Below, one piece after another: positions 1-64,000 of a stretch of 64,000 bases of DNA. Under the pieces are notes generated by a model. It made no database searches and was not told the DNA's origin. It worked only from the letters and a program-made list of their open reading frames with translations. The stretch is taken from positions 4,774,001 to 4,838,000 of the forward strand of contig NZ_JAUSVA010000002.1 of assembly GCF_030813695.1 (NCBI RefSeq), written 5' to 3'. A program made the translations under genes and the position numbers. Origin of the DNA: Kitasatospora herbaricolor (lineage in GTDB: Bacteria; Actinomycetota; Actinomycetes; Streptomycetales; Streptomycetaceae). How positions within the stretch are numbered: position 1 is the stretch's first letter; each line of letters opens with the position of its first letter.

Positions 1-928
1 CCTGCCGGGCGTTCTCCTCCAGCCAGTCGCCGAAGGCGGTGGAGCCGGTGTAGTCGATCAGCTTCACCTCGGGCCGCACGGCCAGCACCTTGGCGAGGGC
101 GGCGCCCTCGTGCTCGGCGGCCAGGCAGACCAGGTTGGGGTCGAACCCGGCCTCGGCGAGGACCTCGCGGGCGATCCGCACGGTGAGCGCCAGCGGCAGC
201 ACGGCGCGCGGGTGCGGCTTGACCAGGACGGGGTTGCCGGTGGCGAGCGAGGCGAACAGGCCGGGGTAGCCGTTCCAGGTGGGGAAGGTGTTGCAGCCGA
301 TCAGCAGGGCGATGCCGCGCGGTACGACGGTGAACTCCTTGGACATCCGCAGCGGGTCGCGCTTGCCCTGCGGCTTGGTCCAGTCGGCCCGCAGCGGGAG
401 CCTGGTCTGCTCGGCGTAGGCGTACGCGACGGCCTCCAGGCCGCGGTCCTGGGCGTGCGGGCCGCCGGCCTGGAAGGCCATCCCGTAGGCCTGGCCGGTG
501 GTGTGCATCACGACCTGGGCGAACTCGTGCGAGCGGGCGTTGATCCGGGCCAGGATCTCCAGGCAGAGCGCCGCGCGGGCGGCCGGGCCGGCCGCGGCCC
601 AGCCGGGACGGGCCGCCTGCAGGGCGGCGATCAGCGCGTCCGGCGCGGAGTGCGGGTAACTGATGCCCAGCTCGATGCCGTACGGGGAGGCCTCGCCGCC
701 GACCGGGTCGCCGTTGGTGGGCTGACCCTCGACGGTGAAGGGCCGGCCGAGCAGGGCGTCGAAGGCGGCCTTGCCGTCCGCGGCGCCGCTCTCGCCGTAG
801 GCCTTGGGGAACTCGGGGTACGGCGACCAGTAGTCGCGTTCGGTGATGGCGGTGAGCGCCCGGTTCAGGGTGTCCTGGTGACGTTCGACGAGTTCGGCGA
901 CGAGGGGGTGGGTGACCGCAGCAGCCAT
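1..928 (-). CDS. paaN: PaaN-type aldehyde dehydrogenase-like protein, 3' end outside window
   Basis: The ATG at 928 is preceded by GAGGAG seven bases upstream. The gene runs leftward off the window edge, so about 309 N-terminal residues are visible. The sequence begins MAAAVTHPLVAELVERHQ and contains YWSPYPEFPKAYGES and FTVVPRGIALLIGCNTFPT, typical of the PaaN branch of the aldehyde dehydrogenase superfamily, which is linked to phenylacetate ring opening. The glutamate and cysteine active-site region lies outside the window, so catalysis cannot be judged. A TetR-type palindrome sits 45-58 bases upstream of the start and is repeated before the dehydrogenase operon at 5715, suggesting shared control by the TetR gene at 4316. 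Confidence 0.85.
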   Translation of the reverse strand, partial: MAAAVTHPLVAELVERHQDTLNRALTAITERDYWSPYPEFPKAYGESGAADGKAAFDALLGRPFTVEGQPTNGDPVGGEASPYGIELGISYPHSAPDALIAALQAARPGWAAAGPAARAALCLEILARINARSHEFAQVVMHTTGQAYGMAFQAGGPHAQDRGLEAVAYAYAEQTRLPLRADWTKPQGKRDPLRMSKEFTVVPRGIALLIGCNTFPTWNGYPGLFASLATGNPVLVKPHPRAVLPLALTVRIAREVLAEAGFDPNLVCLAAEHEGAALAKVLAVRPEVKLIDYTGSTAFGDWLEENARQ

Positions 929-972
929 TGGTGCGCTCCTCGGAGGAGGCGGACGGGACACGTCACAGAGTA

Positions 973-986
973 ACCGAACGATCGGT
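973..986. promoter_or_regulatory. PaaR/TetR-type operator upstream of paaN
   Basis: ACCGAACGATCGGT has inverted ACCGA/TCGGT arms around four bases. It fits the core ACCGNNCGNNCGGT that I recall for the TetR-family regulator PaaR of Corynebacterium. A copy differing by one base lies at 5603-5616. The likely ligand-responsive regulator is the TetR protein encoded at 4316-4900. Confidence 0.65.
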
Positions 987-1109
987 CGGCTCAAGGGGTT
1001 CGGCGGGCCCCTTTCCCCGGACCGGCCCGCCGGGGCCCCCTCCCGCACCGGCCGCGGGCCGCACCGGCCGCCTCCCGCACCGACGGCCGCGGGGCCGCCG
1101 GGCACGACG

Positions 1110-1139
1110 ACGCCCCGGCCGGGTGTCCGGCCGGGGCGT
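1110..1139 (-). terminator. Hairpin terminator after the mannosyltransferase
   Basis: A perfect 13-bp G/C-rich stem with a four-base GTGT loop lies 27 bases past the stop codon of the leftward gene 1166-2431. There is no U-tract, as is common for terminators in these genomes. Confidence 0.6.
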
Positions 1140-1165
1140 GGCGGTGCGCGGTGGTCGGGCCCGGG

Positions 1166-2431
1166 TTACGGGACGCCGAGCTCGAAGAGGATGTAGCCCG
1201 CGAACCAGCCGGAGGCGATCGCCGCGGAGCCGAGCACGGTGGCCAGCACCGGCCAGCTCAGCTTGCGCAGGGCGATGGCCAGCGGCACGAACAGCGGGAA
1301 GACCGGCAGCAGGTAGCGCGACACGTTGCCGAAGATCTGCGCGCTGCCCAGCACCGTCACCAGCGTGACCAGGGTGTAGACGATCAGGACCACCGGCGGG
1401 CGCAGCCGCAGCATCAGCACGATCAGGATCGGCAGGGCCAGCACGATCAGGACGGCCAGCATGTCCGGGATCGGGTACGCGAACGGGTAGTCGAACCGGC
1501 CGAGCATCACCCCGCGCATGGAGTTCCAGGTGCTCACGCCGTAGTCGAAGTAGTGCAGCCAGGCCTCGCGCTGGAGCTTGAAGTAGCCGCCCCAGTCACC
1601 CATCCGCCAGCCCACCCAGCCGACGTAGCCGATCAGGCCCAGCGGCGCCAGGAACATCGCCACCAGCGGGCGGACGACGCCGCTCTCCCGCCGGTACAGG
1701 TCGATCAGGGCCGCGATGCCGACCCCGGCGATCAGGGCCGCCGCGGTCGGCCGGTTGAGCCCGGCGACCAGGGTGACCACGCCGGCCGCCACCCAGCGCC
1801 TGGTCATCACCAGGTAGCAGGACCAGGCGGCGAGCGCGACGAAGGTGGAGTCGGAGTAGACCGCCCACTCGGCGCCGGAGCCGGGGATGACGGCCCACAG
1901 GCCGGCCGCGATCACGCCCGCCCGGGCGCCGGCCAGCCGCTCGGCCACGGCGAAGATGCCGGCCGCGGCGAACAGCGAGGCGACGATCGAGACCAGCATC
2001 CCGGCGCCGTACAGGCCGAGGCCGGTGCCCTCCGAGACCAGCCGGATCAGGCCGGGGTAGAGCGGGAAGAAGGCGGCGGAGTTCTGCTCGACGGTGAAGC
2101 CGCCGACCGCGCCGGGCACGTGGATCAGCTGCGGGTGGTAGCCGAACTCGGCGACCTGCCGGTACCACCAGCCGTCCCAGGAGGCCAGGACGTCCCAGGG
2201 CTGGGCGCCGCCGCCGAAGCGCGCGTCCTTCTTGGCGTAGTCCCCGGCGAACTGGAGCATCCGCATGAAGACGGTGAAGCCGATCAGCTTCAGCACCGCG
2301 TAGCACCAGACGGCGGGCCCGTAGCGGATCGCCAGCCGGCGCGCTCGTTCGCGCAGGCCGTCGGCCTCCGCCGGCTGGCCGCCGTCCCGCTGTTCGGGCA
2401 CGCCGGTGGACACTGCCTGTTCTGCGTTCAT
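1166..2431 (-). CDS. PIG-V-like mannosyltransferase (GT-C membrane protein)
   Basis: This 421-residue protein has many hydrophobic segments. The motifs FFPLYPGLIR (around residues 108-117) and an early WDGWWYRQVAEFGY acidic/aromatic loop are typical of GT-C enzymes of the PIG-V/Mannosyl_trans2 family. These enzymes use a polyprenyl-phosphate-linked sugar as donor and act on the outer face of the membrane. The chosen start is ATG 2431; an in-frame TTG lies just before it. GtrA and a GT2 glycosyltransferase next door would provide the flippase and the lipid-sugar synthase, so the three genes plausibly form one pathway. The acceptor (wall polymer, protein or lipid) cannot be told from the sequence. 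Confidence 0.75.
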   Translation of the reverse strand: MNAEQAVSTGVPEQRDGGQPAEADGLRERARRLAIRYGPAVWCYAVLKLIGFTVFMRMLQFAGDYAKKDARFGGGAQPWDVLASWDGWWYRQVAEFGYHPQLIHVPGAVGGFTVEQNSAAFFPLYPGLIRLVSEGTGLGLYGAGMLVSIVASLFAAAGIFAVAERLAGARAGVIAAGLWAVIPGSGAEWAVYSDSTFVALAAWSCYLVMTRRWVAAGVVTLVAGLNRPTAAALIAGVGIAALIDLYRRESGVVRPLVAMFLAPLGLIGYVGWVGWRMGDWGGYFKLQREAWLHYFDYGVSTWNSMRGVMLGRFDYPFAYPIPDMLAVLIVLALPILIVLMLRLRPPVVLIVYTLVTLVTVLGSAQIFGNVSRYLLPVFPLFVPLAIALRKLSWPVLATVLGSAAIASGWFAGYILFELGVP

Positions 2432-2507
2432 CAAGACCTGATCCCACCCTGCCGCGGTCGATGGTGCGCCGAGTCTAGGACATTGGTCCAGACCTGGCCC
2501 TGGAGCT

Positions 2508-3005
2508 TCACCGGTCTGCCGGCTCTCGGAAGACCCACAGTCGCAGCAGCACGAAACGCAGCAGCGTGGCCGCCGCGTTGGCCGCGATCAGGGCGCCGAC
2601 CTTGACCGTGGCGGAGGCGTCCGGCGCGACCCGCGCGACCACCTCCAGCGCGCCGTCACTGAGCGCCAGCCCCGCCACGAACGCGACCAGCCCCTGCACC
2701 TGGTGCCGGGCCGCCCCGGCCGACCCGCGCACCTTGAAGGTGAAGCGCCGGTTGGCGGCGGTGTTGGCCACGGCGGTGACGAGCAGCGCGATCAGGTTGG
2801 CGGTCCGGTCGCCTACGGCCGGGCTGAGGGCGACGTACAGGCCCAGGTAGGCGACGGTGGAGACCACGCCGACGACGGCGAACACGGGCAGCTGGCGGAC
2901 GGCCCCCGGTCGCCCCGCCCCGGATCGCCCCGCCCCCGCCGGCTCGGCGGCGGGCGTCGGTACCGCCGGTCGCGGCGTGTCGTCGTGATCGGAGTCGGAC
3001 GGCAT
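2508..3005 (-). CDS. GtrA-family membrane protein
   Basis: This 165-residue protein has a Pro/Ala/Gly-rich, probably cytoplasmic first 37 residues, then four hydrophobic segments. Between segments two and three is NRRFTFKVRG, the usual loop of the GtrA/DPMS-like family, and the C-terminus ends RLWVFREPADR, also typical. GtrA proteins are thought to flip polyprenyl-phosphate sugars across the membrane. The gene is 76 bases upstream of the mannosyltransferase on the same strand and divergent from the GT2 gene at 3213, which would make the lipid-linked sugar. Confidence 0.85.
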   Translation of the reverse strand: MPSDSDHDDTPRPAVPTPAAEPAGAGRSGAGRPGAVRQLPVFAVVGVVSTVAYLGLYVALSPAVGDRTANLIALLVTAVANTAANRRFTFKVRGSAGAARHQVQGLVAFVAGLALSDGALEVVARVAPDASATVKVGALIAANAAATLLRFVLLRLWVFREPADR

Positions 3006-3212
3006 CGGTCACGGAACCCTGGGTCGAGGAGTCGGAAAACCCTGCCTTACGGTCGGCCGGGGAGAATATTGGTCTGTACCGATCGACAGTTGTCGGACCG
3101 CAAAGCTCCCACTCGGCATCGGCGCAGTCTACGGTATGGGCGTGGACGGCACTCCCTGACCCGTTCGCGACACCAGCCGCTCACCTTCTTCTCCCATGGG
3201 CCAGGACAACCG

Positions 3213-4283
3213 ATGACCGCAGTGCACCACGACCGCACCGAGCTCTCCGTCGTCATCCCCATGTACAACGAGGAGGAGGTCCTGCCGGTCCTCGTCGACC
3301 GCCTCCGTGCCGTTCTGGACGGCACCGGCGTCCGCTACGAGGTGGTCGCCGTCGACGACGGCAGCACCGACAAGACCGCCGCCCGGCTTGAGGACCTCCG
3401 GGCCGGCTGGCCGCAGTTGCGGGTGGTCGCGCTGCGCCGGAACTCCGGCCACCAGGCCGCCCTCACCGCCGGCCTGCACAGCGCCCGCGGGGCGTACGTG
3501 GCGAGCATCGACGCCGACCTCCAGGACCCGCCGGAGAAGATCCCCGAGATGCTGGCGCTGGCCAGGGCCCAGCGCCTGGACATCGTCTACGGGATCCGCT
3601 CGGACCGCTCCACCGACACCGGCTTCAAGCGCCGGACGGCCGGCGCCTACTACTGGCTGATCCGGCGGCTGGTCGGCAAGAACGTCCCCTCGCAGGCCGG
3701 GGACTTCCGGCTGCTCAGCCGCGAGGCCGTGGACGCCCTCAAGACCCTGCCGGACCAGCAGCAGGTCTACCGGCTGCTGGTGCCCTGGCTGGGCTTCCCC
3801 AGCGGGCAGGTCACCTACCAGCGTGACGAGCGCGCCGCCGGCGAGACCAAGTACCCGCTGCGCAAGATGGTCGGCCTCGCCATCACCAGCATCACCAGCT
3901 TCTCGGCCGCCCCGCTGCGGCTCGCCACCTGGCTGGGCGTCGTCAGCTTCTTCACCTGTCTGGCCATGCTGGTCTTCACCCTGACGGCCTACGCGCTCGG
4001 CAACACCGTGCCCGGCTGGACGTCGCTGTTCACCGCGATGCTCTTCCTCGGCGGGGTCCAGCTGATCTGCTTCGGCCTGCTCGGCGAGTACGTCGGACGG
4101 ATCTACACCGCCGTGCAGCAGCGGCCGACCTACTTCATCGCCAGCGACAGCGGCCGTCCCGCCGAAGCCGCCGCCCCGGCCGCCGCCACCCCCGCCACCC
4201 CCGCCGCTTCCGCCGCTTCCGCCGCCGCCGAGCCGCTGGTGCCCTCCGGCCGGCCCGAGGCCGGTCAACTGCCCCCGGCCTGA
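3213..4283 (+). CDS. GtrB/DPM1-like polyprenyl-phosphate glycosyltransferase (GT2)
   Basis: This 356-residue protein has an N-terminal GT-A domain: LSVVIPMYNEEEVLP at residues 10-24, the nucleotide-binding region VVAVDDGSTDKT, and the catalytic DADLQDPPE. Two C-terminal membrane helices lie around residues 235-260 and 270-295, as in GtrB and CsbB. An Ala/Pro-rich tail of about 40 residues follows. It should transfer a sugar from a nucleotide sugar to polyprenyl phosphate at the inner face of the membrane. The start at ATG 3213 places the catalytic domain directly at the N-terminus. It is transcribed away from gtrA, and the 207-base gap holds an AT-richer stretch near 3060-3090 that may carry both promoters. 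Confidence 0.85.
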   Translation: MTAVHHDRTELSVVIPMYNEEEVLPVLVDRLRAVLDGTGVRYEVVAVDDGSTDKTAARLEDLRAGWPQLRVVALRRNSGHQAALTAGLHSARGAYVASIDADLQDPPEKIPEMLALARAQRLDIVYGIRSDRSTDTGFKRRTAGAYYWLIRRLVGKNVPSQAGDFRLLSREAVDALKTLPDQQQVYRLLVPWLGFPSGQVTYQRDERAAGETKYPLRKMVGLAITSITSFSAAPLRLATWLGVVSFFTCLAMLVFTLTAYALGNTVPGWTSLFTAMLFLGGVQLICFGLLGEYVGRIYTAVQQRPTYFIASDSGRPAEAAAPAAATPATPAASAASAAAEPLVPSGRPEAGQLPPA

Positions 4284-4315
4284 TCCTTCGTCCGGCCGCC
4301 GGGGATACTCGGAGG

Positions 4316-4900
4316 ATGGCCGATCACACCACCCGCACCGCCTACACCGTGGAGTCGCTGCTCGCGGTGACCGTCGACGTGTTCAACGAGCGGGGCTACG
4401 ACGGCACCTCGATGGAGGACCTCTCCCGCGCCGCCGGGATCTCCAAGTCCTCCATCTACCACCACGTGCGGGGCAAGGAGGAGCTGCTCCGGCTCGCCGT
4501 CGGGCGGGCCCTGGACGGCCTCTTCGGCATCCTCGGCGAACCGGCCGCCACCGAGGGCCCGGCCGTGCACCGGCTGGAGCACGTCGTGCGTCGCACCACC
4601 GAGGTCCTGCTCGCCGAGCTCCCGTACGTCACCCTGCTGCTGCGGGTGCGCGGCAACACCGCGACCGAGCAGTGGGCGCTGGAGCGCCGCCGCGAGTTCG
4701 ACCACCGGGTCGCCGAACTCGTCCGGGCCGCCGTCGCCGACGGCGCACTGCGCTCGGACGTCGACCCGCGCCTGGCCACCCGGCTCCTCTTCGGCATGAT
4801 CAACTCGATCGTCGAGTGGTACCGACCGGGCATCCGGACCGCCGACGGCGTCGCCGACACGGTCGTCCGCCTGGCCTTCGACGGCCTGCGGGCCGTTTGA
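4316..4900 (+). CDS. TetR-family regulator, probable PaaR-like
   Basis: This 194-residue protein has a TetR helix-turn-helix at residues 15-60, with NERGYDGTSMEDLSRAAGIS and KSSIYHHVRGKEELL. The rest should form the ligand pocket and dimer interface. Similar TetR proteins are, as I recall, usual neighbours of paaN in Streptomyces. The two ACCGAACnATCGGT operators, before paaN and before the dehydrogenase operon, make it the natural candidate for their regulator. In Corynebacterium the PaaR ligand is phenylacetyl-CoA. The GGAGG directly abuts the ATG with no spacer, so the message may be leaderless or start at a nearby alternative codon; no better in-frame start exists without cutting into the DNA-binding domain. 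Confidence 0.8.
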   Translation: MADHTTRTAYTVESLLAVTVDVFNERGYDGTSMEDLSRAAGISKSSIYHHVRGKEELLRLAVGRALDGLFGILGEPAATEGPAVHRLEHVVRRTTEVLLAELPYVTLLLRVRGNTATEQWALERRREFDHRVAELVRAAVADGALRSDVDPRLATRLLFGMINSIVEWYRPGIRTADGVADTVVRLAFDGLRAV

Positions 4901-5018
4901 TCGAGGCTCGGCGCGACCCTGCGGCCCGCTCGCGGCCGTACCCTCCCGCAGGTCGACGCCCGGTGTGAGGGCCGCTCCGTACGTCGGGTGGTCCTTCCGC
5001 CCGCTGCGGGCCGGGGGC

Positions 5019-5501
5019 TCAGTCGGGGGGTACCTGGTCGGTCTCCTCGAAGACGATCAGGGTCTGGGTGGCCAGCACCTGGGGGATCGACTGGATGCGG
5101 CCCAGCACCAGCTCCCGCAGGGCCCGGTTGTCGGCGGTGTGCACCAGCAGCAGCACGTCGAACTCGCCGCCGACCAGCGCGATGTGCGCCACCCCGGGCA
5201 GTTCCAGGAGCTGTTCGCGGACCGCCCGCCAGGAGTTCTGGACGATCTTCAGGGTGAGGTAGGCGGAGGCGCCCTGGCCGGCCCGCTCGTGGTCGACCCG
5301 GGCGGTGAAGCCCCGGATCACGCCGTCGTCCATCATCCGGGAGATCCGCGCGTAGGCGTTCGCCCGGGAGACGTGCACGCGTTCGGCCACCGAGCGTATC
5401 GAGGCCCGGCCGTCCTGCTGGAGCAGGCGCAGGATGGACCTGTCGACCCGGTCCAACGGGGTGACCGGCTCCTTCGCTCTGGACATCTGTTCAGCGGACA
5501 T
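5019..5501 (-). CDS. Lrp/AsnC-family regulator (BkdR-like)
   Basis: This 160-residue protein has an N-terminal winged helix at about residues 15-75, with LDRVDRSILRLLQQDGRASI and HVSRANAYARISRMMDDGVI. A C-terminal RAM effector domain follows, ending VLATQTLIVFEETDQVPPD. Lrp-type proteins sense amino acids as oligomers. Sitting divergently 213 bases from a branched-chain dehydrogenase operon, it matches the BkdR arrangement of other bacteria and probably senses leucine, isoleucine or valine. ATG 5501 is preceded by a G-rich ribosome site. Confidence 0.85.
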   Translation of the reverse strand: MSAEQMSRAKEPVTPLDRVDRSILRLLQQDGRASIRSVAERVHVSRANAYARISRMMDDGVIRGFTARVDHERAGQGASAYLTLKIVQNSWRAVREQLLELPGVAHIALVGGEFDVLLLVHTADNRALRELVLGRIQSIPQVLATQTLIVFEETDQVPPD

Positions 5502-5602
5502 GGCCCCCCACCCCTCGGATATGGACGTGCTGCTTCCAGCAGACCGCTGTCGCGGCCGATTGTCCACCACCTTGGCGCAGCTGTGGTCAGAATGAACAGA
5601 CA

Positions 5603-5616
5603 ACCGAACAATCGGT
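5603..5616. promoter_or_regulatory. PaaR/TetR-type operator upstream of the dehydrogenase operon
   Basis: ACCGAACAATCGGT is identical to the paaN site at 973-986 except for one base in the spacer. It lies 99-112 bases before the E1-alpha start, where it could overlap the promoter of that operon or of the divergent Lrp gene. Confidence 0.6.
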
Positions 5617-5714
5617 AGGGAGGAATCCGTCGCCGACCCGGTCGCGGCCCCTTGCACCACGGCACCACCCCGCTGCCCCCGCAGCCCCTCCCCCACCCCT
5701 TGGAGGTGCCCGAG

Positions 5715-6866
5715 ATGACCGTTCTCGATCACAGACACCACACGTCCGTGCCGGGCTGGCGGCCCGGGGCCACCGCCCCGCGCACCGACCCGGCGCCGCT
5801 GCTCCCGGACGCCTCCCCCGTACGGGTGCTCGGCACCCCGGCGCTGGAGAAGTACGACCCGGCCCTGCTGCGCGAGCTGTACCGCCGGCTGGTCGTCGGC
5901 CGCCGCTACAACCAGCAGGCCACCGTGCTCACCAAGCAGGGCCGGCTGGCCGTCTACCCGGCCTCGACCGGCCAGGAGGCCTGTCAGGTCGCGGCGGCGA
6001 TGGTGCTGGGCGCCGGCGACTGGCTGTTCCCGAGCTACCGCGACACCCTGGCCGTGGTCTCCCGCGGGGTGGACCCGCTGGAGGCGCTCACCCTGCTGCG
6101 CGGCAACGCGCACACCGGCTACGACCCGCGGGCGACCCGCACCGCGCCGCTCTGCACGCCGCTGGCCACCCAGGCCCCGCACGCGGTGGGCCTGGCGCAC
6201 GCCGCCCGGCTGAGCGCCGAGCCGGTCGTGGCGCTGGCGATGCTCGGCGACGGCGGCACCAGCGAGGGGGACTTCCACGAGGCGCTGAACTTCGCCGCGG
6301 TGCTGCAGGCCCCGGTGGTCTTCCTGGTGCAGAACAACGGGTACGCGATCTCGGTGCCGCTCACCCAGCAGTCCGCCGCGCCCAGCCTGGCCCACAAGGC
6401 CGTCGGCTACGGCATGCCGGGCCGGCTGGTGGACGGCAACGACGCGCCGGCGGTGCACGCGGTGCTCGGCGAGGCCGTCGAGCGGGCCCGCTCCGGCGGG
6501 GGTCCGACCCTGGTCGAGGCGCTCACCTACCGGCTGGAGGCGCACACCAACGCGGACGACGCCACCCGCTACCGCGAGGACGAGGAGGTCGCCGCCTGGC
6601 GCGAGCACGACCCCGTCCTGCTGATGGAGCGCCACCTGCGCGAGGCCGGGCTGCTGGACGACCTGCTCGTGCGGCAGGCGTCCGAGGAGGCCGAGGCGCT
6701 GGCCGCCCGGATGCGCGCGGAGTTCCACAGCGACGCCGAGCTGGACCCGATGTCGCTGTTCGCCCACGTCTACGCCGAGCCCACCCCGCAACTGCGGGAG
6801 CAGGCGGCCCAGCTGGCCGCCGAACTCGCCGCCGAGCTGGCCGCCGAGGCCGAGGTGCAGCACTGA
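5715..6866 (+). CDS. bkdA: 2-oxoacid dehydrogenase E1 alpha subunit (branched-chain type)
   Basis: This 383-residue protein has the thiamine diphosphate motif starting GDGGTSEGDFHEALNFAA and ending in NN at LVQNNGYAIS. PSYRDTLAVVSRG and YRLEAHTNADDATRYR are typical of the PdhA/BkdA family. With the beta subunit it decarboxylates 2-oxoacids and passes the acyl group to the E2 lipoyl arm. GGAGG at 5702-5706 sets the start at ATG 5715. The stop overlaps the next start (TGATG). Pyruvate versus branched-chain substrate cannot be settled from motifs; the Lrp neighbour and the two-subunit E1 favour branched chains, which supply starters for iso/anteiso fatty acids. Confidence 0.88.
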   Translation: MTVLDHRHHTSVPGWRPGATAPRTDPAPLLPDASPVRVLGTPALEKYDPALLRELYRRLVVGRRYNQQATVLTKQGRLAVYPASTGQEACQVAAAMVLGAGDWLFPSYRDTLAVVSRGVDPLEALTLLRGNAHTGYDPRATRTAPLCTPLATQAPHAVGLAHAARLSAEPVVALAMLGDGGTSEGDFHEALNFAAVLQAPVVFLVQNNGYAISVPLTQQSAAPSLAHKAVGYGMPGRLVDGNDAPAVHAVLGEAVERARSGGGPTLVEALTYRLEAHTNADDATRYREDEEVAAWREHDPVLLMERHLREAGLLDDLLVRQASEEAEALAARMRAEFHSDAELDPMSLFAHVYAEPTPQLREQAAQLAAELAAELAAEAEVQH

Positions 6867-7867
6867 TGAGCACAGCAACACCGGTGCGGACCAGCACCAT
6901 GGCGCAGGCGCTCAACGCGGCGCTGCGCGACGCCATGCGCGAGGACCGGAGCGTCCACGTGCTCGGCGAGGACGTCGGCGCGCTCGGCGGCGTCTTCCGG
7001 ATCACCGACGGGCTGACCGCGGAGTTCGGCCGGGACCGCTGCCTGGACACCCCGCTCGCGGAGGCCGGCATCCTCGGCACCGCGATCGGCATGGCCATGT
7101 ACGGGCTGCGCCCGGTGGTCGAGATGCAGTTCGACGCGTTCGCGTACCCGGCGATGGAACAGCTCGTCTCGCACGTCGCGAAGATGCGCAACCGCACGGC
7201 GGGCAAGCTGCCGCTGCCGATCACCATCCGGATCCCGTACGGCGGCGGCATCGGCGGGGTCGAGCACCACAGCGACTCCTCCGAGGCGTACTACGCCCAG
7301 ACCCCCGGTCTGCACGTGGTCACGCCCGCCACCGTCGGCGACGCCTACGGCCTGCTGCGGGCCTCGATCGCCTCGGACGACCCGGTGGTCTTCCTGGAGC
7401 CCAAGCGCCTCTACTGGGGCAAGGACGGCCTGGACCCGGCCGCCCCGGTCGAGCCGATCGGCCGGGCCGTGCTGCGGCGGACCGGCAGCTCCGCCGTCCT
7501 GATCACCTACGGGCCCTCGCTGCCGGTCTGCCTGGAGGCGGCCGAGGCGGCGAAGGCCGAGGGCTGGGACCTCGCGGTGCTCGACCTGCGCACCCTGGTG
7601 CCCTTCGACGACGAGACGGTCTGCCAGGTGGTGCGCTCGCTCGGCCGGGCGGTCGTCGTGCACGAGGCCAGCGGCTTCGGCGGGACGGGCGCGGAGATCG
7701 CCGCCCGGGTCACCGAGCGGTGCTTCCACCACCTGGCCGCCCCCGTCCTGCGGGTGACCGGCTTCGACATCCCGTACCCGCCGCCGATGCTGGAGCACCA
7801 CCACCTCCCCGGGGTGGACCGGATCCTGGACGCGGTCGCCCGGCTCCAGTGGGAGGACCGAGGATGA
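6866..7867 (+). CDS. bkdB: 2-oxoacid dehydrogenase E1 beta subunit
   Basis: This 333-residue transketolase-like subunit shows HVLGEDVGALGGVFRITDGL near the N-terminus, DTPLAEAGILGTAIGMAMYG, and the C-terminal VVVHEASGFGGTGAEIAARV. It forms the alpha2beta2 E1 heterotetramer with the preceding gene, completing the thiamine diphosphate site. The start overlaps the upstream stop by one base and its own stop overlaps the E2 start (ATGA), so the three genes are translationally coupled. Confidence 0.9.
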   Translation: MSTATPVRTSTMAQALNAALRDAMREDRSVHVLGEDVGALGGVFRITDGLTAEFGRDRCLDTPLAEAGILGTAIGMAMYGLRPVVEMQFDAFAYPAMEQLVSHVAKMRNRTAGKLPLPITIRIPYGGGIGGVEHHSDSSEAYYAQTPGLHVVTPATVGDAYGLLRASIASDDPVVFLEPKRLYWGKDGLDPAAPVEPIGRAVLRRTGSSAVLITYGPSLPVCLEAAEAAKAEGWDLAVLDLRTLVPFDDETVCQVVRSLGRAVVVHEASGFGGTGAEIAARVTERCFHHLAAPVLRVTGFDIPYPPPMLEHHHLPGVDRILDAVARLQWEDRG

Positions 7868-9192
7868 TGCCCGTCGTACGCGAGTTCACGCTGCCCGACC
7901 TCGGTGAGGGGCTCACCGGGGCGGAGGTGGTCCGCTGGATGGTCGAGGTCGGCGAGGTGATCGCGGTCGACCAGCCGGTGGTCGAGGTGGAGACGGCGAA
8001 GGCCGTGGTCGAGGTGCCCTGCCCGTACGGCGGGGTGGTCACCGCCCGGTTCGGCGAGCCGGGGGAGGAGGTGCCGGTCGGCGCGGCACTGGTGACGGTC
8101 GCGGTGTCCCCGTCCGGCGACCCGGCCGGTTCGGATCTCGACGCACCGTCCGGCGGGTCGGGCAACGTGCTGGTGGGCTACGGCACCTCGGAGGGCGGCA
8201 AGGGGGCCCGGCGCGGCCGGGTCCGCCCGGGCGGACCCGTCGGCCGCGCCGCCGCCGTCACGGCCGTGACCGCTCCGCCCGCTCCGGCGCCGGCGCGGCC
8301 GGTGGCTCCGGCGGTGGTCGCGGTGATCTCGCCGCTGGTCCGCCGCAGCGCCCGGGAGCACGGTATCGACCTGGCCGCACTGACCGGCAGCGGTCCCGAC
8401 GGGCTGATCCTGCGCGCGGACGTGGACCGGGCGGTGGCCGCCGCGGCCGCGGCCCCGGCGAACGGCGCTCCGCGGCCCGCGGCGGCCACCGCCGAGGGCG
8501 CCGTCCCGCTGCGCGGTCTGCGCCGGACGATCGCCGAGAAGCTGACCCTCAGCCACCGGGAGATCCCGGCCGCGACCTGCTGGGTGGATGCCGACGCCAC
8601 CGAACTCCTGGCTTTGCGCGAGCAGTTGAACGGCGGGAGCGGGCCGAGAATCGGTCTGCTGGCCCTGCTCGCCCGGATCTCCACGGCCGCGCTGGCCCGG
8701 TTCCCGGAGCTGAACGCGAGCGTGGAGTGCGACGCCTCCGGCACCCCGGTGGCCCTGCGGCGGCACTCTGTCGTGCACCTGGGGTTCGCGGCGCAGAGCG
8801 AACGCGGACTGGTGGTCCCGGTGGTGCGCGACGCGCATCTGCTGAACACCGTCCAACTCGGTGCCGAACTGGCCAGGTTGACGGATTCGGCGCGAGCCGG
8901 CTCGCTCACCCCGGCCGAGCTCACCGGCGGGACGTTCACGCTCAACAACTACGGTGTGTTCGGTGTGGACGGATCGACCCCTCTGATCAACCACCCCGAG
9001 GCGGCCATGCTCGGGGTCGGCCGGATCGTCGCCAAGCCCTGGGTGCACCAGGGGGAGTTGGCGGTCCGGCAGGTGACCCAGCTGTCCTTCACCTTCGACC
9101 ACCGGGTCTGCGACGGTGGTACGGCCGGCGGGTTCCTGCGCTTCGTCGCGGACTGCGTGGAGCAGCCGGGCATGGTGATGCGCCAGCTCTGA
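7864..9192 (+). CDS. bkdC: Dihydrolipoyl acyltransferase E2
   Basis: This 442-residue protein has a lipoyl domain at residues 5-85 with ETAKA and lipoylated Lys46. Next come an Ala/Pro-rich linker, a peripheral subunit-binding domain (SPLVRRSAREHGIDLAALTG, around residues 155-190) and a catalytic acyltransferase domain from about 215 to the end. The HxxxDG motif appears as DHRVCDGG near residue 417. It transfers the acyl group from lipoate to CoA. E3 is not encoded nearby, so a general lipoamide dehydrogenase must serve. The start is ATG 7864 or the adjacent ATG 7867; GGAGG at 7852-7856 suits either. Confidence 0.9.
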   Translation: MMPVVREFTLPDLGEGLTGAEVVRWMVEVGEVIAVDQPVVEVETAKAVVEVPCPYGGVVTARFGEPGEEVPVGAALVTVAVSPSGDPAGSDLDAPSGGSGNVLVGYGTSEGGKGARRGRVRPGGPVGRAAAVTAVTAPPAPAPARPVAPAVVAVISPLVRRSAREHGIDLAALTGSGPDGLILRADVDRAVAAAAAAPANGAPRPAAATAEGAVPLRGLRRTIAEKLTLSHREIPAATCWVDADATELLALREQLNGGSGPRIGLLALLARISTAALARFPELNASVECDASGTPVALRRHSVVHLGFAAQSERGLVVPVVRDAHLLNTVQLGAELARLTDSARAGSLTPAELTGGTFTLNNYGVFGVDGSTPLINHPEAAMLGVGRIVAKPWVHQGELAVRQVTQLSFTFDHRVCDGGTAGGFLRFVADCVEQPGMVMRQL

Positions 9193-9214
9193 GAGCGGCC
9201 AGGCCTGGAACTGT

Positions 9215-9252
9215 CGTCGCCCTGGGTACCGGATCCGGTACCCAGGGCGACG
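9215..9252 (+). terminator. Perfect 38-bp palindrome after the dehydrogenase operon
   Basis: The 19-base arms are exactly complementary, centred on GGATCC with nested GGTACC on both sides. It begins 22 bases after the E2 stop codon and is the obvious end of the operon transcript. Confidence 0.7.
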
Positions 9253-9427
9253 GTCATAGGTCGGGGGAGCGTAGCGCGCGGACGGGCCGTGTGTCCGGGC
9301 TTCGCGTGATTTGTCGGATGAGCTGTGCGGGCGTGCCACGCTACCGAAGGCTTCAGCAGGGACAAGCCGGGTGGTTGCAGGGTCGGCCGGAGGCGAAACG
9401 ATTCTCTTGAGTACTCGTCAAGTTGCT

Positions 9428-11173
9428 GTGAAGAAACCCAGAGCGCTCCTGGTCCGGGCCGGGCACGGATCGGCCACGGCATCGGCCGTGCCGGGACTGC
9501 CGCCGGTGCCGCGGAGCGGGGCCGAACCGGGTGCCGACCAGGGCGCCGAGAGGAGCCCCGGCGCCGGCCCGGGCGAGCCGTCCGTCCCGGGTGCGTCGGC
9601 CCCCGGTGCGTCGGTCCCGGATCCGCCCGTCCCGGGTGCGTCGGTCCCGGACCCGGAGGCGGCGCCCGCCCCCGGACGGCTGCCGGCGCCTCCGATCCCG
9701 GCGATGCCGTCCGTGCCGCCCTCGATCCCCGGGGCGCCCCACGCGCTCCCCCCGGCCCCGAGTACGCCCCCGGCCGGGGCCGGCCTGGCCCTCGCACCGC
9801 GGCTCGCCGCCGCACCCGGCCTCAACTGGGCCGGCCCGGGCGACAACTGGAGCCGGGCCTGGGCGGTCCGCACCCTCGACGATCCCGCCCCCGACCGGGC
9901 TGCCGGCCCGATCCCCGTCCCGGAGCACCGGGTGGAGGCCGTCCCGGGGGCGGGCGCGGCGGCAGGAGCAGTGGGCGGCGCGGCGGGCGGCAGCGCGGGC
10001 CCGCCCGCGGCCGGGCCCGACGAACTGCCGCCGACCGCCCGGGACATCGGGCTGATCCGGGACACCCTGGCCGTGGTCGAGCCGGTCGCGGACCGGGCCA
10101 CCGCACACTTCTACGCGCTGATCTTCCTGCACCATCCCGAGGTCCGGGCGCTCTTCCCGGCCGCCATGGACGTCCAGCGCGACCGCCTGTTCCGTGCCCT
10201 GCTGCAGGCCGCCCGCAGCGCCGACGACCCGGCCGGCCTCACCGAGTACCTGACCGGCCTGGGCCGGGGGCACCGCAAGTACGGCACGCTGAGCGGCCAC
10301 TACGGCCCGGTGGGCGAGTGCCTGCTGGCGGCGCTGGCCCGGTTCGCCGGCAGCCGCTGGGACGCCGACACCGAGCTGGCCTGGCGCCGGGCCTACCGGC
10401 TGATCTCCGGCATCATGATCGACGCGGCCGAGGGCGCCGCCCGGACCTCCCCGGCCTGGTGGCAGGCCGAGGTGGTCTCGCACCAGCAGGCCACCCGCGA
10501 CATCGCGGTGATCACCGTCCGGCCCGATCAGGCCTATCCGTACCGGGCGGGGCAGTACACCACGCTGGAGACCCCTTGGTGGCCGCGGGTCTGGCGGCAC
10601 TTCTCGTTCGCCACGGCGCCCCGGCCGGACGGCCTGCTGACCTTCCACGTCAAGGCGGTGCAGGCGGGCTGGGTCAGCAACGCGCTGGTGCGCCGGGCGG
10701 CGCCGGGGGACGTGCTCCGGCTCGGGCCGCCGGCCGGCTCGATGGTGCTGGACCACTCGTCCGGCAGCGACCTGCTCTGTCTGGGCGGCGGGACGGGGAT
10801 CGCCCCGGTCTGCGCGCTGGTGGAGGAGATCGCCGAGCACGGCGCGGCCGGCCGCGCGGTCGAGGTGTTCTACGGTGCCCGCCGGGACGCCGAGCTGTAC
10901 GGGCTGGAGCCGCTGCGCAGGCTGGCCGGGCGGCACCCGTGGCTGTCGGTGCGGCCGGTCCTGTCGGGACCCGGCGGCATGGCGGGGCCGGACGCCCCCC
11001 TCACGGGCGAGCTGCCGGAGGTGGTGGCCCGGTTCGGTCCGTGGTCCGGCCGGGAGGCGTACCTCAGCGGCCCGCCGGCGATGGTGCGCCGCTCGGTCGG
11101 GGTGCTGCTGCGGGCCGGGGTGGCGCCGGGGCGGATCCGGCACGACCTGGTCGGGGACCTGGCGGCGGCGTAG
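9428..11173 (+). CDS. Flavohemoglobin-like protein with long disordered N-terminus
   Basis: With the GTG 9428 start this is 581 residues. Residues 1-195 are almost entirely Pro, Ala, Gly and acidic residues with PGASVPDP-type repeats. A globin domain follows at about 203-340, with B10 Tyr229 (HFYALIFLHHPEVRALFP) and probable proximal His282 (GLGRGHRKYG). The FAD domain carries RAGQYTTLE and RHFSFATAP, and the NAD domain LGGGTGIAPVCALVEE. Family members detoxify nitric oxide by oxidising it to nitrate, but are usually about 400 residues. The start is uncertain: GTG 9371 and TTG 9407 are alternatives, but codon bias begins only near 9428. No NO-responsive regulator is adjacent. Confidence 0.8.
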   Translation: MKKPRALLVRAGHGSATASAVPGLPPVPRSGAEPGADQGAERSPGAGPGEPSVPGASAPGASVPDPPVPGASVPDPEAAPAPGRLPAPPIPAMPSVPPSIPGAPHALPPAPSTPPAGAGLALAPRLAAAPGLNWAGPGDNWSRAWAVRTLDDPAPDRAAGPIPVPEHRVEAVPGAGAAAGAVGGAAGGSAGPPAAGPDELPPTARDIGLIRDTLAVVEPVADRATAHFYALIFLHHPEVRALFPAAMDVQRDRLFRALLQAARSADDPAGLTEYLTGLGRGHRKYGTLSGHYGPVGECLLAALARFAGSRWDADTELAWRRAYRLISGIMIDAAEGAARTSPAWWQAEVVSHQQATRDIAVITVRPDQAYPYRAGQYTTLETPWWPRVWRHFSFATAPRPDGLLTFHVKAVQAGWVSNALVRRAAPGDVLRLGPPAGSMVLDHSSGSDLLCLGGGTGIAPVCALVEEIAEHGAAGRAVEVFYGARRDAELYGLEPLRRLAGRHPWLSVRPVLSGPGGMAGPDAPLTGELPEVVARFGPWSGREAYLSGPPAMVRRSVGVLLRAGVAPGRIRHDLVGDLAAA

Positions 11174-11222
11174 ACCGGTGCCCGGCCCGTGCGGTTGCCC
11201 GCCCCCGTGTCCACGGCTCCGC

Positions 11223-11246
11223 GCCGGCCCGGGCGCCCGGGCCGGC
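11223..11246. terminator. Shared terminator between convergent genes
   Basis: A perfect 24-bp G/C palindrome sits between the stop codons of the flavohemoglobin (11173) and the leftward Nudix gene (11336). It could terminate both transcripts. Confidence 0.5.
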
Positions 11247-11335
11247 GGCGCTGCGGGCCCGACCGGCCCGGTGGCTGCCTTCCCGGACGCCTTTCCGGGG
11301 GCCTTCCCGGGCGGTGGGCCCCGGGTGCCGGCGGC

Positions 11336-11887
11336 TCAGCCGAGGTCGGGCGCGAGCATCGCGCGGACGCCCTCGATGTTGGCGGCGAGGAAGGCGCGCA
11401 GGCTCGGGGGGACCACGTTGACCGAGGTGACGCCCTCGCGGGTGAACGGCAGCCGGACGATCTCGTACTCCCCCTGCGGCTCGTCCACCTCGGGGCCGTG
11501 CCGGCGGGACGGGTCCATGGCCGCCAGCCGGCAGACGAAGAAGTGCTGCACCTTGACGCCGTGCGGGTGGGCGAGGGCGGCGGCGTCGGCGGGGGTGCTC
11601 CCGCCGGGGGTGTGCGGGTGGGGGTGGCTGATGGTGTCGACGAAGACCGGGACCACGTCCACGACCTTGCCGCCGAGTTCCTCGTCCACCTCGCGGTGGA
11701 GCGCCTCGACGACCGTGCGGTCCTCGGGCTCCACGCCGCCGCCGGGGGTGATCCAGTACGGGTGGCTGCCGGGCCGGGTGCGCTTGATCAGCACGATGGA
11801 GGCCTGGCCGTGCGCGTCGTCGGGGTCGAGTTCCAGCAGGATCGCCCGCGCGGTGCGCTTGACGACGGGACGCGGCGGGTTGGCCAT
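11336..11887 (-). CDS. Nudix hydrolase
   Basis: This 183-residue protein has a Nudix box region at about residues 45-75 reading TPGGGVEPEDRTVVEALHRE followed by VDEELGG. The REVDEELG metal-binding core is intact, but the upstream Glu position of the strict consensus appears to be Arg or shifted, so the box is slightly atypical. Nudix enzymes hydrolyse nucleoside diphosphates linked to another group; the substrate is not evident here. ATG 11887 follows GGAGG by six bases. That ribosome site lies in the 3' arm of a small hairpin at 11894-11907. Confidence 0.8.
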   Translation of the reverse strand: MANPPRPVVKRTARAILLELDPDDAHGQASIVLIKRTRPGSHPYWITPGGGVEPEDRTVVEALHREVDEELGGKVVDVVPVFVDTISHPHPHTPGGSTPADAAALAHPHGVKVQHFFVCRLAAMDPSRRHGPEVDEPQGEYEIVRLPFTREGVTSVNVVPPSLRAFLAANIEGVRAMLAPDLG

Positions 11888-12217
11888 GGCCACCTCCAGG
11901 GCTGGAGCGTTGTGCGGGAGTCTGCCGCAGGTGCGGTGCGGCCAAACGCGGCCATGCCCGGGTGCGTCCGTTCGGGCCGCGGGGGAGCAGGGCCAATCGA
12001 TCTTGAATGCCAAGGGCCGATCGCCCCCAGCTTTCGCCAGTCATCGACAGGGAGCGACTCATGCCTTGGAATCGAAGGTCATTCGCGGGTGATACGTACG
12101 ACTGTGATTGCGACGCGACCCGCCCTGTGCTGCAATGAGCGACCGCTGGGCAAATCGGAGCAATCCCCTCCGTTTGCCCTCCTGTGCACTGACTGGGGCT
12201 GGGGGCTTGGTGTGGTC
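11888..12217. other. Divergent intergenic region, Nudix gene / ssgR
   Basis: The 330-base spacer between the leftward Nudix gene and the rightward IclR gene has no credible coding bias. It contains the CTCCA/TGGAG hairpin overlapping the Nudix ribosome site (11894-11907) and a relatively AT-rich stretch around 12055-12115 that is the likely promoter zone for ssgR. Confidence 0.6.
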
Positions 12218-13042
12218 ATGGATCGGATCGCGGAGACGTCGAACACCGTCCGGAGGGGACGGCCGGCCCGGGCGTCCACGACCCGGCCGGCGGGGAAGAA
12301 GGACCGCCAGCCCACCCTGATCGCCTCCGTCCAGCGGGCGCTGCGCCTGCTGGAGGCGGTCGGGGGCTTCCTCCAGGGCGCCACGGCCAAGCAGCTCGCG
12401 CGCGCCGCCGGTCTCCCGCTGGGCACCACCTACCACCTGCTCCGCACCCTGACCCACGAGGGCTACCTGCGCCGGGCCGACGGCAGGTTCTTCTACGGCG
12501 ACTCGGTGGAGGGCATCAGCCGCGCCGACGGCCGCCAGGCCGGCCGCACCGAGCTGCGGACCCGGATGGAGCGGCTCCGGGACGAACTGGGGGCGGCGGT
12601 TTATCTCGCGGTCTACGAGGAGGGGGAGGTTCAAGTGGTGGACGTGGCGTCCGGTCCGAACCAGCCGGCCGTGGAGGTCTGGGCCGACCTCCGGGCCACC
12701 GCGCACGCGCACGCGATCGGGCAGTGCCTGCTCGGCCAGCTTCCCGAGGAGGCCCGGCGGGACCACCTCGCGCGCCACCCGCCGGTCGGGCTCACCCCGT
12801 CGACCCCGGCCCGGGAGGCCGCCGTCCTGCGGGTGCTCGGCGCCATCACGCCCACCGTTCCGGTGGTCGAGCGGCAGCAGTACGCGCTCGGTACGGTGTG
12901 CGCCGCGGTGCCGATCACGGTCGGCTCGCTGGTGGCCACCATGGCGCTGTCGCTCCCGCTGGAGCAGGCGGACCGGCTGGCGGCCGCGGCCGAGCAGCTC
13001 CGGGTCAAGGTCGGTGCGATGTCCCCCTCGTTCGTCCTCTGA
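12218..13042 (+). CDS. ssgR: IclR-family regulator SsgR
   Basis: This 274-residue protein has a basic N-terminal 35 residues, then an IclR winged helix at about 37-95 (RALRLLEAVGGFLQGATAKQ, LPLGTTYHLLRTLTHEGYLR). A C-terminal IclR effector domain ends EQADRLAAAAEQLRVKVGAM. It lies directly upstream of an SsgA homologue in the same orientation, the arrangement known for ssgR-ssgA in Streptomyces coelicolor, where SsgR activates ssgA. GTG 12212 is an alternative start two codons earlier. Identification rests mainly on this pairing. Confidence 0.8.
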   Translation: MDRIAETSNTVRRGRPARASTTRPAGKKDRQPTLIASVQRALRLLEAVGGFLQGATAKQLARAAGLPLGTTYHLLRTLTHEGYLRRADGRFFYGDSVEGISRADGRQAGRTELRTRMERLRDELGAAVYLAVYEEGEVQVVDVASGPNQPAVEVWADLRATAHAHAIGQCLLGQLPEEARRDHLARHPPVGLTPSTPAREAAVLRVLGAITPTVPVVERQQYALGTVCAAVPITVGSLVATMALSLPLEQADRLAAAAEQLRVKVGAMSPSFVL

Positions 13043-13357
13043 CGGCACCGCGCCGCGAAGGCGCCGGCACGGCGTCCACCTCGTTCACCATTTGAAAAAG
13101 CACACCTTGTCCACTACCTCCCCAAACGTGGAGGATGAGGTTTGAACGGGGAATCGGGGCGAAAGTACAGAATTGGCAGGACTTTTCACAGTCGCGAGCC
13201 GCACTCCCGCCTCCAGCTCCCGGGCTCGGGGAAATCCCGCCTCACCGGCGGGTGGAGCGCCCACCCGGGGCACCGTTCCTACACAGCGAACTGCAGTGTC
13301 CGGCCATCGGTGGACCGATCAGCACGCACGGCCGGGCAGAACGAGAGGTACTGGCGC
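13043..13357 (+). promoter_or_regulatory. ssgA upstream region
   Basis: A 315-base non-coding stretch lies between ssgR and ssgA. The part around 13085-13175 is conspicuously richer in A/T than its surroundings and includes a CCTCC/GGAGG inverted pair near 13119-13136. This is the probable ssgA promoter region and the place to look for SsgR binding. No individual box is assigned. Confidence 0.4.
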
Positions 13358-13783
13358 ATGCACAGCACAGTCCAGGGCCACGTGGTCATGAACCTCGTGG
13401 TCTCGAACGAGCTCTCCTTCCGCATCGTGGTCGATCTCGAATACGACCCCAGCGACCCCTACGCGGTCCGCTTCACCTTCCACCTGCCCGGCGACGCACC
13501 GGTCACCTGGGTGTTCGCCCGGGAGCTGCTGCTCGACGGGATCAGCCGCCCGACGGGCGAGGGTGACGTGCACATCCACCCGGTCGGCGGGGAGGAGCTC
13601 TCCGACGTCTGCATCGTCCTGCACTCCCCCGAGGGCGACGCCTTGCTAAGAGCCTCGGCGCCGCCCCTGATCGCCTTCCTGACCCGCGCCGACCGGCTGG
13701 TGCCGATGGGCGAGGAGCTGACCGGCGGCGAGCTGGAGGCCGAGCTCGCCGACATCCTCAAGGGGTGCGAGAACGCGGGCTGA
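13358..13783 (+). CDS. ssgA: SsgA-family sporulation and cell-division regulator
   Basis: This 141-residue protein carries SNELSFRIVVDLEYD, DPYAVRFTFHLPGDAPVTWV and FARELLLDG, closely resembling SsgA rather than SsgB-type proteins. SsgA-like proteins occur only in morphologically complex actinomycetes; SsgA helps recruit SsgB and hence FtsZ to septum sites during sporulation. GAGAGG nine bases before ATG 13358 supports this start. It gives about ten extra residues compared with classical SsgA, whose N-terminus would align near Met11. SsgR immediately upstream is the expected activator. Confidence 0.85.
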   Translation: MHSTVQGHVVMNLVVSNELSFRIVVDLEYDPSDPYAVRFTFHLPGDAPVTWVFARELLLDGISRPTGEGDVHIHPVGGEELSDVCIVLHSPEGDALLRASAPPLIAFLTRADRLVPMGEELTGGELEAELADILKGCENAG

Positions 13784-13865
13784 CCGGGCCGGTGGGGCCC
13801 TCCGCGAGGAGGGCGCGGGCACCCGGCGCGGGTGGCGCGGGGTGTCCGCGCCCGGACGGACGAGG

Positions 13866-13898
13866 ACGGAGGGGCCCCGCGGTGCAGGGCCCCTCCGT
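13866..13898. terminator. Bidirectional terminator between ssgA and the S53 peptidase gene
   Basis: ACGGAGGGGCCC and its exact complement form a 12-bp stem around a nine-base loop. It lies between the convergent stops at 13783 and 13949. Confidence 0.6.
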
Positions 13899-13948
13899 GT
13901 GCCGGCCGGCTCCCGGTCGGCCGGTGGCGGCACGGCCGCCACCGCGGC

Positions 13949-16900
13949 TCAGCCGTAGTAGCCGAGCACGTCGACGATGACGTGGGCGGTCGACCAGCCC
14001 CCGTTGACGATGCTGATCGTGCCGGACGTGCCCACCGTGACCGTCACGTGGTTGGCGATGGTCTGGCCCTTGCTCCAGTTCAGCGCCGAGGCCGTGTTGG
14101 TCCCGTTGAGCGGGTAGATGTCCAGGTGCCCGTCGCTGAGCGGCTCGGTCACCGTCACGTTGAGCACCACGGCCCTGGCCCGGGTCAGCGGCCCGTTCCA
14201 GTCCAGGGACAGGTAGCGGATCACGTGGTCGCTGAGCGGCTCGGGGGAGGTCCCGATGCCCGTGCGGGTGTCCATCAGCCGGTGCGGCACCGTGGTGTGG
14301 AACTTGGCGCCGCCTGTGTCGGCGGTGAAGTAGCCGAACACGTCGGCGATCACGTGCGTGCTCGTCCAGGTGTCGTTCAGCAGGACGACCTTGCCGTCCG
14401 CCCCGACCGGGACGATCACCTGGTTGGCGATGGTCTGCCCGCCGGCCCAGTTGAGGTTGGACGTCGCGGCGGCGCCGCCCGAGGGGTAGGCGGTCAGGTG
14501 GCCGTCCGAGCGGGTGTCGGTCACGGTCACGTTGAGCACGACAGCGGTGACGCCCGAGGCGGGCAGGCCGGCCCGGCCGGCGACGGCCAGCCCGATCGCC
14601 TGGTACGGGTCCGCGGGGCGGCCACCGGTCTGGCCGGCCGCGTCCCGGGTGTCCAGGATCCGGGTCGGGCCCGAGGCCGTGAAGGTCGAGCCGTCCGACG
14701 CCGTCGTGTAGTACCCGAACACGTCGGCGATCAGGTGGGCGGCGTCCCAGCTGCCGTTGTAGAGCTTGACGGTGCCGTCGGCGCCGACCGGCACGGTGAC
14801 CAGGTTGGGGATGGTCGTCCCCTTCACCCAGTTGATGTTGGAGGTTCCCGGCAGTGCCTTGTCCGACGGGTAGACGGTCAGGTGGCCGTCCGCCCGCGGC
14901 TGGGTGACGGTCACGTTGAGCACCACGCCGGTCAGGCCCTGGGTGGGGACGCCGGCCCGGCCGGCGATCTTCAGCGACAGCGTCTGGTAGGCGCCGACGG
15001 CGCTGCCCGCGGTCTGTCCGCCGGTGTCCCGGCTGTCCAGCAGCCGGGTCGGTGCGACGGCCTTGAACGTGCCGGCCGGGCTCTCCGGGAGGGCGGCGCA
15101 CAGGGTGCTGGTGAGGGCGCTCGCGTTCGGGGCACCGAGGCCGGTGGCCAGGTCGTAGCCGGCCGCCGCCTGGTAGAGGGACCCGGCGTAGCCCGACGGG
15201 GTGTAGGCGTTGTTGCCCGTGGTGACGTCGAGGAGGCCCGAGCTGCCCTTGGCGCGGTAGAGCGCGGGGTTGAGGAAGCCCAGCGGTCCGCCGGCCGCGC
15301 AGAGCGCGGAGGCGTTGGCGGAGGCCGCGACGGCGGCCCAGACCGGAGCCGCGCCGCTGGTACCGGCGATCCGGCCCCAGTACTGCTGGCCCTGGGCGTC
15401 CACGCCGACCGCGATCAGGTAGCCGTTGGAGCCGTCCGCCAGCGCGGCGACGTCCGGGACCTGCCGGCAGGCCTGGCCGGCCGGCGCGGTGCAGGGTGCG
15501 CCGCTGTAGCCCGGGCCGGTGCTGCCGGCCTGGAACCCGGTGGCCGCGTCGAGGGCCCAGCTGCGGGACACCCCGCCGCCGGTGGCTCCGCCGCGGTTCC
15601 ACGCCGACTGGACCAGGTCCCCGGCGTGCCCGGTCATCGAGGTGCCGCCGACGCCGGTGACGTACGGCTGGCTCGCCGGGTCGTCGGTGCTGATCCGGTT
15701 GTCGGGGGCCCCGCCGTCCCGGAAGCAGCCGGCGGACCCGCTGTCGCCGGAGGCGGCCACCACGGTCTGGCCCTGCGCCGCCGCCTGCTGGAAGATCAGG
15801 TTCTCGCTGGCCAGCATCGCCGGGTCGGCGTCCGCCTCGCAGACGCCCCAGCTGGTGGACAGCACCTGGGCGCGGTTGTCGTTGACCATCGCCCGGTAGA
15901 CGTCCAGGACGTTCGTCCTGGTGGCGAACTGCGCGTCCGGGCCCTGGTAGACCAGGATGTTCGCGTTCGGGACCAGGCCGAGGACGGTCTCGATGTCGAG
16001 TGCCGACTCGATGCCGTAGTTGCTGAGGTCCGGGGCGTGCGTCGGTCCGCCGTCGATCCTGACCCGGGAGACCGAGGTGCTGGTGCCGTAGCACTGCTGG
16101 TAGGCGGCGACGGCGGCGTCGGAGTAGTCCTCCAGCTCGAACAGCGCCACGGTGCTGCCCGCACCGCCGGCGGTGGCCGGCATGCTGTAGACGGAGGCCA
16201 GCGCGTTGCTGCTGTAGTAGTCCCGGTAGTCCTCGCGGCCGTAGCTCTGCTTCTGCCAGTCCTGGACCCACTGGCAGAGCTGCGGGGGCGTACCGGTGGC
16301 GTGCGGCGCGACGCCGGCGCCGTCGCCGGCGGCGGCCTTGGGCGCGGCCTGGGGTGCGGCGGCCGCCCCGTCCGGCAGCGTGTGGTTGCTGCGGGCCGTG
16401 GCCAGGGTGTTCAGGCCGACCACGCCGGCCACCGAAGCGGCGATGCTGCCCGGCAGCTCCGGCGCCCTGGTGTTGGCGTAGGCGGTCCGGCCGTCGGCCA
16501 GCCGGTAACCGGCGATGTCGGTGCCGAAGGCCTTCTCGGCCTCCGCCACCGTCGCGGTGACCGGGAGGGTGAGGCCGTCCGCGCCGACCGTGCCGGGGTG
16601 CAGGCCGAGATCGGCGAGGGCCTCGGCCGCGCTCTGCAGGGTCGCCCGGTCGGCGCCGAAGCGCTGACCGAACTCACCGGTCCTCAAGTACTGGTGGTAC
16701 TGCGCCGAACCCGGCGTGGAGAGCGCGGTGAGGAAGCTCGTCAGGGCCTGCGGGTCGCGGGGCGACAGGGTGACGCCGAGGTGGAGCACCGTGTCGGCGG
16801 CCGGGGCGGTGGCCGCGACGGCGCCGGCCGGCGCGGTGGGCGCGGTGCCGACCCGCTGCGGCGCCGGTGACGGGCTGTCGGCGAACGCCGTGCCCGGGAC

Positions 16901-17029
16901 GAGCAGTGCGGCCACCAGCGCGGTGGCCGCGGAGCCGGTGAGCAGGCGTCGTGACGACATGCGCCGGGCCCGGGCCGTGGCCGGCCCGGCTATTCGGAAT
17001 CCGCTCGGCGGATCCGTGGGATTGGCCAT
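13949..17029 (-). CDS. Secreted S53 (sedolisin/kumamolisin) peptidase with three C-terminal modules
   Basis: This 1026-residue protein has a signal peptide ending near Ala50 (GTAFA-DS) and a pro-kumamolisin activation domain at about 75-215. The S53 catalytic domain spans about 250-645: Glu341 and Asp345 in IESALDIETV, oxyanion Asp429 in SGDSGSAG, and nucleophile Ser558 in AGTSGAAPVW. GYDLATGLGAP contributes the calcium site. Residues from about 655 hold three tandem modules of about 125 residues with RLLDTR, VVLNVTVT, SNLNW, QTIANQVIVPVGADG and GYYT motifs, the last at the extreme C-terminus. It should be an acid-acting secreted protease. The modules recur in the proteins at 19665 and 27201. 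ATG 17029 has AGGAG upstream; Met24 is an alternative. Confidence 0.88.
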   Translation of the reverse strand: MANPTDPPSGFRIAGPATARARRMSSRRLLTGSAATALVAALLVPGTAFADSPSPAPQRVGTAPTAPAGAVAATAPAADTVLHLGVTLSPRDPQALTSFLTALSTPGSAQYHQYLRTGEFGQRFGADRATLQSAAEALADLGLHPGTVGADGLTLPVTATVAEAEKAFGTDIAGYRLADGRTAYANTRAPELPGSIAASVAGVVGLNTLATARSNHTLPDGAAAAPQAAPKAAAGDGAGVAPHATGTPPQLCQWVQDWQKQSYGREDYRDYYSSNALASVYSMPATAGGAGSTVALFELEDYSDAAVAAYQQCYGTSTSVSRVRIDGGPTHAPDLSNYGIESALDIETVLGLVPNANILVYQGPDAQFATRTNVLDVYRAMVNDNRAQVLSTSWGVCEADADPAMLASENLIFQQAAAQGQTVVAASGDSGSAGCFRDGGAPDNRISTDDPASQPYVTGVGGTSMTGHAGDLVQSAWNRGGATGGGVSRSWALDAATGFQAGSTGPGYSGAPCTAPAGQACRQVPDVAALADGSNGYLIAVGVDAQGQQYWGRIAGTSGAAPVWAAVAASANASALCAAGGPLGFLNPALYRAKGSSGLLDVTTGNNAYTPSGYAGSLYQAAAGYDLATGLGAPNASALTSTLCAALPESPAGTFKAVAPTRLLDSRDTGGQTAGSAVGAYQTLSLKIAGRAGVPTQGLTGVVLNVTVTQPRADGHLTVYPSDKALPGTSNINWVKGTTIPNLVTVPVGADGTVKLYNGSWDAAHLIADVFGYYTTASDGSTFTASGPTRILDTRDAAGQTGGRPADPYQAIGLAVAGRAGLPASGVTAVVLNVTVTDTRSDGHLTAYPSGGAAATSNLNWAGGQTIANQVIVPVGADGKVVLLNDTWTSTHVIADVFGYFTADTGGAKFHTTVPHRLMDTRTGIGTSPEPLSDHVIRYLSLDWNGPLTRARAVVLNVTVTEPLSDGHLDIYPLNGTNTASALNWSKGQTIANHVTVTVGTSGTISIVNGGWSTAHVIVDVLGYYG

Positions 17030-17486
17030 CCACAATCTCCTGGTACGTACGGGAGCGAGGTGCTGCGGACGCAGCCTCTGTGGTGACCCCGGAGCGGTCG
17101 GCCGGGCAGGTCGCGCCGTCGGGCGGCGGCGGATCCGGCCCGAGGCGGACATGCTGTGGAAGGCCGTGCCCGTGGAACGGCCTGAAGCCCCCTCGACTCC
17201 CCCGACCCCCGACGGTGGGATCACCGAGGGTCGTTATATCAGTCGCGGTACGACAATCAGGACCGGGCCGTCGACCCGTCGGGCCCTGTTCACCGTGCCT
17301 CGCCCCGCCACGGCGCCCCAGGTCCACGCCCGAGCCCGCGCGCGCACCCGCGCGCACCCGCTCGGACCCGCGCTCCTGCGCCCGCTCTGCCGTCCACACG
17401 CCCGCGCGCACATGCCGGCGCCCGCTCGGGGAGCCGGGCGGGCGCTGGGACGGGTGCGGGGGAGGGACCGGGACGGCCGGCCGCGG
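17030..17486. other. Intergenic region upstream of the S53 peptidase gene
   Basis: No convincing gene lies in these 457 bases. The part next to the peptidase gene includes an AT-richer patch near 17232-17255 that could hold its leftward promoter. The stretch 17325-17410 is low-complexity, dominated by alternating CGCGCACC-like units. Confidence 0.45.
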
Positions 17487-17864
17487 TCAGTCCTTGTCGA
17501 GGGCCAGGCTGAGGCCCCAGGAGACCAGGCTGATGATCAGCGCGCCGAACAGGGCGGCCCAGAAGCCGTCGACGTGGAAGTCCAGGTCGAGCTTGTCCGA
17601 GGCCCACGAGGTCAGCCACAGCATCAGGGCGTTGATCACGAAGGTGATCAGGCCCAGCGTCAGCACGAACAGCGGCAGCGAGAACAGCTTCACCACCGGC
17701 TTGATCAGCCAGTTCACCACGCCGAAGATCAGCGCCACCGCGATCACGGTGAGCGTCTGCTGCCCCCAGGTGTCCTGTCCCGACAGGGTGATGCCCGTGA
17801 CGATCCAGGCGGCGACCCAGATCGCCGCCGCGTTGATGAGTGTCTTGATGGCGAAAGATTTCAC
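17487..17864 (-). CDS. Phage-holin-family small membrane protein (PF04020 type)
   Basis: This 125-residue protein starting at GTG 17864 has four hydrophobic helices: INAAAIWVAAWIVTGITL, LTVIAVALIFGVVNWLI, LFSLPLFVLTLGLITFVINA and a C-terminal FWAALFGALIISLVSWGL. The NWLIKPVVKLFSLPL segment is characteristic of this widespread chromosomal family. The database name includes holin, but members are common in genomes without prophage and no lysis genes are nearby. ATG 17906 is an upstream alternative, but the family normally starts at the KSFAIKTLINAAA segment. Confidence 0.8.
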   Translation of the reverse strand: MKSFAIKTLINAAAIWVAAWIVTGITLSGQDTWGQQTLTVIAVALIFGVVNWLIKPVVKLFSLPLFVLTLGLITFVINALMLWLTSWASDKLDLDFHVDGFWAALFGALIISLVSWGLSLALDKD

Positions 17865-18311
17865 GGTTGAACACGTATCCCATCTGGTGGCCGGAGGTTG
17901 GTACATACGATGCCCGACCCGGGGGCCGTGAACCTAGGCCCGGAGGCCCTCACTTTTCGGGGCCGCCCCGACCCCTCGGAGCCGCCTGAGCAGCGGGCTT
18001 GTCCGGGACGCCGGAGCGGGACGGCCGGACCCGTGGCGCCTGCGGACAACTCCCGTGCCGGCCGGGCCGGCCAGGGGCGGAGAGGTACGATCGGCCGCAG
18101 CCGCAGCCGCAGCCGCAGCCGCAGCCGCAGCCGCAGCCGCAGCCGCCGTCCACGGCCGCGTCCCTGGCACTGTCCCGCGAGGCTCGGAAGGAGCTCGCCC
18201 CATGATTCCCGACCCGACCGGTGCTGCCCGCCCGGCCCTCGTCCCCCTCCCGGTCGCGTCCGGCGCGTCCGCCGGCGCGGTTCGGGCCGCCGGCTCCGGC
18301 ACGGTCCCGGC
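17865..18311. other. Divergent intergenic region, holin-like gene / cupin gene
   Basis: A 447-base spacer contains the CCGCAG repeat. Open frames through it lack the normal codon pattern and read through the repeat, so I consider it non-coding. Confidence 0.5.
18095..18142. repeat. Eight tandem CCGCAG hexamers
   Basis: Eight perfect copies of CCGCAG, followed by two CCG triplets, lie about 170 bases before the cupin gene in the divergent intergenic region 17865-18311. No gene with credible codon bias covers the repeat. It could be a length-variable promoter-proximal tract. Confidence 0.85.
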
Positions 18312-18629
18312 ATGAAGGTGTTCCGGCTCGACCAGCTCGACGCGGAGCGTGCCGCGAACGAGGGCGCGTACCTGCGCTTCCTGAAGGAGCGCCACATGTC
18401 GGCCGGCCTCTACGCCCTCTCCCCCGGCGACACCGACCCGCAGACCGCACACGCCCAGGACGAGATCTACCAGGTGGTCAGCGGCCGGGCCGAACTGACC
18501 GTGGGGGACGAGACCACCACCGTCGGCCGGGGCACCGTGGCCTACGTGCCGGCGGGGGTGCCGCACCGCTTCCACCACATCACCGAGGAACTGCGGGTGC
18601 TGGTGGTGTTCTCCCCGCCGGAGGACTGA
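18312..18629 (+). CDS. Single-domain cupin protein
   Basis: This 105-residue protein has one double-stranded beta-helix cupin domain. HAQDEIYQVVSGRAELTVGD is motif 1 (H, E and a later G) and VPAGVPHRFHHI is motif 2 with His. The metal-binding His/Glu set looks complete. Function is unknown; such proteins can be dioxygenases, isomerases or small-molecule sensors. It ends 42 bases before the tenA riboswitch and may or may not share transcription with tenA. Confidence 0.75.
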   Translation: MKVFRLDQLDAERAANEGAYLRFLKERHMSAGLYALSPGDTDPQTAHAQDEIYQVVSGRAELTVGDETTTVGRGTVAYVPAGVPHRFHHITEELRVLVVFSPPED

Positions 18630-18670
18630 GCGGGCCCGGCGGGTAGGGTCGGCCCCGACCAGTCCGTGAT

Positions 18671-18785
18671 CACCGCGGGAGCCCGTGGCAGCGGGCTGAG
18701 AGGACGCCGGCCGGCACGTACGGCAGGTGATGCCGGGTGCCGGCGGCCGCGTCGACCGCCAGAACCTGGCCGTGACAGGGGAGCG
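18671..18785 (+). ncRNA. TPP (THI-box) riboswitch variant upstream of tenA
   Basis: GCCCG(TGGCAG)CGGGC forms P2, followed by the invariant CTGAGAGG of the pyrimidine-sensor arm. A long P3 arm is closed by GACGC/GCGTC, then CGACCGCCAGAACCTG. After AACCTG the sequence is GGCCGTGACAGG, so P4 can form as CCTG/CAGG. The P5 helix and the usual GGATNATGCC segment of the pyrophosphate-sensor arm are absent, unlike the canonical copy at 32161. It ends about 30 bases before the tenA start, with GGAGGGAG available for translational control. Confidence 0.75.
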
Positions 18786-18815
18786 CCCCGTCCGGGACAG
18801 GGAGGGAGCAGCACC

Positions 18816-19502
18816 ATGACCCCGAGCCGCACCGAGCCGCGCAGCCTGACCGACGAGCTGTGGGCGTCGATCGAGCCGGTCTACGCGAAGATCCTCGACC
18901 ATCCGTTCCTCGGCGGCCTGACCGACGGGACCCTGCCGCGGGCCGCCTTCCGGCACTTCGTCGTCCAGGACTCGCACTACCTGCGCGACTACGCCCGGGC
19001 CCTGGCCGTCTGCGCCGCCAAGGCGCCCGACGAGGCGGACGTCCGGGCGTTCGCCGACGACGCGGTGGGCGCGCTCGCCGCGGAGCAGGGCATGCACGCC
19101 GAGTTCATGGACGCCTTCGGCGACAGTGCCGAGCAGGCCGCCGCCGAGCCCGTGCTGCCGACCACCCGGGCCTACACCAGCTACCTGCTGGCGACCGTCT
19201 ACGGCGGCTCGTTCGCCGAGGCGGTGGCGGCGGTGCTGCCCTGCTACTGGATCTACGCCCGGGTCGGCCGGGAACTGCTCGCCAAGTCCTCGCCGGACCC
19301 GCTGTACGCCAGGTGGATCGCCACCTACGGCGACGAGGCCTTCCAGTCGGTGGTCCGCCGGGTGCTGGCGCTCACCGACCGGCTCGGCGAGGAGGTCTCC
19401 CCGGCCGAACGGCGGCGGGTGGTGGAGCACTTCACCACCACCTCGCGCTACGAGTGGATGTTCTGGGACGCGGCCTGGCGCGGCGAGACCTGGCCGGTCT
19501 GA
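18816..19502 (+). CDS. tenA: TenA-family aminopyrimidine aminohydrolase (thiaminase II)
   Basis: This 228-residue all-helical protein has the TenA active-site set: Asp52 in FVVQDSHYLRDYARAL, Cys143 in AVLPCYWIYARVG, and Glu213 in RYEWMFWDAAW. The family hydrolyses 4-amino-5-aminomethyl-2-methylpyrimidine to HMP, salvaging degraded thiamine, and can also cleave thiamine. GGAGGGAG at 18801-18808 sets the start at ATG 18816. A THI-box element directly upstream places it under thiamine-linked control, as for thiC at 32285. Confidence 0.92.
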   Translation: MTPSRTEPRSLTDELWASIEPVYAKILDHPFLGGLTDGTLPRAAFRHFVVQDSHYLRDYARALAVCAAKAPDEADVRAFADDAVGALAAEQGMHAEFMDAFGDSAEQAAAEPVLPTTRAYTSYLLATVYGGSFAEAVAAVLPCYWIYARVGRELLAKSSPDPLYARWIATYGDEAFQSVVRRVLALTDRLGEEVSPAERRRVVEHFTTTSRYEWMFWDAAWRGETWPV

Positions 19503-19554
19503 GCCGGCATGAGCCGGTCCGAGCCGGTCCGAGCCGGTCCGGCGACCGGTGGAT

Positions 19555-19599
19555 GGACGGTGGCCGGCCCGCGACGCGAGCGCGGGCCGGCCACCGTCC
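19555..19599. terminator. Strong hairpin between tenA and the module protein
   Basis: A perfect 19-bp stem with a seven-base loop lies between convergent stops at 19502 and 19665. Three direct GAGCCGGTCC copies at 19511-19540 precede it. Confidence 0.7.
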
Positions 19600-19664
19600 T
19601 TCGTCCGGGCCGTCATCCGTCGTGCCGGCGGCCCGGACGGTGCCGTCGGCGGCCCTGCGGCGGC

Positions 19665-20969
19665 TCAGCCGTTGGTGAACCAGCCGGTCACGTCGACGAT
19701 CTCGTGGGTGGCGCCGCTGCGGTTGTCGACCTCCACCCCGCCGCCCCCGAGCTTGGCGGTGACGCCGTTGGCCGAGGTCCCGCCCGCGGTGAAGTTGACG
19801 TTCGAGGTGTTCGGCAGGGGAGTGCCCGCCGGGTGCACGACCAGGTGCCCGGCGGTGTCCGGTTCGGTCGCGGTCACGTTGAGGGTGGCGGCGGTGGCCT
19901 CGGCGGGGATGCCCGCGGCGCCCGCCACGGGCACGGTGGTCGAGCTGTACGGCGGGCGCTTGCCCCCGCTCGTCCGGGTGTCGAGGAGCCGGGCCGGCGC
20001 CATGGCGGAGTAGAGCCCGTGGCCGGTGGGGCCGTAGTACCCCACCAGGTCGACGATGACGTGCACGCTGCCGACGTGGTTGTAGAGGTTGATCTTGTCG
20101 CCGTAGTTCAGCGGCACGACCACCTGGTTGGGAACGGTCCGGCCGGGGGCGAAGTTGATGTTGGAGGTGCTGGGCACGAACTGCAGGGGCGGGAAGACGG
20201 TCAGGAAGCTGTCCGCGTCGGGGTCGGTGACCGTGACGTTCAGGACCACGGCGGTGGCGCCGCGCGTGCCGAGGTCCTCGCGCCCGACGACCAGGCCGCG
20301 GCTGGTGTCCGGCCCGAGCTTGGTGCCGGAGCCCTCGCGGGTGTCCAGCAGCCGGGTCGGCGTCGTGGGTTCGTACTTGGCGGCGGCACCGGGCTGGTAG
20401 TAGCCGAGGATGTCGATCACCACATGGGTCGCGCCGGTGTGGTTGTAGACGTTGATCGTCGGCAGGTGCTGGTCCCCCCCGGAGCCGGGCACGGAGACGT
20501 TCTGCGCCACCGGCACCGTGACCAGGTTGGACACGGTCTGCCCGACGGTGAAGTTCACGCTCGACGTGGTCGGCACCGTCCGCGGGGCGCCCGCCATCGC
20601 GCTCAGACTGAGGTAGCCGTCGGTGGTCGGGGCGGTGGCGGTCACGTTGACCACCACGGCGGTGGCGTCCGCCGGGACGACGTTCGCCCGGGCCGGCGGC
20701 ATGTGGCCGGTGTAGGGCGCGAGCGGGACGGTGAGGTTCTCGTCGGGGCCCATCGGCGAGTAGCTCGCCCACGTGGTGAGGAACGAGTTCCTGGTGTCGT
20801 AGGCGCGGATCGGGTTCACCGGCACGTAGCCGGCCGGCGCGGTGGGAGCCGGGGCGACGGCGGGTGCGACGGCGGGTGCGGCCGTGGCCGTTCCGGTGGC
20901 GAGGGCGGAGAGTGGCAGGGCGAGGGCCGTGAGCAGGGCCAGGGCGGCTGCCGGGCGGCGCAGGAGCAT
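19665..20969 (-). CDS. Secreted protein made of three RLLDTR...GYY modules
   Basis: This 434-residue protein has a signal peptide at residues 1-31 or so (MLLRRPAAALALLTALALPL, ALATGTATAA). Three tandem ~125-130-residue modules then fill the rest, about 45-180, 183-305 and 306-434. Each module starts with P-x-R-x-x-DTR, continues with an A-x-x-x-NVTxT strand, an S-N-V/I-N-F segment and a V-x-N-x-V-x-V-P stretch, and closes with H-x-I-V-D-x-x-G-Y/W-Y/F. The last residues are GWFTNG. There is no catalytic domain, anchor helix or LPXTG signal. Homologous triplets end the proteins at 13949 and 27201. I do not recognise a named family; a carbohydrate- or envelope-binding role is only a guess. Confidence 0.75.
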   Translation of the reverse strand: MLLRRPAAALALLTALALPLSALATGTATAAPAVAPAVAPAPTAPAGYVPVNPIRAYDTRNSFLTTWASYSPMGPDENLTVPLAPYTGHMPPARANVVPADATAVVVNVTATAPTTDGYLSLSAMAGAPRTVPTTSSVNFTVGQTVSNLVTVPVAQNVSVPGSGGDQHLPTINVYNHTGATHVVIDILGYYQPGAAAKYEPTTPTRLLDTREGSGTKLGPDTSRGLVVGREDLGTRGATAVVLNVTVTDPDADSFLTVFPPLQFVPSTSNINFAPGRTVPNQVVVPLNYGDKINLYNHVGSVHVIVDLVGYYGPTGHGLYSAMAPARLLDTRTSGGKRPPYSSTTVPVAGAAGIPAEATAATLNVTATEPDTAGHLVVHPAGTPLPNTSNVNFTAGGTSANGVTAKLGGGGVEVDNRSGATHEIVDVTGWFTNG

Positions 20970-21332
20970 GGTGTGGATTCCCCCAGGAGGACGGAGCGCA
21001 GAGGTGCCCGGCGGCCTGCCTCCGTGAAGCCGCGCGTACCTGATAGACCCCCGGCGGACCGCCGGGGTTGCACGGGTCTCGAAACTTTGTCCGCGGCGGG
21101 CGGGTTGGGGATTCCCGCGCGCTTCCGGGCCGGCCGCCGGGCCCGGATCCGGCGTGGATCCGACCCGGACTCGGGGTCGGGCGTCGGGGTTGCGGCTCGG
21201 GGTGATCTCCGGGTTCTCTCGGGGCCGCAGCCCCTCGTTCCGCCGCATCGGCACCCGTACGATCGAAGTACCGAAGCAGACGGGATGCGGCACCAGAAGG
21301 CAGCCGGCCCGAGGGGAGAGTAAGGAACCGAC
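20970..21332. other. Divergent intergenic region, module protein / DUF5326 gene
   Basis: These 363 bases hold a perfect hairpin with nine-base arms around a single A (21049-21067) in the presumed leader of the leftward gene. An AT-richer stretch near 21080-21092 may carry its promoter. No gene is supported. Confidence 0.5.
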
Positions 21333-21533
21333 ATGGCTGAGCTCTGGAAGTCGCTGCCCTCGTGGGTGCGGAACATCGTCGTCCCGATCATCGTGCTGAT
21401 CCTGGCCTGGAACATCCTGTGGTTCGTGGTGGGCGTGGTGGGAGCCCTGATCGGACTGCTGCTCAAGGCCCTGGTGGTGGTGGGCATCGCCGCGGCCGTG
21501 GTGATCCTGGTGAAGAAGGCCGCCAAGAGCTGA
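21333..21533 (+). CDS. DUF5326-family small membrane protein
   Basis: This 66-residue protein has two hydrophobic helices, about residues 14-42 and 44-60, and a C-terminal KKAAKS. It starts MAELWKSLPSWVRNIVVPII. AAGGAA six bases upstream supports ATG 21333. The family is conserved across Streptomyces without assigned function. It stands alone, followed by a strong terminator. Confidence 0.8.
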   Translation: MAELWKSLPSWVRNIVVPIIVLILAWNILWFVVGVVGALIGLLLKALVVVGIAAAVVILVKKAAKS

Positions 21534-21539
21534 CCTCGA

Positions 21540-21585
21540 CGCCCGAGCGCCCGCACCCCCGGCCGGGGGTGCGGGCGCTCGGGCG
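21540..21585. terminator. Perfect 46-bp palindrome after the DUF5326 gene
   Basis: Exact 23-base complementary arms separate the convergent DUF5326 gene and the leftward operon ending at 21627. It can terminate transcripts from both sides. Confidence 0.7.
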
Positions 21586-21626
21586 TTCCCCGGCCCGGCG
21601 CCGGTCCGCCTCTGCCCGGGCCGGGT

Positions 21627-22586
21627 TCAGGCGCCCGGCCGCTCCGGCCGCTCCGGCCGGTCCCGCCGCTCCGGCCGTTCCTGCCGGGCCCGGCGTTCGA
21701 GCCGCTCCCGCCGCTCCCGCAGCAGGACGGTGTCGAGGTCCCAGCGGGGCCGCCACCCGGTGGCGCGGGCCCGGCCGATGTCCAGCACCACGCTGCGGGC
21801 CAACTGGTCGACCGCGTACGGGGTCAGGCCCGGCACCCGGCCGGTGCGGGCCGCGAACTCGGCCAGCCGGACGGGCAGGTGGCCGATCCGGGCCTCCCGG
21901 TCGTGGGCGCGCAGCACCCGGCGGACGGCCTCGTCGCGTCGGTACGGCCGGGCGTCGGCGATGTTGTACGCGCCGGGCGCCCAGTCGGCGGCGGCGAGGC
22001 AGGCGTCCGCGAGGTTCTGCACGGCGGTGAGGCTGAGCGCGACGTCCGGTCCGGGCAGCAGCAGCCGCCCCCGGCGGACCCGTTCCAGCAGCCGTGGCAC
22101 CAGGTGCGGATCCCCCGGCCCGTACACCGCGCGGGGGCGCAGCACCACGGCGCCGGCGGCCAGCGCGAGCCGCTCGCCCGCCGCCTTGCTCCGCCCGTAC
22201 GCGTTCAGGTGCCCGCCCGTGGTGGGGTGGTCCTCGCCCACCAGCGAGCGGTCGGGCCTCGGGTCGTAGACGCTCGCGCTGCTCACCCAGACCACCGGCC
22301 GTCCGGCCGCCGCTTCGAGCAGCCGCGCGGTGCCCTCGACGTTCACGGCGTACTGCCGCGCCTCGTCGGGGGAGCCGGGGGCCGGGTCGCCGACCGCCGC
22401 CGCGCAGTGGATCACCAGGTGGGCGCCGGCCAGGTCGGGGCGGCCGGCGGTGGCGTCCCAGGGGACGTGCCGGCCGACCGGGCCCGGGCTGCGGCCCAGG
22501 CAGAGCACCTCGGCGCCCTGCGCGGCGGCCGCGCGGGCCACCTGCGAGCCGCAGAAGCCGCTCGCGCCGGTGACGGCTATCCGCAT
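21627..22586 (-). CDS. NAD(P)-dependent epimerase/dehydratase-type reductase (OleD-like)
   Basis: This 319-residue extended SDR has the nucleotide-binding MRIAVTGASGFCGSQVARAA, a catalytic Ser region (VVWVSSASVYD) and the YGRSK Tyr/Lys pair in HLNAYGRSKAAGE. A run of charged RRERLERRARQERPERR residues ends the protein. In OleABCD and lipstatin-type pathways, enzymes of this 3-beta-HSD-like class reduce the beta-keto acid made by the condensing enzyme. Its start overlaps the P450 stop (TGATG). It is the last gene of the five-gene operon 27065-21627. Confidence 0.8.
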   Translation of the reverse strand: MRIAVTGASGFCGSQVARAAAAQGAEVLCLGRSPGPVGRHVPWDATAGRPDLAGAHLVIHCAAAVGDPAPGSPDEARQYAVNVEGTARLLEAAAGRPVVWVSSASVYDPRPDRSLVGEDHPTTGGHLNAYGRSKAAGERLALAAGAVVLRPRAVYGPGDPHLVPRLLERVRRGRLLLPGPDVALSLTAVQNLADACLAAADWAPGAYNIADARPYRRDEAVRRVLRAHDREARIGHLPVRLAEFAARTGRVPGLTPYAVDQLARSVVLDIGRARATGWRPRWDLDTVLLRERRERLERRARQERPERRDRPERPERPGA

Positions 22587-23737
22587 CACGGCGCGCACTT
22601 CCGCACCCGCGGTCCGGGCCCGGCCGGTGGTTCGGCCCGCGGTCCGGCCCGCATCCGCAGTTCGGCGTACCCGGGCAGGGCGGAGCGGCGGTCCACCCGG
22701 GCGCGCACCACGACGGGCCGGTACGGCGCCAGGGCCAGCAGGAGGTCGGCGAGCTGGGCGCGGGCCAGCCCGGCGCCCGGGCAGGCGTGCGGGCCGGCGC
22801 CGAACACGGCCTGGTTGGCGGAGGCCGGGTCGGCCGGGGTGTCGTCCTGGGCCCGGGCGGCGTGCCGGGCGACCAGGATCAGCCGGTCGCCGCGGCCGAC
22901 GGGACAGCCGGCGACGGTCGCGTCGGCGGCGGCGACCCGGGGCAGGAGCGGGGAGGGCGCGGTCAGCCGGAGCAGTTCGGCGGCCAGCCCGGGCGCGGTG
23001 ACGGGGGTGAGGCCCGCCCAGAGCCCGGCGTCGGCGCACCAGGCGGCGGCCCGCGGGAGGGCGGCCACCGTGGTGTTGACCGCGGCCACCGCGAGCATCG
23101 CGTCCAGGCTGTCGGGGAGCAGCGCGGTGAGTTCGGCGGCGGCCCGCGCGGCGGCGTCGGCGCTGCCGGGGCGGCGCCGGCCGGGCAGGTGGTCCCGGGC
23201 GGTGGCGGCGGCCGCGTCGGTCGCGGCCCGGGCGAGCAGGAGCGGATCGGCGGGGCAGGCGGTCAGCGCGGCGGTGGTGGCACCGGCCAGCTCCGCGGCC
23301 AGTTCGACCAGGTCGACGGTGGCGTGGCCGCCGGGGCCCAGGACGGCGAGCCGCTCGCCGAGGAGGCCCTGCCAGATCGGGCGCAGCCGCGCGACCGCGC
23401 CGCTGCCGAGGTCGGTGGCGAGCGTGCGGCGGGCGGCCCGGTGCCCGGCGCCGTCCTGGTCGAAGAGCAGTCCGCCGTCGGTGAGCCGGGCCGCGGCGCC
23501 GCCCGTGGTGCCCGCGGCGGTGCGGTCCAGCGGGACGCGGGTCAGCACCTCGCGGTAGGCCTCGGCGCCGTGCACCAGGACCGTCCGGCCGATCCGGACC
23601 ACCGGGCGGCGGCGGGTGGCGGCGAGCAGCGCGAACAGCACCGGGTGGCTGCGCAGGTAGACCTTGCGGTCGCGGCGGCGGGCGGTGCGCTGCGCCCTGC
23701 GGGGGGTGGCGTACGGCCCCACCAGCGGCGCGGTCAC
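22586..23737 (-). CDS. Cytochrome P450 with atypical I-helix
   Basis: This 383-residue soluble P450 has the heme motif FGAGPHACPGAG with Cys319 as the thiolate ligand, and the ExxR pair Glu254/Arg257 in AELLRLTAP. At the I-helix, where P450s normally have [AG]Gx[DE]T[TS], this protein has AAVNTT (residues 218-223): the acid is Asn and the Gly is Ala. This may change proton delivery or indicate an unusual reaction. The GTG start overlaps the ligase stop by four bases. No ferredoxin is adjacent. Confidence 0.88.
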   Translation of the reverse strand: MTAPLVGPYATPRRAQRTARRRDRKVYLRSHPVLFALLAATRRRPVVRIGRTVLVHGAEAYREVLTRVPLDRTAAGTTGGAAARLTDGGLLFDQDGAGHRAARRTLATDLGSGAVARLRPIWQGLLGERLAVLGPGGHATVDLVELAAELAGATTAALTACPADPLLLARAATDAAAATARDHLPGRRRPGSADAAARAAAELTALLPDSLDAMLAVAAVNTTVAALPRAAAWCADAGLWAGLTPVTAPGLAAELLRLTAPSPLLPRVAAADATVAGCPVGRGDRLILVARHAARAQDDTPADPASANQAVFGAGPHACPGAGLARAQLADLLLALAPYRPVVVRARVDRRSALPGYAELRMRAGPRAEPPAGPGPRVRKCAP

Positions 23738-25203
23738 CGGGCCAGCTCCTCGGCGCAGAACCGGGACGCGGCGCCGCGGTCGGGCTTGCGCGAGCGCCCG
23801 GCCAGCGGGACTTCGGCGAACAGGACGGCGTCCGGCCGGGCGCTGCCCATCCGGGCCAGCGGTGCCTCCAGGGCGGAGCGCAGCCGCCGTTCGTCCGTCC
23901 CGGAGCGCGGCTGGACCAGAGCCACCAGCCGCTCGTCGCCGTCCCCGTCCGGGACGCCGACCAGTACGGCCAGTTCGACCCCGGGCAGGTGCAGGGCAGG
24001 CTCGTACAGGCCGGGGTAGATGTTCTCGGCGCGGCGCAGCACCATGTCCTTGCAGCGGCCCGCCAGCGCGATCCGGCCGTCCGGGGTGAGCGTGGCGCGG
24101 TCCCCCGTGCGGATCCAGGGGTCGGGGTCCTCGCCGAGGTAGCGGTGGCGGGCGCCGGGCCCGGTGAGCAGCAGTTCGCCGTCCGGGGAGAGTGCGGCCC
24201 GCACACCGGGCAGCGGGTGGCCGACCAGGTCGCCGTCCCCGGTCCAGGCGGCCTTCTCGGCCTCCTCGACGGCCGCGGCGGGGAAGAGTTCGGTCAGTGC
24301 GTAGACGCTCCAGGCCTCGGCGGCGCCGGCCTGCTTGACCCGGCCGAGCAGGTCGGCGCCGGCCGGGGCGGAGCCCGTCCAGACCCGGCCGGAGAAGCGC
24401 GCCCCGGCGGTCAGTGCGGCGCGCAGCTGCGGTGGCGTCAGGTAGGTGTCGGACGGTGCCAGCCGGTGCAGCTGGCCGGCCAGGCCCCCCGGTGAGCGGG
24501 CCGGCAGGGCGACGGTGGCGCCGGCGGCGAGCGCGGGGACGAGCACGAAGAAGGTGCCGCCGAGGACGGTGGACCCCGGCTGCGGGCGGACCAGTCCGGC
24601 GACCGTCCGCAGGCCCGCCGCCAGGCCGGCCCGGCTGTGCACCACGGCACGCGGGCTGGCGGTGGTTCCGGAGGTGAAGACGATCACGGCGTCCGCGTCG
24701 GGGCCGGGGTCGGCGGCGGGTGGCGGGCCGCCGGCGGCCGGCCGCAGCCGGGGCGCGCAGCCGGGCAGCCGCGGTCCGAGGGTGGCGACCGGTCCGAGGG
24801 CGGCCAGCGGCGGCAGCGCGAGCCGGGCCCGGCGGGCCAGCGGCCGGGCCCAGCCGGCCACCGCCTGCGCGGTGGCGTCCGCCAGCACCAGCGTGGGCCG
24901 GGCCAGCGACAGCCGGGCCCGCAGCACGTCGGGCCCGGCGGACGGGTCCAGTACCGCGATCCGCACCCCGAGGTGGTGCGCGGCCAGCATCACGGCCAGG
25001 GCGCGCGGGCCGGGGCGGACGGCCACCCCGAGGGTGTCGCCGGGGGCCAGGCCGCGCCGGTGTAGGGCGGCGGCGTACGCCTCGGCGAGGTCCGCGAGGT
25101 CGGCCGCGCGGATCCGGGTCCGCACCGCGCCGGTCCTGGTCCGGTGCAGGACGGCGGGGCGGGTGCCGGCGGCGCGCAGCGCCGGGACGAGGGTTTCCAG
25201 CAC
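23734..25203 (-). CDS. Adenylate-forming acyl ligase (OleC-like or fatty-acyl type)
   Basis: This 489-residue ANL-superfamily enzyme has the P-loop VFTSGTTASPRAVVHS (around 194-209), a YALTELFP motif in the A5 position, the GDRATLTPDGRIALAGR hinge region and a C-terminal lysine in AGRSRKPDRGAAS. It should activate a carboxylate as acyl-adenylate. In the Ole pathway OleC uses ATP to close a beta-hydroxy acid into a beta-lactone, and the neighbouring KAS III and epimerase suggest that role. Ordinary CoA or carrier-protein loading is the alternative. The GTG start has AAAGG eight bases upstream. An 84-base gap separates it from the GT2 gene. Confidence 0.8.
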   Translation of the reverse strand: MLETLVPALRAAGTRPAVLHRTRTGAVRTRIRAADLADLAEAYAAALHRRGLAPGDTLGVAVRPGPRALAVMLAAHHLGVRIAVLDPSAGPDVLRARLSLARPTLVLADATAQAVAGWARPLARRARLALPPLAALGPVATLGPRLPGCAPRLRPAAGGPPPAADPGPDADAVIVFTSGTTASPRAVVHSRAGLAAGLRTVAGLVRPQPGSTVLGGTFFVLVPALAAGATVALPARSPGGLAGQLHRLAPSDTYLTPPQLRAALTAGARFSGRVWTGSAPAGADLLGRVKQAGAAEAWSVYALTELFPAAAVEEAEKAAWTGDGDLVGHPLPGVRAALSPDGELLLTGPGARHRYLGEDPDPWIRTGDRATLTPDGRIALAGRCKDMVLRRAENIYPGLYEPALHLPGVELAVLVGVPDGDGDERLVALVQPRSGTDERRLRSALEAPLARMGSARPDAVLFAEVPLAGRSRKPDRGAASRFCAEELAR

Positions 25204-25287
25204 GGGAGGACCTTTCTGTGCGGACGGCAGGGGCGCGGGCGGGAACGCAGGGGCTGCGGGCGGCGGTGTGGTGCGGGCGCGGCGCCG

Positions 25288-26064
25288 TCAGCGAGGATCG
25301 GTGGAGTGCCGGCCGCTGCCCCGGTCCAGGTACCAGCGGGCGGTGGTCAGCACGCCGTACGCCTTGAGCCGGCGGGTGGAGTTGTGCACCACCATCGCCC
25401 GGCAGCGGCTGATGGCGGTGGTGTGCCGGCGGACCCGGTTGAGGAACGCCCGGTCGGTCGGTGACGGGCGCCGCGGCATGCCGCCCACCGCCAGGTACAG
25501 CTCGGCGCTGACGGCCATGTTGTTGCCGGCGTGCATCCGGTACGGCGCCAGGAACCCGTGCCGCCGGCGGTGGGCCGGGCGGATCCGTCCGAAGCCGGCG
25601 GCGGTGGCCACCAGCAGGCGGAAGCCGGCCCGGCCGAGCGGGCCGTGCTCGTCCCGGCGGGCGAGGACGCGGCCGCAGACCAGGCCGGGGGCCTCGGTCA
25701 GCGCGATCCGGGCGGCGGCCGTCCAGGTGGGCTGCGGTACGCAGTCGGCGTCGGTGCGGGCGAGCAGCCGCGCGCCCCGGGCGACGGCGTGCCGGAACCC
25801 GGTGTCGACCGCGCAGCCGACGCCCTTCTCCGGCTCGACCAGCACCTCGACCGGGAAGGGCGCGCAGGCGGCGAAGGCGCGGGCGAGTTCGGCCGTCCGG
25901 TCGGTGGAGCCGTTGTCGACCACCAGCAGGGTGAAGTCCCGGTCGTGCTGGCGGGCGAGGGCGGTCAGGGTGTCGCCGATCCTGGCCTCCTCCTGGTAGG
26001 CCGGGACGATCACCCAGAGCGGGGCCCGGCCGGGGGCGGGGCCGGTGGCGTGGGCGGTGCTCAC
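25288..26064 (-). CDS. GT2 glycosyltransferase
   Basis: This 258-residue GT-A protein has LWVIVPAYQEEARIGDTLTA at the N-terminus, VVDNGSTDRTAEL and a TDADCVPQPTW metal-binding motif. It has no clear membrane helices. It could glycosylate a small molecule or lipid made by the neighbouring enzymes; the donor is unknown. Its GTG start overlaps the KAS III stop (GTGA), so it is translationally coupled to the condensing enzyme. Confidence 0.8.
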   Translation of the reverse strand: MSTAHATGPAPGRAPLWVIVPAYQEEARIGDTLTALARQHDRDFTLLVVDNGSTDRTAELARAFAACAPFPVEVLVEPEKGVGCAVDTGFRHAVARGARLLARTDADCVPQPTWTAAARIALTEAPGLVCGRVLARRDEHGPLGRAGFRLLVATAAGFGRIRPAHRRRHGFLAPYRMHAGNNMAVSAELYLAVGGMPRRPSPTDRAFLNRVRRHTTAISRCRAMVVHNSTRRLKAYGVLTTARWYLDRGSGRHSTDPR

Positions 26065-27065
26065 GATGCCTCCCAGACCATGGTCATCAGGCTCACGCCG
26101 CCGCCCAGGCCCACCAGCAGGACCTTGTCCCCGGGGTTCAGTTCGCCCTTCACCCGGTCGAGTTGGACCCCGAGGGTGGCGCTGGCGATGTTCCCGAGGT
26201 CCGGCACCGTGAGCACCAGCTTCCCGGCCGGGACGCCGGTGAGTTCGACGAAGCGCTCCAGGTAGGGCACGGTCACCTGGTGGACCAGGACGCGGGCGTA
26301 GGCGTCCCAGCCGAGGCCGGTCCGGGCCGCGACCCGGGTCAGGATGTCGCCGCCGATCTTCTCGAAGACGCCGCGCAACTCCTTGCCGCCGCCGCGGAAG
26401 TAGCTGTACTCGTCGCCGCGCGGGTGCCGGGACCCGCCGCCGGGGATGCCGCCGACCGCCCAGTGTTCGGAGGCCGTCTCGGTCTCGACGTCGAGGATGC
26501 CGCCGCGTTCCACCGGCTCGACGACCACCGCGGCGCCGGCGTCTCCGAAGGTGTAGCCGGCGAACCCCTCCCGGAAGTCGGCGAGAGCGCCGGGGTCGCG
26601 CCGCATGGCCCGGCTGGGCGTCTCGCCGGTCACCACCAGCGCGCGGCGGGCCCGGCCGGCCAGGATCATGGCGCGGGCCAGGTCGATCCCGTTGAGAAAG
26701 CTGTTGCAGGCGTTGCTGACGTCCAACGCGTTTGCCTGGGAGCCGAGTTCGGCCTGCACCAGATGAGCGGTCGCGGGCTCGCAGACGTCGCGGGTGGCGG
26801 AGGCGTAGAGCAGCAGGTCGATGTCGAGAGGGTCGATCCCCCGGGCGTCCAGGGCCCGGCGGGCGGCGCCCAGCGCGAGGGTGGAGGCGTACTCGCCCTC
26901 GGCGGCGAAGTGCCGGGTGACGATGCCGGTCGCCTTCTCGAACATCCGCTCCGGCAGCCGGAGTCCGGCCGTCACCTCGTCCTGGAGCTGCTGTGAGGTC
27001 AACCGTCGGGCGGGCAGGTACGAGCCGACGGCCGTGATGCCGACTCGCGGTATCGGGAGGTCCAT
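26061..27065 (-). CDS. Ketoacyl synthase III / OleA-like condensing enzyme
   Basis: This 334-residue thiolase-fold enzyme has the KAS III triad: Cys120 in VSNACNSFLNG, His262 in VHQVTVPYLE and Asn292 in DLGNIASATLG. TGIVTRHFAAEGE and FGDAGAAVVVEP also fit the FabH/OleA superfamily. It should start the pathway by a decarboxylative or head-to-head Claisen condensation. With an ANL ligase and a 3-beta-HSD-like reductase downstream, an OleA-type role is attractive, but FabH-like priming cannot be excluded. It heads the operon; ATG 27065 has GAGGG unusually close upstream. A palindrome at 27101-27116 lies in the leader or promoter. Confidence 0.85.
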   Translation of the reverse strand: MDLPIPRVGITAVGSYLPARRLTSQQLQDEVTAGLRLPERMFEKATGIVTRHFAAEGEYASTLALGAARRALDARGIDPLDIDLLLYASATRDVCEPATAHLVQAELGSQANALDVSNACNSFLNGIDLARAMILAGRARRALVVTGETPSRAMRRDPGALADFREGFAGYTFGDAGAAVVVEPVERGGILDVETETASEHWAVGGIPGGGSRHPRGDEYSYFRGGGKELRGVFEKIGGDILTRVAARTGLGWDAYARVLVHQVTVPYLERFVELTGVPAGKLVLTVPDLGNIASATLGVQLDRVKGELNPGDKVLLVGLGGGVSLMTMVWEAS

Positions 27066-27100
27066 ACCCTCATGGTGGCGGCAGCGGCGGCCCGAAATCA

Positions 27101-27116
27101 TGAGTACGGGTACTCA
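27101..27116. promoter_or_regulatory. Candidate operator upstream of the KAS III operon
   Basis: TGAGTACGGGTACTCA consists of two exact seven-base arms around GG. It is 36-51 bases upstream of the first start codon of the operon, in a locally AT-richer stretch. No regulator gene is adjacent, so the cognate protein is unknown. Confidence 0.5.
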
Positions 27117-27143
27117 GATCGCCCCTGGTACGGGCCTGGACCG

Positions 27144-27180
27144 GCCGTGCCCGCCCGCCGTTGCGGCGGACGGGCACGGC
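27144..27180 (-). terminator. Hairpin terminator after the beta-helix protein
   Basis: A long G/C-rich inverted repeat with one mismatch and a short TTG-type loop lies 21 bases beyond the stop of the leftward gene 27201-30017. The spacer also separates it from the KAS III promoter zone. Confidence 0.55.
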
Positions 27181-27200
27181 GACGGGGCGGCCCGGCCCGA

Positions 27201-30017
27201 TCAGCCGTTGGTGAAGTACCCGAACAGGTCGGCGATCACGTGGGTGCTGCCCATGTGGTTGAAGACGTCGAACCTGCCGTCGGCGCTCACCGGTGTGGTG
27301 ACCTGGTTCGGCACGTCGCGGCCGGGCACCGGGTTCAGGTTGCTGGTCCCGGGGAGGCCGGTGCCGGTGGCGTGCACGATCAGGTGGGTCTCGGCGGTCG
27401 CCTCGGTGGAGGTGACGTTCGCGACCGCCGCGAAGGCGCCGGCCGGCACGCCGCCGACGGTCCGCGAGCCGCCCTGGCCGAGCGGGCCGCCGCCCTGCCG
27501 GGTGTCCAGCAGCCGGGCGGGTACGACGGGCGTGAACAGGCCCTTGCCGTCCGGGCTGTAGTAGCCGAAGACGTCCACGATCACCTGGGTGCTGCCCAGG
27601 TGGTTGTAGAGGTTGACGGTGCCGTCGGCGCCGACCGGGACGATCACCTGGTTGGGGACGATCTGCCCGGGACGCACATTCAGGTTCGAGGCGGACGGGC
27701 GGCTGGTGCCCGCCGGGTAGGCCGTCAGGAAGCTCTCGGCCGTGGCATCGGTGGCCGTGACGTTGAGGACCACCGAGGTGGCGTTCGCGGGCACGCCGCC
27801 CGTCCCGGTGACCTTCAGCGGGCGTACCGCGTCCTGGCCGACCGGGGCGTCGCCGGGCTTGCGGGTGTCCAGCAGCCGGGCGGGCGCGACACTGCTGAAC
27901 TTCCCGGTGCTGCCGGCCTTGTAGTACCCGAGGACGTCCACCACCGCGCCCACCGCGCCGCCGGTGTTGGCGATGGTGACGTTGCCGTTCTCGCCGATCG
28001 GCACCGTCACCACGTTCGCGATGTCCTGGCCGGGGCCGTAGTTGACGTTCGAGGTGGCCGGCCGCTCACCCTTGTTGGGCGTCGCGCTGAGGAACCCCTT
28101 GCCGGTGGCGCCGGTGGCGGTCAGGTTCAGCACGACCGCGGTGGCGCCCTCCGGCACCACCGGGATCCGGACGTTGTTGTACTCGACCTGGTTGTCGCGC
28201 ACGTAGACGTCGAGGGAGCTCCAGGCCCCGCGCTGGGCGTAGCGGCTGTTGGTCACCCGGGTGTCGGCCACCCGGACGGGCGCGATCGCGGTGAACCCGG
28301 CCGCCTCGTAGGCGGCGGTCACCTGCAGGGTGGTGCTGGCCGTACGGTCGGCCCAGTCGGTGGCGGTCAGCGTGACGGTGTAGGTGCCGGGCCGTGCGTA
28401 GGTGTGCCCGAAGCCCTCGTAGGGGGTGGAGGAGGAGGTGCCGTCCCCGTAGTCCAGCTGGTAGTTCTTGATCTGCCACGGGGTGGTGGTGCCCGCCGCG
28501 TTCAGGTCGAAGCCGAGCGGGTTGGTGCGGCTGGGCGTCGCCCCGAGCACCGGCGTCAACGGGGCGTCCGGCCGGGCGTCGACGTAGCTCGGGTACGAGC
28601 CGACCTGGTGGCCGGTGCTGTCCGTCGCCGTGACGTACGCGGCGAACACGCCGGCCCGTGTGTAGGTGTGCTGCACCTTCGTCGCGGTGGTCACCGAGGG
28701 GGCGGAGCCGTCACCGAAGTCGTAGCTGTAGGTGACGGCGGTCGGCCAGGTGTTGTACGGCGTCGCCGTGAACTCGACGGCGAACGGGAGCGCGCCCCGC
28801 AGGCTGGGGCCGGCGGGGTGGTCGACGCCGCGCGCGGTCAGCCCGACCTCGTTCAGGCCCTGCACCTCGGCCGCGCCGCGGTCGCGCAGGCTGCCGTGCG
28901 GGCCGGTGCCGGCGACCAGCGGATCGTCGACCACGGCGCTGCCGTACAGGTCGGTGTCGGGCAGGCCCGGCACGTCCGGGTCGGCGGAGTCGATCGCCGC
29001 GGTGTCGTCGTTGCCGGGCCGGTGGAAGATGCTGTCGTGGAAGGTGATCGCCGCGTCCACGTCGTGCCCGCCCTGGCCGGTGGCCGCGGTGAAGGCCGCG
29101 GGGGTCGGGTGCCCGGCGCCGCCCCAGGTGTAGGCCTCGGTCCCGCTCAGCGGGTGGACGATGTTGTAGTCGACCTTCGTCGCGGCGGTGGAGCCGGCCG
29201 CCACCGAGATCGGCGCGCCGCGCGGGACCGTGCCCTCGGAGACGACGATGTTGTTCTCGACCACCGAGCCGGCCGAGGCGCCCAGCAGGGCGATGCCCGG
29301 GCCGTTGCTGCCGACCACGGTGTTGTTGGCGACGACCGTCCCGGGCCCGTCGGTGATGCTCAGACCGCCGCCCTGGGAGGTGCCGATGTCGTTGCCGACA
29401 ATGGTGGTCCGCTGCGAGCCGGCGTCCACCACGACGCCCCCGGAGGCGTAGAACACCGACCGGGTGACGGCGACCTGGTCGCTGTGACCGGTCACCCGCA
29501 GCGCGGCCGAGCCGGCCGGCAGGGCCTTGCTCCGGTCCCACTCGGTCATCAGCTGGTCGACCTGGATCCGATTGGAGTCCTTGATGACGACCGGCTGCGC
29601 GGTGTCGTAGGCGAGGAAGCCCCGGATCACCACGTCGGAGACGCCGTCCAGGGTGAAGAGGTGCCCGGTGGTGCTGGTCAGGGAGGGCTGGTGGTTGTAG
29701 AGGTACATGGCGAGCGGCGCGCCGTCGATCACGATCGGATGCCCGGGGGTGCCCGAGCGGGTCACCCGGACCTCACCGGTGAGGTCGGTGTCCGGCGCGA
29801 CCTGGACGGTCTGGCCGGGCTGCGCCGCGTCGACGGCCGCCTGCAGGGTGCAGTACGGCCGGGCGGCGGTGCCGGTGCCCGCGTCGCTGCAGTTGGCGGC
29901 GGCCCGGTTGTCGACGTTCAGGACGGCGCCCGCGTCGGCGTGCGCCGTGACGGCGGGCAGACCGAGGACGGCGGAGACCGTGGCGGCCGCCAGAGCGACG
30001 GCGTGACGAATGGGCAT
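27201..30017 (-). CDS. Secreted beta-helix / PKD protein with three C-terminal modules
   Basis: This 938-residue protein has a signal peptide cleaved near Ala27 (AVTAHA-DAG). A right-handed parallel beta-helix follows at about 35-400, with repeated turns such as TTIVGNDIG, TVVANNTVVGSN and SVVENNIVVSEG. Two PKD-type domains (YDFGDGS and LDYGDGT, at about 415-485 and 495-560) come next. Three ~125-residue modules run from about 562 to the end and finish GYFTNG. The beta-helix suggests polysaccharide binding or cleavage, but catalytic residues are not evident. The module triplet matches those of the proteins at 13949 and 19665. GGGGG precedes ATG 30017, as in the gene starting at 20969. Confidence 0.82.
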   Translation of the reverse strand: MPIRHAVALAAATVSAVLGLPAVTAHADAGAVLNVDNRAAANCSDAGTGTAARPYCTLQAAVDAAQPGQTVQVAPDTDLTGEVRVTRSGTPGHPIVIDGAPLAMYLYNHQPSLTSTTGHLFTLDGVSDVVIRGFLAYDTAQPVVIKDSNRIQVDQLMTEWDRSKALPAGSAALRVTGHSDQVAVTRSVFYASGGVVVDAGSQRTTIVGNDIGTSQGGGLSITDGPGTVVANNTVVGSNGPGIALLGASAGSVVENNIVVSEGTVPRGAPISVAAGSTAATKVDYNIVHPLSGTEAYTWGGAGHPTPAAFTAATGQGGHDVDAAITFHDSIFHRPGNDDTAAIDSADPDVPGLPDTDLYGSAVVDDPLVAGTGPHGSLRDRGAAEVQGLNEVGLTARGVDHPAGPSLRGALPFAVEFTATPYNTWPTAVTYSYDFGDGSAPSVTTATKVQHTYTRAGVFAAYVTATDSTGHQVGSYPSYVDARPDAPLTPVLGATPSRTNPLGFDLNAAGTTTPWQIKNYQLDYGDGTSSSTPYEGFGHTYARPGTYTVTLTATDWADRTASTTLQVTAAYEAAGFTAIAPVRVADTRVTNSRYAQRGAWSSLDVYVRDNQVEYNNVRIPVVPEGATAVVLNLTATGATGKGFLSATPNKGERPATSNVNYGPGQDIANVVTVPIGENGNVTIANTGGAVGAVVDVLGYYKAGSTGKFSSVAPARLLDTRKPGDAPVGQDAVRPLKVTGTGGVPANATSVVLNVTATDATAESFLTAYPAGTSRPSASNLNVRPGQIVPNQVIVPVGADGTVNLYNHLGSTQVIVDVFGYYSPDGKGLFTPVVPARLLDTRQGGGPLGQGGSRTVGGVPAGAFAAVANVTSTEATAETHLIVHATGTGLPGTSNLNPVPGRDVPNQVTTPVSADGRFDVFNHMGSTHVIADLFGYFTNG

Positions 30018-30095
30018 GGTGTGTGTCCCCCTGGAAGGCGCCGCCCGTGGAGCTGCGCGACCTGCTGACCGGCGGGGCGGCGACGATCCCGGACC

Positions 30096-30105
30096 GAACC
30101 GGTTC
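30096..30105. promoter_or_regulatory. GAACCGGTTC palindrome upstream of the beta-helix gene
   Basis: A perfect ten-base palindrome lies about 80 bases before the start codon, followed by two direct GTGAAGATC copies at 30109-30117 and 30129-30137, exactly 20 bases apart. Suggestive of a regulator site; no regulator is adjacent. Confidence 0.3.
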
Positions 30106-30169
30106 TGAGTGAAGATCAGACTATCGCCGTGAAGATCCCGTGCGCCACGGGATACGGGGCCGGGAACAA

Positions 30170-30213
30170 CCGGGTGCGGGGCCCGCGCCGGTCGGCACGA
30201 GCCCCGCACCCGG
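30170..30213 (-). terminator. Hairpin terminator after the flotillin gene
   Basis: A perfect 13-bp G/C-rich stem with an 18-base loop starts seven bases past the flotillin stop codon. Confidence 0.6.
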
Positions 30214-30219
30214 CTTCGG

Positions 30220-31695
30220 TCAGGCGTCCTGGACCGGGACGGACTGCGCCCGGGGGCGCTCGGAGCCGGGCTGCGCGGGGAGTTCGGCGCCGGCGCTGCC
30301 CGCGGCCCCGTTCATCGTCCCCAGCAGCTGGCGGGCCAGGCCGAGGCCCGTCCCGCCCATGGTCAGGGCCTTGGCGAACATCTCGCCCATCCCCTCGGCG
30401 CCGTTGAGCAGCACCATGTGCTCGACGTTGCCGAACGCCTCGGCGCCGGCCCGGACGATCTCCGGCCAGTTCTCGGCGAGTTGCTGGGCGACCACGGCCT
30501 CCTGGTTCTCCGCCAGGGCGGCCGCGCGGGCCTTGATCGCCTCGGCCTCGGCCAGACCGAGCGCCCGGGCGGCCTCCGCCGCCGCCAGGCCCTTGGCCTC
30601 GGCCGAGGCGGCCTCCGCCTGGCCGGTGGCCCGGGTGGCCTCCGCGGACGCCAGGCCCCTGGCCTTGGTGGCCTCGGCCTCGGCGAGCGCCGCGATCTTC
30701 ACCCGGTTCGCCTCGGCGCCGGCCTTCAGCTCGGTCTCCTTGGCCTGCGCCTGGGCCGCCGAGATCCGGGCGTCGCGGTCGGCGTCGGCCTTGGTCCGGG
30801 TCTCGTACGCGCGGGCGTCGGCGGGCTTGCGGACGTCCGCCTGCAGCTGCTGCTCCTTGCGGTGCGCCTCCAGCTCGGCGACCTTGGTCTCCTGGACCAC
30901 GACCTCCTGGCGGGCGGCGGCCTGGGCGAGCGGTCCGGCCTGCATGGCGCGGGCCGTCGCGGTCTCCATCTCGGCCTGGTAACCGGCCTGCTGGATACCG
31001 CTGTTGCGGGTCGCCTCGGCCTTGCGGGCGAACGCCTCCTGCTCGGCCTCGGTGGCCTGGCGGTCCGCCTCGGCCTGGGCGATCCGGGCGTCCCGCATGA
31101 CCCGCGCGGCGTGCGGGGCGGCGAGGTTCTGGATGTACCCGGTCGGGTCCAGGATCTCCTGGATCTGCAGCGAGTCGATGATCAGGCCCAGCTTCTCCAT
31201 CTCCGTGCCGGAGGCGGCCCGGGTCTCCCCGGTGAGCCGCTCGCGGTCGCGGATCATGTCCTCGACGGTCAGCCCGCCGACGATGGAGCGCAGATGGCCG
31301 GCGAAGACGTTGTGGACGCGGTGGCCCATCATCGCCTGCTGGTCCAGGAAGCGGCGGGCGGCGTTGGCGATCGACACCGTGTCGTCGCCGACCTTGAAGA
31401 TCACAACGCCCTTGACGTGCACCGGGATCCCCTGCGAGGTCACGCACTCGACGTCGAGGTCGGCCTCGTTGAGATCCAGCGACAGCTTGCGGACGACCTG
31501 GACGCCCGGGGTGACGAGCGTCCCGCGGCCGGTGACGACCCGGAACCCCAGCCCCTCGCCGACTCCCTCGGCGCGGTGCTTGGACCCGGAGATGATCAGT
31601 GCCTCGTTGGGCTCGGCGACCCGCCACATGAGCTTGAAGAGCACGATCAGGATGACGATCGAGGCGACGGCCGCCCCTGCGATGCCGATGAGCAT
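30220..31695 (-). CDS. Flotillin-family SPFH membrane protein
   Basis: This 491-residue protein has an N-terminal membrane segment (residues 1-23, IAGAAVASIVILIVLFKLMW), then an SPFH/band-7 domain at about 25-190 (VPVHVKGVVIFKVGDD-like core). A long Ala/Glu/Lys-rich coiled coil follows at about 200-420, with repeated EAxKAxGLAxAEA units, and a C-terminal GMGEMFAKALTMGG segment. Flotillins scaffold membrane microdomains. A small NfeD-like gene lies 143 bases upstream on the same strand, the usual functional partner. Confidence 0.9.
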   Translation of the reverse strand: MLIGIAGAAVASIVILIVLFKLMWRVAEPNEALIISGSKHRAEGVGEGLGFRVVTGRGTLVTPGVQVVRKLSLDLNEADLDVECVTSQGIPVHVKGVVIFKVGDDTVSIANAARRFLDQQAMMGHRVHNVFAGHLRSIVGGLTVEDMIRDRERLTGETRAASGTEMEKLGLIIDSLQIQEILDPTGYIQNLAAPHAARVMRDARIAQAEADRQATEAEQEAFARKAEATRNSGIQQAGYQAEMETATARAMQAGPLAQAAARQEVVVQETKVAELEAHRKEQQLQADVRKPADARAYETRTKADADRDARISAAQAQAKETELKAGAEANRVKIAALAEAEATKARGLASAEATRATGQAEAASAEAKGLAAAEAARALGLAEAEAIKARAAALAENQEAVVAQQLAENWPEIVRAGAEAFGNVEHMVLLNGAEGMGEMFAKALTMGGTGLGLARQLLGTMNGAAGSAGAELPAQPGSERPRAQSVPVQDA

Positions 31696-31838
31696 CGGCT
31701 GATTCCCCCTTCAGGGCACACCGGTCCCGTGGCTGCGCTCTGTTGTGCAGGATGGCGCGGAACGCGGTGGCAGCGGAGATTCTGCGCCTGTTCCGATCAC
31801 TTGGGAAGCAGTTGATGTCCTGATTCTGTATCAGCCGG

Positions 31839-32039
31839 TCAGGCCGGTGCTACGTACACCGTCCGTGGCGGCTGGTACTCGACCACGACCACCCTGGTGC
31901 CGACCGCCAACCGCTCCCCCGGGAAAGCCGGGTGGGCGAGGAACGCCTCCGTCCCCTGCCGGGCCGCCACGTGGATCATCACCTCGCCGACCAGGCCCTC
32001 GCCGACCGTCCCCGTCACCCGTCCCGTGCTGCCGACCAC
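31839..32039 (-). CDS. Small NfeD-like OB-fold protein
   Basis: This 66-residue protein starts at GTG 32039 behind GAGAGGGGG. It reads VGSTGRVTGTVGEGLVGEVM, then VGTRVVVVEYQPPRTVYVAP, a pattern like the C-terminal OB-fold of NfeD proteins (G-x-G-x-V, then V-x-V-V-x-x-x-G-x-x-L). Typical NfeD proteins are larger and have membrane helices, which are missing here. Its place upstream of flotillin on the same strand supports the assignment. Confidence 0.65.
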   Translation of the reverse strand: MVGSTGRVTGTVGEGLVGEVMIHVAARQGTEAFLAHPAFPGERLAVGTRVVVVEYQPPRTVYVAPA

Positions 32040-32160
32040 CGCGGCCCCCTCTCCGTCGGCTCCCAGTCTGCCCGCGCGGCCGCTTCCCGGACCCCCTCTG
32101 GACCGCGCCCGCGGTGCCCGCTACGGTGTTGAGGTCTTGTTGCGGACAAAACCGTCCGTG

Positions 32161-34123
<1,963 letters not shown>

Positions 34124-34331
34124 CGACGCGGCTCACCGAGGCGCCGCACCGGGAGGCAGGAGGGGGCTTCCCGGCGCGGCGCCCGCGGCGTTGTCGTTCT
34201 CGGCGCGGAGGGACGGGCATGCCCTGAGGACTCGGATCACCGCCCCGAGCACCGAGCCCCGGCCCGTGCCTCGCAGGGGAAGGCGCGGGCAGGACTCGGC
34301 ACGGTCGCCGGCCGGGCCGTGTGCGCAAGGC

Positions 34332-34347
34332 GAGACCGGCCGGTCTC
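34332..34347. terminator. Palindrome between thiC and the BRO-N pseudogene
   Basis: GAGACCGGCCGGTCTC is a perfect 16-base palindrome between the convergent ends of thiC and the leftward BRO-N gene. It is a weak terminator candidate. Confidence 0.35.
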
Positions 34348-34393
34348 CTCCCCGGCCGCATGCCGCGCCGGGAAGGGCCGGGCCGCGGTCGCG

Positions 34394-35298
34394 CTACAGG
34401 ACTCCGCGGTCGATGTCCTGGGCCACCAGCTGACGCATGATCATGAGGCCCGGTGGCAGGGCGAGCGGCTGGTAGTGGTGCGTGCAGGGCCAGCCGTGCG
34501 AGGCTCCGGCGATGCGGCGGATCACGAAGAGCGTCGAGAGGCGCAGGTCCGTGAGGGTGTTGCCGCTGTAGGGGGCCGCCGGCGGTTGCAGCAGCCGGGC
34601 GTCCCGGGCGATCGTGAACAGGTGGTCGCGGCTGAGGTCGGGGCGGTCGAACTCGCAGCTGAGGACCTCGGCCATCGCGCTGAAGGACACGGCGCCCTCG
34701 GGGATCCGCGGATGCCACAGGGGGGCCGAGGGCGCCCGTTGGGCAGGTACGGCGGCCGGCGTGGCGTCGTGGTCGGCCCGAAGGCCGGCGAGGACGCCCG
34801 AAGCCTGCTCCGGACTCGCCCGGGACAGTGCCTCGGCGATGACGGCGGCGGCGTCCCGGGGTCGGTCCTGGCCAGGGCGAGGAGGGCCTCCAGGCCGGCT
34901 CGCGCGACCGACCTGAAGATCACGGCGGTCTCGGCGGGGAGATCCGACGCCGGGCTGTCCTCGGCCTGGTAGCGGCCGGTCCGCCTGATCGCGGGGAGCA
35001 CCTCGTGGGTCACCCAGCGGCGGAACCGCTTGGCATCGGGCTTCCTGGAGCGAAGGATCAGCGAGTACAGCCCGGACTCGCTGATGATGGAAACCTGCTG
35101 GTCACCGCCAGGGGTGCGCATAGTATGCGCACCCTTTTCGTCGTCGTCGAGCCCGCGTACGGCACTGTGCACGCGGGCGATCTGGAGCACCGCGGCGACG
35201 TCCGCGGCCACCCACCAGGGATCCCCGTCGACGGTCACCACACGGACTTCGTGGCCCTGGAAGTCGAACCGGGCGAGGGCACTGCTCTGCGTCGTCAT
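34394..35298 (-). pseudogene. BRO-N domain antirepressor-like gene split by a frameshift
   Basis: Translation from ATG 35298 gives a BRO-N domain (ALARFDFQGHEVRVVTVDG, DPWWVAADVAAVLQIARVHS, SRKPDAKRFRRWVTHEVLPA) and runs in frame to about 34860. There the normal codon pattern moves to another frame, reading DAAAVIAEALSRASPEQASG from 34855. It then continues through MAEVLSCEFDRPDLSRDHLF to a stop at 34394. The shift lies at a CCCGGG run (34856-34860) and equals one missing base in the gene. Rejoined, the protein would be about 301 residues. A real mutation, a sequencing error or ribosomal slippage are all possible. BRO-N proteins are phage antirepressor relatives, but many Streptomyces carry chromosomal copies. 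Confidence 0.75.
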
Positions 35299-35439
35299 GC
35301 CCCGTCCAACGATTCACCTGGTCGGCGGATACGGATGCGCAATTTCACTCGTATGCGGTACGGCCGGTGACCACGGACGCCTCGGCTCGTGCGTTCCGCA
35401 GTCGTGCGCCCGGGGCGGCTGCGGCGGCCGGGGGGTGTC

Positions 35440-36276
35440 TCACGAGATGGCCCGCAGCCGGCCGGGGGTCCGCCGGCGGAGCCGGTCGAGGGCCTGGGCC
35501 GTGGCGTCGTCGGCCGGGAGGAGGACGACCAGTTGCTGGGCGTCGGCGGTGAGTTCGAGGGTCTCGCGCAGGAGCCGGAGCCCGTGCCCCGACGGGTGGT
35601 CGATCCGCAGGACGCCCCGGGCCGGCACCAGGTGGCGGTTGAGCCGGCGGGTGAACTCGGGGCCGGCGGTGGGGGCGAGTTCGGCGGTGAGCCACTCGGT
35701 GTTCTCGACGGAGGGGCCGAGCCAGAGGTCGAAGGCCTGCTCGTCCGCGACGTCGTCCCAGTCGGCGAAGAAGGTCCTGGCCCGGGGGTCGGTGAAGACG
35801 TAGCGGGTGAGGTTCGGGGTGTCGGCGTCGAGCAGTCCGCCGCCGTCCATCACCAGCTCGTAGCCGCTGGTCCGGGCGAGGACGTCGCCCAGCCGGTTGG
35901 TCAGGACGGCGATCCCCGGTTCCAGCAGGCGCAGGGTCTCCCGGACGGCGGGCCGGACCTCGCGGCGCGGCGGCTCCGGGCGGGGGTGCGCGGTGCACTC
36001 ACCACCGGTGATCTTCGTGAGGTAGCGCAGGTGGGTGCGCTCGGAGGGGTCCAGGCTGAGGGCGTCGGCCAGCGCGTTCACCACCGCGACCGAGGGGTTG
36101 CGGTCCCGGCCCTGCTCCAGCCGGGTCAGGTACTCGACGCTGATCCCGGCCCGGGTCGCCAGGTCCGACCGGCGCAGACCGGGTGACCTGCGGCGCCCGT
36201 GGTCCGGCACCCCGAGGGACTCCGGCTGGATGCGGTCGCGCCTGGCCCGGATGAAGTCTCCCAACGGCGTTCCCAT
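35440..36276 (-). CDS. XRE-family regulator with MmyB-like ligand domain
   Basis: This 278-residue protein has an N-terminal helix-turn-helix at about 5-85 (SPGLRRSDLATRAGISVEYL, TRLEQGRDRNPS). A MmyB-like C-terminal domain follows at about 110-270, with the usual NLTRYVFTDPRARTFFADWD block. This domain resembles PAS folds and may bind a fatty acid or similar ligand. It is divergent from an FMN reductase gene at 36389, the usual single target of such regulators. Confidence 0.85.
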   Translation of the reverse strand: MGTPLGDFIRARRDRIQPESLGVPDHGRRRSPGLRRSDLATRAGISVEYLTRLEQGRDRNPSVAVVNALADALSLDPSERTHLRYLTKITGGECTAHPRPEPPRREVRPAVRETLRLLEPGIAVLTNRLGDVLARTSGYELVMDGGGLLDADTPNLTRYVFTDPRARTFFADWDDVADEQAFDLWLGPSVENTEWLTAELAPTAGPEFTRRLNRHLVPARGVLRIDHPSGHGLRLLRETLELTADAQQLVVLLPADDATAQALDRLRRRTPGRLRAIS

Positions 36277-36388
36277 GCTTCGAGGTTAGCGGCGGCCCGG
36301 CGGGCCGTGGAGTGCTCAGGGTGGCCCTGCGGGGGCCAGCCTGGGCACGGTCTGGTTGCCGTCGCCGGCCGGGCCGATCGTGGTGGGC

Positions 36389-36982
36389 ATGGAGAAGAAG
36401 AGCAAGCTGGTGATCATCGTCGGAAGTGTCCGGGAGGGCCGGTTCGGCCCGGTCGTCGCCTCGTGGGTGGCCGAGCAGGCGCGGACCCATGGCGGGTTCG
36501 AGGTGGAGGTGGTCGATCTGGCCGGGATCGACATCCCGTTGGCGCTGCCGGCGCAGTCGCCGAAGTACGCGGGTGAGGCGTACCCCCGGCCGGCCGGGAT
36601 GGCGCCGCTGACCTCGGCGCTGGAGGGCGCCGACGCGTTCCTGGTGGTCACACCGGAGTACAACCACAGCTATCCGGCGTCCTTGAAGGCGGCGGTGGAC
36701 TGGCACTTCACCCAGTGGACGGCCAAGCCGGTCGCCTTCGTCAGCTACGGCGGCGCGGCCGGCGGCCGGCATGCCGTCCTGCACCTGGAGAACGTGCTGA
36801 CCGAGCTGCACGCGGTGACGGTCCGGGACGGTCTGGCCTTCCCGAACTACTTCACGGCGTGGCAGGACGGTCGTCCGCTCGATCCGGCGGCCCCTGGGTA
36901 CGCCAGGACGCTGCTGGACCAGCTGGCGTGGTGGGCGGATGCGTTGCGGTCGGCCCGGGCGGCGGTTCCCTACCCGGCCTGA
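36389..36982 (+). CDS. NADPH-dependent FMN reductase family protein
   Basis: This 197-residue flavodoxin-fold protein has LVIIVGSVREGRFGPVVASW (phosphate-binding loop), VVTPEYNHSYPASLKAAVDW, the hallmark of this family, and VSYGGAAGGRHAV. It likely reduces quinones, azo compounds or other electrophiles with NAD(P)H. ATG 36389 begins at the first beta strand. The 112-base gap to the divergent MmyB-type regulator should contain both promoters and its operator. Confidence 0.85.
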   Translation: MEKKSKLVIIVGSVREGRFGPVVASWVAEQARTHGGFEVEVVDLAGIDIPLALPAQSPKYAGEAYPRPAGMAPLTSALEGADAFLVVTPEYNHSYPASLKAAVDWHFTQWTAKPVAFVSYGGAAGGRHAVLHLENVLTELHAVTVRDGLAFPNYFTAWQDGRPLDPAAPGYARTLLDQLAWWADALRSARAAVPYPA

Positions 36983-37049
36983 GCGCTCCGGCGGGGCGGT
37001 CGCGGGGCGCCCGCGGGGAACGCCTCGGGCGTCCGCGGCGGCCGGTGCT

Positions 37050-37445
37050 TCAGGCGCCGGCGTCCTGCGGGTACCAGCGGAGTTCGACGGTGTTGCCGTC
37101 CGGGTCCTGGACGTAGACGGAGGTGGCGCTGCCCCGGGCGCCGTAGCGGCCGACCGGCCCTTCGAGGACGGTGAAGACGCCCGAGTCGATGACCTCCTGC
37201 CAGTCCAGCGGCTCCACGGTGAGGCAGATGTGGTCGACGTTGGAGTCGCCCCGGGGGCCGTCCACCAGATCGATGATGGTCTCCGGGGTGATCCGGACCG
37301 AGGGGAACGGCGCCTTGCCGGCGCGCCACTCGTCCACCCGGACGGGCTCCAGGCCGAGCGGGCCGAGGTAGAAGTCCAGGGCCCGTTCGACGTCCCGGAC
37401 GTTGAGGACGAGGTGGTCGAAGGCCTTCACGCGAAGGTTCGGCAT
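37050..37445 (-). CDS. VOC-superfamily (glyoxalase-like) protein
   Basis: This 131-residue protein has two beta-alpha-beta-beta-beta units. FDHLVLNVRDVERALDFYLG is the first, with the metal His of HLV. DHICLTVEPLDW and VYVQDPDGNTVELRWYPQ provide the second metal set (H, E). It could be a dioxygenase, isomerase or antibiotic-binding protein. It is divergent from the LysR gene at 37580. Confidence 0.85.
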   Translation of the reverse strand: MPNLRVKAFDHLVLNVRDVERALDFYLGPLGLEPVRVDEWRAGKAPFPSVRITPETIIDLVDGPRGDSNVDHICLTVEPLDWQEVIDSGVFTVLEGPVGRYGARGSATSVYVQDPDGNTVELRWYPQDAGA

Positions 37446-37579
37446 CGGTGCTCCAAGTGGTGGTGGTGGGGTGGGGCAGGGTGTCCGGCCTGCTGACGTC
37501 CATGATTCGCCGGGGGGAATCCGGCATCAAGGCATGATCGGAATACGATCGTTGAGCAGGATTCAACGACGGGGGCGAC

Positions 37580-38464
37580 ATGTTGGAGCGGCTGGAGACC
37601 GAGATCTTCCTGGCCCTGGCCGAGGAGCTGCACTTCGGCCGGACCGCCGAACGGCTGGGGATCACCACCGGCCGGGTCAGCCAGGTGATCGGGAAGCTGG
37701 AACGCCGGATCGGCGGCACCCTGTTCGAGCGGACCAGCCGCAGCGTCCGGCTCAGTGCGGTCGGCCGGCAGCTGGCGGACGACCTGACCCCCTTGGTGGC
37801 CGGGATGGAGCAGGCCCTGCGGCGGGCCGCCGAGGCGGCCCGGGGCGTCACGGGGGAGCTGCGGGTGGCCTTCCTCGGCGAGTGGACGGCGCCGGTGCTG
37901 CTCAAGGCGGTCGCGCTGTTCGCCGAGCGCCACCCCGACTGCCGGGTGGGCGTGCGCGAGGTGCAGTTGTCCAACTCCCGGGCGAGCCTGCTGGACGGCT
38001 CGGTGGACGTGCTGATCGCCTCCTACCCCTTCGACGGCATGGCCCGCGGGCCGGTGCTGCTGACCGAGCCCAGGGTGCTGGCGGTGGCCGCCGGGCATCC
38101 GCTGGCCGGTGAGGAGTCGGTGTCCGTCGAGGTGCTGGCGGAGCACCCGGTGATCCAGTATCCGGCGGTGACCTCCGCCGGGTTCAAGCGGGACCGGACG
38201 CCCGAGCGGACCCCGTCCGGGCGCCCGGTGCCGAAGGGGCCGGCCGGCGGGACCTTCTCGGAGATGCTCACCCTGGTCGCCATGGGCAGGGGCGTCCTGC
38301 CGGTCGGCGCCCACTCGCGGCAGTACTACCCGCGCCCGGACGTCGCCTACGTGCCGATCCGGGACGCCCCGCCGATCGAGCGCGGTCCGGTCTGGCTGGA
38401 GGGGAACGGCACCGGGCGGGTCCGTGAGTTCGTCCGGGCCGCGGCGGACGCCGCAGCGCGGTGA
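37580..38464 (+). CDS. LysR-family regulator
   Basis: This 294-residue protein has a winged helix at residues 1-60 (LETEIFLALAEELHFGRTAE, ITTGRVSQVIGKLERRIGGT) and a substrate-binding domain at about 90-290 starting GELRVAFLGEWTAPVLLKAV. The second helix reads TTGRVSQ rather than the commoner TQPALSR, typical of a Streptomyces subgroup. It faces the VOC gene across 134 bases and probably controls it and itself. Confidence 0.88.
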   Translation: MLERLETEIFLALAEELHFGRTAERLGITTGRVSQVIGKLERRIGGTLFERTSRSVRLSAVGRQLADDLTPLVAGMEQALRRAAEAARGVTGELRVAFLGEWTAPVLLKAVALFAERHPDCRVGVREVQLSNSRASLLDGSVDVLIASYPFDGMARGPVLLTEPRVLAVAAGHPLAGEESVSVEVLAEHPVIQYPAVTSAGFKRDRTPERTPSGRPVPKGPAGGTFSEMLTLVAMGRGVLPVGAHSRQYYPRPDVAYVPIRDAPPIERGPVWLEGNGTGRVREFVRAAADAAAR

Positions 38465-38678
38465 CGGGCGGGCTGATCGGCGGGCCGGCCGGCTCCTCGG
38501 TTCACCTGATCGGGGGAGATCGCCACCCGGACGGTCCGTCAACTGCTCCCGGCACGTAGCGTTTCCGGTCACAGGACCGAGCGGCCGCCGGAGGCCGCCC
38601 CGGCGGGTCGGCCCCGCGGTGGGTCGTGAGCGCTGGGCAGGCCGGGCGGTGGCGGTGGAACGGGCACGGACAGAGGCG

Positions 38679-39068
38679 GTGACCTTGGACGAGGCGACCC
38701 GCCGGCTGCTGGACGGGAGGAACGTCGCGACGCTGGCGACCCTCAATCCGGACGGCGGGCCGCAGACCTCGGTGGTCTGGGTGATGCGGGACGGCGACAC
38801 GGTGGTGCTCTCCACCACGGCCGGACGGCAGAAGGCGCGGAACCTGCGGAAGGACCCGCGGGTCAGCCTCACGCTCTTCGACAGCGCGAACCCGTACGCG
38901 ACGGTGGAGATCCGGGGTGTCGCGGAGCTGCGGGAGGACCCTCGGCGGGAGCTGCCGCGGGTGCTGTCGCAGAAGTACCTGGGGGTGGACCCGCCGGCCG
39001 AGGGGGACGAGGTGGTCCGGCTGGTGGTCCGGGTGGTCCCGACCCGGGTCGTCACCTTCTCGGCCTGA
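38679..39068 (+). CDS. PPOX-class (probably F420-dependent) oxidoreductase
   Basis: This 129-residue split-barrel protein reads TLDEATRRLLDGRNVATLAT, GGPQTSVVWVMRDGDTVVLS, QKARNLRKDPRVSLTLFDSA. These features match actinobacterial pyridoxamine-phosphate-oxidase-like proteins that bind F420 or flavin. The start at GTG 38679 fits the family length; GTG 38655 is an alternative with more spacer. It stands alone. Confidence 0.78.
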   Translation: MTLDEATRRLLDGRNVATLATLNPDGGPQTSVVWVMRDGDTVVLSTTAGRQKARNLRKDPRVSLTLFDSANPYATVEIRGVAELREDPRRELPRVLSQKYLGVDPPAEGDEVVRLVVRVVPTRVVTFSA

Positions 39069-39296
39069 CCGCGTTCCCGGACCGGGACCGGGGTCGCCGC
39101 GATGCGCGGGCCCGGCGGCGGGGCTCCGGCGGGGCCGGTGAAGGGTCCGGCCGCTGAATTCGAAACGATTTGTCAGGACATCTTCTGGCGCGGGAAGTCA
39201 CGGATAAATATCGGAGGAGACGCGGACCGTCGCGGTCCAGTAGCGTACGCCGTCGTCCCCGTCGACTGCTTGACCGATATACCCACAGGATTTCCC

Positions 39297-39713
39297 TTGG
39301 ATCTCGATTTCAGCGCCGAGCCCCTCTTCTCCTGGTACGTCGTGCTGCTGTGCATCAGCGGTGTCGCGATGGTCGCCATCGGTGCCGTCAATTTCGGTGC
39401 CCTGAGCATCGGCTGGCGCATATTCAACGCGGTCGCCGGTGTCGGCTTCCTCGGCTACGGCATCTACCTCGGATTCATCTTCGAGGGCGGCGAGTACCTG
39501 CTGTTCTTCAAGGCGTTCATCCTGCCCGGCGTGCTGATCTTCAACTTCGTCCGCTCGCTGGCCAGCCGCGGCAACACGCCGGCGCCGCAGCCCTTCCAGC
39601 CGGCCCAGGCCCCGGCCCAGCCGGCCGCCGCGCCCGCCCAGCCCTTCCAGCCGAGCGAGCCCGTCCAGCCGGCGCCCGCGCAGCAGTCCGTCCCGGGCAA
39701 CCAGGCCGGCTGA
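39297..39713 (+). CDS. Small three-helix membrane protein with Pro/Gln/Ala-rich tail
   Basis: This 138-residue protein starts at TTG 39297 behind AGGA. It has three hydrophobic segments (FSWYVVLLCISGVAMVAIGA, WRIFNAVAGVGFLGYGIYLG, FFKAFILPGVLIFNFVRSLA). A 45-residue tail of PAPQPFQPAQAP-like units follows. Codon bias is poor before 39297, and the preceding 200 bases are AT-rich, consistent with a promoter. I do not recognise the family. Confidence 0.65.
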   Translation: MDLDFSAEPLFSWYVVLLCISGVAMVAIGAVNFGALSIGWRIFNAVAGVGFLGYGIYLGFIFEGGEYLLFFKAFILPGVLIFNFVRSLASRGNTPAPQPFQPAQAPAQPAAAPAQPFQPSEPVQPAPAQQSVPGNQAG

Positions 39714-39761
39714 ACCGGCTGCCCGGGGCGCCCGCCCCGGGCAGGTCGCAGACATGACGGT

Positions 39762-39806
39762 CGAACGCCGTCCCGGGGGCCCGTCCGCCCACCGGGACGG
39801 CGTTCG
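39762..39806. terminator. Hairpin between convergent membrane-protein genes
   Basis: A perfect 15-bp stem with a 15-base loop lies between the stops at 39713 and 39857. Confidence 0.65.
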
Positions 39807-39856
39807 GCGTTCCCGCCGCCGCCGGGCGGTGGGCCCGGGCCGGCCCCCCGGCCGGG

Positions 39857-40819
39857 TCAGACGTCGTCGGGGCTGGTGAAGGCGGGCGGACTGTAGCCCG
39901 GGCTGCTGAACTCGGCCGGGCGCGGGGTGCGGCCCTCCGGGTCGGTGACGCCCTCGACGCCGGGGCTGGAGAAGCCGGGGCTGCTGAAGCTCGCGCCGGT
40001 GTACCCGGGGCTGCTGAAGTCCGGCGGGGTCGGCGGGTCGCGGTGCTCGCCGGTGCTCTCGGCGGCCGGCGCGGCCCGGGGCGCCGGGGTGAACGGCGGC
40101 AGCGCCGGCTCCGAGTCCAGGTTGGCCCGCAGGTACGGCAGCAGGGCGCGGTCGCGCAGCGCGAGCTGCCAGGCCCGGCGGGCGTCGGCCACCTCGGCGC
40201 GCAGCTCGGGGTCGGTCTCGTCCGGCGGTCCGGCGCCGTCGCGCAGCGCGGTCAGGACGAGTCCGACGATGCCGATGACCATCGCGCCGGTGCCGATGGC
40301 CAGCGCCAGCCAGCCCGCGGTGAGCAGCGAGCGCCCCAGCACCAGCTCGGGGGCGGCGGTGCTCAGCACGTACCCGAGCAGCAGGAAGACCAGCCCGGCG
40401 GCGCCGGCCAGGATCGGCGCCAGGACGGTGAGCACGGGGAAGAGGCCCGCGCCGTCCTCGGAGCTGAGCTGGGCGGCGAGTTCGCCGATGTTCCGCGGGC
40501 CGGTGCTGCGCGGGGTGGACTCGTGGACGGGGGCGCGCCGCGGCCGCCCGGCCTCGGCGCGCAGGTTGTCGCGCAGCCGGGTGTAGTGCTCGTACTCGAC
40601 GGCGGCGCCGGAGGCGATGGCGCTCGCGGCGAGCAGTGCCTTGGTGCGCAGCTGCTCGGAGGTGAGGCGGGCGGTGTTGCCGGTGCCGGTGCTGCCGGCA
40701 CCGGTGCCCGGTTCGCGCTCGCGCAGCGCCGCCAGGATGGTTCCGTCGCGCAGTGCTTCGTCGAGGAGGCGCTCGAAGTCCGGGCGGTCCTCGGCCAGCA
40801 GGTGCGGGGCGTTGTTCAT
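39857..40819 (-). CDS. Two-helix membrane protein with FSSPGY repeats
   Basis: This 320-residue protein has a cytoplasm-like N-terminal half, two hydrophobic helices at about 125-150 and 165-190 (LTVLAPILAGAAGLVFLLLG; LLTAGWLALAIGTGAMVIGI), then a charged region. The disordered tail repeats FSSPGY, FSSPGF, FSSPGV, FSSPGY and FTSPD. The repeat may be a docking motif. No enzyme domain is visible. The neighbouring phosphatase has comparable FQEPGF repeats at its N-terminus. Confidence 0.7.
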   Translation of the reverse strand: MNNAPHLLAEDRPDFERLLDEALRDGTILAALREREPGTGAGSTGTGNTARLTSEQLRTKALLAASAIASGAAVEYEHYTRLRDNLRAEAGRPRRAPVHESTPRSTGPRNIGELAAQLSSEDGAGLFPVLTVLAPILAGAAGLVFLLLGYVLSTAAPELVLGRSLLTAGWLALAIGTGAMVIGIVGLVLTALRDGAGPPDETDPELRAEVADARRAWQLALRDRALLPYLRANLDSEPALPPFTPAPRAAPAAESTGEHRDPPTPPDFSSPGYTGASFSSPGFSSPGVEGVTDPEGRTPRPAEFSSPGYSPPAFTSPDDV

Positions 40820-40966
40820 GCGGACCCCGTTCGCTCCGTCACGGAGGTGGATTTCCGCACCGGGGATGCGCCTTCGGAGGGTGGGGCCGGGGCGGCCTGG
40901 TGCGGTGTGCCTCGATGGTAGGGGCGGGTGGGGGCGCGCAGACAGTCGGTTTCCGGAATTTCAGCG

Positions 40967-40991
40967 CCGGGGGCGTGCACAAAGCCCCCGG
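40967..40991 (-). terminator. Hairpin terminator after the phosphatase gene
   Basis: CCGGGGGC and GCCCCCGG form an eight-bp stem with a nine-base loop, 20 bases past the stop of the leftward phosphatase gene at 41011. Confidence 0.5.
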
Positions 40992-41010
40992 GCGTCCGTT
41001 CCGGGCCGGT

Positions 41011-42288
41011 TCAGTTGACGGGCAGTCGGGCGATCAGCAGGCGGCCTTCCATGGTGACGCCACCGTCCATGGCGATGGCCAGGTCGTCCGCGTAGACGTA
41101 CGGGCCGGGGATGTGCGGCGGCACGCCGTCGTCGGCGTGGGCCGCGCCGGTGAGGTACGGGATGGGGCTGTGGCCGTGCACCACGCGCCGGCCGCCGTAG
41201 GCGTCGAGCAGCTCGTGGACGGCGGTCGGGCCGGCGTTGCCGCGGAAGGCGAACCGCTTGGTGAAGCGGCGGAAGGCGTCCCACCACTCGTCGGCGCCCT
41301 CGTCGGCGAGCAGGTCGTGGACGGCGTCGTTGACCTCGGCGATCGACTCGCCGTACTCCAGGTAGGCGGTGGTGTCGGAGTGCAGCAGCAGGTGGCCGTC
41401 CTCCAGCGCCATCGCGGGCAGCCGGGACAGCCAGCTGATGTGGTGCGACTCCAGCCGGTCGAGGTCGTGCTGCTGGCCGCCGTTGAGCCGCCACGCGGCG
41501 AGGAAGGAGGCGGTGCCGGCGGTGGACTGCACGGGCTCGTCGCCGTAGCGGTGCGCGCCGAGGAAGAGCAGCTCGTGATTGCCCATCAGGGCGCGGCAGT
41601 AGCCGCCGGCGGCGGCGGCCTCGGCGGCGAGCTGCATGACCAGGTCGATGACGCCGATGCCGTCGGGGCCGCGGTCGGTGAAGTCGCCGAGGAACCAGAT
41701 CCGGGAGCGGCCGGCGGACCAGTGGCCGTCGGCGTCGATCAGGCCCTGGTGGCGCAGCTCGGCGACCAGCTCGTCGAGGTAGCCGTGGACGTCGCCGACG
41801 ACGTACAGCGGGCCGGGGGGCTCGCTGGGGTCGGGCGCGGGGTACGGGGTGGAGTAGGGCAGGCCGTCCTCGGTGAGCGGCGGGCCCAGCTCGATGGTCG
41901 GCGGGTCCTCGCGCGGCGGCGCCGGGTGCGCGGCACGGTCGTGCAGGGTGGGCTCGTGCGGGACCTGCGCCTGGAAGGAAGGGTCCTGGAAGCCGGGCTC
42001 GTGGAAGCCCGCGTCCTGGAAGCCGGGCTCCTGGAAGGCCTGCTCCTGGAAGAGCGGCTGGTGCTGCTCCTCGTGGTGCGGGGCGCTCTGCTGCGGGGCG
42101 GAGGGCCAGTGCTGTTCGAGGTACCGGGCGCCGCCGTAGGCGCTGTACGTCTCGGAGTAGCCGTCGGTGTAGCCGGTGGGTTCCGCGGGCTCGAAGTAGG
42201 AGCCGTAGGGCAGCACGTCGAGGTCCGGGTGATGGCGGGGGCCTGAGTCCGGCTGTTCAGGCCCGGGGAAGCGGTCCTCGGGTGTCAT
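41011..42288 (-). CDS. PPP-type metallophosphoesterase with repeat-rich N-terminus
   Basis: This 425-residue protein has a disordered first 165 residues, rich in Pro, Glu, Gln and His, with a tandem FQEQAFQEPGFQDAGFHEPG run. The catalytic domain carries the full PPP signature: GDVHG, GDFTDRG, GNHE and HGHSP, the residues that hold two metal ions. It is probably a serine/threonine or dinucleoside-polyphosphate phosphatase. ATG 42288 is chosen; an in-frame start at 42342 would add 18 residues. Streptomyces has many Ser/Thr kinases whose targets such an enzyme could reverse. Confidence 0.85.
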   Translation of the reverse strand: MTPEDRFPGPEQPDSGPRHHPDLDVLPYGSYFEPAEPTGYTDGYSETYSAYGGARYLEQHWPSAPQQSAPHHEEQHQPLFQEQAFQEPGFQDAGFHEPGFQDPSFQAQVPHEPTLHDRAAHPAPPREDPPTIELGPPLTEDGLPYSTPYPAPDPSEPPGPLYVVGDVHGYLDELVAELRHQGLIDADGHWSAGRSRIWFLGDFTDRGPDGIGVIDLVMQLAAEAAAAGGYCRALMGNHELLFLGAHRYGDEPVQSTAGTASFLAAWRLNGGQQHDLDRLESHHISWLSRLPAMALEDGHLLLHSDTTAYLEYGESIAEVNDAVHDLLADEGADEWWDAFRRFTKRFAFRGNAGPTAVHELLDAYGGRRVVHGHSPIPYLTGAAHADDGVPPHIPGPYVYADDLAIAMDGGVTMEGRLLIARLPVN

Positions 42289-42400
42289 CCGCCCATCATA
42301 GGAAGACCACTCTCCCGCCGTCCTCACCTGGTGGGTATCCAATTCTCCGGAGCGTCAGCCGAGGGGCCCGTGAGGTCCGTTTTGTCCCGGACTGAGTGGA

Positions 42401-43558
42401 CTAGACCTCGCCGGGGGAGCGGGGCGGGCTGACGGTGGTTCGGGTGCTGCGGCGCTGGGAGGAGGCCCGGACGATCAGCTCGGTGGGCATCAGGGTGCCG
42501 GGCGGCGGTCCCGTCCCGGCGGTCCGGAAGCGGGGCGGGAAGAGCCGTCCGACGTCCACCCCGGTGCCCGAGTCGACGCCCTCGATCGCGTCGATCAGCA
42601 GGTTGACCACGGTGGTGCCGATCCGGCGCGGCTTGAGCGAGAGGGTGGTGATCGGCGGCTCGGTGCCGGCGTAGACGTCGCTCTCGCTGCAGCAGACCAG
42701 CAGGAGGTCGTCGGGCACCCGCAGGCCGTACCGGCGGGCGGCGGCCAGCAGGTCGGTGCCGTTCGGGTCGAAGAGGCCGTAGACGGCGTCCGGGCGGTCC
42801 GGGCGGGCGAGCAGCCGGTCGGCCGCCACCGCGCCGGCCGCCGGGTCGTGCGCGGGGTAGGTCTCGTACACCGGCTCCTGGCCGACCCGGTCGCACCAGC
42901 CGAGGTAGGCGTCGGTGGAGAGCCGGGTGTAGGTGTCGGTGCTGGTGCCGGTGAGCAGGCCGATCCGGCGGGCGCCGGACTCGGTGAGGTGGTCGAGGAT
43001 GCCCAGGACGGCGGCCTCGTGGTCGTTGTCGACCCAGGCGGTGACCGGGCAGTTGCCGGGCTTGCCGTCGCTGACCACCGGGACGCCGGACCGGTAGAGC
43101 TCGCTGACCAGGGGGTCCTGGTCGGGCGGGTCGATGACCACGGTGCCGTCCAGGGCGATGTTGCCCCAGACGTCGTGCCGGGAGGAGGCCGGCAGCACCA
43201 CCAGGGCGTAGCCGCGGCCGAGCGCGGCGCTGGTGGCGGCCCTGGCCATCTCGGCGAAGTAGGCGAACTCGGTGAAGGTGAACGGCTCCTCGCCGTAGGT
43301 GGTGACGGTCAGGCCGATCAGGCCCGACCTGCCGGTGCGCAGGGTACGGGCGGCGGCCGAGGGGCGGTAGCCGAGGCGCTCGGCGACCTCGCGGACCCGG
43401 CTTCTGGTCTCGTCGGGCAGGCGCCCCTTACCGTTCAACGCGTCGGAGACCGTGGTGATCGACACTCCGGCGGCTGCTGCCACATCCCGGATGCCGGCCC
43501 GCTCCAGACGTCGTGAGGTGGTGGGTCGCCGACCGCTCTGGTTGGCTGCTGCTGTCAT
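42401..43558 (-). CDS. LacI-family transcriptional regulator
   Basis: This 385-residue protein has the LacI helix-turn-helix at residues 20-70 (IRDVAAAAGVSITTVSDALN) and a periplasmic-binding-like sensor domain at about 80-360 (GLIGLTVTTYGEEPFTFTEF and SLKPRRIGTTVVNLLIDAIE). The effector is probably a sugar or similar small molecule. It is divergent from hisC across 357 bases. GGAGAA/TTCTCC arms at 43614-43632 are a possible autoregulatory site. Confidence 0.88.
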   Translation of the reverse strand: MTAAANQSGRRPTTSRRLERAGIRDVAAAAGVSITTVSDALNGKGRLPDETRSRVREVAERLGYRPSAAARTLRTGRSGLIGLTVTTYGEEPFTFTEFAYFAEMARAATSAALGRGYALVVLPASSRHDVWGNIALDGTVVIDPPDQDPLVSELYRSGVPVVSDGKPGNCPVTAWVDNDHEAAVLGILDHLTESGARRIGLLTGTSTDTYTRLSTDAYLGWCDRVGQEPVYETYPAHDPAAGAVAADRLLARPDRPDAVYGLFDPNGTDLLAAARRYGLRVPDDLLLVCCSESDVYAGTEPPITTLSLKPRRIGTTVVNLLIDAIEGVDSGTGVDVGRLFPPRFRTAGTGPPPGTLMPTELIVRASSQRRSTRTTVSPPRSPGEV

Positions 43559-43613
43559 GGCGGACCGATCGTATGGCTCATGACGGCTCCCTGTGACCGG
43601 GGCGGTCGGAAGC

Positions 43614-43632
43614 GGAGAAGATACGTTTCTCC
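43614..43632. promoter_or_regulatory. Inverted repeat upstream of the LacI-family gene
   Basis: GGAGAA and TTCTCC flank seven bases, 56-74 bases before the LacI-family start, within the 43559-43915 spacer. The rest of that spacer shows no gene; it must also carry the hisC promoter. Confidence 0.35.
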
Positions 43633-43915
43633 ATGAACGAGGCGGTGGCGGTCCCTTCGATACCCGGCGGAAATCAGCCGTCTTACCTCTGACATGTGCC
43701 ATTGGAACCCGGCAGAATGGCTGATCTGCACCCCTCGGCCCGCCGGGCATGTCACTCCTACGGGTGAGCGCGGTCGGTATCGTTCAACGAACCCGGCCGG
43801 GGCGGGTGCGCACCCCGGTACCCCGCGTACGGCGATCCCGGCACGCGGCGGACATGATCAGCACTGCGCACCTGCAAACAGGCCGCGCGGCAGCAGAGCA
43901 CAGAAGGAGACGAGC

Positions 43916-44995
43916 GTGAGCGGTACGGCAGCGCAGGGCCCCCGGCTGAGGCCGACCCTGGACGGCATCCCCACCTACAAGCCCGGCAAGCCCGCCGGAG
44001 CCGACGCCTACAAGCTGTCCTCCAACGAGAACCCGTACGAGCCGCTGCCCGGCGTGCTCGACGCGGCGGTGGCGGCGGCCGGCTCGTTCAACCGGTACCC
44101 CGACATGGCGGTGTCGGAGCTGACCGAGGAGCTCGCGGCACGCTTCGGCGTCCCGGCCGAGCACATCGCCACCGGCACCGGCTCGGTCGGCGTGGCCCAG
44201 TCGCTGATCCTGGCCACGGCGGGCCCCGGCGACGAGGTGATCTTCGCCTGGCGCTCCTTCGAGGCCTACCCGATCATCACCCAGGTCGCCGGCGCGACCC
44301 CCGTCCCGGTGCCGCTCACCGCCACCGAGGACCACGACCTCGACGCGATGCTCGCCGCGATCACCGAGCGGACCAGGCTGATCTTCGTCTGCAACCCGAA
44401 CAACCCCACCGGCAACGCGATCCGCCGCGCCGAGCTGGAGCGCTTCCTGGACGCCGTCCCCGCCGAGGTCCTGGTCGTGGTCGACGAGGCCTACATCGAG
44501 TTCATCCGCGACGCCGAGGTGCCCGACGGCATCGAGCTCTACCGCGACCGCCCGAACGTCTGCGTCCTGCGCACCTTCTCCAAGGCGTACGGCCTGGCCG
44601 GGCTGCGGGTCGGCTTCGCCGTCGCCCACGAGCCGGTCGCCACCGCGCTGCGCAAGACCGCCGTCCCGTTCGGCGTCAGCCGGCTCGCCCAGGACGCGGC
44701 GGTCGCCTCGCTGCGCGCCGAGGACGCCCTGCTGGTCCGCGTCGAGGCTCTGGTCGAGGAGCGGGCCCGGGTGCTCGCCGCCCTCACCGGACAGGGCTGG
44801 ACGGTCACCGACTCGCAGGCCAACTTCGTCTGGCTCCGGCTCGGTGAGCGCACCCTGGACTTCGCCGCCGCCTGCGGCGCGGCAGGTGTGATCGTCCGCC
44901 CGTTCCCGGGCGAGGGCGTCCGGGTCACCATCGGCGAGGTGGCCGGCAACGACATCTTCCTCGCGACCGCCGAGAGCTTCCGCAAGTCGCTGTAG
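43916..44995 (+). CDS. hisC: Histidinol-phosphate aminotransferase family protein
   Basis: This 359-residue fold-type I PLP enzyme has [14 protein letters not shown] at the N-terminus, [23 protein letters not shown], and the PLP lysine in [21 protein letters not shown] at 43904-43909 sets GTG 43916 as the start. It is away from the his operon, so it may be a second HisC-like transaminase acting on histidinol phosphate or an aromatic amino acid. In S. coelicolor, as I recall, the orthologue sits beside cydA. Confidence 0.85.
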
Positions 44996-45043
44996 CCGCC
45001 GCGGCACCCGGCCCGCCCCGGGTTCTGCCGGCCGGCTCGCGCC

Positions 45044-45087
45044 GGCACGAAGGGGCGCACCGCCGACGCGGTGCGCCCCTTCGTGCC
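45044..45087 (+). terminator. Strong hairpin terminator after hisC
   Basis: An exact 20-bp stem with a four-base CGAC loop, 49 bases past the hisC stop codon. Confidence 0.75.
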
Positions 45088-45182
45088 GTCCCCGCCCGCC
45101 GCCGGCGGCGCATTCGGGTGTCCGTACCGACTCCACCAGGGATGTTGGGGCGGAGGGAATCTGACGGTCTATCGTTTTCGGT

Positions 45183-46118
45183 ATGTCCTCCGCCGAACTG
45201 ATCCGCATCGTCTCCCGCTCCTCCCCCATGGCCCTCGCCCAGGTGGAACGGGTCCGCGCCGAACTGGCCGCGCTGCACCCCGGGATCAGGACGGAGGTCG
45301 TCCCGGTCACCACCTCGGGTGACCGCTGGATGGGGGATCTCGCGCAGCTCGGCGGGAAGGGCGCCTTCACCAAGGAGGTCGACGCCGCGCTGCTCGCCGG
45401 CGAGGCCGACCTCGCGGTGCACTGCGTCAAGGACGTGCCCGCCGACCGGCCGCTCCCCGCCGGGACGGTCTTCGCCGGGTTCCTCAAGCGGGACGACATC
45501 CGGGACGCCCTGGTCCACCCGGCCGGCCGGACCCTCGACGAGCTCCCCGCCGGGGCCCGGATCGGCACCTCCTCGGTGCGCCGGCGGGCCCAGCTCGCCG
45601 TCTCGCACCCGCACCTGGAGTGCGTGCCGATGCGCGGCAACGCCAACCGCCGGCTGGAGAAGCTCGCCGACGGCGAGGCCGACGCCCTGCTGCTGGCCGT
45701 CTCGGGCCTGGAGCGGATCGGGCGGCCCGACCTGATCACCGAGGTCCTGCCGGTCGAGACGATGTGCCCGCCGATCGGCGCGGGCGTCCTCGGCCTGCAG
45801 TGCCGCGAGGACGACACCCGCACCATCGACATCGTCTCCGGGCTGGGCGACGCCGACGCCTGGCGGGAGACCACCGCAGAGCGGATGTTCCTGCACGTGC
45901 TGCAGGGCCACTGCAACAGCCCGATCGCGGGCTACGCCAAGGCCGAGCGGGACGGGCGCCTCTCGCTGCGGGCCCGGGTCTTCTCCCCCGACGGCAAGAC
46001 CGTGCTGGACGCCCACGAGTGGGCCGGGCCGCTCGATCCCGCCACCCTGGGCACCTCGGTCGCGGTCGCGCTGCTGCGCCAGGGCGCGCGGGAGCTGATC
46101 GACACCATCCCGCACTGA
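45183..46118 (+). CDS. hemC: Hydroxymethylbilane synthase (porphobilinogen deaminase)
   Basis: This 311-residue protein polymerises four porphobilinogens into hydroxymethylbilane for heme and corrin synthesis. Visible are [10 protein letters not shown] (substrate Arg/Ser), [22 protein letters not shown] with the catalytic Asp, [11 protein letters not shown], and the dipyrromethane cofactor Cys in [13 protein letters not shown]. The usual RGNVDTRL segment is MRGNANRRL here, so that substrate-binding stretch is altered. hemD, hemA and hemB are not adjacent, which suggests a second, stand-alone copy. Confidence 0.92.
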
Positions 46119-46214
46119 GCCCGTGCACCGCCGGGCCCGCCGCCCGCACCGGGCTCCGGCACCGGTGGCCGCCGCCCGGATGCGGCCGGCGGCCCGGCGG
46201 TGCAGGGTCGGGGT

Positions 46215-46490
46215 ATGGCCTCGATCATCGTCCTGCTGGAGCTGGAGCCGTCCACCGAGGTGCTCGACGCCGGCGAGGTGGACGTCGGCGCCCGGGTGCG
46301 CTGGGTGCACGCCGCACCGGGTGATCCGGAGGCTCCCGGCGACCCGGGGGAGCGGACGTTCTGCGGCCTGGACACCACGCCCTTGGAGCCCGAGCCCTAC
46401 CGCCCGTCCGGACCGGGGGAGCCCTGGTACCCGCCGCTGCACCGCACCCGGCGCTGTCGCGAGTGCGAGGCGGCCCTGCGGAGCCTGTGA
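46215..46490 (+). CDS. Small conserved-looking protein with C-terminal Cys motif
   Basis: This 91-residue protein starts MASIIVLLELEPSTEVLDAG and contains FCGLDT and CRECEAALRSL, possibly a small zinc-binding site. Codon bias fits coding sequence. It follows hemC by 96 bases in the same direction. Function unknown. Confidence 0.55.
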   Translation: MASIIVLLELEPSTEVLDAGEVDVGARVRWVHAAPGDPEAPGDPGERTFCGLDTTPLEPEPYRPSGPGEPWYPPLHRTRRCRECEAALRSL

Positions 46491-46642
46491 GGCGCACCGC
46501 CGAGCGTCCGGCCGCGGTGCCCGCGGCCCGGCGCCCGACACCCGACATCCGACACCCGGCGCCGAAGGCGGGGAGACCGGCAGACCGGGGGCCGCCCGCC
46601 CGCCCCCGGCCTGCCGGTCGACCTGCTCGCCGTCGCCGTCCG

Positions 46643-48088
46643 TCACCCGCTGCGCCGGCGCAGGAAGACCGCCGAGGCCACCGCGCCGACCAGCACCAGC
46701 GCGGTGTTGACCAGGACCGCGAGGTCCACGCCGCCGAGCACCGTGGCGGCGGCGGTGCCGCCGCCGAGGGCGGCCGTCCGGGCGGTGAAGACGGCGCTCA
46801 TGACCGGGGTGCCGAGGGTGATGCCGACCTGCTGGGTCATGGTGGCGACCCCGGTGGCGAGGCCCTGCTCGTGGTCGGGCAGGCCCGAGGTGGCGGTCAC
46901 CATGAAGCCGACGATCGCCAGCATGTTGCCCACGCCGCCGACGAAGGTGGCCGCCAGCAACAGGGTGAGCCAGCCGTGGCCGGTGCCGAGCAGCAGCAGT
47001 GCGGCGGTCGCGGCGGCCTGCACCAGCAGGCCGGTGACCAGCGCGTTCCGCGTCCCCAGGCGGCGGATCACCCGGGGCGCGTGGATCCCGCCGAGGACGG
47101 TCCCGGCGCCGAGCACCCCGAAGGCCAGGCCGGTGGCGAGGGCGGAGCAGCCGAGCACCCGCTGGAGGTAGAGCGTCATCAGGAACACCAGCGAGGTCTC
47201 GGTGGCGAAGGCGACCAGCCCGGCGGCGTTCCCCCAGACCACCGTCCGGCGCCGCAGCACCCGGACGGGCACCAGCGGGTGGGCGGCGGCGCGCTCGACG
47301 AACCAGAACGCCACCAGCAGCAGGGCGCCGACGGCCAGCGAGCCGAGCGCGAGCGGGTCGCCCCAGCCGTGCTCGCCGGCCGCCGTGAGGCCGTACACCA
47401 GGGCGAGCAGCCCGCCGGTGACGGTGGCGGCGCCCGGCAGGTCCATCCTGCTGTGCCCCGCGCCGCCGGCCGCGGCGGACTCGGGGATCAGGCGCGGCGC
47501 GACGAGCAGCACGGCCAGGGCCACCGGGACGTTGACGAAGAACGCCCAGCGCCAGCTGAGCAGATCGGTCAGCAGCCCGCCGAGAACGGCGCCGGAGGTG
47601 AAGCCGGCCGACATCAGCGCCCCGTTCAGCCCCAGGGCCCGCTCACGCAGCGGCCCTTCGGGGAAGGCGGTGGTGAGCAGCGCGAGCCCGGCGGGGGTGA
47701 CGGCGGCAGTGGCCAGCCCCTGCACGACCCGGGCGGCGAGCAGCACGCCCGGCGTCGTGGCCAGGCCGCCGACCAGCGAGGCGGCGGCCAGCACTACGAG
47801 CCCGAGCAGGAACACCCGGCGGCGGCCGTACAGGTCGGCGACCCGGCCGAACAGCAGGCTGAACCCGGCCGCGCCGAGTGCGAAGGCGGTGACGATCCAC
47901 TGCAGACCGCCGAGCGGGAAGCCGAGGCCGCGGCCGATCACCGGCAGGGCGACGTTCAGGATGGAGAAGTCCACGGCCAGCATGAACTGGGCCGCCAACA
48001 GGACGACCAGGACGATCCGTTGGCGTCCGGTCATGGCGGCGGGCGCCGGCCCGGCCGGCGGTGCGGGGGACTTGTCGAGCAGGGTCAC
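46643..48088 (-). CDS. DHA2-type MFS drug exporter
   Basis: This 481-residue protein has about 14 hydrophobic helices. It contains AVDFSILNVALPVI (motif D1 region), GRVADLYGRRRVFLLGLVVL (motif A), ARVVQGLATAAVTPAGLALL, and motif C-like GAVLGGLLTDLLSWRWAFFV. It is a proton-driven exporter of drugs or dyes. GTG 48088 has GGAGGAA six bases upstream. It is divergent from an MmyB-type regulator at 48227, its likely repressor. Confidence 0.9.
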   Translation of the reverse strand: MTLLDKSPAPPAGPAPAAMTGRQRIVLVVLLAAQFMLAVDFSILNVALPVIGRGLGFPLGGLQWIVTAFALGAAGFSLLFGRVADLYGRRRVFLLGLVVLAAASLVGGLATTPGVLLAARVVQGLATAAVTPAGLALLTTAFPEGPLRERALGLNGALMSAGFTSGAVLGGLLTDLLSWRWAFFVNVPVALAVLLVAPRLIPESAAAGGAGHSRMDLPGAATVTGGLLALVYGLTAAGEHGWGDPLALGSLAVGALLLVAFWFVERAAAHPLVPVRVLRRRTVVWGNAAGLVAFATETSLVFLMTLYLQRVLGCSALATGLAFGVLGAGTVLGGIHAPRVIRRLGTRNALVTGLLVQAAATAALLLLGTGHGWLTLLLAATFVGGVGNMLAIVGFMVTATSGLPDHEQGLATGVATMTQQVGITLGTPVMSAVFTARTAALGGGTAAATVLGGVDLAVLVNTALVLVGAVASAVFLRRRSG

Positions 48089-48226
48089 GGCGGTTCCTCC
48101 GGATCAGTGCGGTGCGGTGGGTACGGGCAGCAGCCTGCGCGCGTCCGCCGCCCGGACCCAGCCCCCTGCGGTGGGTAGCACTGGCAGGGGCAGGCTGCGC
48201 GGGCCCGGCCGGTGTTCACTGGAGTC

Positions 48227-49141
48227 ATGGACACACCGCCGGAGTTGAGTGACTTCCTGCGCACCCGCAGGGCCCGCCTGCAGCCCGAGGACGTCGGCCT
48301 CGTAGCGTACGGCGCGCGCCGCCGGGTGCCGGGGCTGCGCCGGGAGGAGCTGGCCCAGCTGGCGGGGGTGAGCGTCACCTACTACACCCGGCTGGAGCAG
48401 GGGCAGAGCCTCAACGCCTCGGACGAGGTGCTGGACGCGCTGGCCCGTGCGCTGCGGCTGAGCCCGGACGAGCACGCCCACCTGCGCAACATCGCCCGCC
48501 CGGGCCGGGCCCGGCCGCGCCCGGCGGACCGTTTCGAGCGGGCCAGGGCCGGGACCAGGCAGCTGATCGCGGCGATGCGGGAGGTGCCCGCCGTGGTGGT
48601 GGGGCACCGCAACGAGGTGCTGGCCTGGAACCCGCTGGGGCACGCGCTGCTGGCGGGGCATCTCGACCCGGCCGCCCCGGACCACCGGGGGGAGCGGCCG
48701 AACCTCTCCCGGATGCTCTTCCTCGACCCGCACACCCGGGAGCTCTACCGCCGCTGGGAGGAGGAGGCGCGGGCGAACGTCGCCTACCTGCGGCTGACCG
48801 CGGGCCGGCACCCGGACGACCGTGAGCTGGCCGCGCTGGTCGGCGAACTGTCGATGAACAGCCCGGAGTTCGCGGCGCTCTGGGCCCGGCATCCGGTCAA
48901 CGACTGCCTGTTCGGCAGCAAGGAGCTGCACCACCCGGTGGTCGGCCGTCTGGAGCTGGCTTTCGAGGCCATGCCGATGCCGGAGGGCGGTGGGCACCGG
49001 ATGCTGCTGTACAGCGCCGAGCCGGGGTCGGCCTCGGACGCGGCCCTGCGCCTGCTCGCGGGTGCGGCGGGCGCGCCCGGTCCGGACTGCGGGATCACTG
49101 TGGATGGCTGGGAACTCCCTGGGAGTTCGGTCAACCGCTGA
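48227..49141 (+). CDS. XRE-family regulator with MmyB-like domain
   Basis: This 304-residue protein has a helix-turn-helix at about 10-80 (GLRREELAQLAGVSVTYYTR, LEQGQSLNASDE) and an MmyB-like domain at about 100-275 (AVVVGHRNEVLAWNPLGHAL, NLSRMLFLDPHTRELYRRWE). It is transcribed away from the MFS exporter, sharing a 138-base promoter region. It is a second regulator of the same type as 35440-36276. Confidence 0.87.
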   Translation: MDTPPELSDFLRTRRARLQPEDVGLVAYGARRRVPGLRREELAQLAGVSVTYYTRLEQGQSLNASDEVLDALARALRLSPDEHAHLRNIARPGRARPRPADRFERARAGTRQLIAAMREVPAVVVGHRNEVLAWNPLGHALLAGHLDPAAPDHRGERPNLSRMLFLDPHTRELYRRWEEEARANVAYLRLTAGRHPDDRELAALVGELSMNSPEFAALWARHPVNDCLFGSKELHHPVVGRLELAFEAMPMPEGGGHRMLLYSAEPGSASDAALRLLAGAAGAPGPDCGITVDGWELPGSSVNR

Positions 49142-49267
49142 TGAGGGTGCTGGTGCGGGTGGCCCAAAGGTGCACCGAAAAGATCAGCAATGTCCGGTTT
49201 TCCGGGCTCAGGGACCTCCCAGTTGCGCCCCAGGACTCCGCAAGAGCCCGGGGTGAGGCTTGCCCCC

Positions 49268-50638
49268 ATGAAGGTGTTCCCGCGACGGCGTGGTGCCGTC
49301 CTCGTCAACTCCGCACTCGGCGTGGCCCTCCTGGGGGGCGCCGCCCTGGTGTACACCACCTTGGACAGCGGTACCAGCGTGGCGGCCGGCAAGGCCCAGG
49401 TACGAACGGCGACGGTGGCCAAGGGCACGGTCCTGGCCACCGTGTCCGGAACCGGCACCCTTGCCTCGCCGACCGACGCCGGGCAGGACTTCGTCACCGG
49501 TGGCAAGCTGACCGCGGTCAAGGTCGCGGTCGGCGACACGGTGACCAAGGGGCAGGTGCTGGCCACCGTGGACACCACGGCGGCCCAGCAGCAGGTGGCC
49601 GCCGCCCAGTCGGCGCTCACCGCCGCCAAGGCCAACCTGACCAAGGCCGAGGCCGGCGTCACCACCACGACCACCTCCCAGCTGCCCGCCTCCTCCGGCT
49701 CGGGATCCTCGGGCGGCGGCTCCGGCTCGTCCGGCAGCGGTGGCCGGGCCGCCGGCGCGACGGCCACGGCCGGCGCCACTCCGACGCCGCAGACCACCAC
49801 GATCACCACCACCAAGGTGGACGACGCGGCGGTGGCCCAGGCCCAGCAGCAGGTCGACACGGCACAGACCAATCTCACCAACGCCCAGGCCACGCTGGCC
49901 GGTACGACGCTGACCGCCTCCGTGGACGGCACCGTCGCCTCGGTCGGCGGCAAGGTCGGCGACACCGTCTCGGGCGGTACCACCGGCTCGACCGGCTCCA
50001 CCAGCAGCAAGTCGACCGGGACGACGAGCACCTCGGGCTCCGCGACGCCGAGCGGCTTCATCGTGCTGACCAACCCGACCGGGATGCAGGTCACCGCGGC
50101 CTTCTCGGAGCTGGACTCGCTCAAGCTGAAGAAGGGCGAGGCGGCCACCGTCACGCTCAACGCGCAGTCCGACACCAAGCTCAACGCCACCGTCCTGTCC
50201 GTGAGTTCGCTGCCCACCAGCAGCGGCAGCGGCGGCGCGGTGCAGTACGGCGCGACGCTGCAGATCACCGGTGACACCAGCAAGCTGCGGACCGGCCTGA
50301 GCGCCACCGTCTCGGTGGTCACCGGCGAGGCGGACAACGCCCTGTCGCTGCCCGCCGCGGCACTGGCCGGCACCGGCGCCAGCCGGACCGCGACGCTGGT
50401 CGCGACGGACGGCACCACCTCCCGGGTGACGGTGACCGTCGGCGTGGTCGGCGACTCCACGGTCGAGGTGACCGAGGGCCTGAAGGAGGGCGACAAGGTC
50501 GAACTGGCCTCCACCACCTCCGGATCGAGCAACGGCTTCCCGAGCGGGAACTTCCCGGGGCTCGGCGGTGCGGCGGGCGGCCAGGGCGCGGCGATCCCCG
50601 GCGGCGCCGGGACCGGCGCGCGGGGCGGCAACCGCTGA
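49268..50638 (+). CDS. HlyD/MacA-like efflux adaptor
   Basis: This 456-residue protein has an N-terminal membrane helix (about 15-32) and a lipoyl/barrel-sandwich domain split by a coiled-coil hairpin (QQQVAAAQSALTAAKANLTK and QAQQQVDTAQTNLTNAQATL). A Ser/Gly/Thr-rich insert sits at the hairpin tip, and a beta-barrel with C-terminal membrane-proximal domain follows. In Gram-positive bacteria such proteins link ABC exporters to the cell envelope. It overlaps the ATPase start (TGATG). A second Ser/Thr-rich stretch at about 237-260 is unusually long. Confidence 0.87.
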   Translation: MKVFPRRRGAVLVNSALGVALLGGAALVYTTLDSGTSVAAGKAQVRTATVAKGTVLATVSGTGTLASPTDAGQDFVTGGKLTAVKVAVGDTVTKGQVLATVDTTAAQQQVAAAQSALTAAKANLTKAEAGVTTTTTSQLPASSGSGSSGGGSGSSGSGGRAAGATATAGATPTPQTTTITTTKVDDAAVAQAQQQVDTAQTNLTNAQATLAGTTLTASVDGTVASVGGKVGDTVSGGTTGSTGSTSSKSTGTTSTSGSATPSGFIVLTNPTGMQVTAAFSELDSLKLKKGEAATVTLNAQSDTKLNATVLSVSSLPTSSGSGGAVQYGATLQITGDTSKLRTGLSATVSVVTGEADNALSLPAAALAGTGASRTATLVATDGTTSRVTVTVGVVGDSTVEVTEGLKEGDKVELASTTSGSSNGFPSGNFPGLGGAAGGQGAAIPGGAGTGARGGNR

Positions 50639-51501
50639 TGGGCCGCACCGACTCCGGTTCGCGGGGCGGCGCGCGGCACACCGGCCCGGCGACCCGCGCG
50701 GCGGCCGCCGGCCCGGACGGGCCGGCCGCCCCGCCGGTGATCCAGATCCGCCGGGTCACCAAGTCCTACGGCCACGGCGACGCCACCGTGCACGCGCTGC
50801 GCGGCCCGTCCGACCCGGTGAGCGGGGAGCCGCTCGGCGTCACCCTGGACATCGAGCAGGGCGATTTCGTCGCGGTGATGGGCAGTTCGGGCTCGGGCAA
50901 GTCGACGCTGATGAACATCCTCGGCTGCCTGGACGTCCCCACCGGGGGCCGCTACCTGCTGGACGGCACCGACGTCGGCCACCTCGACGAGGGGCAGCTG
51001 TCGCTGGTCCGCAACCGCAAGATCGGCTTCATCTTCCAGTCCTTCAACCTGGTGCCCCGCACCACGGCCCTCGCGCAGGTCGAACTCCCGCTGGCCTACG
51101 CCGGCGTGCGGGCGGCCGAGCGGCGGCGCCGGGCGCTGGCGGCGCTCTCGCTGGTCGGCCTCGCCGAGCGCTCCGGGCACAAGCCCAACGAGCTGTCCGG
51201 CGGCCAGCAGCAGCGGGTGGCGGTGGCCCGGGCACTGGTCACCGCCCCCGCGATGCTGCTCGCCGACGAGCCGACCGGCAACCTGGACAGCCGCTCCACG
51301 GAGGAGGTCCTGGGCATCATCGACGGACTCAACGCGATCGGCCGCACCGTCGTGCTGATCACCCACGAGGACGAGGTCGCCCGGCACGCCAAGCGGGTGA
51401 TCCGGCTGGTGGACGGCGCGATCGTGTCGGACGTCCGGCAGGGTCCGGTGGCCGGACCGCCGCCGGCGATCCGCCCCGAGCTGGTCGGAGGCCGGTCGTG
51501 A
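50638..51501 (+). CDS. MacB/LolD-type ABC transporter ATPase
   Basis: This 287-residue protein has a 35-residue Ala/Gly/Pro-rich leader, then an ABC domain: Walker A GSSGSGKST, Q-loop FQSFNLVP, signature LSGGQQQRVAVARAL, Walker B LLADEPTGNLD, switch His in LITHEDEVA. It drives the FtsX-like permease encoded next (GTGA overlap) together with the adaptor upstream. The set resembles MacAB for peptides, lipids or antibiotics. Confidence 0.92.
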   Translation: MGRTDSGSRGGARHTGPATRAAAAGPDGPAAPPVIQIRRVTKSYGHGDATVHALRGPSDPVSGEPLGVTLDIEQGDFVAVMGSSGSGKSTLMNILGCLDVPTGGRYLLDGTDVGHLDEGQLSLVRNRKIGFIFQSFNLVPRTTALAQVELPLAYAGVRAAERRRRALAALSLVGLAERSGHKPNELSGGQQQRVAVARALVTAPAMLLADEPTGNLDSRSTEEVLGIIDGLNAIGRTVVLITHEDEVARHAKRVIRLVDGAIVSDVRQGPVAGPPPAIRPELVGGRS

Positions 51502-52709
51502 TCCTCTGGCAGATGCTCCGCTTCGCCTTCGGCGGCCTGGCCGCCAACAAGGTGCGCTCCGCCCTGACCATGCTGGGCGTGCTGATCGGGGTCGCCTCGG
51601 TGATCCTGCTGCTCGCGGTCGGCAACGGCTCCTCGGTCGCGGTGAAGGACTCGATCACCGCGCTCGGGACCAACTCGCTGACGGTGTCGGCCGGGTCCTC
51701 CTTCGGCGGGGCCCGTGGCGCGACCACCGCGAAGAAGCTGACGGTGGAGGACGCCAAGGCGCTGGCCTCCTCGGCGCAGGCGCCGGACATCAAGTCCGTG
51801 GCGCCGGTGGTCACCACCACGGGCGCCGCGCTGTACGGGGACATCTCGTACACGCCGGGCTCGATCGTCGGCACCTACCCGGCGTACTTCGAGACCTCGA
51901 ACCAGAAGGTCGAGAAGGGCGACTACTTCAGCAACGACGACGTGCTGAACTCCCGCAAGGTCGCGGTGCTCGGCTCGACCACGGCCAAGCAGCTGTTCGA
52001 CACCGAGGATCCGGTGGGCAAGCAGATCACCATCGGCGGCACGCCGTTCACGGTGTCCGGCGTGCTGAAGACCAAGGGCAGCACCGGGTTCAACGACCCG
52101 GACGACCTGGTGATCGCCCCGCTGCCGACCGTCCAGAACGCCTTCACCGGCTTCGGTTCGGTCAACCAGATCCTGGTGCAGGCGACCTCGGCGGAGACGA
52201 CCACCGCCGCGCAGGCCGAGATCACCCAGATCCTGATGGGTACCCACGCCCTGGCGGACGCCACCAAGCTGGACTTCCGGATCAGCAACCAGGCCTCGCT
52301 GCTGACGGCCCGGGAGAGCACCGGCAAGACCTTCACGGTGCTGCTGGGCGCGGTGGCGGCGATCTCGCTGCTGGTCGGCGGGATCGGGATCACCAACATC
52401 ATGCTGGTCACCGTCACCGAGCGGACCAGGGAGATCGGCATCCGCAAGGCGCTCGGTGCGCCGAAGGGGGTCATCCTCGGGCAGTTCCTGACCGAGTCGA
52501 CCCTGCTGTCGGTGCTCGGCGCCGGTCTCGGGGTGCTGGCGGGCCTGATCGGTTCGCACTTCAGCATCGTCGGCATCAAACCGGTGGTGATCCCGGAGTC
52601 GGTGCTGGCCGCCTTCGGCATCGCGGTCGCCATCGGCCTGTTCTTCGGCAGCTACCCGGCCAACCGGGCCGCTTCGCTGCGGCCCATCGACGCCCTCCGG
52701 CACGAGTGA
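51498..52709 (+). CDS. MacB/FtsX-type ABC transporter permease
   Basis: This 403-residue protein has an N-terminal helix (RSALTMLGVLIGVASVILLL), a large extracytoplasmic MacB_PCD domain at about 45-250, and three C-terminal helices in an FtsX domain (VLLGAVAAISLLVGGIGITN, TERTREIGIRKALGAPKGVI). It ends with the usual NRAASLRPIDALRHE motif. The GTG start overlaps the ATPase stop. Confidence 0.9.
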   Translation: MILWQMLRFAFGGLAANKVRSALTMLGVLIGVASVILLLAVGNGSSVAVKDSITALGTNSLTVSAGSSFGGARGATTAKKLTVEDAKALASSAQAPDIKSVAPVVTTTGAALYGDISYTPGSIVGTYPAYFETSNQKVEKGDYFSNDDVLNSRKVAVLGSTTAKQLFDTEDPVGKQITIGGTPFTVSGVLKTKGSTGFNDPDDLVIAPLPTVQNAFTGFGSVNQILVQATSAETTTAAQAEITQILMGTHALADATKLDFRISNQASLLTARESTGKTFTVLLGAVAAISLLVGGIGITNIMLVTVTERTREIGIRKALGAPKGVILGQFLTESTLLSVLGAGLGVLAGLIGSHFSIVGIKPVVIPESVLAAFGIAVAIGLFFGSYPANRAASLRPIDALRHE

Positions 52710-52727
52710 CAAGGAGCCCTGACCATC

Positions 52728-53396
52728 ATGAGCAACGACAACCACTCGCTGGTGCCGCGCGAGGACGACAACAGCCCGATCGCCCAGGTCGAGCTGCTCT
52801 CCAGCGCGCCGGACGCCCGTGACATCACCGCCGAGCTGGCCGCTCCGCCGCGCCGCCGGCTGCCCTGGGTGACGCTCGCCCTGGCGGGCGGGGTGCTCGC
52901 CGCGGCCGCGTTCAGCGGCGGCGTCTGGTACCAGCAGAACCACGGCAGCACGAAGACCGCGGCGGGCGGCGGCGGCCAGCAGCGGGCCGCGGCCCCCGGC
53001 GGCTACGGCGGCCAGGGCGCCGCCGGTCAGGGCACCGGCCGCCGCAACGGCCAGGCCGGCGGCACCGGCGCGGCCGGCGGTGCGGGCGTGCCCGGCGGTA
53101 CCGGCGCCCAGGGCGGCGCGGGCGGCTTCACCCGCGGCACCGTGAAGGTCGTGGACGGCACCACCGTCTACCTGACCGACGCGAACGGCAACACCGTCAA
53201 GGTGACGACCGGCGACTCGACCAAGGTGCAGCTCAACAAGGAGGGCAAGGTCGGCGACCTGCAGCCCGGCCAGAGCGTCACGGTGGTCGGCACCCCGGAC
53301 GCCTCCGGTGGCTACGCGGCCACCCAGCTGGTCGAGGGCGCGGCGGCCGGCGGCTTCGGCGGCTTCGGCGGCGCCCGCACACCGTCCGGCGGCTGA
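52728..53396 (+). CDS. Membrane-anchored DUF5666-type protein of the efflux operon
   Basis: This 222-residue protein has a cytoplasmic N-terminus of about 38 residues, one helix (LPWVTLALAGGVLAAAAFSG), a Gly/Ala-rich linker and a small C-terminal beta domain. That domain reads RGTVKVVDGTTVYLTDANGN and GDLQPGQSVTVVGTPDASGG, fitting DUF5666. The gene begins 18 bases after the permease, so it belongs to the same operon; a role in sensing or assisting efflux at the membrane surface is plausible. Confidence 0.75.
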   Translation: MSNDNHSLVPREDDNSPIAQVELLSSAPDARDITAELAAPPRRRLPWVTLALAGGVLAAAAFSGGVWYQQNHGSTKTAAGGGGQQRAAAPGGYGGQGAAGQGTGRRNGQAGGTGAAGGAGVPGGTGAQGGAGGFTRGTVKVVDGTTVYLTDANGNTVKVTTGDSTKVQLNKEGKVGDLQPGQSVTVVGTPDASGGYAATQLVEGAAAGGFGGFGGARTPSGG

Positions 53397-53415
53397 CCCC
53401 GCGGCCTCCGGACCA

Positions 53416-53446
53416 CGGCCCGGCCGGCGCCCCGCCGGCCGGGCCG
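53416..53446 (+). terminator. Hairpin terminator of the efflux operon
   Basis: A perfect 12-bp stem with a seven-base loop lies 19 bases past the DUF5666 gene stop. It separates the efflux operon from the two-component genes. Confidence 0.65.
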
Positions 53447-53615
53447 CTTCCGTTCCGGGGGCGGGGCACCGGAAGGGTGTTCGAGGGCGAAGGGCCCTTG
53501 TCCCGGGAAATCCCCCCCCGGTTAAGCTGGTTAATCCAACATTCATCAACCACGCATAGCCTCCCAGGGCTATCGTCCGATGAGTGTCATCGTCCGACCG
53601 GGAGGCGGAACAGTC

Positions 53616-54398
53616 GTGCAAGGGACCGTGTCGACATCAGGGATCGCGGCCGCCGCCGGTACCCCGGGTGAAGCCTTCCTCCTGGTCGTCGACGACGAAC
53701 CGAACATCCGCGAGCTGCTCTCGGCCTCGCTGCGGTTCTCCGGCTTCCGGGTCTCCTCCGCCGCGACCGGCGAGGAGGCCCTCGCCGCCGTCGCCGCCGA
53801 GCGCCCCGACCTGGTCGTCCTGGACGTGATGCTGCCGGACCTCGACGGCTTCACCGTCGTCGAGCGGCTGCGCGAGCAGACCGGACGCGACCGGATAGCC
53901 GGGCCCGCGCACGCCGGCGACCACCTGCCGGTGCTCTTCCTCACCGCCAAGGACGGCGTCGGCGACAAGGTCCAGGGCCTCGCCGTCGGCGCGGACGACT
54001 ACGTCACCAAACCCTTCAGCCTGGAGGAGCTGATCGCCCGGATCCGCGCCATCCTGCGCCGGGCCGGCGGCCCCGCCGAGGACGGCCGCCTGGTCGTCGC
54101 CGACCTCACCCTCGACCCGGTGGCCCACGAGGTCACCCGGGCCGGCACCCCGGTCTCGCTCTCGCCGACCGAGTTCAAGCTGCTGCACTACCTGATGGCC
54201 AACGTCGGCCGGGTGGTCTCCAAGGCGCAGATCCTGGACCACGTCTGGGCGTACGACTTCGGCGGCGACCTCTCCATCGTCGAGTCGTACATCTCCTACC
54301 TGCGCCGCAAGCTCGACTCCGGGCCGGTGCACGGGCCCAAGCTGATCCACACCGTCCGCGGCATCGGCTACGCTCTGCGCCGGCCGCCGCAGAACTGA
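53616..54398 (+). CDS. OmpR-family response regulator
   Basis: With GTG 53616 (GGAGG ten bases upstream) this is 260 residues; ATG 53580 is an alternative start. The receiver domain has the DDE acidic pocket in VVDDEPNIREL, phospho-acceptor Asp in LVVLDVMLPDLDG, Thr and Lys in LTAKD and DYVTKPFSLEEL. A winged helix follows at about 165-258 (SPTEFKLLHYLMANVGRVVS, SYISYLRRKLDSG). A TGRDRIAGPAHAGDH stretch lengthens the loop before beta strand 4 by roughly a dozen residues compared with typical receivers. The cognate kinase begins nine bases downstream. Confidence 0.92.
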   Translation: MQGTVSTSGIAAAAGTPGEAFLLVVDDEPNIRELLSASLRFSGFRVSSAATGEEALAAVAAERPDLVVLDVMLPDLDGFTVVERLREQTGRDRIAGPAHAGDHLPVLFLTAKDGVGDKVQGLAVGADDYVTKPFSLEELIARIRAILRRAGGPAEDGRLVVADLTLDPVAHEVTRAGTPVSLSPTEFKLLHYLMANVGRVVSKAQILDHVWAYDFGGDLSIVESYISYLRRKLDSGPVHGPKLIHTVRGIGYALRRPPQN

Positions 54399-54407
54399 CC
54401 GCCCCGG

Positions 54408-55958
54408 ATGCCCCGGCCCGACCTGCTCCGCCCCCGCCTGCCGGGCCGGCTCCGGCTGCCGCGGCCCGGCTCCCTGACGGCCCGGCTCTCGATGCGGGCC
54501 CGGCTGCTGGTGCTCGCGCTGCTGCTGGTCACCACCGGTCTCGCGGTCAGCGACACCGTGGTGCTCGGCACCGTCCGGCACCAGCTGGAACAGCGCCTGG
54601 ACGAGCAGCTCCGGCGGGTCGCCGAGCCGCTCTCGCACCGGGCCGCCGGACGCCAGACCTGGGCGGACAAGGGCCAGCCGCCGGCCATGGCCGGGAAGCG
54701 GGCACAACCGCTGCTGGCCGCGCTGCCCAGCCAGTACACCGTGCTGTACCTGTCCGCCGAGGGCAAGGTGCAGCAGGTCGTCCGCCAGCCGGTCAGCGAG
54801 TCCGACCCGGCCCCTGAGCTGGGCCGCCTCGATCCCGCGACCACCACCCCGCAGGCCGCCTTCGACCTGCCCGACACCCGGGGGCGCGGCTCCTGGCGGG
54901 CCGTCGTCCTGCCGTTGCAGCGGCCGGCCGCCGGCAGCGAGTTCGCCGCGCCGAACGCCTCGTACCTGCTGGTCGCGGTCTCCCGCGAGGAGGTCGACGC
55001 CACCGTCGGCAAGCTGCGCGGCTCCTTCCTCGCGATCGGCGGGGTCGTCCTGCTGCTGATCGCCGCCCTCGGCTTCTTCGCCGTCCGGGCCGGCCTGCGC
55101 CAGCTGCGCGGGATCGAGAAGGGCGCCGCCCGGATCGCCTCCGGCGAGCTGTCGCACCGGATGCCCGAACTCTCCACCCGCACCGAGGTCGGCCGGCTCT
55201 CCGCCGCCCTGAACGGGATGCTCACCCAGATCGAGGCGGCCTTCGCGGCCCGCGCCGAGTCGGAGGCCCGGATGCGGCGCTTCGTCGCCGACGCCTCGCA
55301 CGAGCTGCGCACGCCGCTGGCCGGCATCCGGGGCTTCGCCGAGCTGTACCGGATGGGCGCCCTGCCCACCCCCGCCGACGTCACCCGCACCATGAGCCGG
55401 ATCGAGAGCGAGGCCGTCCGGATGGGCACCCTGGTCGAGGACCTCCTGGTGCTCGCCCGCCTCGACGAGGAACGCCCGCTCGACCTGGCCCCGATGGACC
55501 TGCGCACGCTCGCCGCCGACGCCCTGCACGACCTGACCGCCCTCGACCCCTCCCGCCCGGTGGCGCTCACCGGCCCGGCCGGCCACGGCGCCCCCGGGGC
55601 CGCGCCCGTCCTCGGCGACGAGGCCCGGCTCCGGCAGGTGGTCACCAACCTGGTCGGCAACGCCGTGAAGCACACCCCGCCCGGCACCCCCGTCCGGATC
55701 GGCGTCGGCACCGCCCACGGCGACTGCCTGCTGGAGGTCGCCGACTCCGGCCCGGGCCTCACCCGCGACCAGGCCGAACGCGTCTTCGACCGGTTCTACC
55801 GGGTCGACGCCTCCCGCAGTCGCAACGACGGCGGCGGCGCGGGCCTCGGCCTCGCCATCGCCACCGCCCTCACCCACGCCCACGGCGGCACCCTCACCCT
55901 GCACAGCGCCCCGGGCGACGGCGCGGTCTTCCGGATGGAGATCCCGCGCCAGCGGTGA
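54408..55958 (+). CDS. Sensor histidine kinase
   Basis: This 516-residue protein has a first membrane helix at about 32-52, an extracytoplasmic sensor of about 150 residues, and a second helix at about 207-228 (AIGGVVLLLIAALGFFAVRA). HAMP spans about 230-280 and HisKA has the phospho-His in DASHELRTPLAGIRGFAE. HATPase motifs are NLVGNAVKHTPPG, DSGPGL and GAGLGLAIA. It phosphorylates the adjacent OmpR-type regulator. Given its position after the MacAB-like operon, it may sense envelope stress or the exported compound. Confidence 0.92.
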   Translation: MPRPDLLRPRLPGRLRLPRPGSLTARLSMRARLLVLALLLVTTGLAVSDTVVLGTVRHQLEQRLDEQLRRVAEPLSHRAAGRQTWADKGQPPAMAGKRAQPLLAALPSQYTVLYLSAEGKVQQVVRQPVSESDPAPELGRLDPATTTPQAAFDLPDTRGRGSWRAVVLPLQRPAAGSEFAAPNASYLLVAVSREEVDATVGKLRGSFLAIGGVVLLLIAALGFFAVRAGLRQLRGIEKGAARIASGELSHRMPELSTRTEVGRLSAALNGMLTQIEAAFAARAESEARMRRFVADASHELRTPLAGIRGFAELYRMGALPTPADVTRTMSRIESEAVRMGTLVEDLLVLARLDEERPLDLAPMDLRTLAADALHDLTALDPSRPVALTGPAGHGAPGAAPVLGDEARLRQVVTNLVGNAVKHTPPGTPVRIGVGTAHGDCLLEVADSGPGLTRDQAERVFDRFYRVDASRSRNDGGGAGLGLAIATALTHAHGGTLTLHSAPGDGAVFRMEIPRQR

Positions 55959-56082
55959 CCACCCGGGAGGGTGAACGGGCCCGGACGGCACCCGTCGGCC
56001 GGTGATCGTGTGCGACGGTACGGCCACGGCTTGTGTCACATCGGGCCGCCTGCTCACACTGGACCGGAAGAGGGGTGTCTCA

Positions 56083-56691
56083 ATGATCGCGCTCGCAGTT
56101 GAGGAGACCGTCGTGGACCTGGACCAGGCGCTGTGGCAGGTGTGGAAGGCCATGGACGTTCCGCAGGGCTTCCGGGCGGAGATCATCGAGGGGGCCATCG
56201 AGATGTCACCTACCGGCGGGATCCGACACTTCACCGTCAATCGGAACCTTTCGCATGCCCTCTACGAGCATCTGCAAGGCAGCGGGTACACCTCCGGCCA
56301 GGACGGAAACGTCATCCACGGCCTCAAGGTCCTCGTTCCGGACGTCTTCGTCTCCCCCGAGGACCTGGAGGAGGTTGAGCACCCCGACGGGTTGGGCGTG
56401 CTCGCCTCCGGAGTCGTCCTGGTCGTCGAAACCGTCTCGCCGGGCAGCGAGAGCCGCAAGCGCGACCTGGTCCGCAAGCACCGCGCGTACGCCACGGCGG
56501 GCATCCCGGTCTACGTGATCATCGACGACTTCGACGACGGCGGCTCGGTCACCGTCCTCTCCGGCCCCGACCCCGCCAGGGGCAGCTACGCGAGTTCGGT
56601 GCGCACCCCGTACGGCGAGGAGGCGATCGTCCCGGAGGGGCCCGCCAAGGGATTCGTGATCGGCCCCGACGTCACCGGCGGCCCCCGCTGA
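56083..56691 (+). CDS. Uma2-family (DUF820) protein
   Basis: This 202-residue protein has a PD-(D/E)XK-like fold: FRAEIIEGAIEMSPTGGIRH, VPDVFVSP (acidic D), VVLVVETVSPGSESRKRDLV (E...K) and HRAYATAGIPVYVIID. Uma2 proteins are very numerous in Streptomyces; their nuclease activity is predicted but the biological role is unclear. ATG 56083 follows AAGAGGGG. An in-frame start 81 bases upstream lacks support. Confidence 0.85.
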   Translation: MIALAVEETVVDLDQALWQVWKAMDVPQGFRAEIIEGAIEMSPTGGIRHFTVNRNLSHALYEHLQGSGYTSGQDGNVIHGLKVLVPDVFVSPEDLEEVEHPDGLGVLASGVVLVVETVSPGSESRKRDLVRKHRAYATAGIPVYVIIDDFDDGGSVTVLSGPDPARGSYASSVRTPYGEEAIVPEGPAKGFVIGPDVTGGPR

Positions 56692-56749
56692 GACCGGCGC
56701 CGCCCGAAATCTCCTTGCCCCCGACCGGCCGGCAGGGGAGGCTGCCACC

Positions 56750-57025
56750 ATGTCCGACCATGAGAACAGCAGCTCACGCGGGGTGGAGAGCCTCTTCAGC
56801 CAGGGCCGGCTGACCACGATCCCCCGCAAGGCGGCCCGCCGCGACCAACTGCTCACGCACCTCGCCCGGACCCTCTTCGAGCCCGGCCGGGACTACACCG
56901 AGCGTGAGGTGAACCAGGCCCTGCTCACCGTGCACGACGACTACTCGGCCCTGCGCCGCTACCTGGTCGAGGCGCACCTGCTCGTGCGCACCAGGGACGG
57001 CAGCAGCTACCACCGGGCCGGCTGA
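56750..57025 (+). CDS. DUF2087 domain protein
   Basis: This 91-residue protein contains LTTIPRKAARRDQLLTHLAR, FEPGRDYTEREVNQALLTVH and DDYSALRRYLVEAHLLVRTR, the complete DUF2087 winged-helix-like domain. Such proteins resemble small DNA-binding domains. It is 59 bases after the Uma2 gene. Confidence 0.85.
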   Translation: MSDHENSSSRGVESLFSQGRLTTIPRKAARRDQLLTHLARTLFEPGRDYTEREVNQALLTVHDDYSALRRYLVEAHLLVRTRDGSSYHRAG

Positions 57026-57118
57026 CGGGCGGCGGAGCACGCCGACGGGCGGCGTCCGCCGGCGGGTGCCGGGGTACGCCGCCCGGGGGCGGGCGAGTCG
57101 CGGGAGCAGCGCCCGCGG

Positions 57119-57910
57119 TCACTTCGGGTCGCGGTCGAACACCGACTTCGACCAGCGGTAGCCGAGCGCCGCCAGGCCGAGGCACCAGAGGACGGTGATC
57201 CACCAGTTGTTGCCGATCGGGGTGCCGAGCAGCAGGCCGCGGAGGGTTTCGATGGCGGGGGTGAACGGCTGGTACCGGGCGACGGGCTGGAACCAGCCCG
57301 GCATGGCGTCGACCGGCACGAAGGCGCTGGAGATCAGCGGCAGGAAGATCAGCGGCAGCGCGTTGTTGCTGGCCGCCTCGGCGCTCGGGCTGACCATGCC
57401 CATCCCGACCGCGATCCAGGTGAACGCCAGGGCGAACAGGGCGAGCAGCCCGAACGCGGCGACCCACTCCAGGACGGTGGCGTCGGTGGACCGGAACCCG
57501 ATGGCCACGCCGACGGCGCCGACCAGCACCACGCTGACGAGCGCCTGCAGCACGCTGCCGACCACGTGCCCGACGAGCACCGAGCCGCGGTGGATGGCCA
57601 TCGTGCGGAAGCGGGCGATGATGCCCTCGGTCATGTCGTTGGAGACCGACACCGCGGTGCCGACCAGGGTGCCGCCGATGGTCATCAGCAGGATGCCCGG
57701 GACGAGGTAGGCGATGTACTCCGAGCGGTCGGCGCCGCCGCCGCCGATGCCCGCGCTCATCACGTCGCCGAAGACGTAGACGAACAGCAGCAGCAGGACG
57801 ATCGGCGTGAGCAGCAGGTTCAGGGTGAGCGACGGGTAGCGACGGGCGTGCAGGAGGTTGCGGCGCAGCATCGTGGACGAGTCGCGGACGGCGAGGGAGA
57901 GGGAGCTCAT
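57119..57910 (-). CDS. ABC-2 type exporter permease (DrrB-like)
   Basis: This 263-residue protein has six hydrophobic helices and the ABC-2 membrane domain: RRNLLHARRYPSLTLNLLLT at the N-terminus, a long extracytoplasmic loop (GDVMSAGIGGGGADRSEYIA) and the ASNNALPLIFLPLISSAFVP region. It pairs with the ATPase encoded just upstream (four-base ATGA overlap) to form a drug- or lipid-type exporter. Confidence 0.9.
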   Translation of the reverse strand: MSSLSLAVRDSSTMLRRNLLHARRYPSLTLNLLLTPIVLLLLFVYVFGDVMSAGIGGGGADRSEYIAYLVPGILLMTIGGTLVGTAVSVSNDMTEGIIARFRTMAIHRGSVLVGHVVGSVLQALVSVVLVGAVGVAIGFRSTDATVLEWVAAFGLLALFALAFTWIAVGMGMVSPSAEAASNNALPLIFLPLISSAFVPVDAMPGWFQPVARYQPFTPAIETLRGLLLGTPIGNNWWITVLWCLGLAALGYRWSKSVFDRDPK

Positions 57911-58917
57911 CGGACGTTCTCCTCGGGCTGGTCGGTCGGGCCCGGCGCGGCGGTGCCGCCGGTCAGGGCGAAGAACACGTCGTCGAGGTCGGGGGTGTGG
58001 ACGGTGAGTTCGTCGGCCTCGACGCCGGCGGAGTCCAGCCGGTCGAGGACGGCGCGCAGGTCGCGCTGGCTGCCGTCGCTGGGGATCTGCAGCGTCAGCG
58101 ATTCGTCGTCGCGGGTCGCTTCGCCGAGGGCGAGGGCGGCGGTGCGGTAGCCGGCTGGGTCGGTGAAGCGCAGGCGGACGTGGCCGCCGGGGATCAGCCG
58201 CTTCAGTTCGTCGGCGGTGCCCTCGGCGGCGATCCTGCCGTCGTTCAGCACCGCGATGCGGTCGGCGAGTTCGTCGGCCTCCTCCAGGTACTGGGTGGTG
58301 AGGAAGACGGTGACGCCGCCGGCGACCAGGTCGCGGATGATCTGCCACATGGTGTGGCGGCTGCGGGGGTCCAGGCCGGTGGTCGGCTCGTCGAGGAAGA
58401 TGATCCGCGGGTCGCCGACCAGGGTCATGGCGATGTCCAGGCGGCGCTTCATGCCGCCGGAGTAGGTGGAGGCGGGCTTCTTCGCCGCGTCGGTGAGGTC
58501 GAAGCGCTCCAGCAGGTCGGCTGCGACCCGCCGCCCCTCGGCCTTGGACAGGTGGTGCAGGTCCGCCATCAGGAGCATGTTCTCCTCGCCGGTGATCAGG
58601 CCGTCGACGGCGGAGAACTGGCCGGTGACGCCGATCGCGGCGCGCACCGCCTGGGGAGCGGTGGCGAGGTCGTGGCCCGCGACCTGGGCCTGGCCGCCGT
58701 CGGTGGTGATCAGGGTGGAGAGGATCTTGACGGCGGTGGTCTTGCCGGCGCCGTTCGGGCCGAGCAGGGCGAACACGGACCCGGCCGGGATGCGCAGGTC
58801 GATCCCGTCGAGCACGGTCTTGTCGCCGTAGGACTTGCGCAGGCCGACGGCGGACACGGCGGCGGGCGTCAGGTGAGTGCCCGACGTTCTAGGCGTGGGC
58901 ATGACAGAAGAAGGCAT
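57907..58917 (-). CDS. DrrA-type ABC exporter ATPase
   Basis: This 336-residue protein has an ABC domain with Walker A GPNGAGKTTAVK, signature STYSGGMKRRLDIAMTLV, Walker B IIFLDEPTTGLD and switch region TTQYLEEADELADR. A C-terminal domain typical of DrrA proteins follows, ending DLDDVFFALTGG. It powers the permease encoded next. ATG 58902 is an alternative start. The operon upstream encodes a DUF4097 protein and a ribbon-helix-helix protein. Confidence 0.92.
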   Translation of the reverse strand: MPSSVMPTPRTSGTHLTPAAVSAVGLRKSYGDKTVLDGIDLRIPAGSVFALLGPNGAGKTTAVKILSTLITTDGGQAQVAGHDLATAPQAVRAAIGVTGQFSAVDGLITGEENMLLMADLHHLSKAEGRRVAADLLERFDLTDAAKKPASTYSGGMKRRLDIAMTLVGDPRIIFLDEPTTGLDPRSRHTMWQIIRDLVAGGVTVFLTTQYLEEADELADRIAVLNDGRIAAEGTADELKRLIPGGHVRLRFTDPAGYRTAALALGEATRDDESLTLQIPSDGSQRDLRAVLDRLDSAGVEADELTVHTPDLDDVFFALTGGTAAPGPTDQPEENVR

Positions 58918-58980
58918 GTGGCCCTCCCTTTTCGAAGGCTGGGGCGGCTGGGGGGAGCGGGCGATCCGGAGCTGCCGGGG

Positions 58981-59826
58981 TCAGGCCTTGGTGCGCAGGA
59001 TGTCGATGTTGCCGTGCCGGGTGCGGGCGCGGACCCGGACCGTGTCCTCGCTTTCCTCCGGGCTCTCGGAGGCGCTGAGCGTGTTGCGCACCTGGCCGGA
59101 GCCGGAGCTGACGTCGAGCCAGGCGGCCGTGCCCTTGCGGATGCCGACCTCGATGGCGCCGTAGGAGGTCTCCAGCTGGACGGTGCCGCGGGCCACCTCG
59201 CCCACCCGCAGGGTGCCGTGCGCGGTGGTGGCGACGACCGAGCCCTCGGCGCGCGTGATGCTGATGTCGCCGTTGGCGCCGCTCACCCGCAGCTCCCCGA
59301 ACGCCGCGCCCACAGTGGTGGAGCCGTGCGAGTTCTTCAGGACGGCGGAGCCTTCGACCAGCCCGACCCGCAGGCTGCCGGAGCTGGTGGTGATCTCGGC
59401 CGCGCCCTCGATCCGGTCCACCGTGATGGAGCCGTGCGAGGCGGTCAGCTTCAGCGGGCCGGTCGTGTCGAGGCGAACGTCACCGGACGAGGTCTTCACC
59501 CGGACCTCGCCGAGCCGCCCCTCGCCGAGCACCTGGGCCCAGGAGCCCGACACGTCGACGCGTGACCCGGTGGGCAGCTCGACCGTCACGTCCACGGTGC
59601 CGGTCCGGCCGAACAGGTAGCGCTGCTTGGGCGTCCGGACGGTCAGGGTGCCGCCCGAGTACGTGACCTCGGTCTGGTCGGCCGCCCGGACGTCCTGGTC
59701 CCGCTTCGGGTCGCGCGCCCGCACCTCGACGACGGTGTCGGCGCGGTCGCCCGCGGTGAACTGGATGGAGCCGGCCTCCACGTGCGCGATGGCCGAGATC
59801 GGGTCTGGAGTGTCGAAAGAAGGCAT
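58981..59826 (-). CDS. DUF4097 beta-strand repeat protein
   Basis: This 281-residue protein is a series of short beta strands with repeated S-G-D-V-R/S-H-G-S-T patterns (VKTSSGDVRLDTTGPLKLTA, SHGSITVDRIEGAAEITTSS), as in DUF4097/DUF4098 proteins that build a beta-solenoid. There is no signal peptide, so it is probably cytoplasmic. It lies between the ABC exporter genes and the ribbon-helix-helix gene, all leftward. Confidence 0.88.
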   Translation of the reverse strand: MPSFDTPDPISAIAHVEAGSIQFTAGDRADTVVEVRARDPKRDQDVRAADQTEVTYSGGTLTVRTPKQRYLFGRTGTVDVTVELPTGSRVDVSGSWAQVLGEGRLGEVRVKTSSGDVRLDTTGPLKLTASHGSITVDRIEGAAEITTSSGSLRVGLVEGSAVLKNSHGSTTVGAAFGELRVSGANGDISITRAEGSVVATTAHGTLRVGEVARGTVQLETSYGAIEVGIRKGTAAWLDVSSGSGQVRNTLSASESPEESEDTVRVRARTRHGNIDILRTKA

Positions 59827-59900
59827 GGCAGTACCGTCCTCATGAGTCCGTGGGGCGTCCCCGCTGGTGGGACGTGGTGAAGGGGTGGGCGGGGGTGCGG

Positions 59901-60419
59901 TCAGCGCACCCAGCCCGTGAAGCTCTGTCCGAGCTGCTGGCTCTTCTCCGTCGTGCGCGGCCGGGCGCCGCCCTCGACCGCGGTCGCCACGGCCCGCACC
60001 AGCCAGGCGTTGACCGACAGGCCCTCGTGGCCGGCGGCCTCCTCCGCGCGCGCCTTGAGATGGGCCGGCAGGCGCAGGTTGACCCGGGCGGTGCCGCTCT
60101 CGTCGCCCTCGGCGGGCGCCTGCGCCCGGAGCGGTTCGACGGGTGCGGCCGGCCCCGCCGGGACACCGCCCTCGGTGGGCGGCAGCGTCACCACGAAGTC
60201 CGGGTCGAGCCCTCGCAGCCGGACGTCCACCGAGCCGGGGGCCAGCTCCCGGGTGATCTCGTCCATGGCGGCGGAGAGCACGTTGAGCATGGTCAACCGG
60301 GTTGCCGACTCCAGCGGAGCGGTGAGCCTCTCGGCCAGCTCGCGGGCTTCGTCGCCGCCGGCCTCGGCGGCCACCGCGAGTTCACGGCGAAGGGTGTCGA
60401 CATACGGGGTGAGGTCCAT
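59901..60419 (-). CDS. HicB-like ribbon-helix-helix protein
   Basis: This 172-residue protein has a helical N-terminal half (MDLTPYVDTLRRELAVAAEA), a short beta region and a ribbon-helix-helix near residues 115-150 (ARVNLRLPAHLKARAEEAAG, EGLSVNAWLVRAVATAV). It ends in SFTGWVR. No HicA-like toxin is present, so the antitoxin label often given to this type is not supported here; it looks like the transcriptional regulator of the operon it heads. The array of TGGCACCA half-sites immediately upstream is its obvious target. Confidence 0.8.
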   Translation of the reverse strand: MDLTPYVDTLRRELAVAAEAGGDEARELAERLTAPLESATRLTMLNVLSAAMDEITRELAPGSVDVRLRGLDPDFVVTLPPTEGGVPAGPAAPVEPLRAQAPAEGDESGTARVNLRLPAHLKARAEEAAGHEGLSVNAWLVRAVATAVEGGARPRTTEKSQQLGQSFTGWVR

Positions 60420-60429
60420 GACGCCATGG

Positions 60430-60605
60430 TGGCACCACAGTGGTGCCATGCGCAAGTCCCGCGGTGGCATCATCGCCACGGATTCAACAGAGATGCCTCT
60501 GACCTGCGGAAACGGCATGGCGCCTGCTCGGCCAAATGTGGCACCATGCGTGTCGATGGTGCCCTGCGGGCCTTCCGTGGTGCCATGTGGCACCACGTGG
60601 CACCA
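60430..60605. promoter_or_regulatory. Array of TGGCACCA half-sites
   Basis: Six exact copies of TGGCACCA or its complement TGGTGCCA (60430, 60441, 60539, 60578, 60588, 60598), plus one seven-of-eight copy (60557), lie between the ribbon-helix-helix gene and the next upstream gene. They pair into palindromes: 60430-60448 with a one-base centre, 60540-60563 with an eight-base spacer, and 60576-60597 with a two-base centre. Such a set suits cooperative binding by ribbon-helix-helix dimers. Confidence 0.7.
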
Positions 60606-60633
60606 GTCCTGCGCCAATCCGCGCCGGGTGATG

Positions 60634-61137
60634 TCACGCCAGGTCGGCCGGGGGCGGCGCCGCCCCTTCGACGGCGTACACCCGGACCGGATCCAGGTGC
60701 AGCTCGTACGGGCCGAGACAGTCCGCCGAGAGGGTGGCGAGGCGGACGCCGCAGGAACAGGCCCGGTTGGGGCCCTCCGTCCCGGTCGGTCCGCAGCACC
60801 CGCCACCGTTCTCGCCGCCGGGCAGCGGCTCCAGCCCCACCACGTCCTCGGGGTGGACGAGGACGGTGTTCCGGGGGCCTGCCGAGGTCAGCGATCCGCC
60901 GCCCACCAGGAGCCCCTGCTCCCCGGCCGGCCGCGCACCCGCCCGCCCGCCGAGCGGGAGGTAGGGCGCTCCCCACGGATCCGGGTCGACCGCGTAGTGC
61001 CCGCGCGGCACGGTGGACGGCGCACGCCGCGCCTCGCCGCCGACGTGCCGGTGAGCGGGCTTCGCCGGCACGGCGGCCAACGCCGTCAGGTCCTCGGAGA
61101 GTCGGGCACCGCAGCGCGCGCAGTGGAAGACCGTCAT
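60634..61137 (-). CDS. Hypothetical protein with N-terminal zinc ribbon
   Basis: This 167-residue protein begins MTVFHCARCGARLSEDLTAL, a CxxC knuckle, and has a second Cys group GGGCCGPTGTEGPNRACSCG near the C-terminus, so the two may form one zinc site. The rest is Pro/Gly-rich with VHPEDVVGLEPLPGG. Homologues seem common in Streptomyces but I know no function. Its stop faces the half-site array. Confidence 0.65.
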   Translation of the reverse strand: MTVFHCARCGARLSEDLTALAAVPAKPAHRHVGGEARRAPSTVPRGHYAVDPDPWGAPYLPLGGRAGARPAGEQGLLVGGGSLTSAGPRNTVLVHPEDVVGLEPLPGGENGGGCCGPTGTEGPNRACSCGVRLATLSADCLGPYELHLDPVRVYAVEGAAPPPADLA

Positions 61138-61232
61138 GGCCGCCGATCGGGTCGGCCGGCAGCGGCAGGGCGGGACGCCCCCGTTCGCCCCGGCGAGCGA
61201 GGTGAGACTTGGTCAGGAAGCCCTTCCGAGGC

Positions 61233-61436
61233 TCACACCCCGTCGAACTCCCCGGCCGCCACGGCCCGTACGAAGGCGTTCAGCGCCACGGGACTGAAGG
61301 CCAGGATGGGGCCGTGCGGGTCCTTGGAGTCGCGGACGCGGCCGGGGTTGGCGTCGTCGACCTCGATGCAGTCGCCGCCGTCGTTGTTGCTGTGGCTGCT
61401 CTTGCGCCAGCGGGCGGGCTCGGTGTCAGGTCGCAT
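61233..61436 (-). CDS. DUF397 domain protein
   Basis: This 67-residue protein reads RWRKSSHSNNDGGDCIEVDD and VRDSKDPHGPILAFSPVALN, the complete DUF397 domain. Its start overlaps the stop of the upstream XRE regulator by 11 bases. Pairs of this kind (BldB-like small protein plus DUF5753 regulator) are widespread in Streptomyces; the small partner is thought to modulate the regulator, and some act as toxin-antitoxin-like pairs. Confidence 0.9.
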   Translation of the reverse strand: MRPDTEPARWRKSSHSNNDGGDCIEVDDANPGRVRDSKDPHGPILAFSPVALNAFVRAVAAGEFDGV

Positions 61437-62265
61437 GGCGTTCGTGGTCCTCCATCGCCGCTCTGATCATCACCGCCGAGTCCCGGGGCGACAGGGCCTG
61501 GGCCCTGAGCAGATCGTATGACTCCCGGAGCTTCGCCACCTTCTCCGGGTCGTCCTCAAGTACCCCTGAGCGGCTGCCTTCCAGATAGGCCACGGTGGCC
61601 CGGGTCGGCAGCGTGAGCAAGGTGAGCGAGCCGCCCATCTCGCCGTGTTCTCCGGCGGAGAAGGGCAGCACCTGGACGGTGACATGAGACGGACGTCCGG
61701 CGTCGAGCAGGGCGGCGAGCTGCGTGACCGTCGTACTCGGACCGCCGACCGGGCGGCGCAGGGCGGCCTCGTCCAGGATGAACCAGTAGCGTGCGGGGGC
61801 GTCGCCGTGCACTCGCCGCTGGCGGTTGAGGCGAGCGGTGAGCTTGTCCTCGATTTCCTGTTCGGTGGCATGCGGGGCACCTGAACGCAAAGACGCCCGG
61901 GCGAAGTCGGGCGTCTGCAGCAAGCCCGGCACGGTGATCGTGCAGCTCTCGTGGATCAGCGCTTGAGCAGCCAGCTCCATGAACCGGCGGTACTTGTCCG
62001 GGAACTCCTGCGCCCGTGCCAGCGGGTAGAGCCCGATGAACAGGCCCTCGGTGCCGAAGACGGCGTCCAGCTTCTCGGACAGCCCCCGGGGCGGGGCTGA
62101 CTCGGCCGTCTCGATCCGGCTCAGATGGGCCTTGGAGAAGTTCAGAATCGCCGCCAGTCTCGCCAACGACATCCCGTCCGCTCTCAGGCGGTGCCGGCGG
62201 ATCTCGGCGCCGTACAGGTCCCGGGCGGATCGTTCCGGGTGGAGGTCACGTCCCTTGAAGACCAT
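61426..62265 (-). CDS. XRE-family regulator with DUF5753
   Basis: This 279-residue protein has a helix-turn-helix at about 15-75 (GMSLARLAAILNFSKAHLSR) and a DUF5753 domain at about 100-270 (ITVPGLLQTPDFARASLRSG, QVLPFSAGEHGEMGGSLTLL). AAGGAG seven bases before ATG 62265 supports the start. It is coupled to the DUF397 gene downstream and divergent from a small gene at 62392. Confidence 0.88.
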   Translation of the reverse strand: MVFKGRDLHPERSARDLYGAEIRRHRLRADGMSLARLAAILNFSKAHLSRIETAESAPPRGLSEKLDAVFGTEGLFIGLYPLARAQEFPDKYRRFMELAAQALIHESCTITVPGLLQTPDFARASLRSGAPHATEQEIEDKLTARLNRQRRVHGDAPARYWFILDEAALRRPVGGPSTTVTQLAALLDAGRPSHVTVQVLPFSAGEHGEMGGSLTLLTLPTRATVAYLEGSRSGVLEDDPEKVAKLRESYDLLRAQALSPRDSAVMIRAAMEDHERHAT

Positions 62266-62391
62266 CCGGTGGCTCCTTCGTGTTCCCCGTCCGGTCGTGG
62301 AACACGGTCGGACTTCCCCAGCGTAGCTGCGCAGGGCGACGCTTGGAGTACGGACGGTGATGACCGTCAAGTACTTCCAGGAGCAACGACC

Positions 62392-62733
62392 ATGACGAGC
62401 ATTCAGTCCGGGGCCGACGACTCGACCCCGGACCCGCTGAACGACCGGCACCTGGCCGAGTGCCGCTGCCCGATGGACTGCGGCGGCCGGCCCGAGGCAG
62501 GGCTGAGACTCGTGAGCCCGTACCCGGCGATCGGGTCCGTGGACGCCGCCCGGGTGCGGCCGCCGGCGGTGCCGTACGTTCCGCGCCGGGTGGGCGAGAC
62601 CGTCCGCGACGTGCTCAGCGGGCGGCCGGGGGTCTTCATGGGGCGCCTCGGCAACGCGGTCTTCCTCCGGCCGGTGTCCGGCGGGGTGGAATGGGACGTC
62701 GAGCCCCGATGGATCGATGGCCCGCACGTCTGA
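62392..62733 (+). CDS. Small hypothetical protein divergent from the XRE regulator
   Basis: This 113-residue protein starts at ATG 62392 behind AGGAG. It contains LAECRCPMDCGGRPEAGLRL and ends FLRPVSGGVEWDVEPRWIDG. Three Cys residues near the N-terminus could bind metal. The position opposite an XRE/DUF397 pair suggests it is regulated by that pair. No family recognised. Confidence 0.65.
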   Translation: MTSIQSGADDSTPDPLNDRHLAECRCPMDCGGRPEAGLRLVSPYPAIGSVDAARVRPPAVPYVPRRVGETVRDVLSGRPGVFMGRLGNAVFLRPVSGGVEWDVEPRWIDGPHV

Positions 62734-63046
62734 CCGGGACGGCCTCGGCGAGCCCGCGGGTCCCGGGGGCGCCCGGCTCTGCGTGCCGAGCGCGGCGGCC
62801 GGTCTCCTCCTGGAGCTGGGGGCCGAGGTGTGGTCCTGCCGGGCTCACCACCTCTGCGGCCGGCTGCCGCCGGATCCCCACCGTCAGGTGGCCGCCTGGG
62901 CGGCACTGGGTACGGCCCGGCGCTGGGGCGCGCACTTCCCGTCCGGCCGGTTCTGGGGCTGCTGGGGGAGCGTCGGCGTGGCGACGGGCGGGCGGTGTCA
63001 AGCGCCTGATCGTCCAAATCGTCCGCCGGGGCCGACCGGCTGCTGA
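62717..63046 (+). CDS. Small hypothetical protein overlapping the previous gene
   Basis: This 109-residue frame starts at ATG 62717, 17 bases inside the previous gene. It contains LEVWSC-like Cys/His-rich stretches (GAEVWSCRAHHLCGRLPPDP). Codon bias is good to about 62990 and then weakens, so the 3' end may be degraded or shifted. Moderate support only. Confidence 0.4.
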   Translation: MARTSDRDGLGEPAGPGGARLCVPSAAAGLLLELGAEVWSCRAHHLCGRLPPDPHRQVAAWAALGTARRWGAHFPSGRFWGCWGSVGVATGGRCQAPDRPNRPPGPTGC

Positions 63047-63278
63047 TTGTGGGGCGCGGAGGCCGCTGCGCACACTGGCCGGGACAGCGGCAGGGCAGGG
63101 GCAGGGAAGCAGCGACGGCGAACCCGGGCGCGCCTGCCCCGGTCCCGGCCCGCGCGCCCGTACGTCCGTCCGTGTCCCGGTCGTCCCACGGGTGCTTCGC
63201 CGGGTGCTCTCCGTCGGGTGCTTCACCGGCTACCCCCACCCCCCTTGCGGCAGCTCCATAAGTATGATGGATACTGCC

Positions 63279-63304
63279 CTTGTGAATGTATTCACGTTCA
63301 CAAG
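63279..63304. promoter_or_regulatory. Rex-type operator upstream of cydA
   Basis: CTTGTGAA and TTCACAAG are exact eight-base arms ten bases apart. Nested inside is GTGAAT-GT-ATTCAC (63282-63295). TGTGAA...TTCACA matches the site bound by the NADH/NAD+ sensor Rex, which is known to control cydABCD in Streptomyces coelicolor. It lies about 95-120 bases before the cydA start in the 352-base spacer 63047-63398, which otherwise holds no gene. Confidence 0.75.
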
Positions 63305-63398
63305 CGGACAAGCTTGCGTGGCAACGTGATGCTCTGTCGCTATAGATGAAGTTTGTCCGCTATGTGATCAAAAGGAACCCTGCCGGAGAGAGGGCGAA

Positions 63399-64000
63399 GT
63401 GGACCTAGCAGTCGCTCACGAGACCATTGCGCGATGGCAGTTCGGCATCACCACCGTCTACCACTACCTCTTCGTCCCGCTGACGATCAGCCTGGCCTCG
63501 ATCGTGGCCGGGCTGGAGACCGCCTGGGTGCGGACGGGCAAGGACAAGTACTTCCACGCCACCAAGTTCTGGGGCAAGCTCTTCCTGATCAACATCGCCA
63601 TGGGCGTGGTCACCGGCATCGTGCAGGAGTTCCAGTTCGGGATGAACTGGTCCGACTACTCGCGCTTCGTCGGCGACGTGTTCGGGGCCCCGCTGGCGAT
63701 GGAGGCGCTGATCGCCTTCTTCTTCGAGTCGACCTTCATCGGGCTGTGGATCTTCGGCTGGGACAAGCTGCCGAAGAAGCTGCACGCCGCCTGCATGTGG
63801 ATGGTCGCCATCGGCACCGCCCTCTCGGCGTACTTCATCCTGGCGGCGAACTCCTGGATGCAGCACCCGGTCGGCTACGAGGTGAACCCGGCCACCGGGA
63901 AGGCCCAGCTCAACGACATCGCGCGGGTGCTCTTCCAGGACACCACCGTGGTCGTCGTCCTGCACACCCTCACCGCAGCCTTCCTCACCGGCGCGGCGTT
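63399..64000 (+). CDS. cydA: Cytochrome bd oxidase subunit I, 3' end outside window
   Basis: About 200 residues are visible from GTG 63399 (GAGAGAGGG upstream). The sequence ARWQFGITTVYHYLFVPLTI includes the conserved heme-ligand His near residue 19-22. GKLFLINIAMGVVTGIVQEF and GDVFGAPLAMEALIAFFFES follow, both diagnostic of CydA. The enzyme is a quinol-oxidising, high-affinity terminal oxidase of the plasma membrane. A Rex-type operator upstream implies induction when the NADH/NAD+ ratio rises, as under low oxygen. Confidence 0.95.
   Translation, partial: MDLAVAHETIARWQFGITTVYHYLFVPLTISLASIVAGLETAWVRTGKDKYFHATKFWGKLFLINIAMGVVTGIVQEFQFGMNWSDYSRFVGDVFGAPLAMEALIAFFFESTFIGLWIFGWDKLPKKLHAACMWMVAIGTALSAYFILAANSWMQHPVGYEVNPATGKAQLNDIARVLFQDTTVVVVLHTLTAAFLTGAA

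Follow-up and report, generated by a model that had tools for sequence, protein, structure and literature searches.

The operon and its conservation

The window analysed here, a stretch of 64,000 nucleotides from Kitasatospora herbaricolor, carries five leftward genes followed by a perfect inverted repeat which is likely a terminator (Table 1). Open reading frames and domain matches confirm the gene families named in the initial annotation as well as its count of overlaps at three of the four junctions; the P450 match to PF00067 is weak (28.6 bits), but lies above the cut-off of that model (22.8). Each overlap (KAS/GT2, ligase/P450 and P450/SDR) comprises 4 bp, the last one only if the SDR starts at GTG 22589 and not at the ATG immediately after it (22586), while a gap of 84 bp separates the GT2 gene from the ligase gene. 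The ATG at 27065, taken as start of the KAS III gene, is preceded by AGGGT, and the longest open reading frame opens at 27101.

Table 1 Genes and further features of the five-gene locus (positions within the window)
Feature	Position	Strand	Domain or remark
KAS III / OleA-like thiolase, first gene	26061..27065	-	PF08545/PF08541
GT2 glycosyltransferase	25288..26064	-	PF00535
ANL ligase, OleC-like	23734..25203	-	AMP-binding PF00501
Cytochrome P450	22586..23737	-	PF00067
Extended SDR, OleD-like reductase	21627..22589	-	Epimerase PF01370, 3Beta_HSD PF01073
Perfect 24+24 bp inverted repeat, 3' of last gene (SDR)	21539..21586	.	Likely terminator

Related loci were collected from other genomes, partly by means of a sequence pattern containing EPA (80 loci kept of 512). 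After merging of 7 duplicates, the 126 family loci gave 119 distinct ones, and setting aside 6 on short contigs left 113. All five genes are present in 102 of these 113, in two gene orders; GT2 follows directly after KAS in 106 of the 113. Since the five genes remain together even where KAS identity is down to about 41%, their grouping is not due to chance.

In all five split Nonomuraea genomes searched, the ligase is retained elsewhere in the genome (372–507 bits; best 150 of 265–416 candidates scored per genome), while a profile search did not find the family GT2 in the five Nonomuraea genomes with the ligase elsewhere (best 150 of 156–185 candidates scored in five genomes, 137 of 137 in a sixth). 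Hence, sugar addition looks like an optional tailoring step. Recurring neighbours of the operon, searched at 20 representative loci (open reading frames of at least 130 aa, E <= 1e-20, at least 4 loci), fall into three groups, namely a Streptosporangiaceae neighbour seen at 7 loci, the shadow of this neighbour in the opposite frame, and a group containing a P450 (4 loci) in Actinocorallia, Actinomadura, Microtetraspora and Sphaerisporangium; at these 20 loci, none of the three reaches the genus of the window. Relatives from Actinoplanes were sought by way of another, guessed family, giving 0 of 22 with no positive control.

Kinship of the condensing enzyme and the ligase

As the OleA and OleC equivalog profiles alone leave the kinship of the two enzymes unsettled, trees and residues were used as well. 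The trees comprise the window and 25 selected family loci of the 119 distinct ones, while 10 of 45 genomes exceeding the OleA cut-off were taken as the canonical group. Rows L224 and L225 were left out, and others were skipped because of length or a missing match (L007 for KAS; L107, L259, L267 and L270 for SDR).

On OleA equivalog NF006720, the window KAS reaches 157 bits, below the cut-off of 285 and far from the 405–464 bits of full-length canonical OleA, and it is 27.7% identical to OleA from X. campestris. An alternative is a FabH- or PqsD-like enzyme, decarboxylative or working with a ketoacyl carrier, in which case the gene set would yield an oxidized and glycosylated polyketide-like lipid. 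In line with this reading, models of the KAS III/FabH type do not score below that of the OleA type (165 bits for the NCBIfam beta-ketoacyl-ACP synthase III model, slightly above 159 for the OleA-type one), and among solved structures, KAS III and a PQS enzyme come closest in sequence, ahead of OleA entries. KAS III folds are alike, and a structure would hardly separate OleA from FabH.

The catalytic residues point in the other direction. Glu117 (followed by Pro; Glu108 in the numbering of the window protein), Cys143, His285 and Asn315, the OleA set, align in the window KAS and in 26 of 26 family rows, whereas position 117 is F, S, T or Q in the four FabH-type rows (E. coli, L001–L003). The E-P motif occurs in 126 of 126 family loci, a sample biased by the EPA-containing pattern through which part of it was found. 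L006, a divergent KAS-like row from the window's own genome, has E at 117 as well, but neither the subsequent Pro nor C143, H285 or N315. Smith et al. (2020, PMC7064751) regard Glu117 as indispensable for the Claisen step and, within the thiolase superfamily, as found in OleA only. In the KAS tree, a branch with 100/97 unites the rows of the window's family (F) with the N and K rows and separates them from FabH, which including the E. coli enzyme forms a clade of its own (100/99). The AU test rejects a topology that joins FabH with the window's branch (p-AU 0.014; long rows L004–L006 left out). Moreover, no carrier protein occurs among the recurring neighbours, although a small ACP would escape a search limited to reading frames of at least 130 aa. 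Altogether, a FabH- or PqsD-like function is unlikely. The assumption that the KAS III is OleA-like and not placed inside FabH thus holds for its catalytic residues and its position outside FabH. The window KAS clade stands apart from both canonical OleA and FabH, with no supported branching order among the three in the trees.

A similar picture emerges for the ligase. In a tree of 80 rows, the family branches beside the N and O (OleC) rows with 100/99, set against a further 37 ANL ligases, of which 29 are the nearest ones and 8 come from the window's own genome (six more own-genome ligases, L231, L236, L250, L254, L257 and L281, were left out and L294 was skipped), candidates having been drawn from an ANL profile search in which the best 100 of 110–337 per genome were scored. 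Within this grouping, the window ligase branches off separately from the clade formed by the OleC and N rows. The proposal of an OleC-like ligase therefore stands as far as its grouping with OleC-type enzymes rather than inside ordinary ANL ligases is concerned, while it does not extend to the canonical OleC clade. The C-terminal R..K.DR is common to the window ligase and OleC, the A3 motif deviates from the usual form and lacks PKG (TSGTTASPRAVVH), and the A8 region, KDMVLRRAENIYPGLYE, resembles by eye ordinary acyl-CoA ligases more closely than the consensus of the OleC group resembles them. With the OleC equivalog model (cut-off 900), the window ligase obtains 47.3 bits as protein and 37.6 bits in the genome search, where it ranks 28th of 62 rows and is not singled out.

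The position outside the OleC-plus-N clade, the low score with the OleC model and the A8 region may also speak for a pathway with the same Claisen start and no lactone, in which the ligase would convert a chain into its acyl-AMP or acyl-CoA, either for the condensation or after it, and an oxidized, glycosylated beta-hydroxy acid, ketone or alcohol would be the resulting glycolipid. Against it stand the shared R..K.DR end and the 100/99 grouping with OleC-type enzymes opposite acyl-CoA ligases, which leaves this the foremost alternative, though less probable than the route by way of a beta-lactone. Because neither the KAS nor the ligase falls within the respective canonical clade (OleA, OleC), the operon represents, judging by sequence, a branch of OleACD-like type and not an OleABCD pathway from which a gene is missing.

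Reductase, tailoring enzymes and the absence of OleB

That the reductase is OleD-like is borne out by NCBIfam, where two OleD models are its best matches (84 and 80.5 bits, next 50.9), though far below the OleD cut-off of 580. Grouping in the SDR tree is weak (84/57), and row L268 in it is the window's own SDR entered again as own-genome epimerase. In the P450, the heme ligand Cys319 and the ExxR motif (E254, R257) are invariant among 10 aligned rows. The window's branch does not have the acid that is usual in the I-helix (VNTT in 5 of 6 rows, VTTT in L097), while the I-helix reads GTET in all 4 rows of the other branch. The GT2 retains D105-A-D107 and D204 in all 11 aligned rows. PDB searches with GT2 and P450 gave general relatives only.

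The absence of OleB from the operon, claimed in the initial annotation, is confirmed by profile: no match occurs at any five-gene locus. This profile gives 437–653 bits on its own 10 source loci and also matches at 7 of 7 N-type ole-like loci (L064, L221–L223, L226–L228), which were not used to build it (115–195 bits). These loci had been considered OleB-less themselves, an idea dropped upon this result. Their KAS falls into one clade with the window family. What sets them apart from the window is a hydrolase of the OleB family, together with a ligase and an SDR that fall among canonical OleC and OleD, respectively; no match to the family GT2 or P450 was obtained at them.

OleB function might also be provided by a hydrolase encoded at another genomic site, making the operon part of an olefin pathway. 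Other alpha/beta hydrolases are indeed present in the family genomes, and the best of their OleB-profile scores, 149.2 bits in G045, is within the range of the N-type hydrolases, which were scored with a different OleB profile. In contrast, none of the 11 family genomes comes near the 396–398 bits of three positive genomes outside the profile, the best score in the window's own genome being 53.6 bits (all candidates, or 144 of up to 199, scored), and the conserved P450 and GT2 would presumably be superfluous for a hydrocarbon. An olefin product is thus very improbable.

Proposed pathway and its relation to known systems

The same five functions have been described for Actinoplanes atraurantiacus, where OleA, a glycosyltransferase, OleC, a P450 and OleD occur together in a genome without OleB (Smith et al. 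2020, PMC7064751); homology of the two regions would follow from this published description, A. atraurantiacus not being represented among the 80 loci kept of 512. According to that paper, a hydroxylated, glycosylated beta-lactone was predicted for this one strain and the product was not isolated. Its OleA, 29% identical to X. campestris OleA, was able to hydrolyze p-nitrophenyl hexanoate, but none of the acyl-CoAs tried yielded a Claisen product, the protein being scarce and precipitating (PMC7064751). Hence, the statement that no product is described for the five-gene set remains right inasmuch as none is proven, nor was one found reported in the literature searched, but the set and its beta-lactone reading were already in print (PMC7064751). 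More generally, the initial interpretation is supported in part, its OleA/OleC/OleD-like kinship and lack of OleB having stood the tests.

Compared to OleABCD from X. campestris, or to the systems with an OleBC fusion in Micrococcales, the window shares OleA residues, an OleC-related ligase and an OleD-like SDR, but differs by the missing OleB, the additional P450 and GT2, and a KAS and a ligase that do not belong to the canonical clades. The nocardiolactone and lipstatin routes are described in PMC7064751 as OleACD systems without OleB in which the beta-lactone is kept. The window resembles them in lacking OleB, a comparison made by description only. NltABCD and LstABCD are the respective genes of these two routes, and we know of no GT2 and P450 pair in either of them.

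Our preferred reading, at a probability of roughly 0.5, slightly above even, is an OleACD-like lipid pathway that lacks OleB and includes two enzymes for tailoring. Judging from its OleA residues, the KAS III would form a 2-alkyl-3-keto acid by head-to-head condensation of two acyl-CoAs, and the SDR, by its OleD kinship, may reduce this acid to the beta-hydroxy acid. Adenylation by the OleC-like ligase would follow, most likely with closure of a beta-lactone, which should persist as no OleB is at hand for decarboxylation. The P450 would then oxidize the acyl chain and GT2 probably glycosylate the new hydroxyl group in a late step, dispensable in view of the five relatives without GT2. Formation of the beta-lactone, its chains and its sugar are thus all predicted features.

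Beta-lactones are inhibitors of lipases and proteases, and to our knowledge no glycosylated, chain-oxidized beta-lactone of this type has been isolated. Through the present comparison, what had been a curiosity of a single strain becomes a pathway conserved among actinomycetes. More speculatively, the family may stand for a widespread, uncharacterized class of actinomycete glycolipids which keep the beta-lactone, or else a comparable dialkyl core joined head to head, are made by a separate branch of OleA/OleC-like enzymes and carry the sugar as an optional cap. As the operon lies near mid-chromosome in the genus of the window, such lipids might serve in the cell envelope or in development rather than as strain-specific antibiotics. 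The Nonomuraea genomes without the family GT2 and with the ligase elsewhere are natural variants separating the core from the tailoring steps, and a comparison of such strains makes the question of the product directly testable.

Layout and distribution of the operon

The five-gene operon is real and conserved. In the window, the annotated leftward genes were found as open reading frames with 4-bp overlaps at three of the four junctions and an 84-bp gap between the GT2 and ligase genes, an AGAAAGG stretch preceding the GTG start of the latter. The own genome comprises 9.58 Mb in three contigs, with the KAS III gene (KAS) at 4.80 Mb on the 9.19-Mb contig. Within the genus, the operon is located mid-chromosome and not in an arm in eight of nine genomes with a contig >7.8 Mb (relative position 0.50-0.59, including G000:C2:4800064 of the own genome), the exception being genome G004 at 0.96. 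Three predicted secreted proteins flank the operon and share, by eye, the repeat type 'AVVLNVT.T...TSN.N...G....N.V.VPV...G.V...N..G..HVI.D..GYY'. PKD and beta-helix domains occur in one of them and a pro-kumamolisin activation domain in another; the 542-aa protein gave no Pfam match at E <= 1e-5. A TenA-like gene and thiC bound the region on either side.

Table. Operon and surrounding features in the window
Feature	Position	Strand	Basis
Operon: KAS III, GT2, ANL ligase, P450, extended SDR	27065 to 21627	minus	ORF and family calls
Perfect 24-bp inverted repeat	3' of the last operon gene (SDR)		sequence
Predicted secreted protein	13949-17224	minus	
TenA-like gene	18816-19502	plus	
Predicted secreted protein	19665-21293	minus	
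Predicted secreted protein	27201-30209	minus	
thiC	32285-34123	plus	

A KAS of at least 80% identity is present in 23 of 37 genomes of the genus, and an even sample of the class gave matches at E <= 1e-60 in 22 of 394 genomes (own genome included in both counts) and 10 of 138 genera. A wider scan of named genomes gave 512 relatives, of which the best 80 were used; these include Streptosporangium, Planobispora, Planomonospora, Nonomuraea, Actinomadura, Catellatospora and Hamadaea. With stretches from further genomes added and duplicates merged, 119 distinct family loci other than that of the window were obtained, 113 of them with at least 5.6 kb downstream. The complete five-gene set recurs in 102 of these 113 loci, with the order KAS-GT2-P450-LIG-SDR in 71 and that of the window, KAS-GT2-LIG-P450-SDR, in 30; only in locus L158 is the ligase on the opposite strand. 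The 11 incomplete loci are six Nonomuraea loci with KAS-P450-SDR, two with KAS-GT2-LIG, two without an SDR match (one per gene order) and one, from a MAG, with only the KAS. In a set of 20 representative loci, no recurring extra neighbour was found outside Streptosporangiaceae except a second P450 group (4 loci). In loci such as L160, L198 and L205 (Actinomadura, Catellatospora, Hamadaea), a second P450 lies upstream on the opposite strand and scores ~170-205 bits on the family profile; it was counted in 37 of 129 loci, duplicates included. Locus L097 (genome G197) contains two family GT2 genes (KAS-GT2-LIG-GT2-P450-SDR) and is perhaps a two-sugar variant. Matches in two pieces, possibly insertions or assembly faults, concern the ligase in L047 and the P450 in L058 and L095.

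Kinship of the enzymes with OleA, OleC and OleD

We take positions 117, 143, 285 and 315 to be the key positions of OleA, consistent with the aligned residues. Aligned to X. campestris OleA (27.7% identity over 310 columns), the window KAS carries E117, C143, H285 and N315, as do 26/26 family rows, all seven ole-like loci (L064, L221-L223, L226-L228), four further comparison rows and 10/10 canonical OleA rows. Position 117 is F in E. coli FabH, S, T and Q in the FabH-type rows L001-L003 of the own genome, and P, P and E in its divergent KAS-like rows L004, L005 and L006; despite this E, L006 lacks the following Pro as well as C143, H285 and N315. Cys143 and Glu117 of OleA are named in PMC4090904. 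According to Smith et al. 2020 (PMC7064751), Glu117 is essential for the Claisen step and, of the thiolases characterised so far, only OleA homologs have it; with two exceptions, the OleA proteins considered there carry a Pro directly after it.

In two KAS trees, family, ole-like and further rows share one side of a branch (99/98 and 100/97), apart from FabH (including E. coli FabH; 100/99) and canonical OleA (100/100), without an order among the three. A joint clade of FabH and the window's branch was rejected (p-AU 0.014). As the ole-like and further rows nest among family rows, the family is not a single clade by KAS. On the OleA profile the family KAS is intermediate: the window scores 157 bits, full-length canonical OleA 405-464, two canonical fragments ~300 and many FabH-like matches ~105. 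The annotation of the KAS III as OleA-like holds for its key residues and its position outside FabH; the enzyme lies outside the canonical OleA clade.

The proposed OleC likeness of the ligase held as kinship, outside the canonical OleC clade. In a tree with 29 profile-nearest ligases from 16 cluster-free genomes and eight own-genome ligases, the family (100/99) shares one side of a 100/99 branch with the ole-like and canonical OleC ligases, which themselves group at 100/100 to the exclusion of the family; the tree is drawn at its midpoint, and a root placed within the remaining ligases would make the family sister to OleC. Family ligase and OleC (RNSKIDR) have the C-terminal R..K.DR pattern in common. 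Against this kinship count the 37.6 bits of the operon ligase on the OleC model (rank 28 of 62 own-genome rows) and an A3 motif without the usual PKG. With the ligase profile, 16 cluster-free genomes gave at best 132.5 bits, whereas six genomes that carry the family reached 372-520, so that in these samples the ligase travels with the pathway.

The two top NCBIfam matches of the SDR are OleD models (84 and 80.5 bits, under cut-offs; next 50.9), and its tree places it beside OleD with weak support (84/57). The P450 retains heme Cys and ExxR in 10/10 rows. Its I-helix reads VNTT in five rows and VTTT in one row of the window's branch where the other branch has GTET (four rows), and thus the usual acid is gone. 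The GT2 keeps DxD and a later Asp in 11/11 rows.

Apparent absence of OleB and composition of the proposed pathway

An OleB profile built from 10 OleBC-fusion loci (437-653 bits on its sources) was searched against ORFs of at least 120 aa in the locus stretches as fetched. It detected a hydrolase in all seven ole-like loci (115-195 bits) and had no match at family loci other than L064, itself ole-like. Genome-wide, a second profile built without any tested genome gave 396-398 bits in three positives, at best 149.2 bits (G045) among 11 family genomes and 53.6 bits in the own genome. The annotated lack of OleB was thereby borne out, and the absence looks like a trait of the family. The OleB-bearing loci have KAS that fall within the family in the KAS tree (rows L064, L219-L223, L226-L228, L063, L065), but a ligase and an SDR that belong with canonical OleC and OleD, a pattern resembling an exchange of genes between pathways.

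The six Nonomuraea loci keep KAS, P450 and SDR together without ligase or GT2. Five of these genomes were searched, mostly drafts with part of the candidates scored; a single family ligase was found at another place in each (372-507 bits), but no family GT2 (best match 48.7 to 54.7 bits versus 370.9 in intact N. dietziae). As all five may go back to the same ancestral change and are mostly drafts, we count them as a single observation seen five times and not as independent events. We read this as the ligase being part of the pathway's core and the sugar step being dispensable.

The initial annotation knew no described product for this set, yet both set and beta-lactone idea appear in PMC7064751: A. 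atraurantiacus has OleA, glycosyltransferase, OleC, P450 and OleD with no candidate oleB in the genome, and the proposed route starts with a condensation, continues with reduction, hydroxylation and glycosylation, and ends with closure of a beta-lactone ring. The A. atraurantiacus OleA hydrolysed p-nitrophenyl hexanoate; however, the protein precipitated, and none of the acyl-CoAs tried yielded a Claisen product. Judged by that description, the window is a member of this type. No later work on the set was found in open-licence literature, and in the excerpted text of PMC7158056, which deals with ole genes of Gram-positive bacteria, Streptomyces, P450 and glycosyl genes are not mentioned.

Taken together, the OleACD-like reading has good support from kinship and residues and moderate support as to mechanism, and we infer that the product would be a beta-lactone. 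To the published type, the present analysis adds its breadth, the family-wide absence of OleB, a tree position next to OleC for the ligase, and the Nonomuraea loci in which the set is split.
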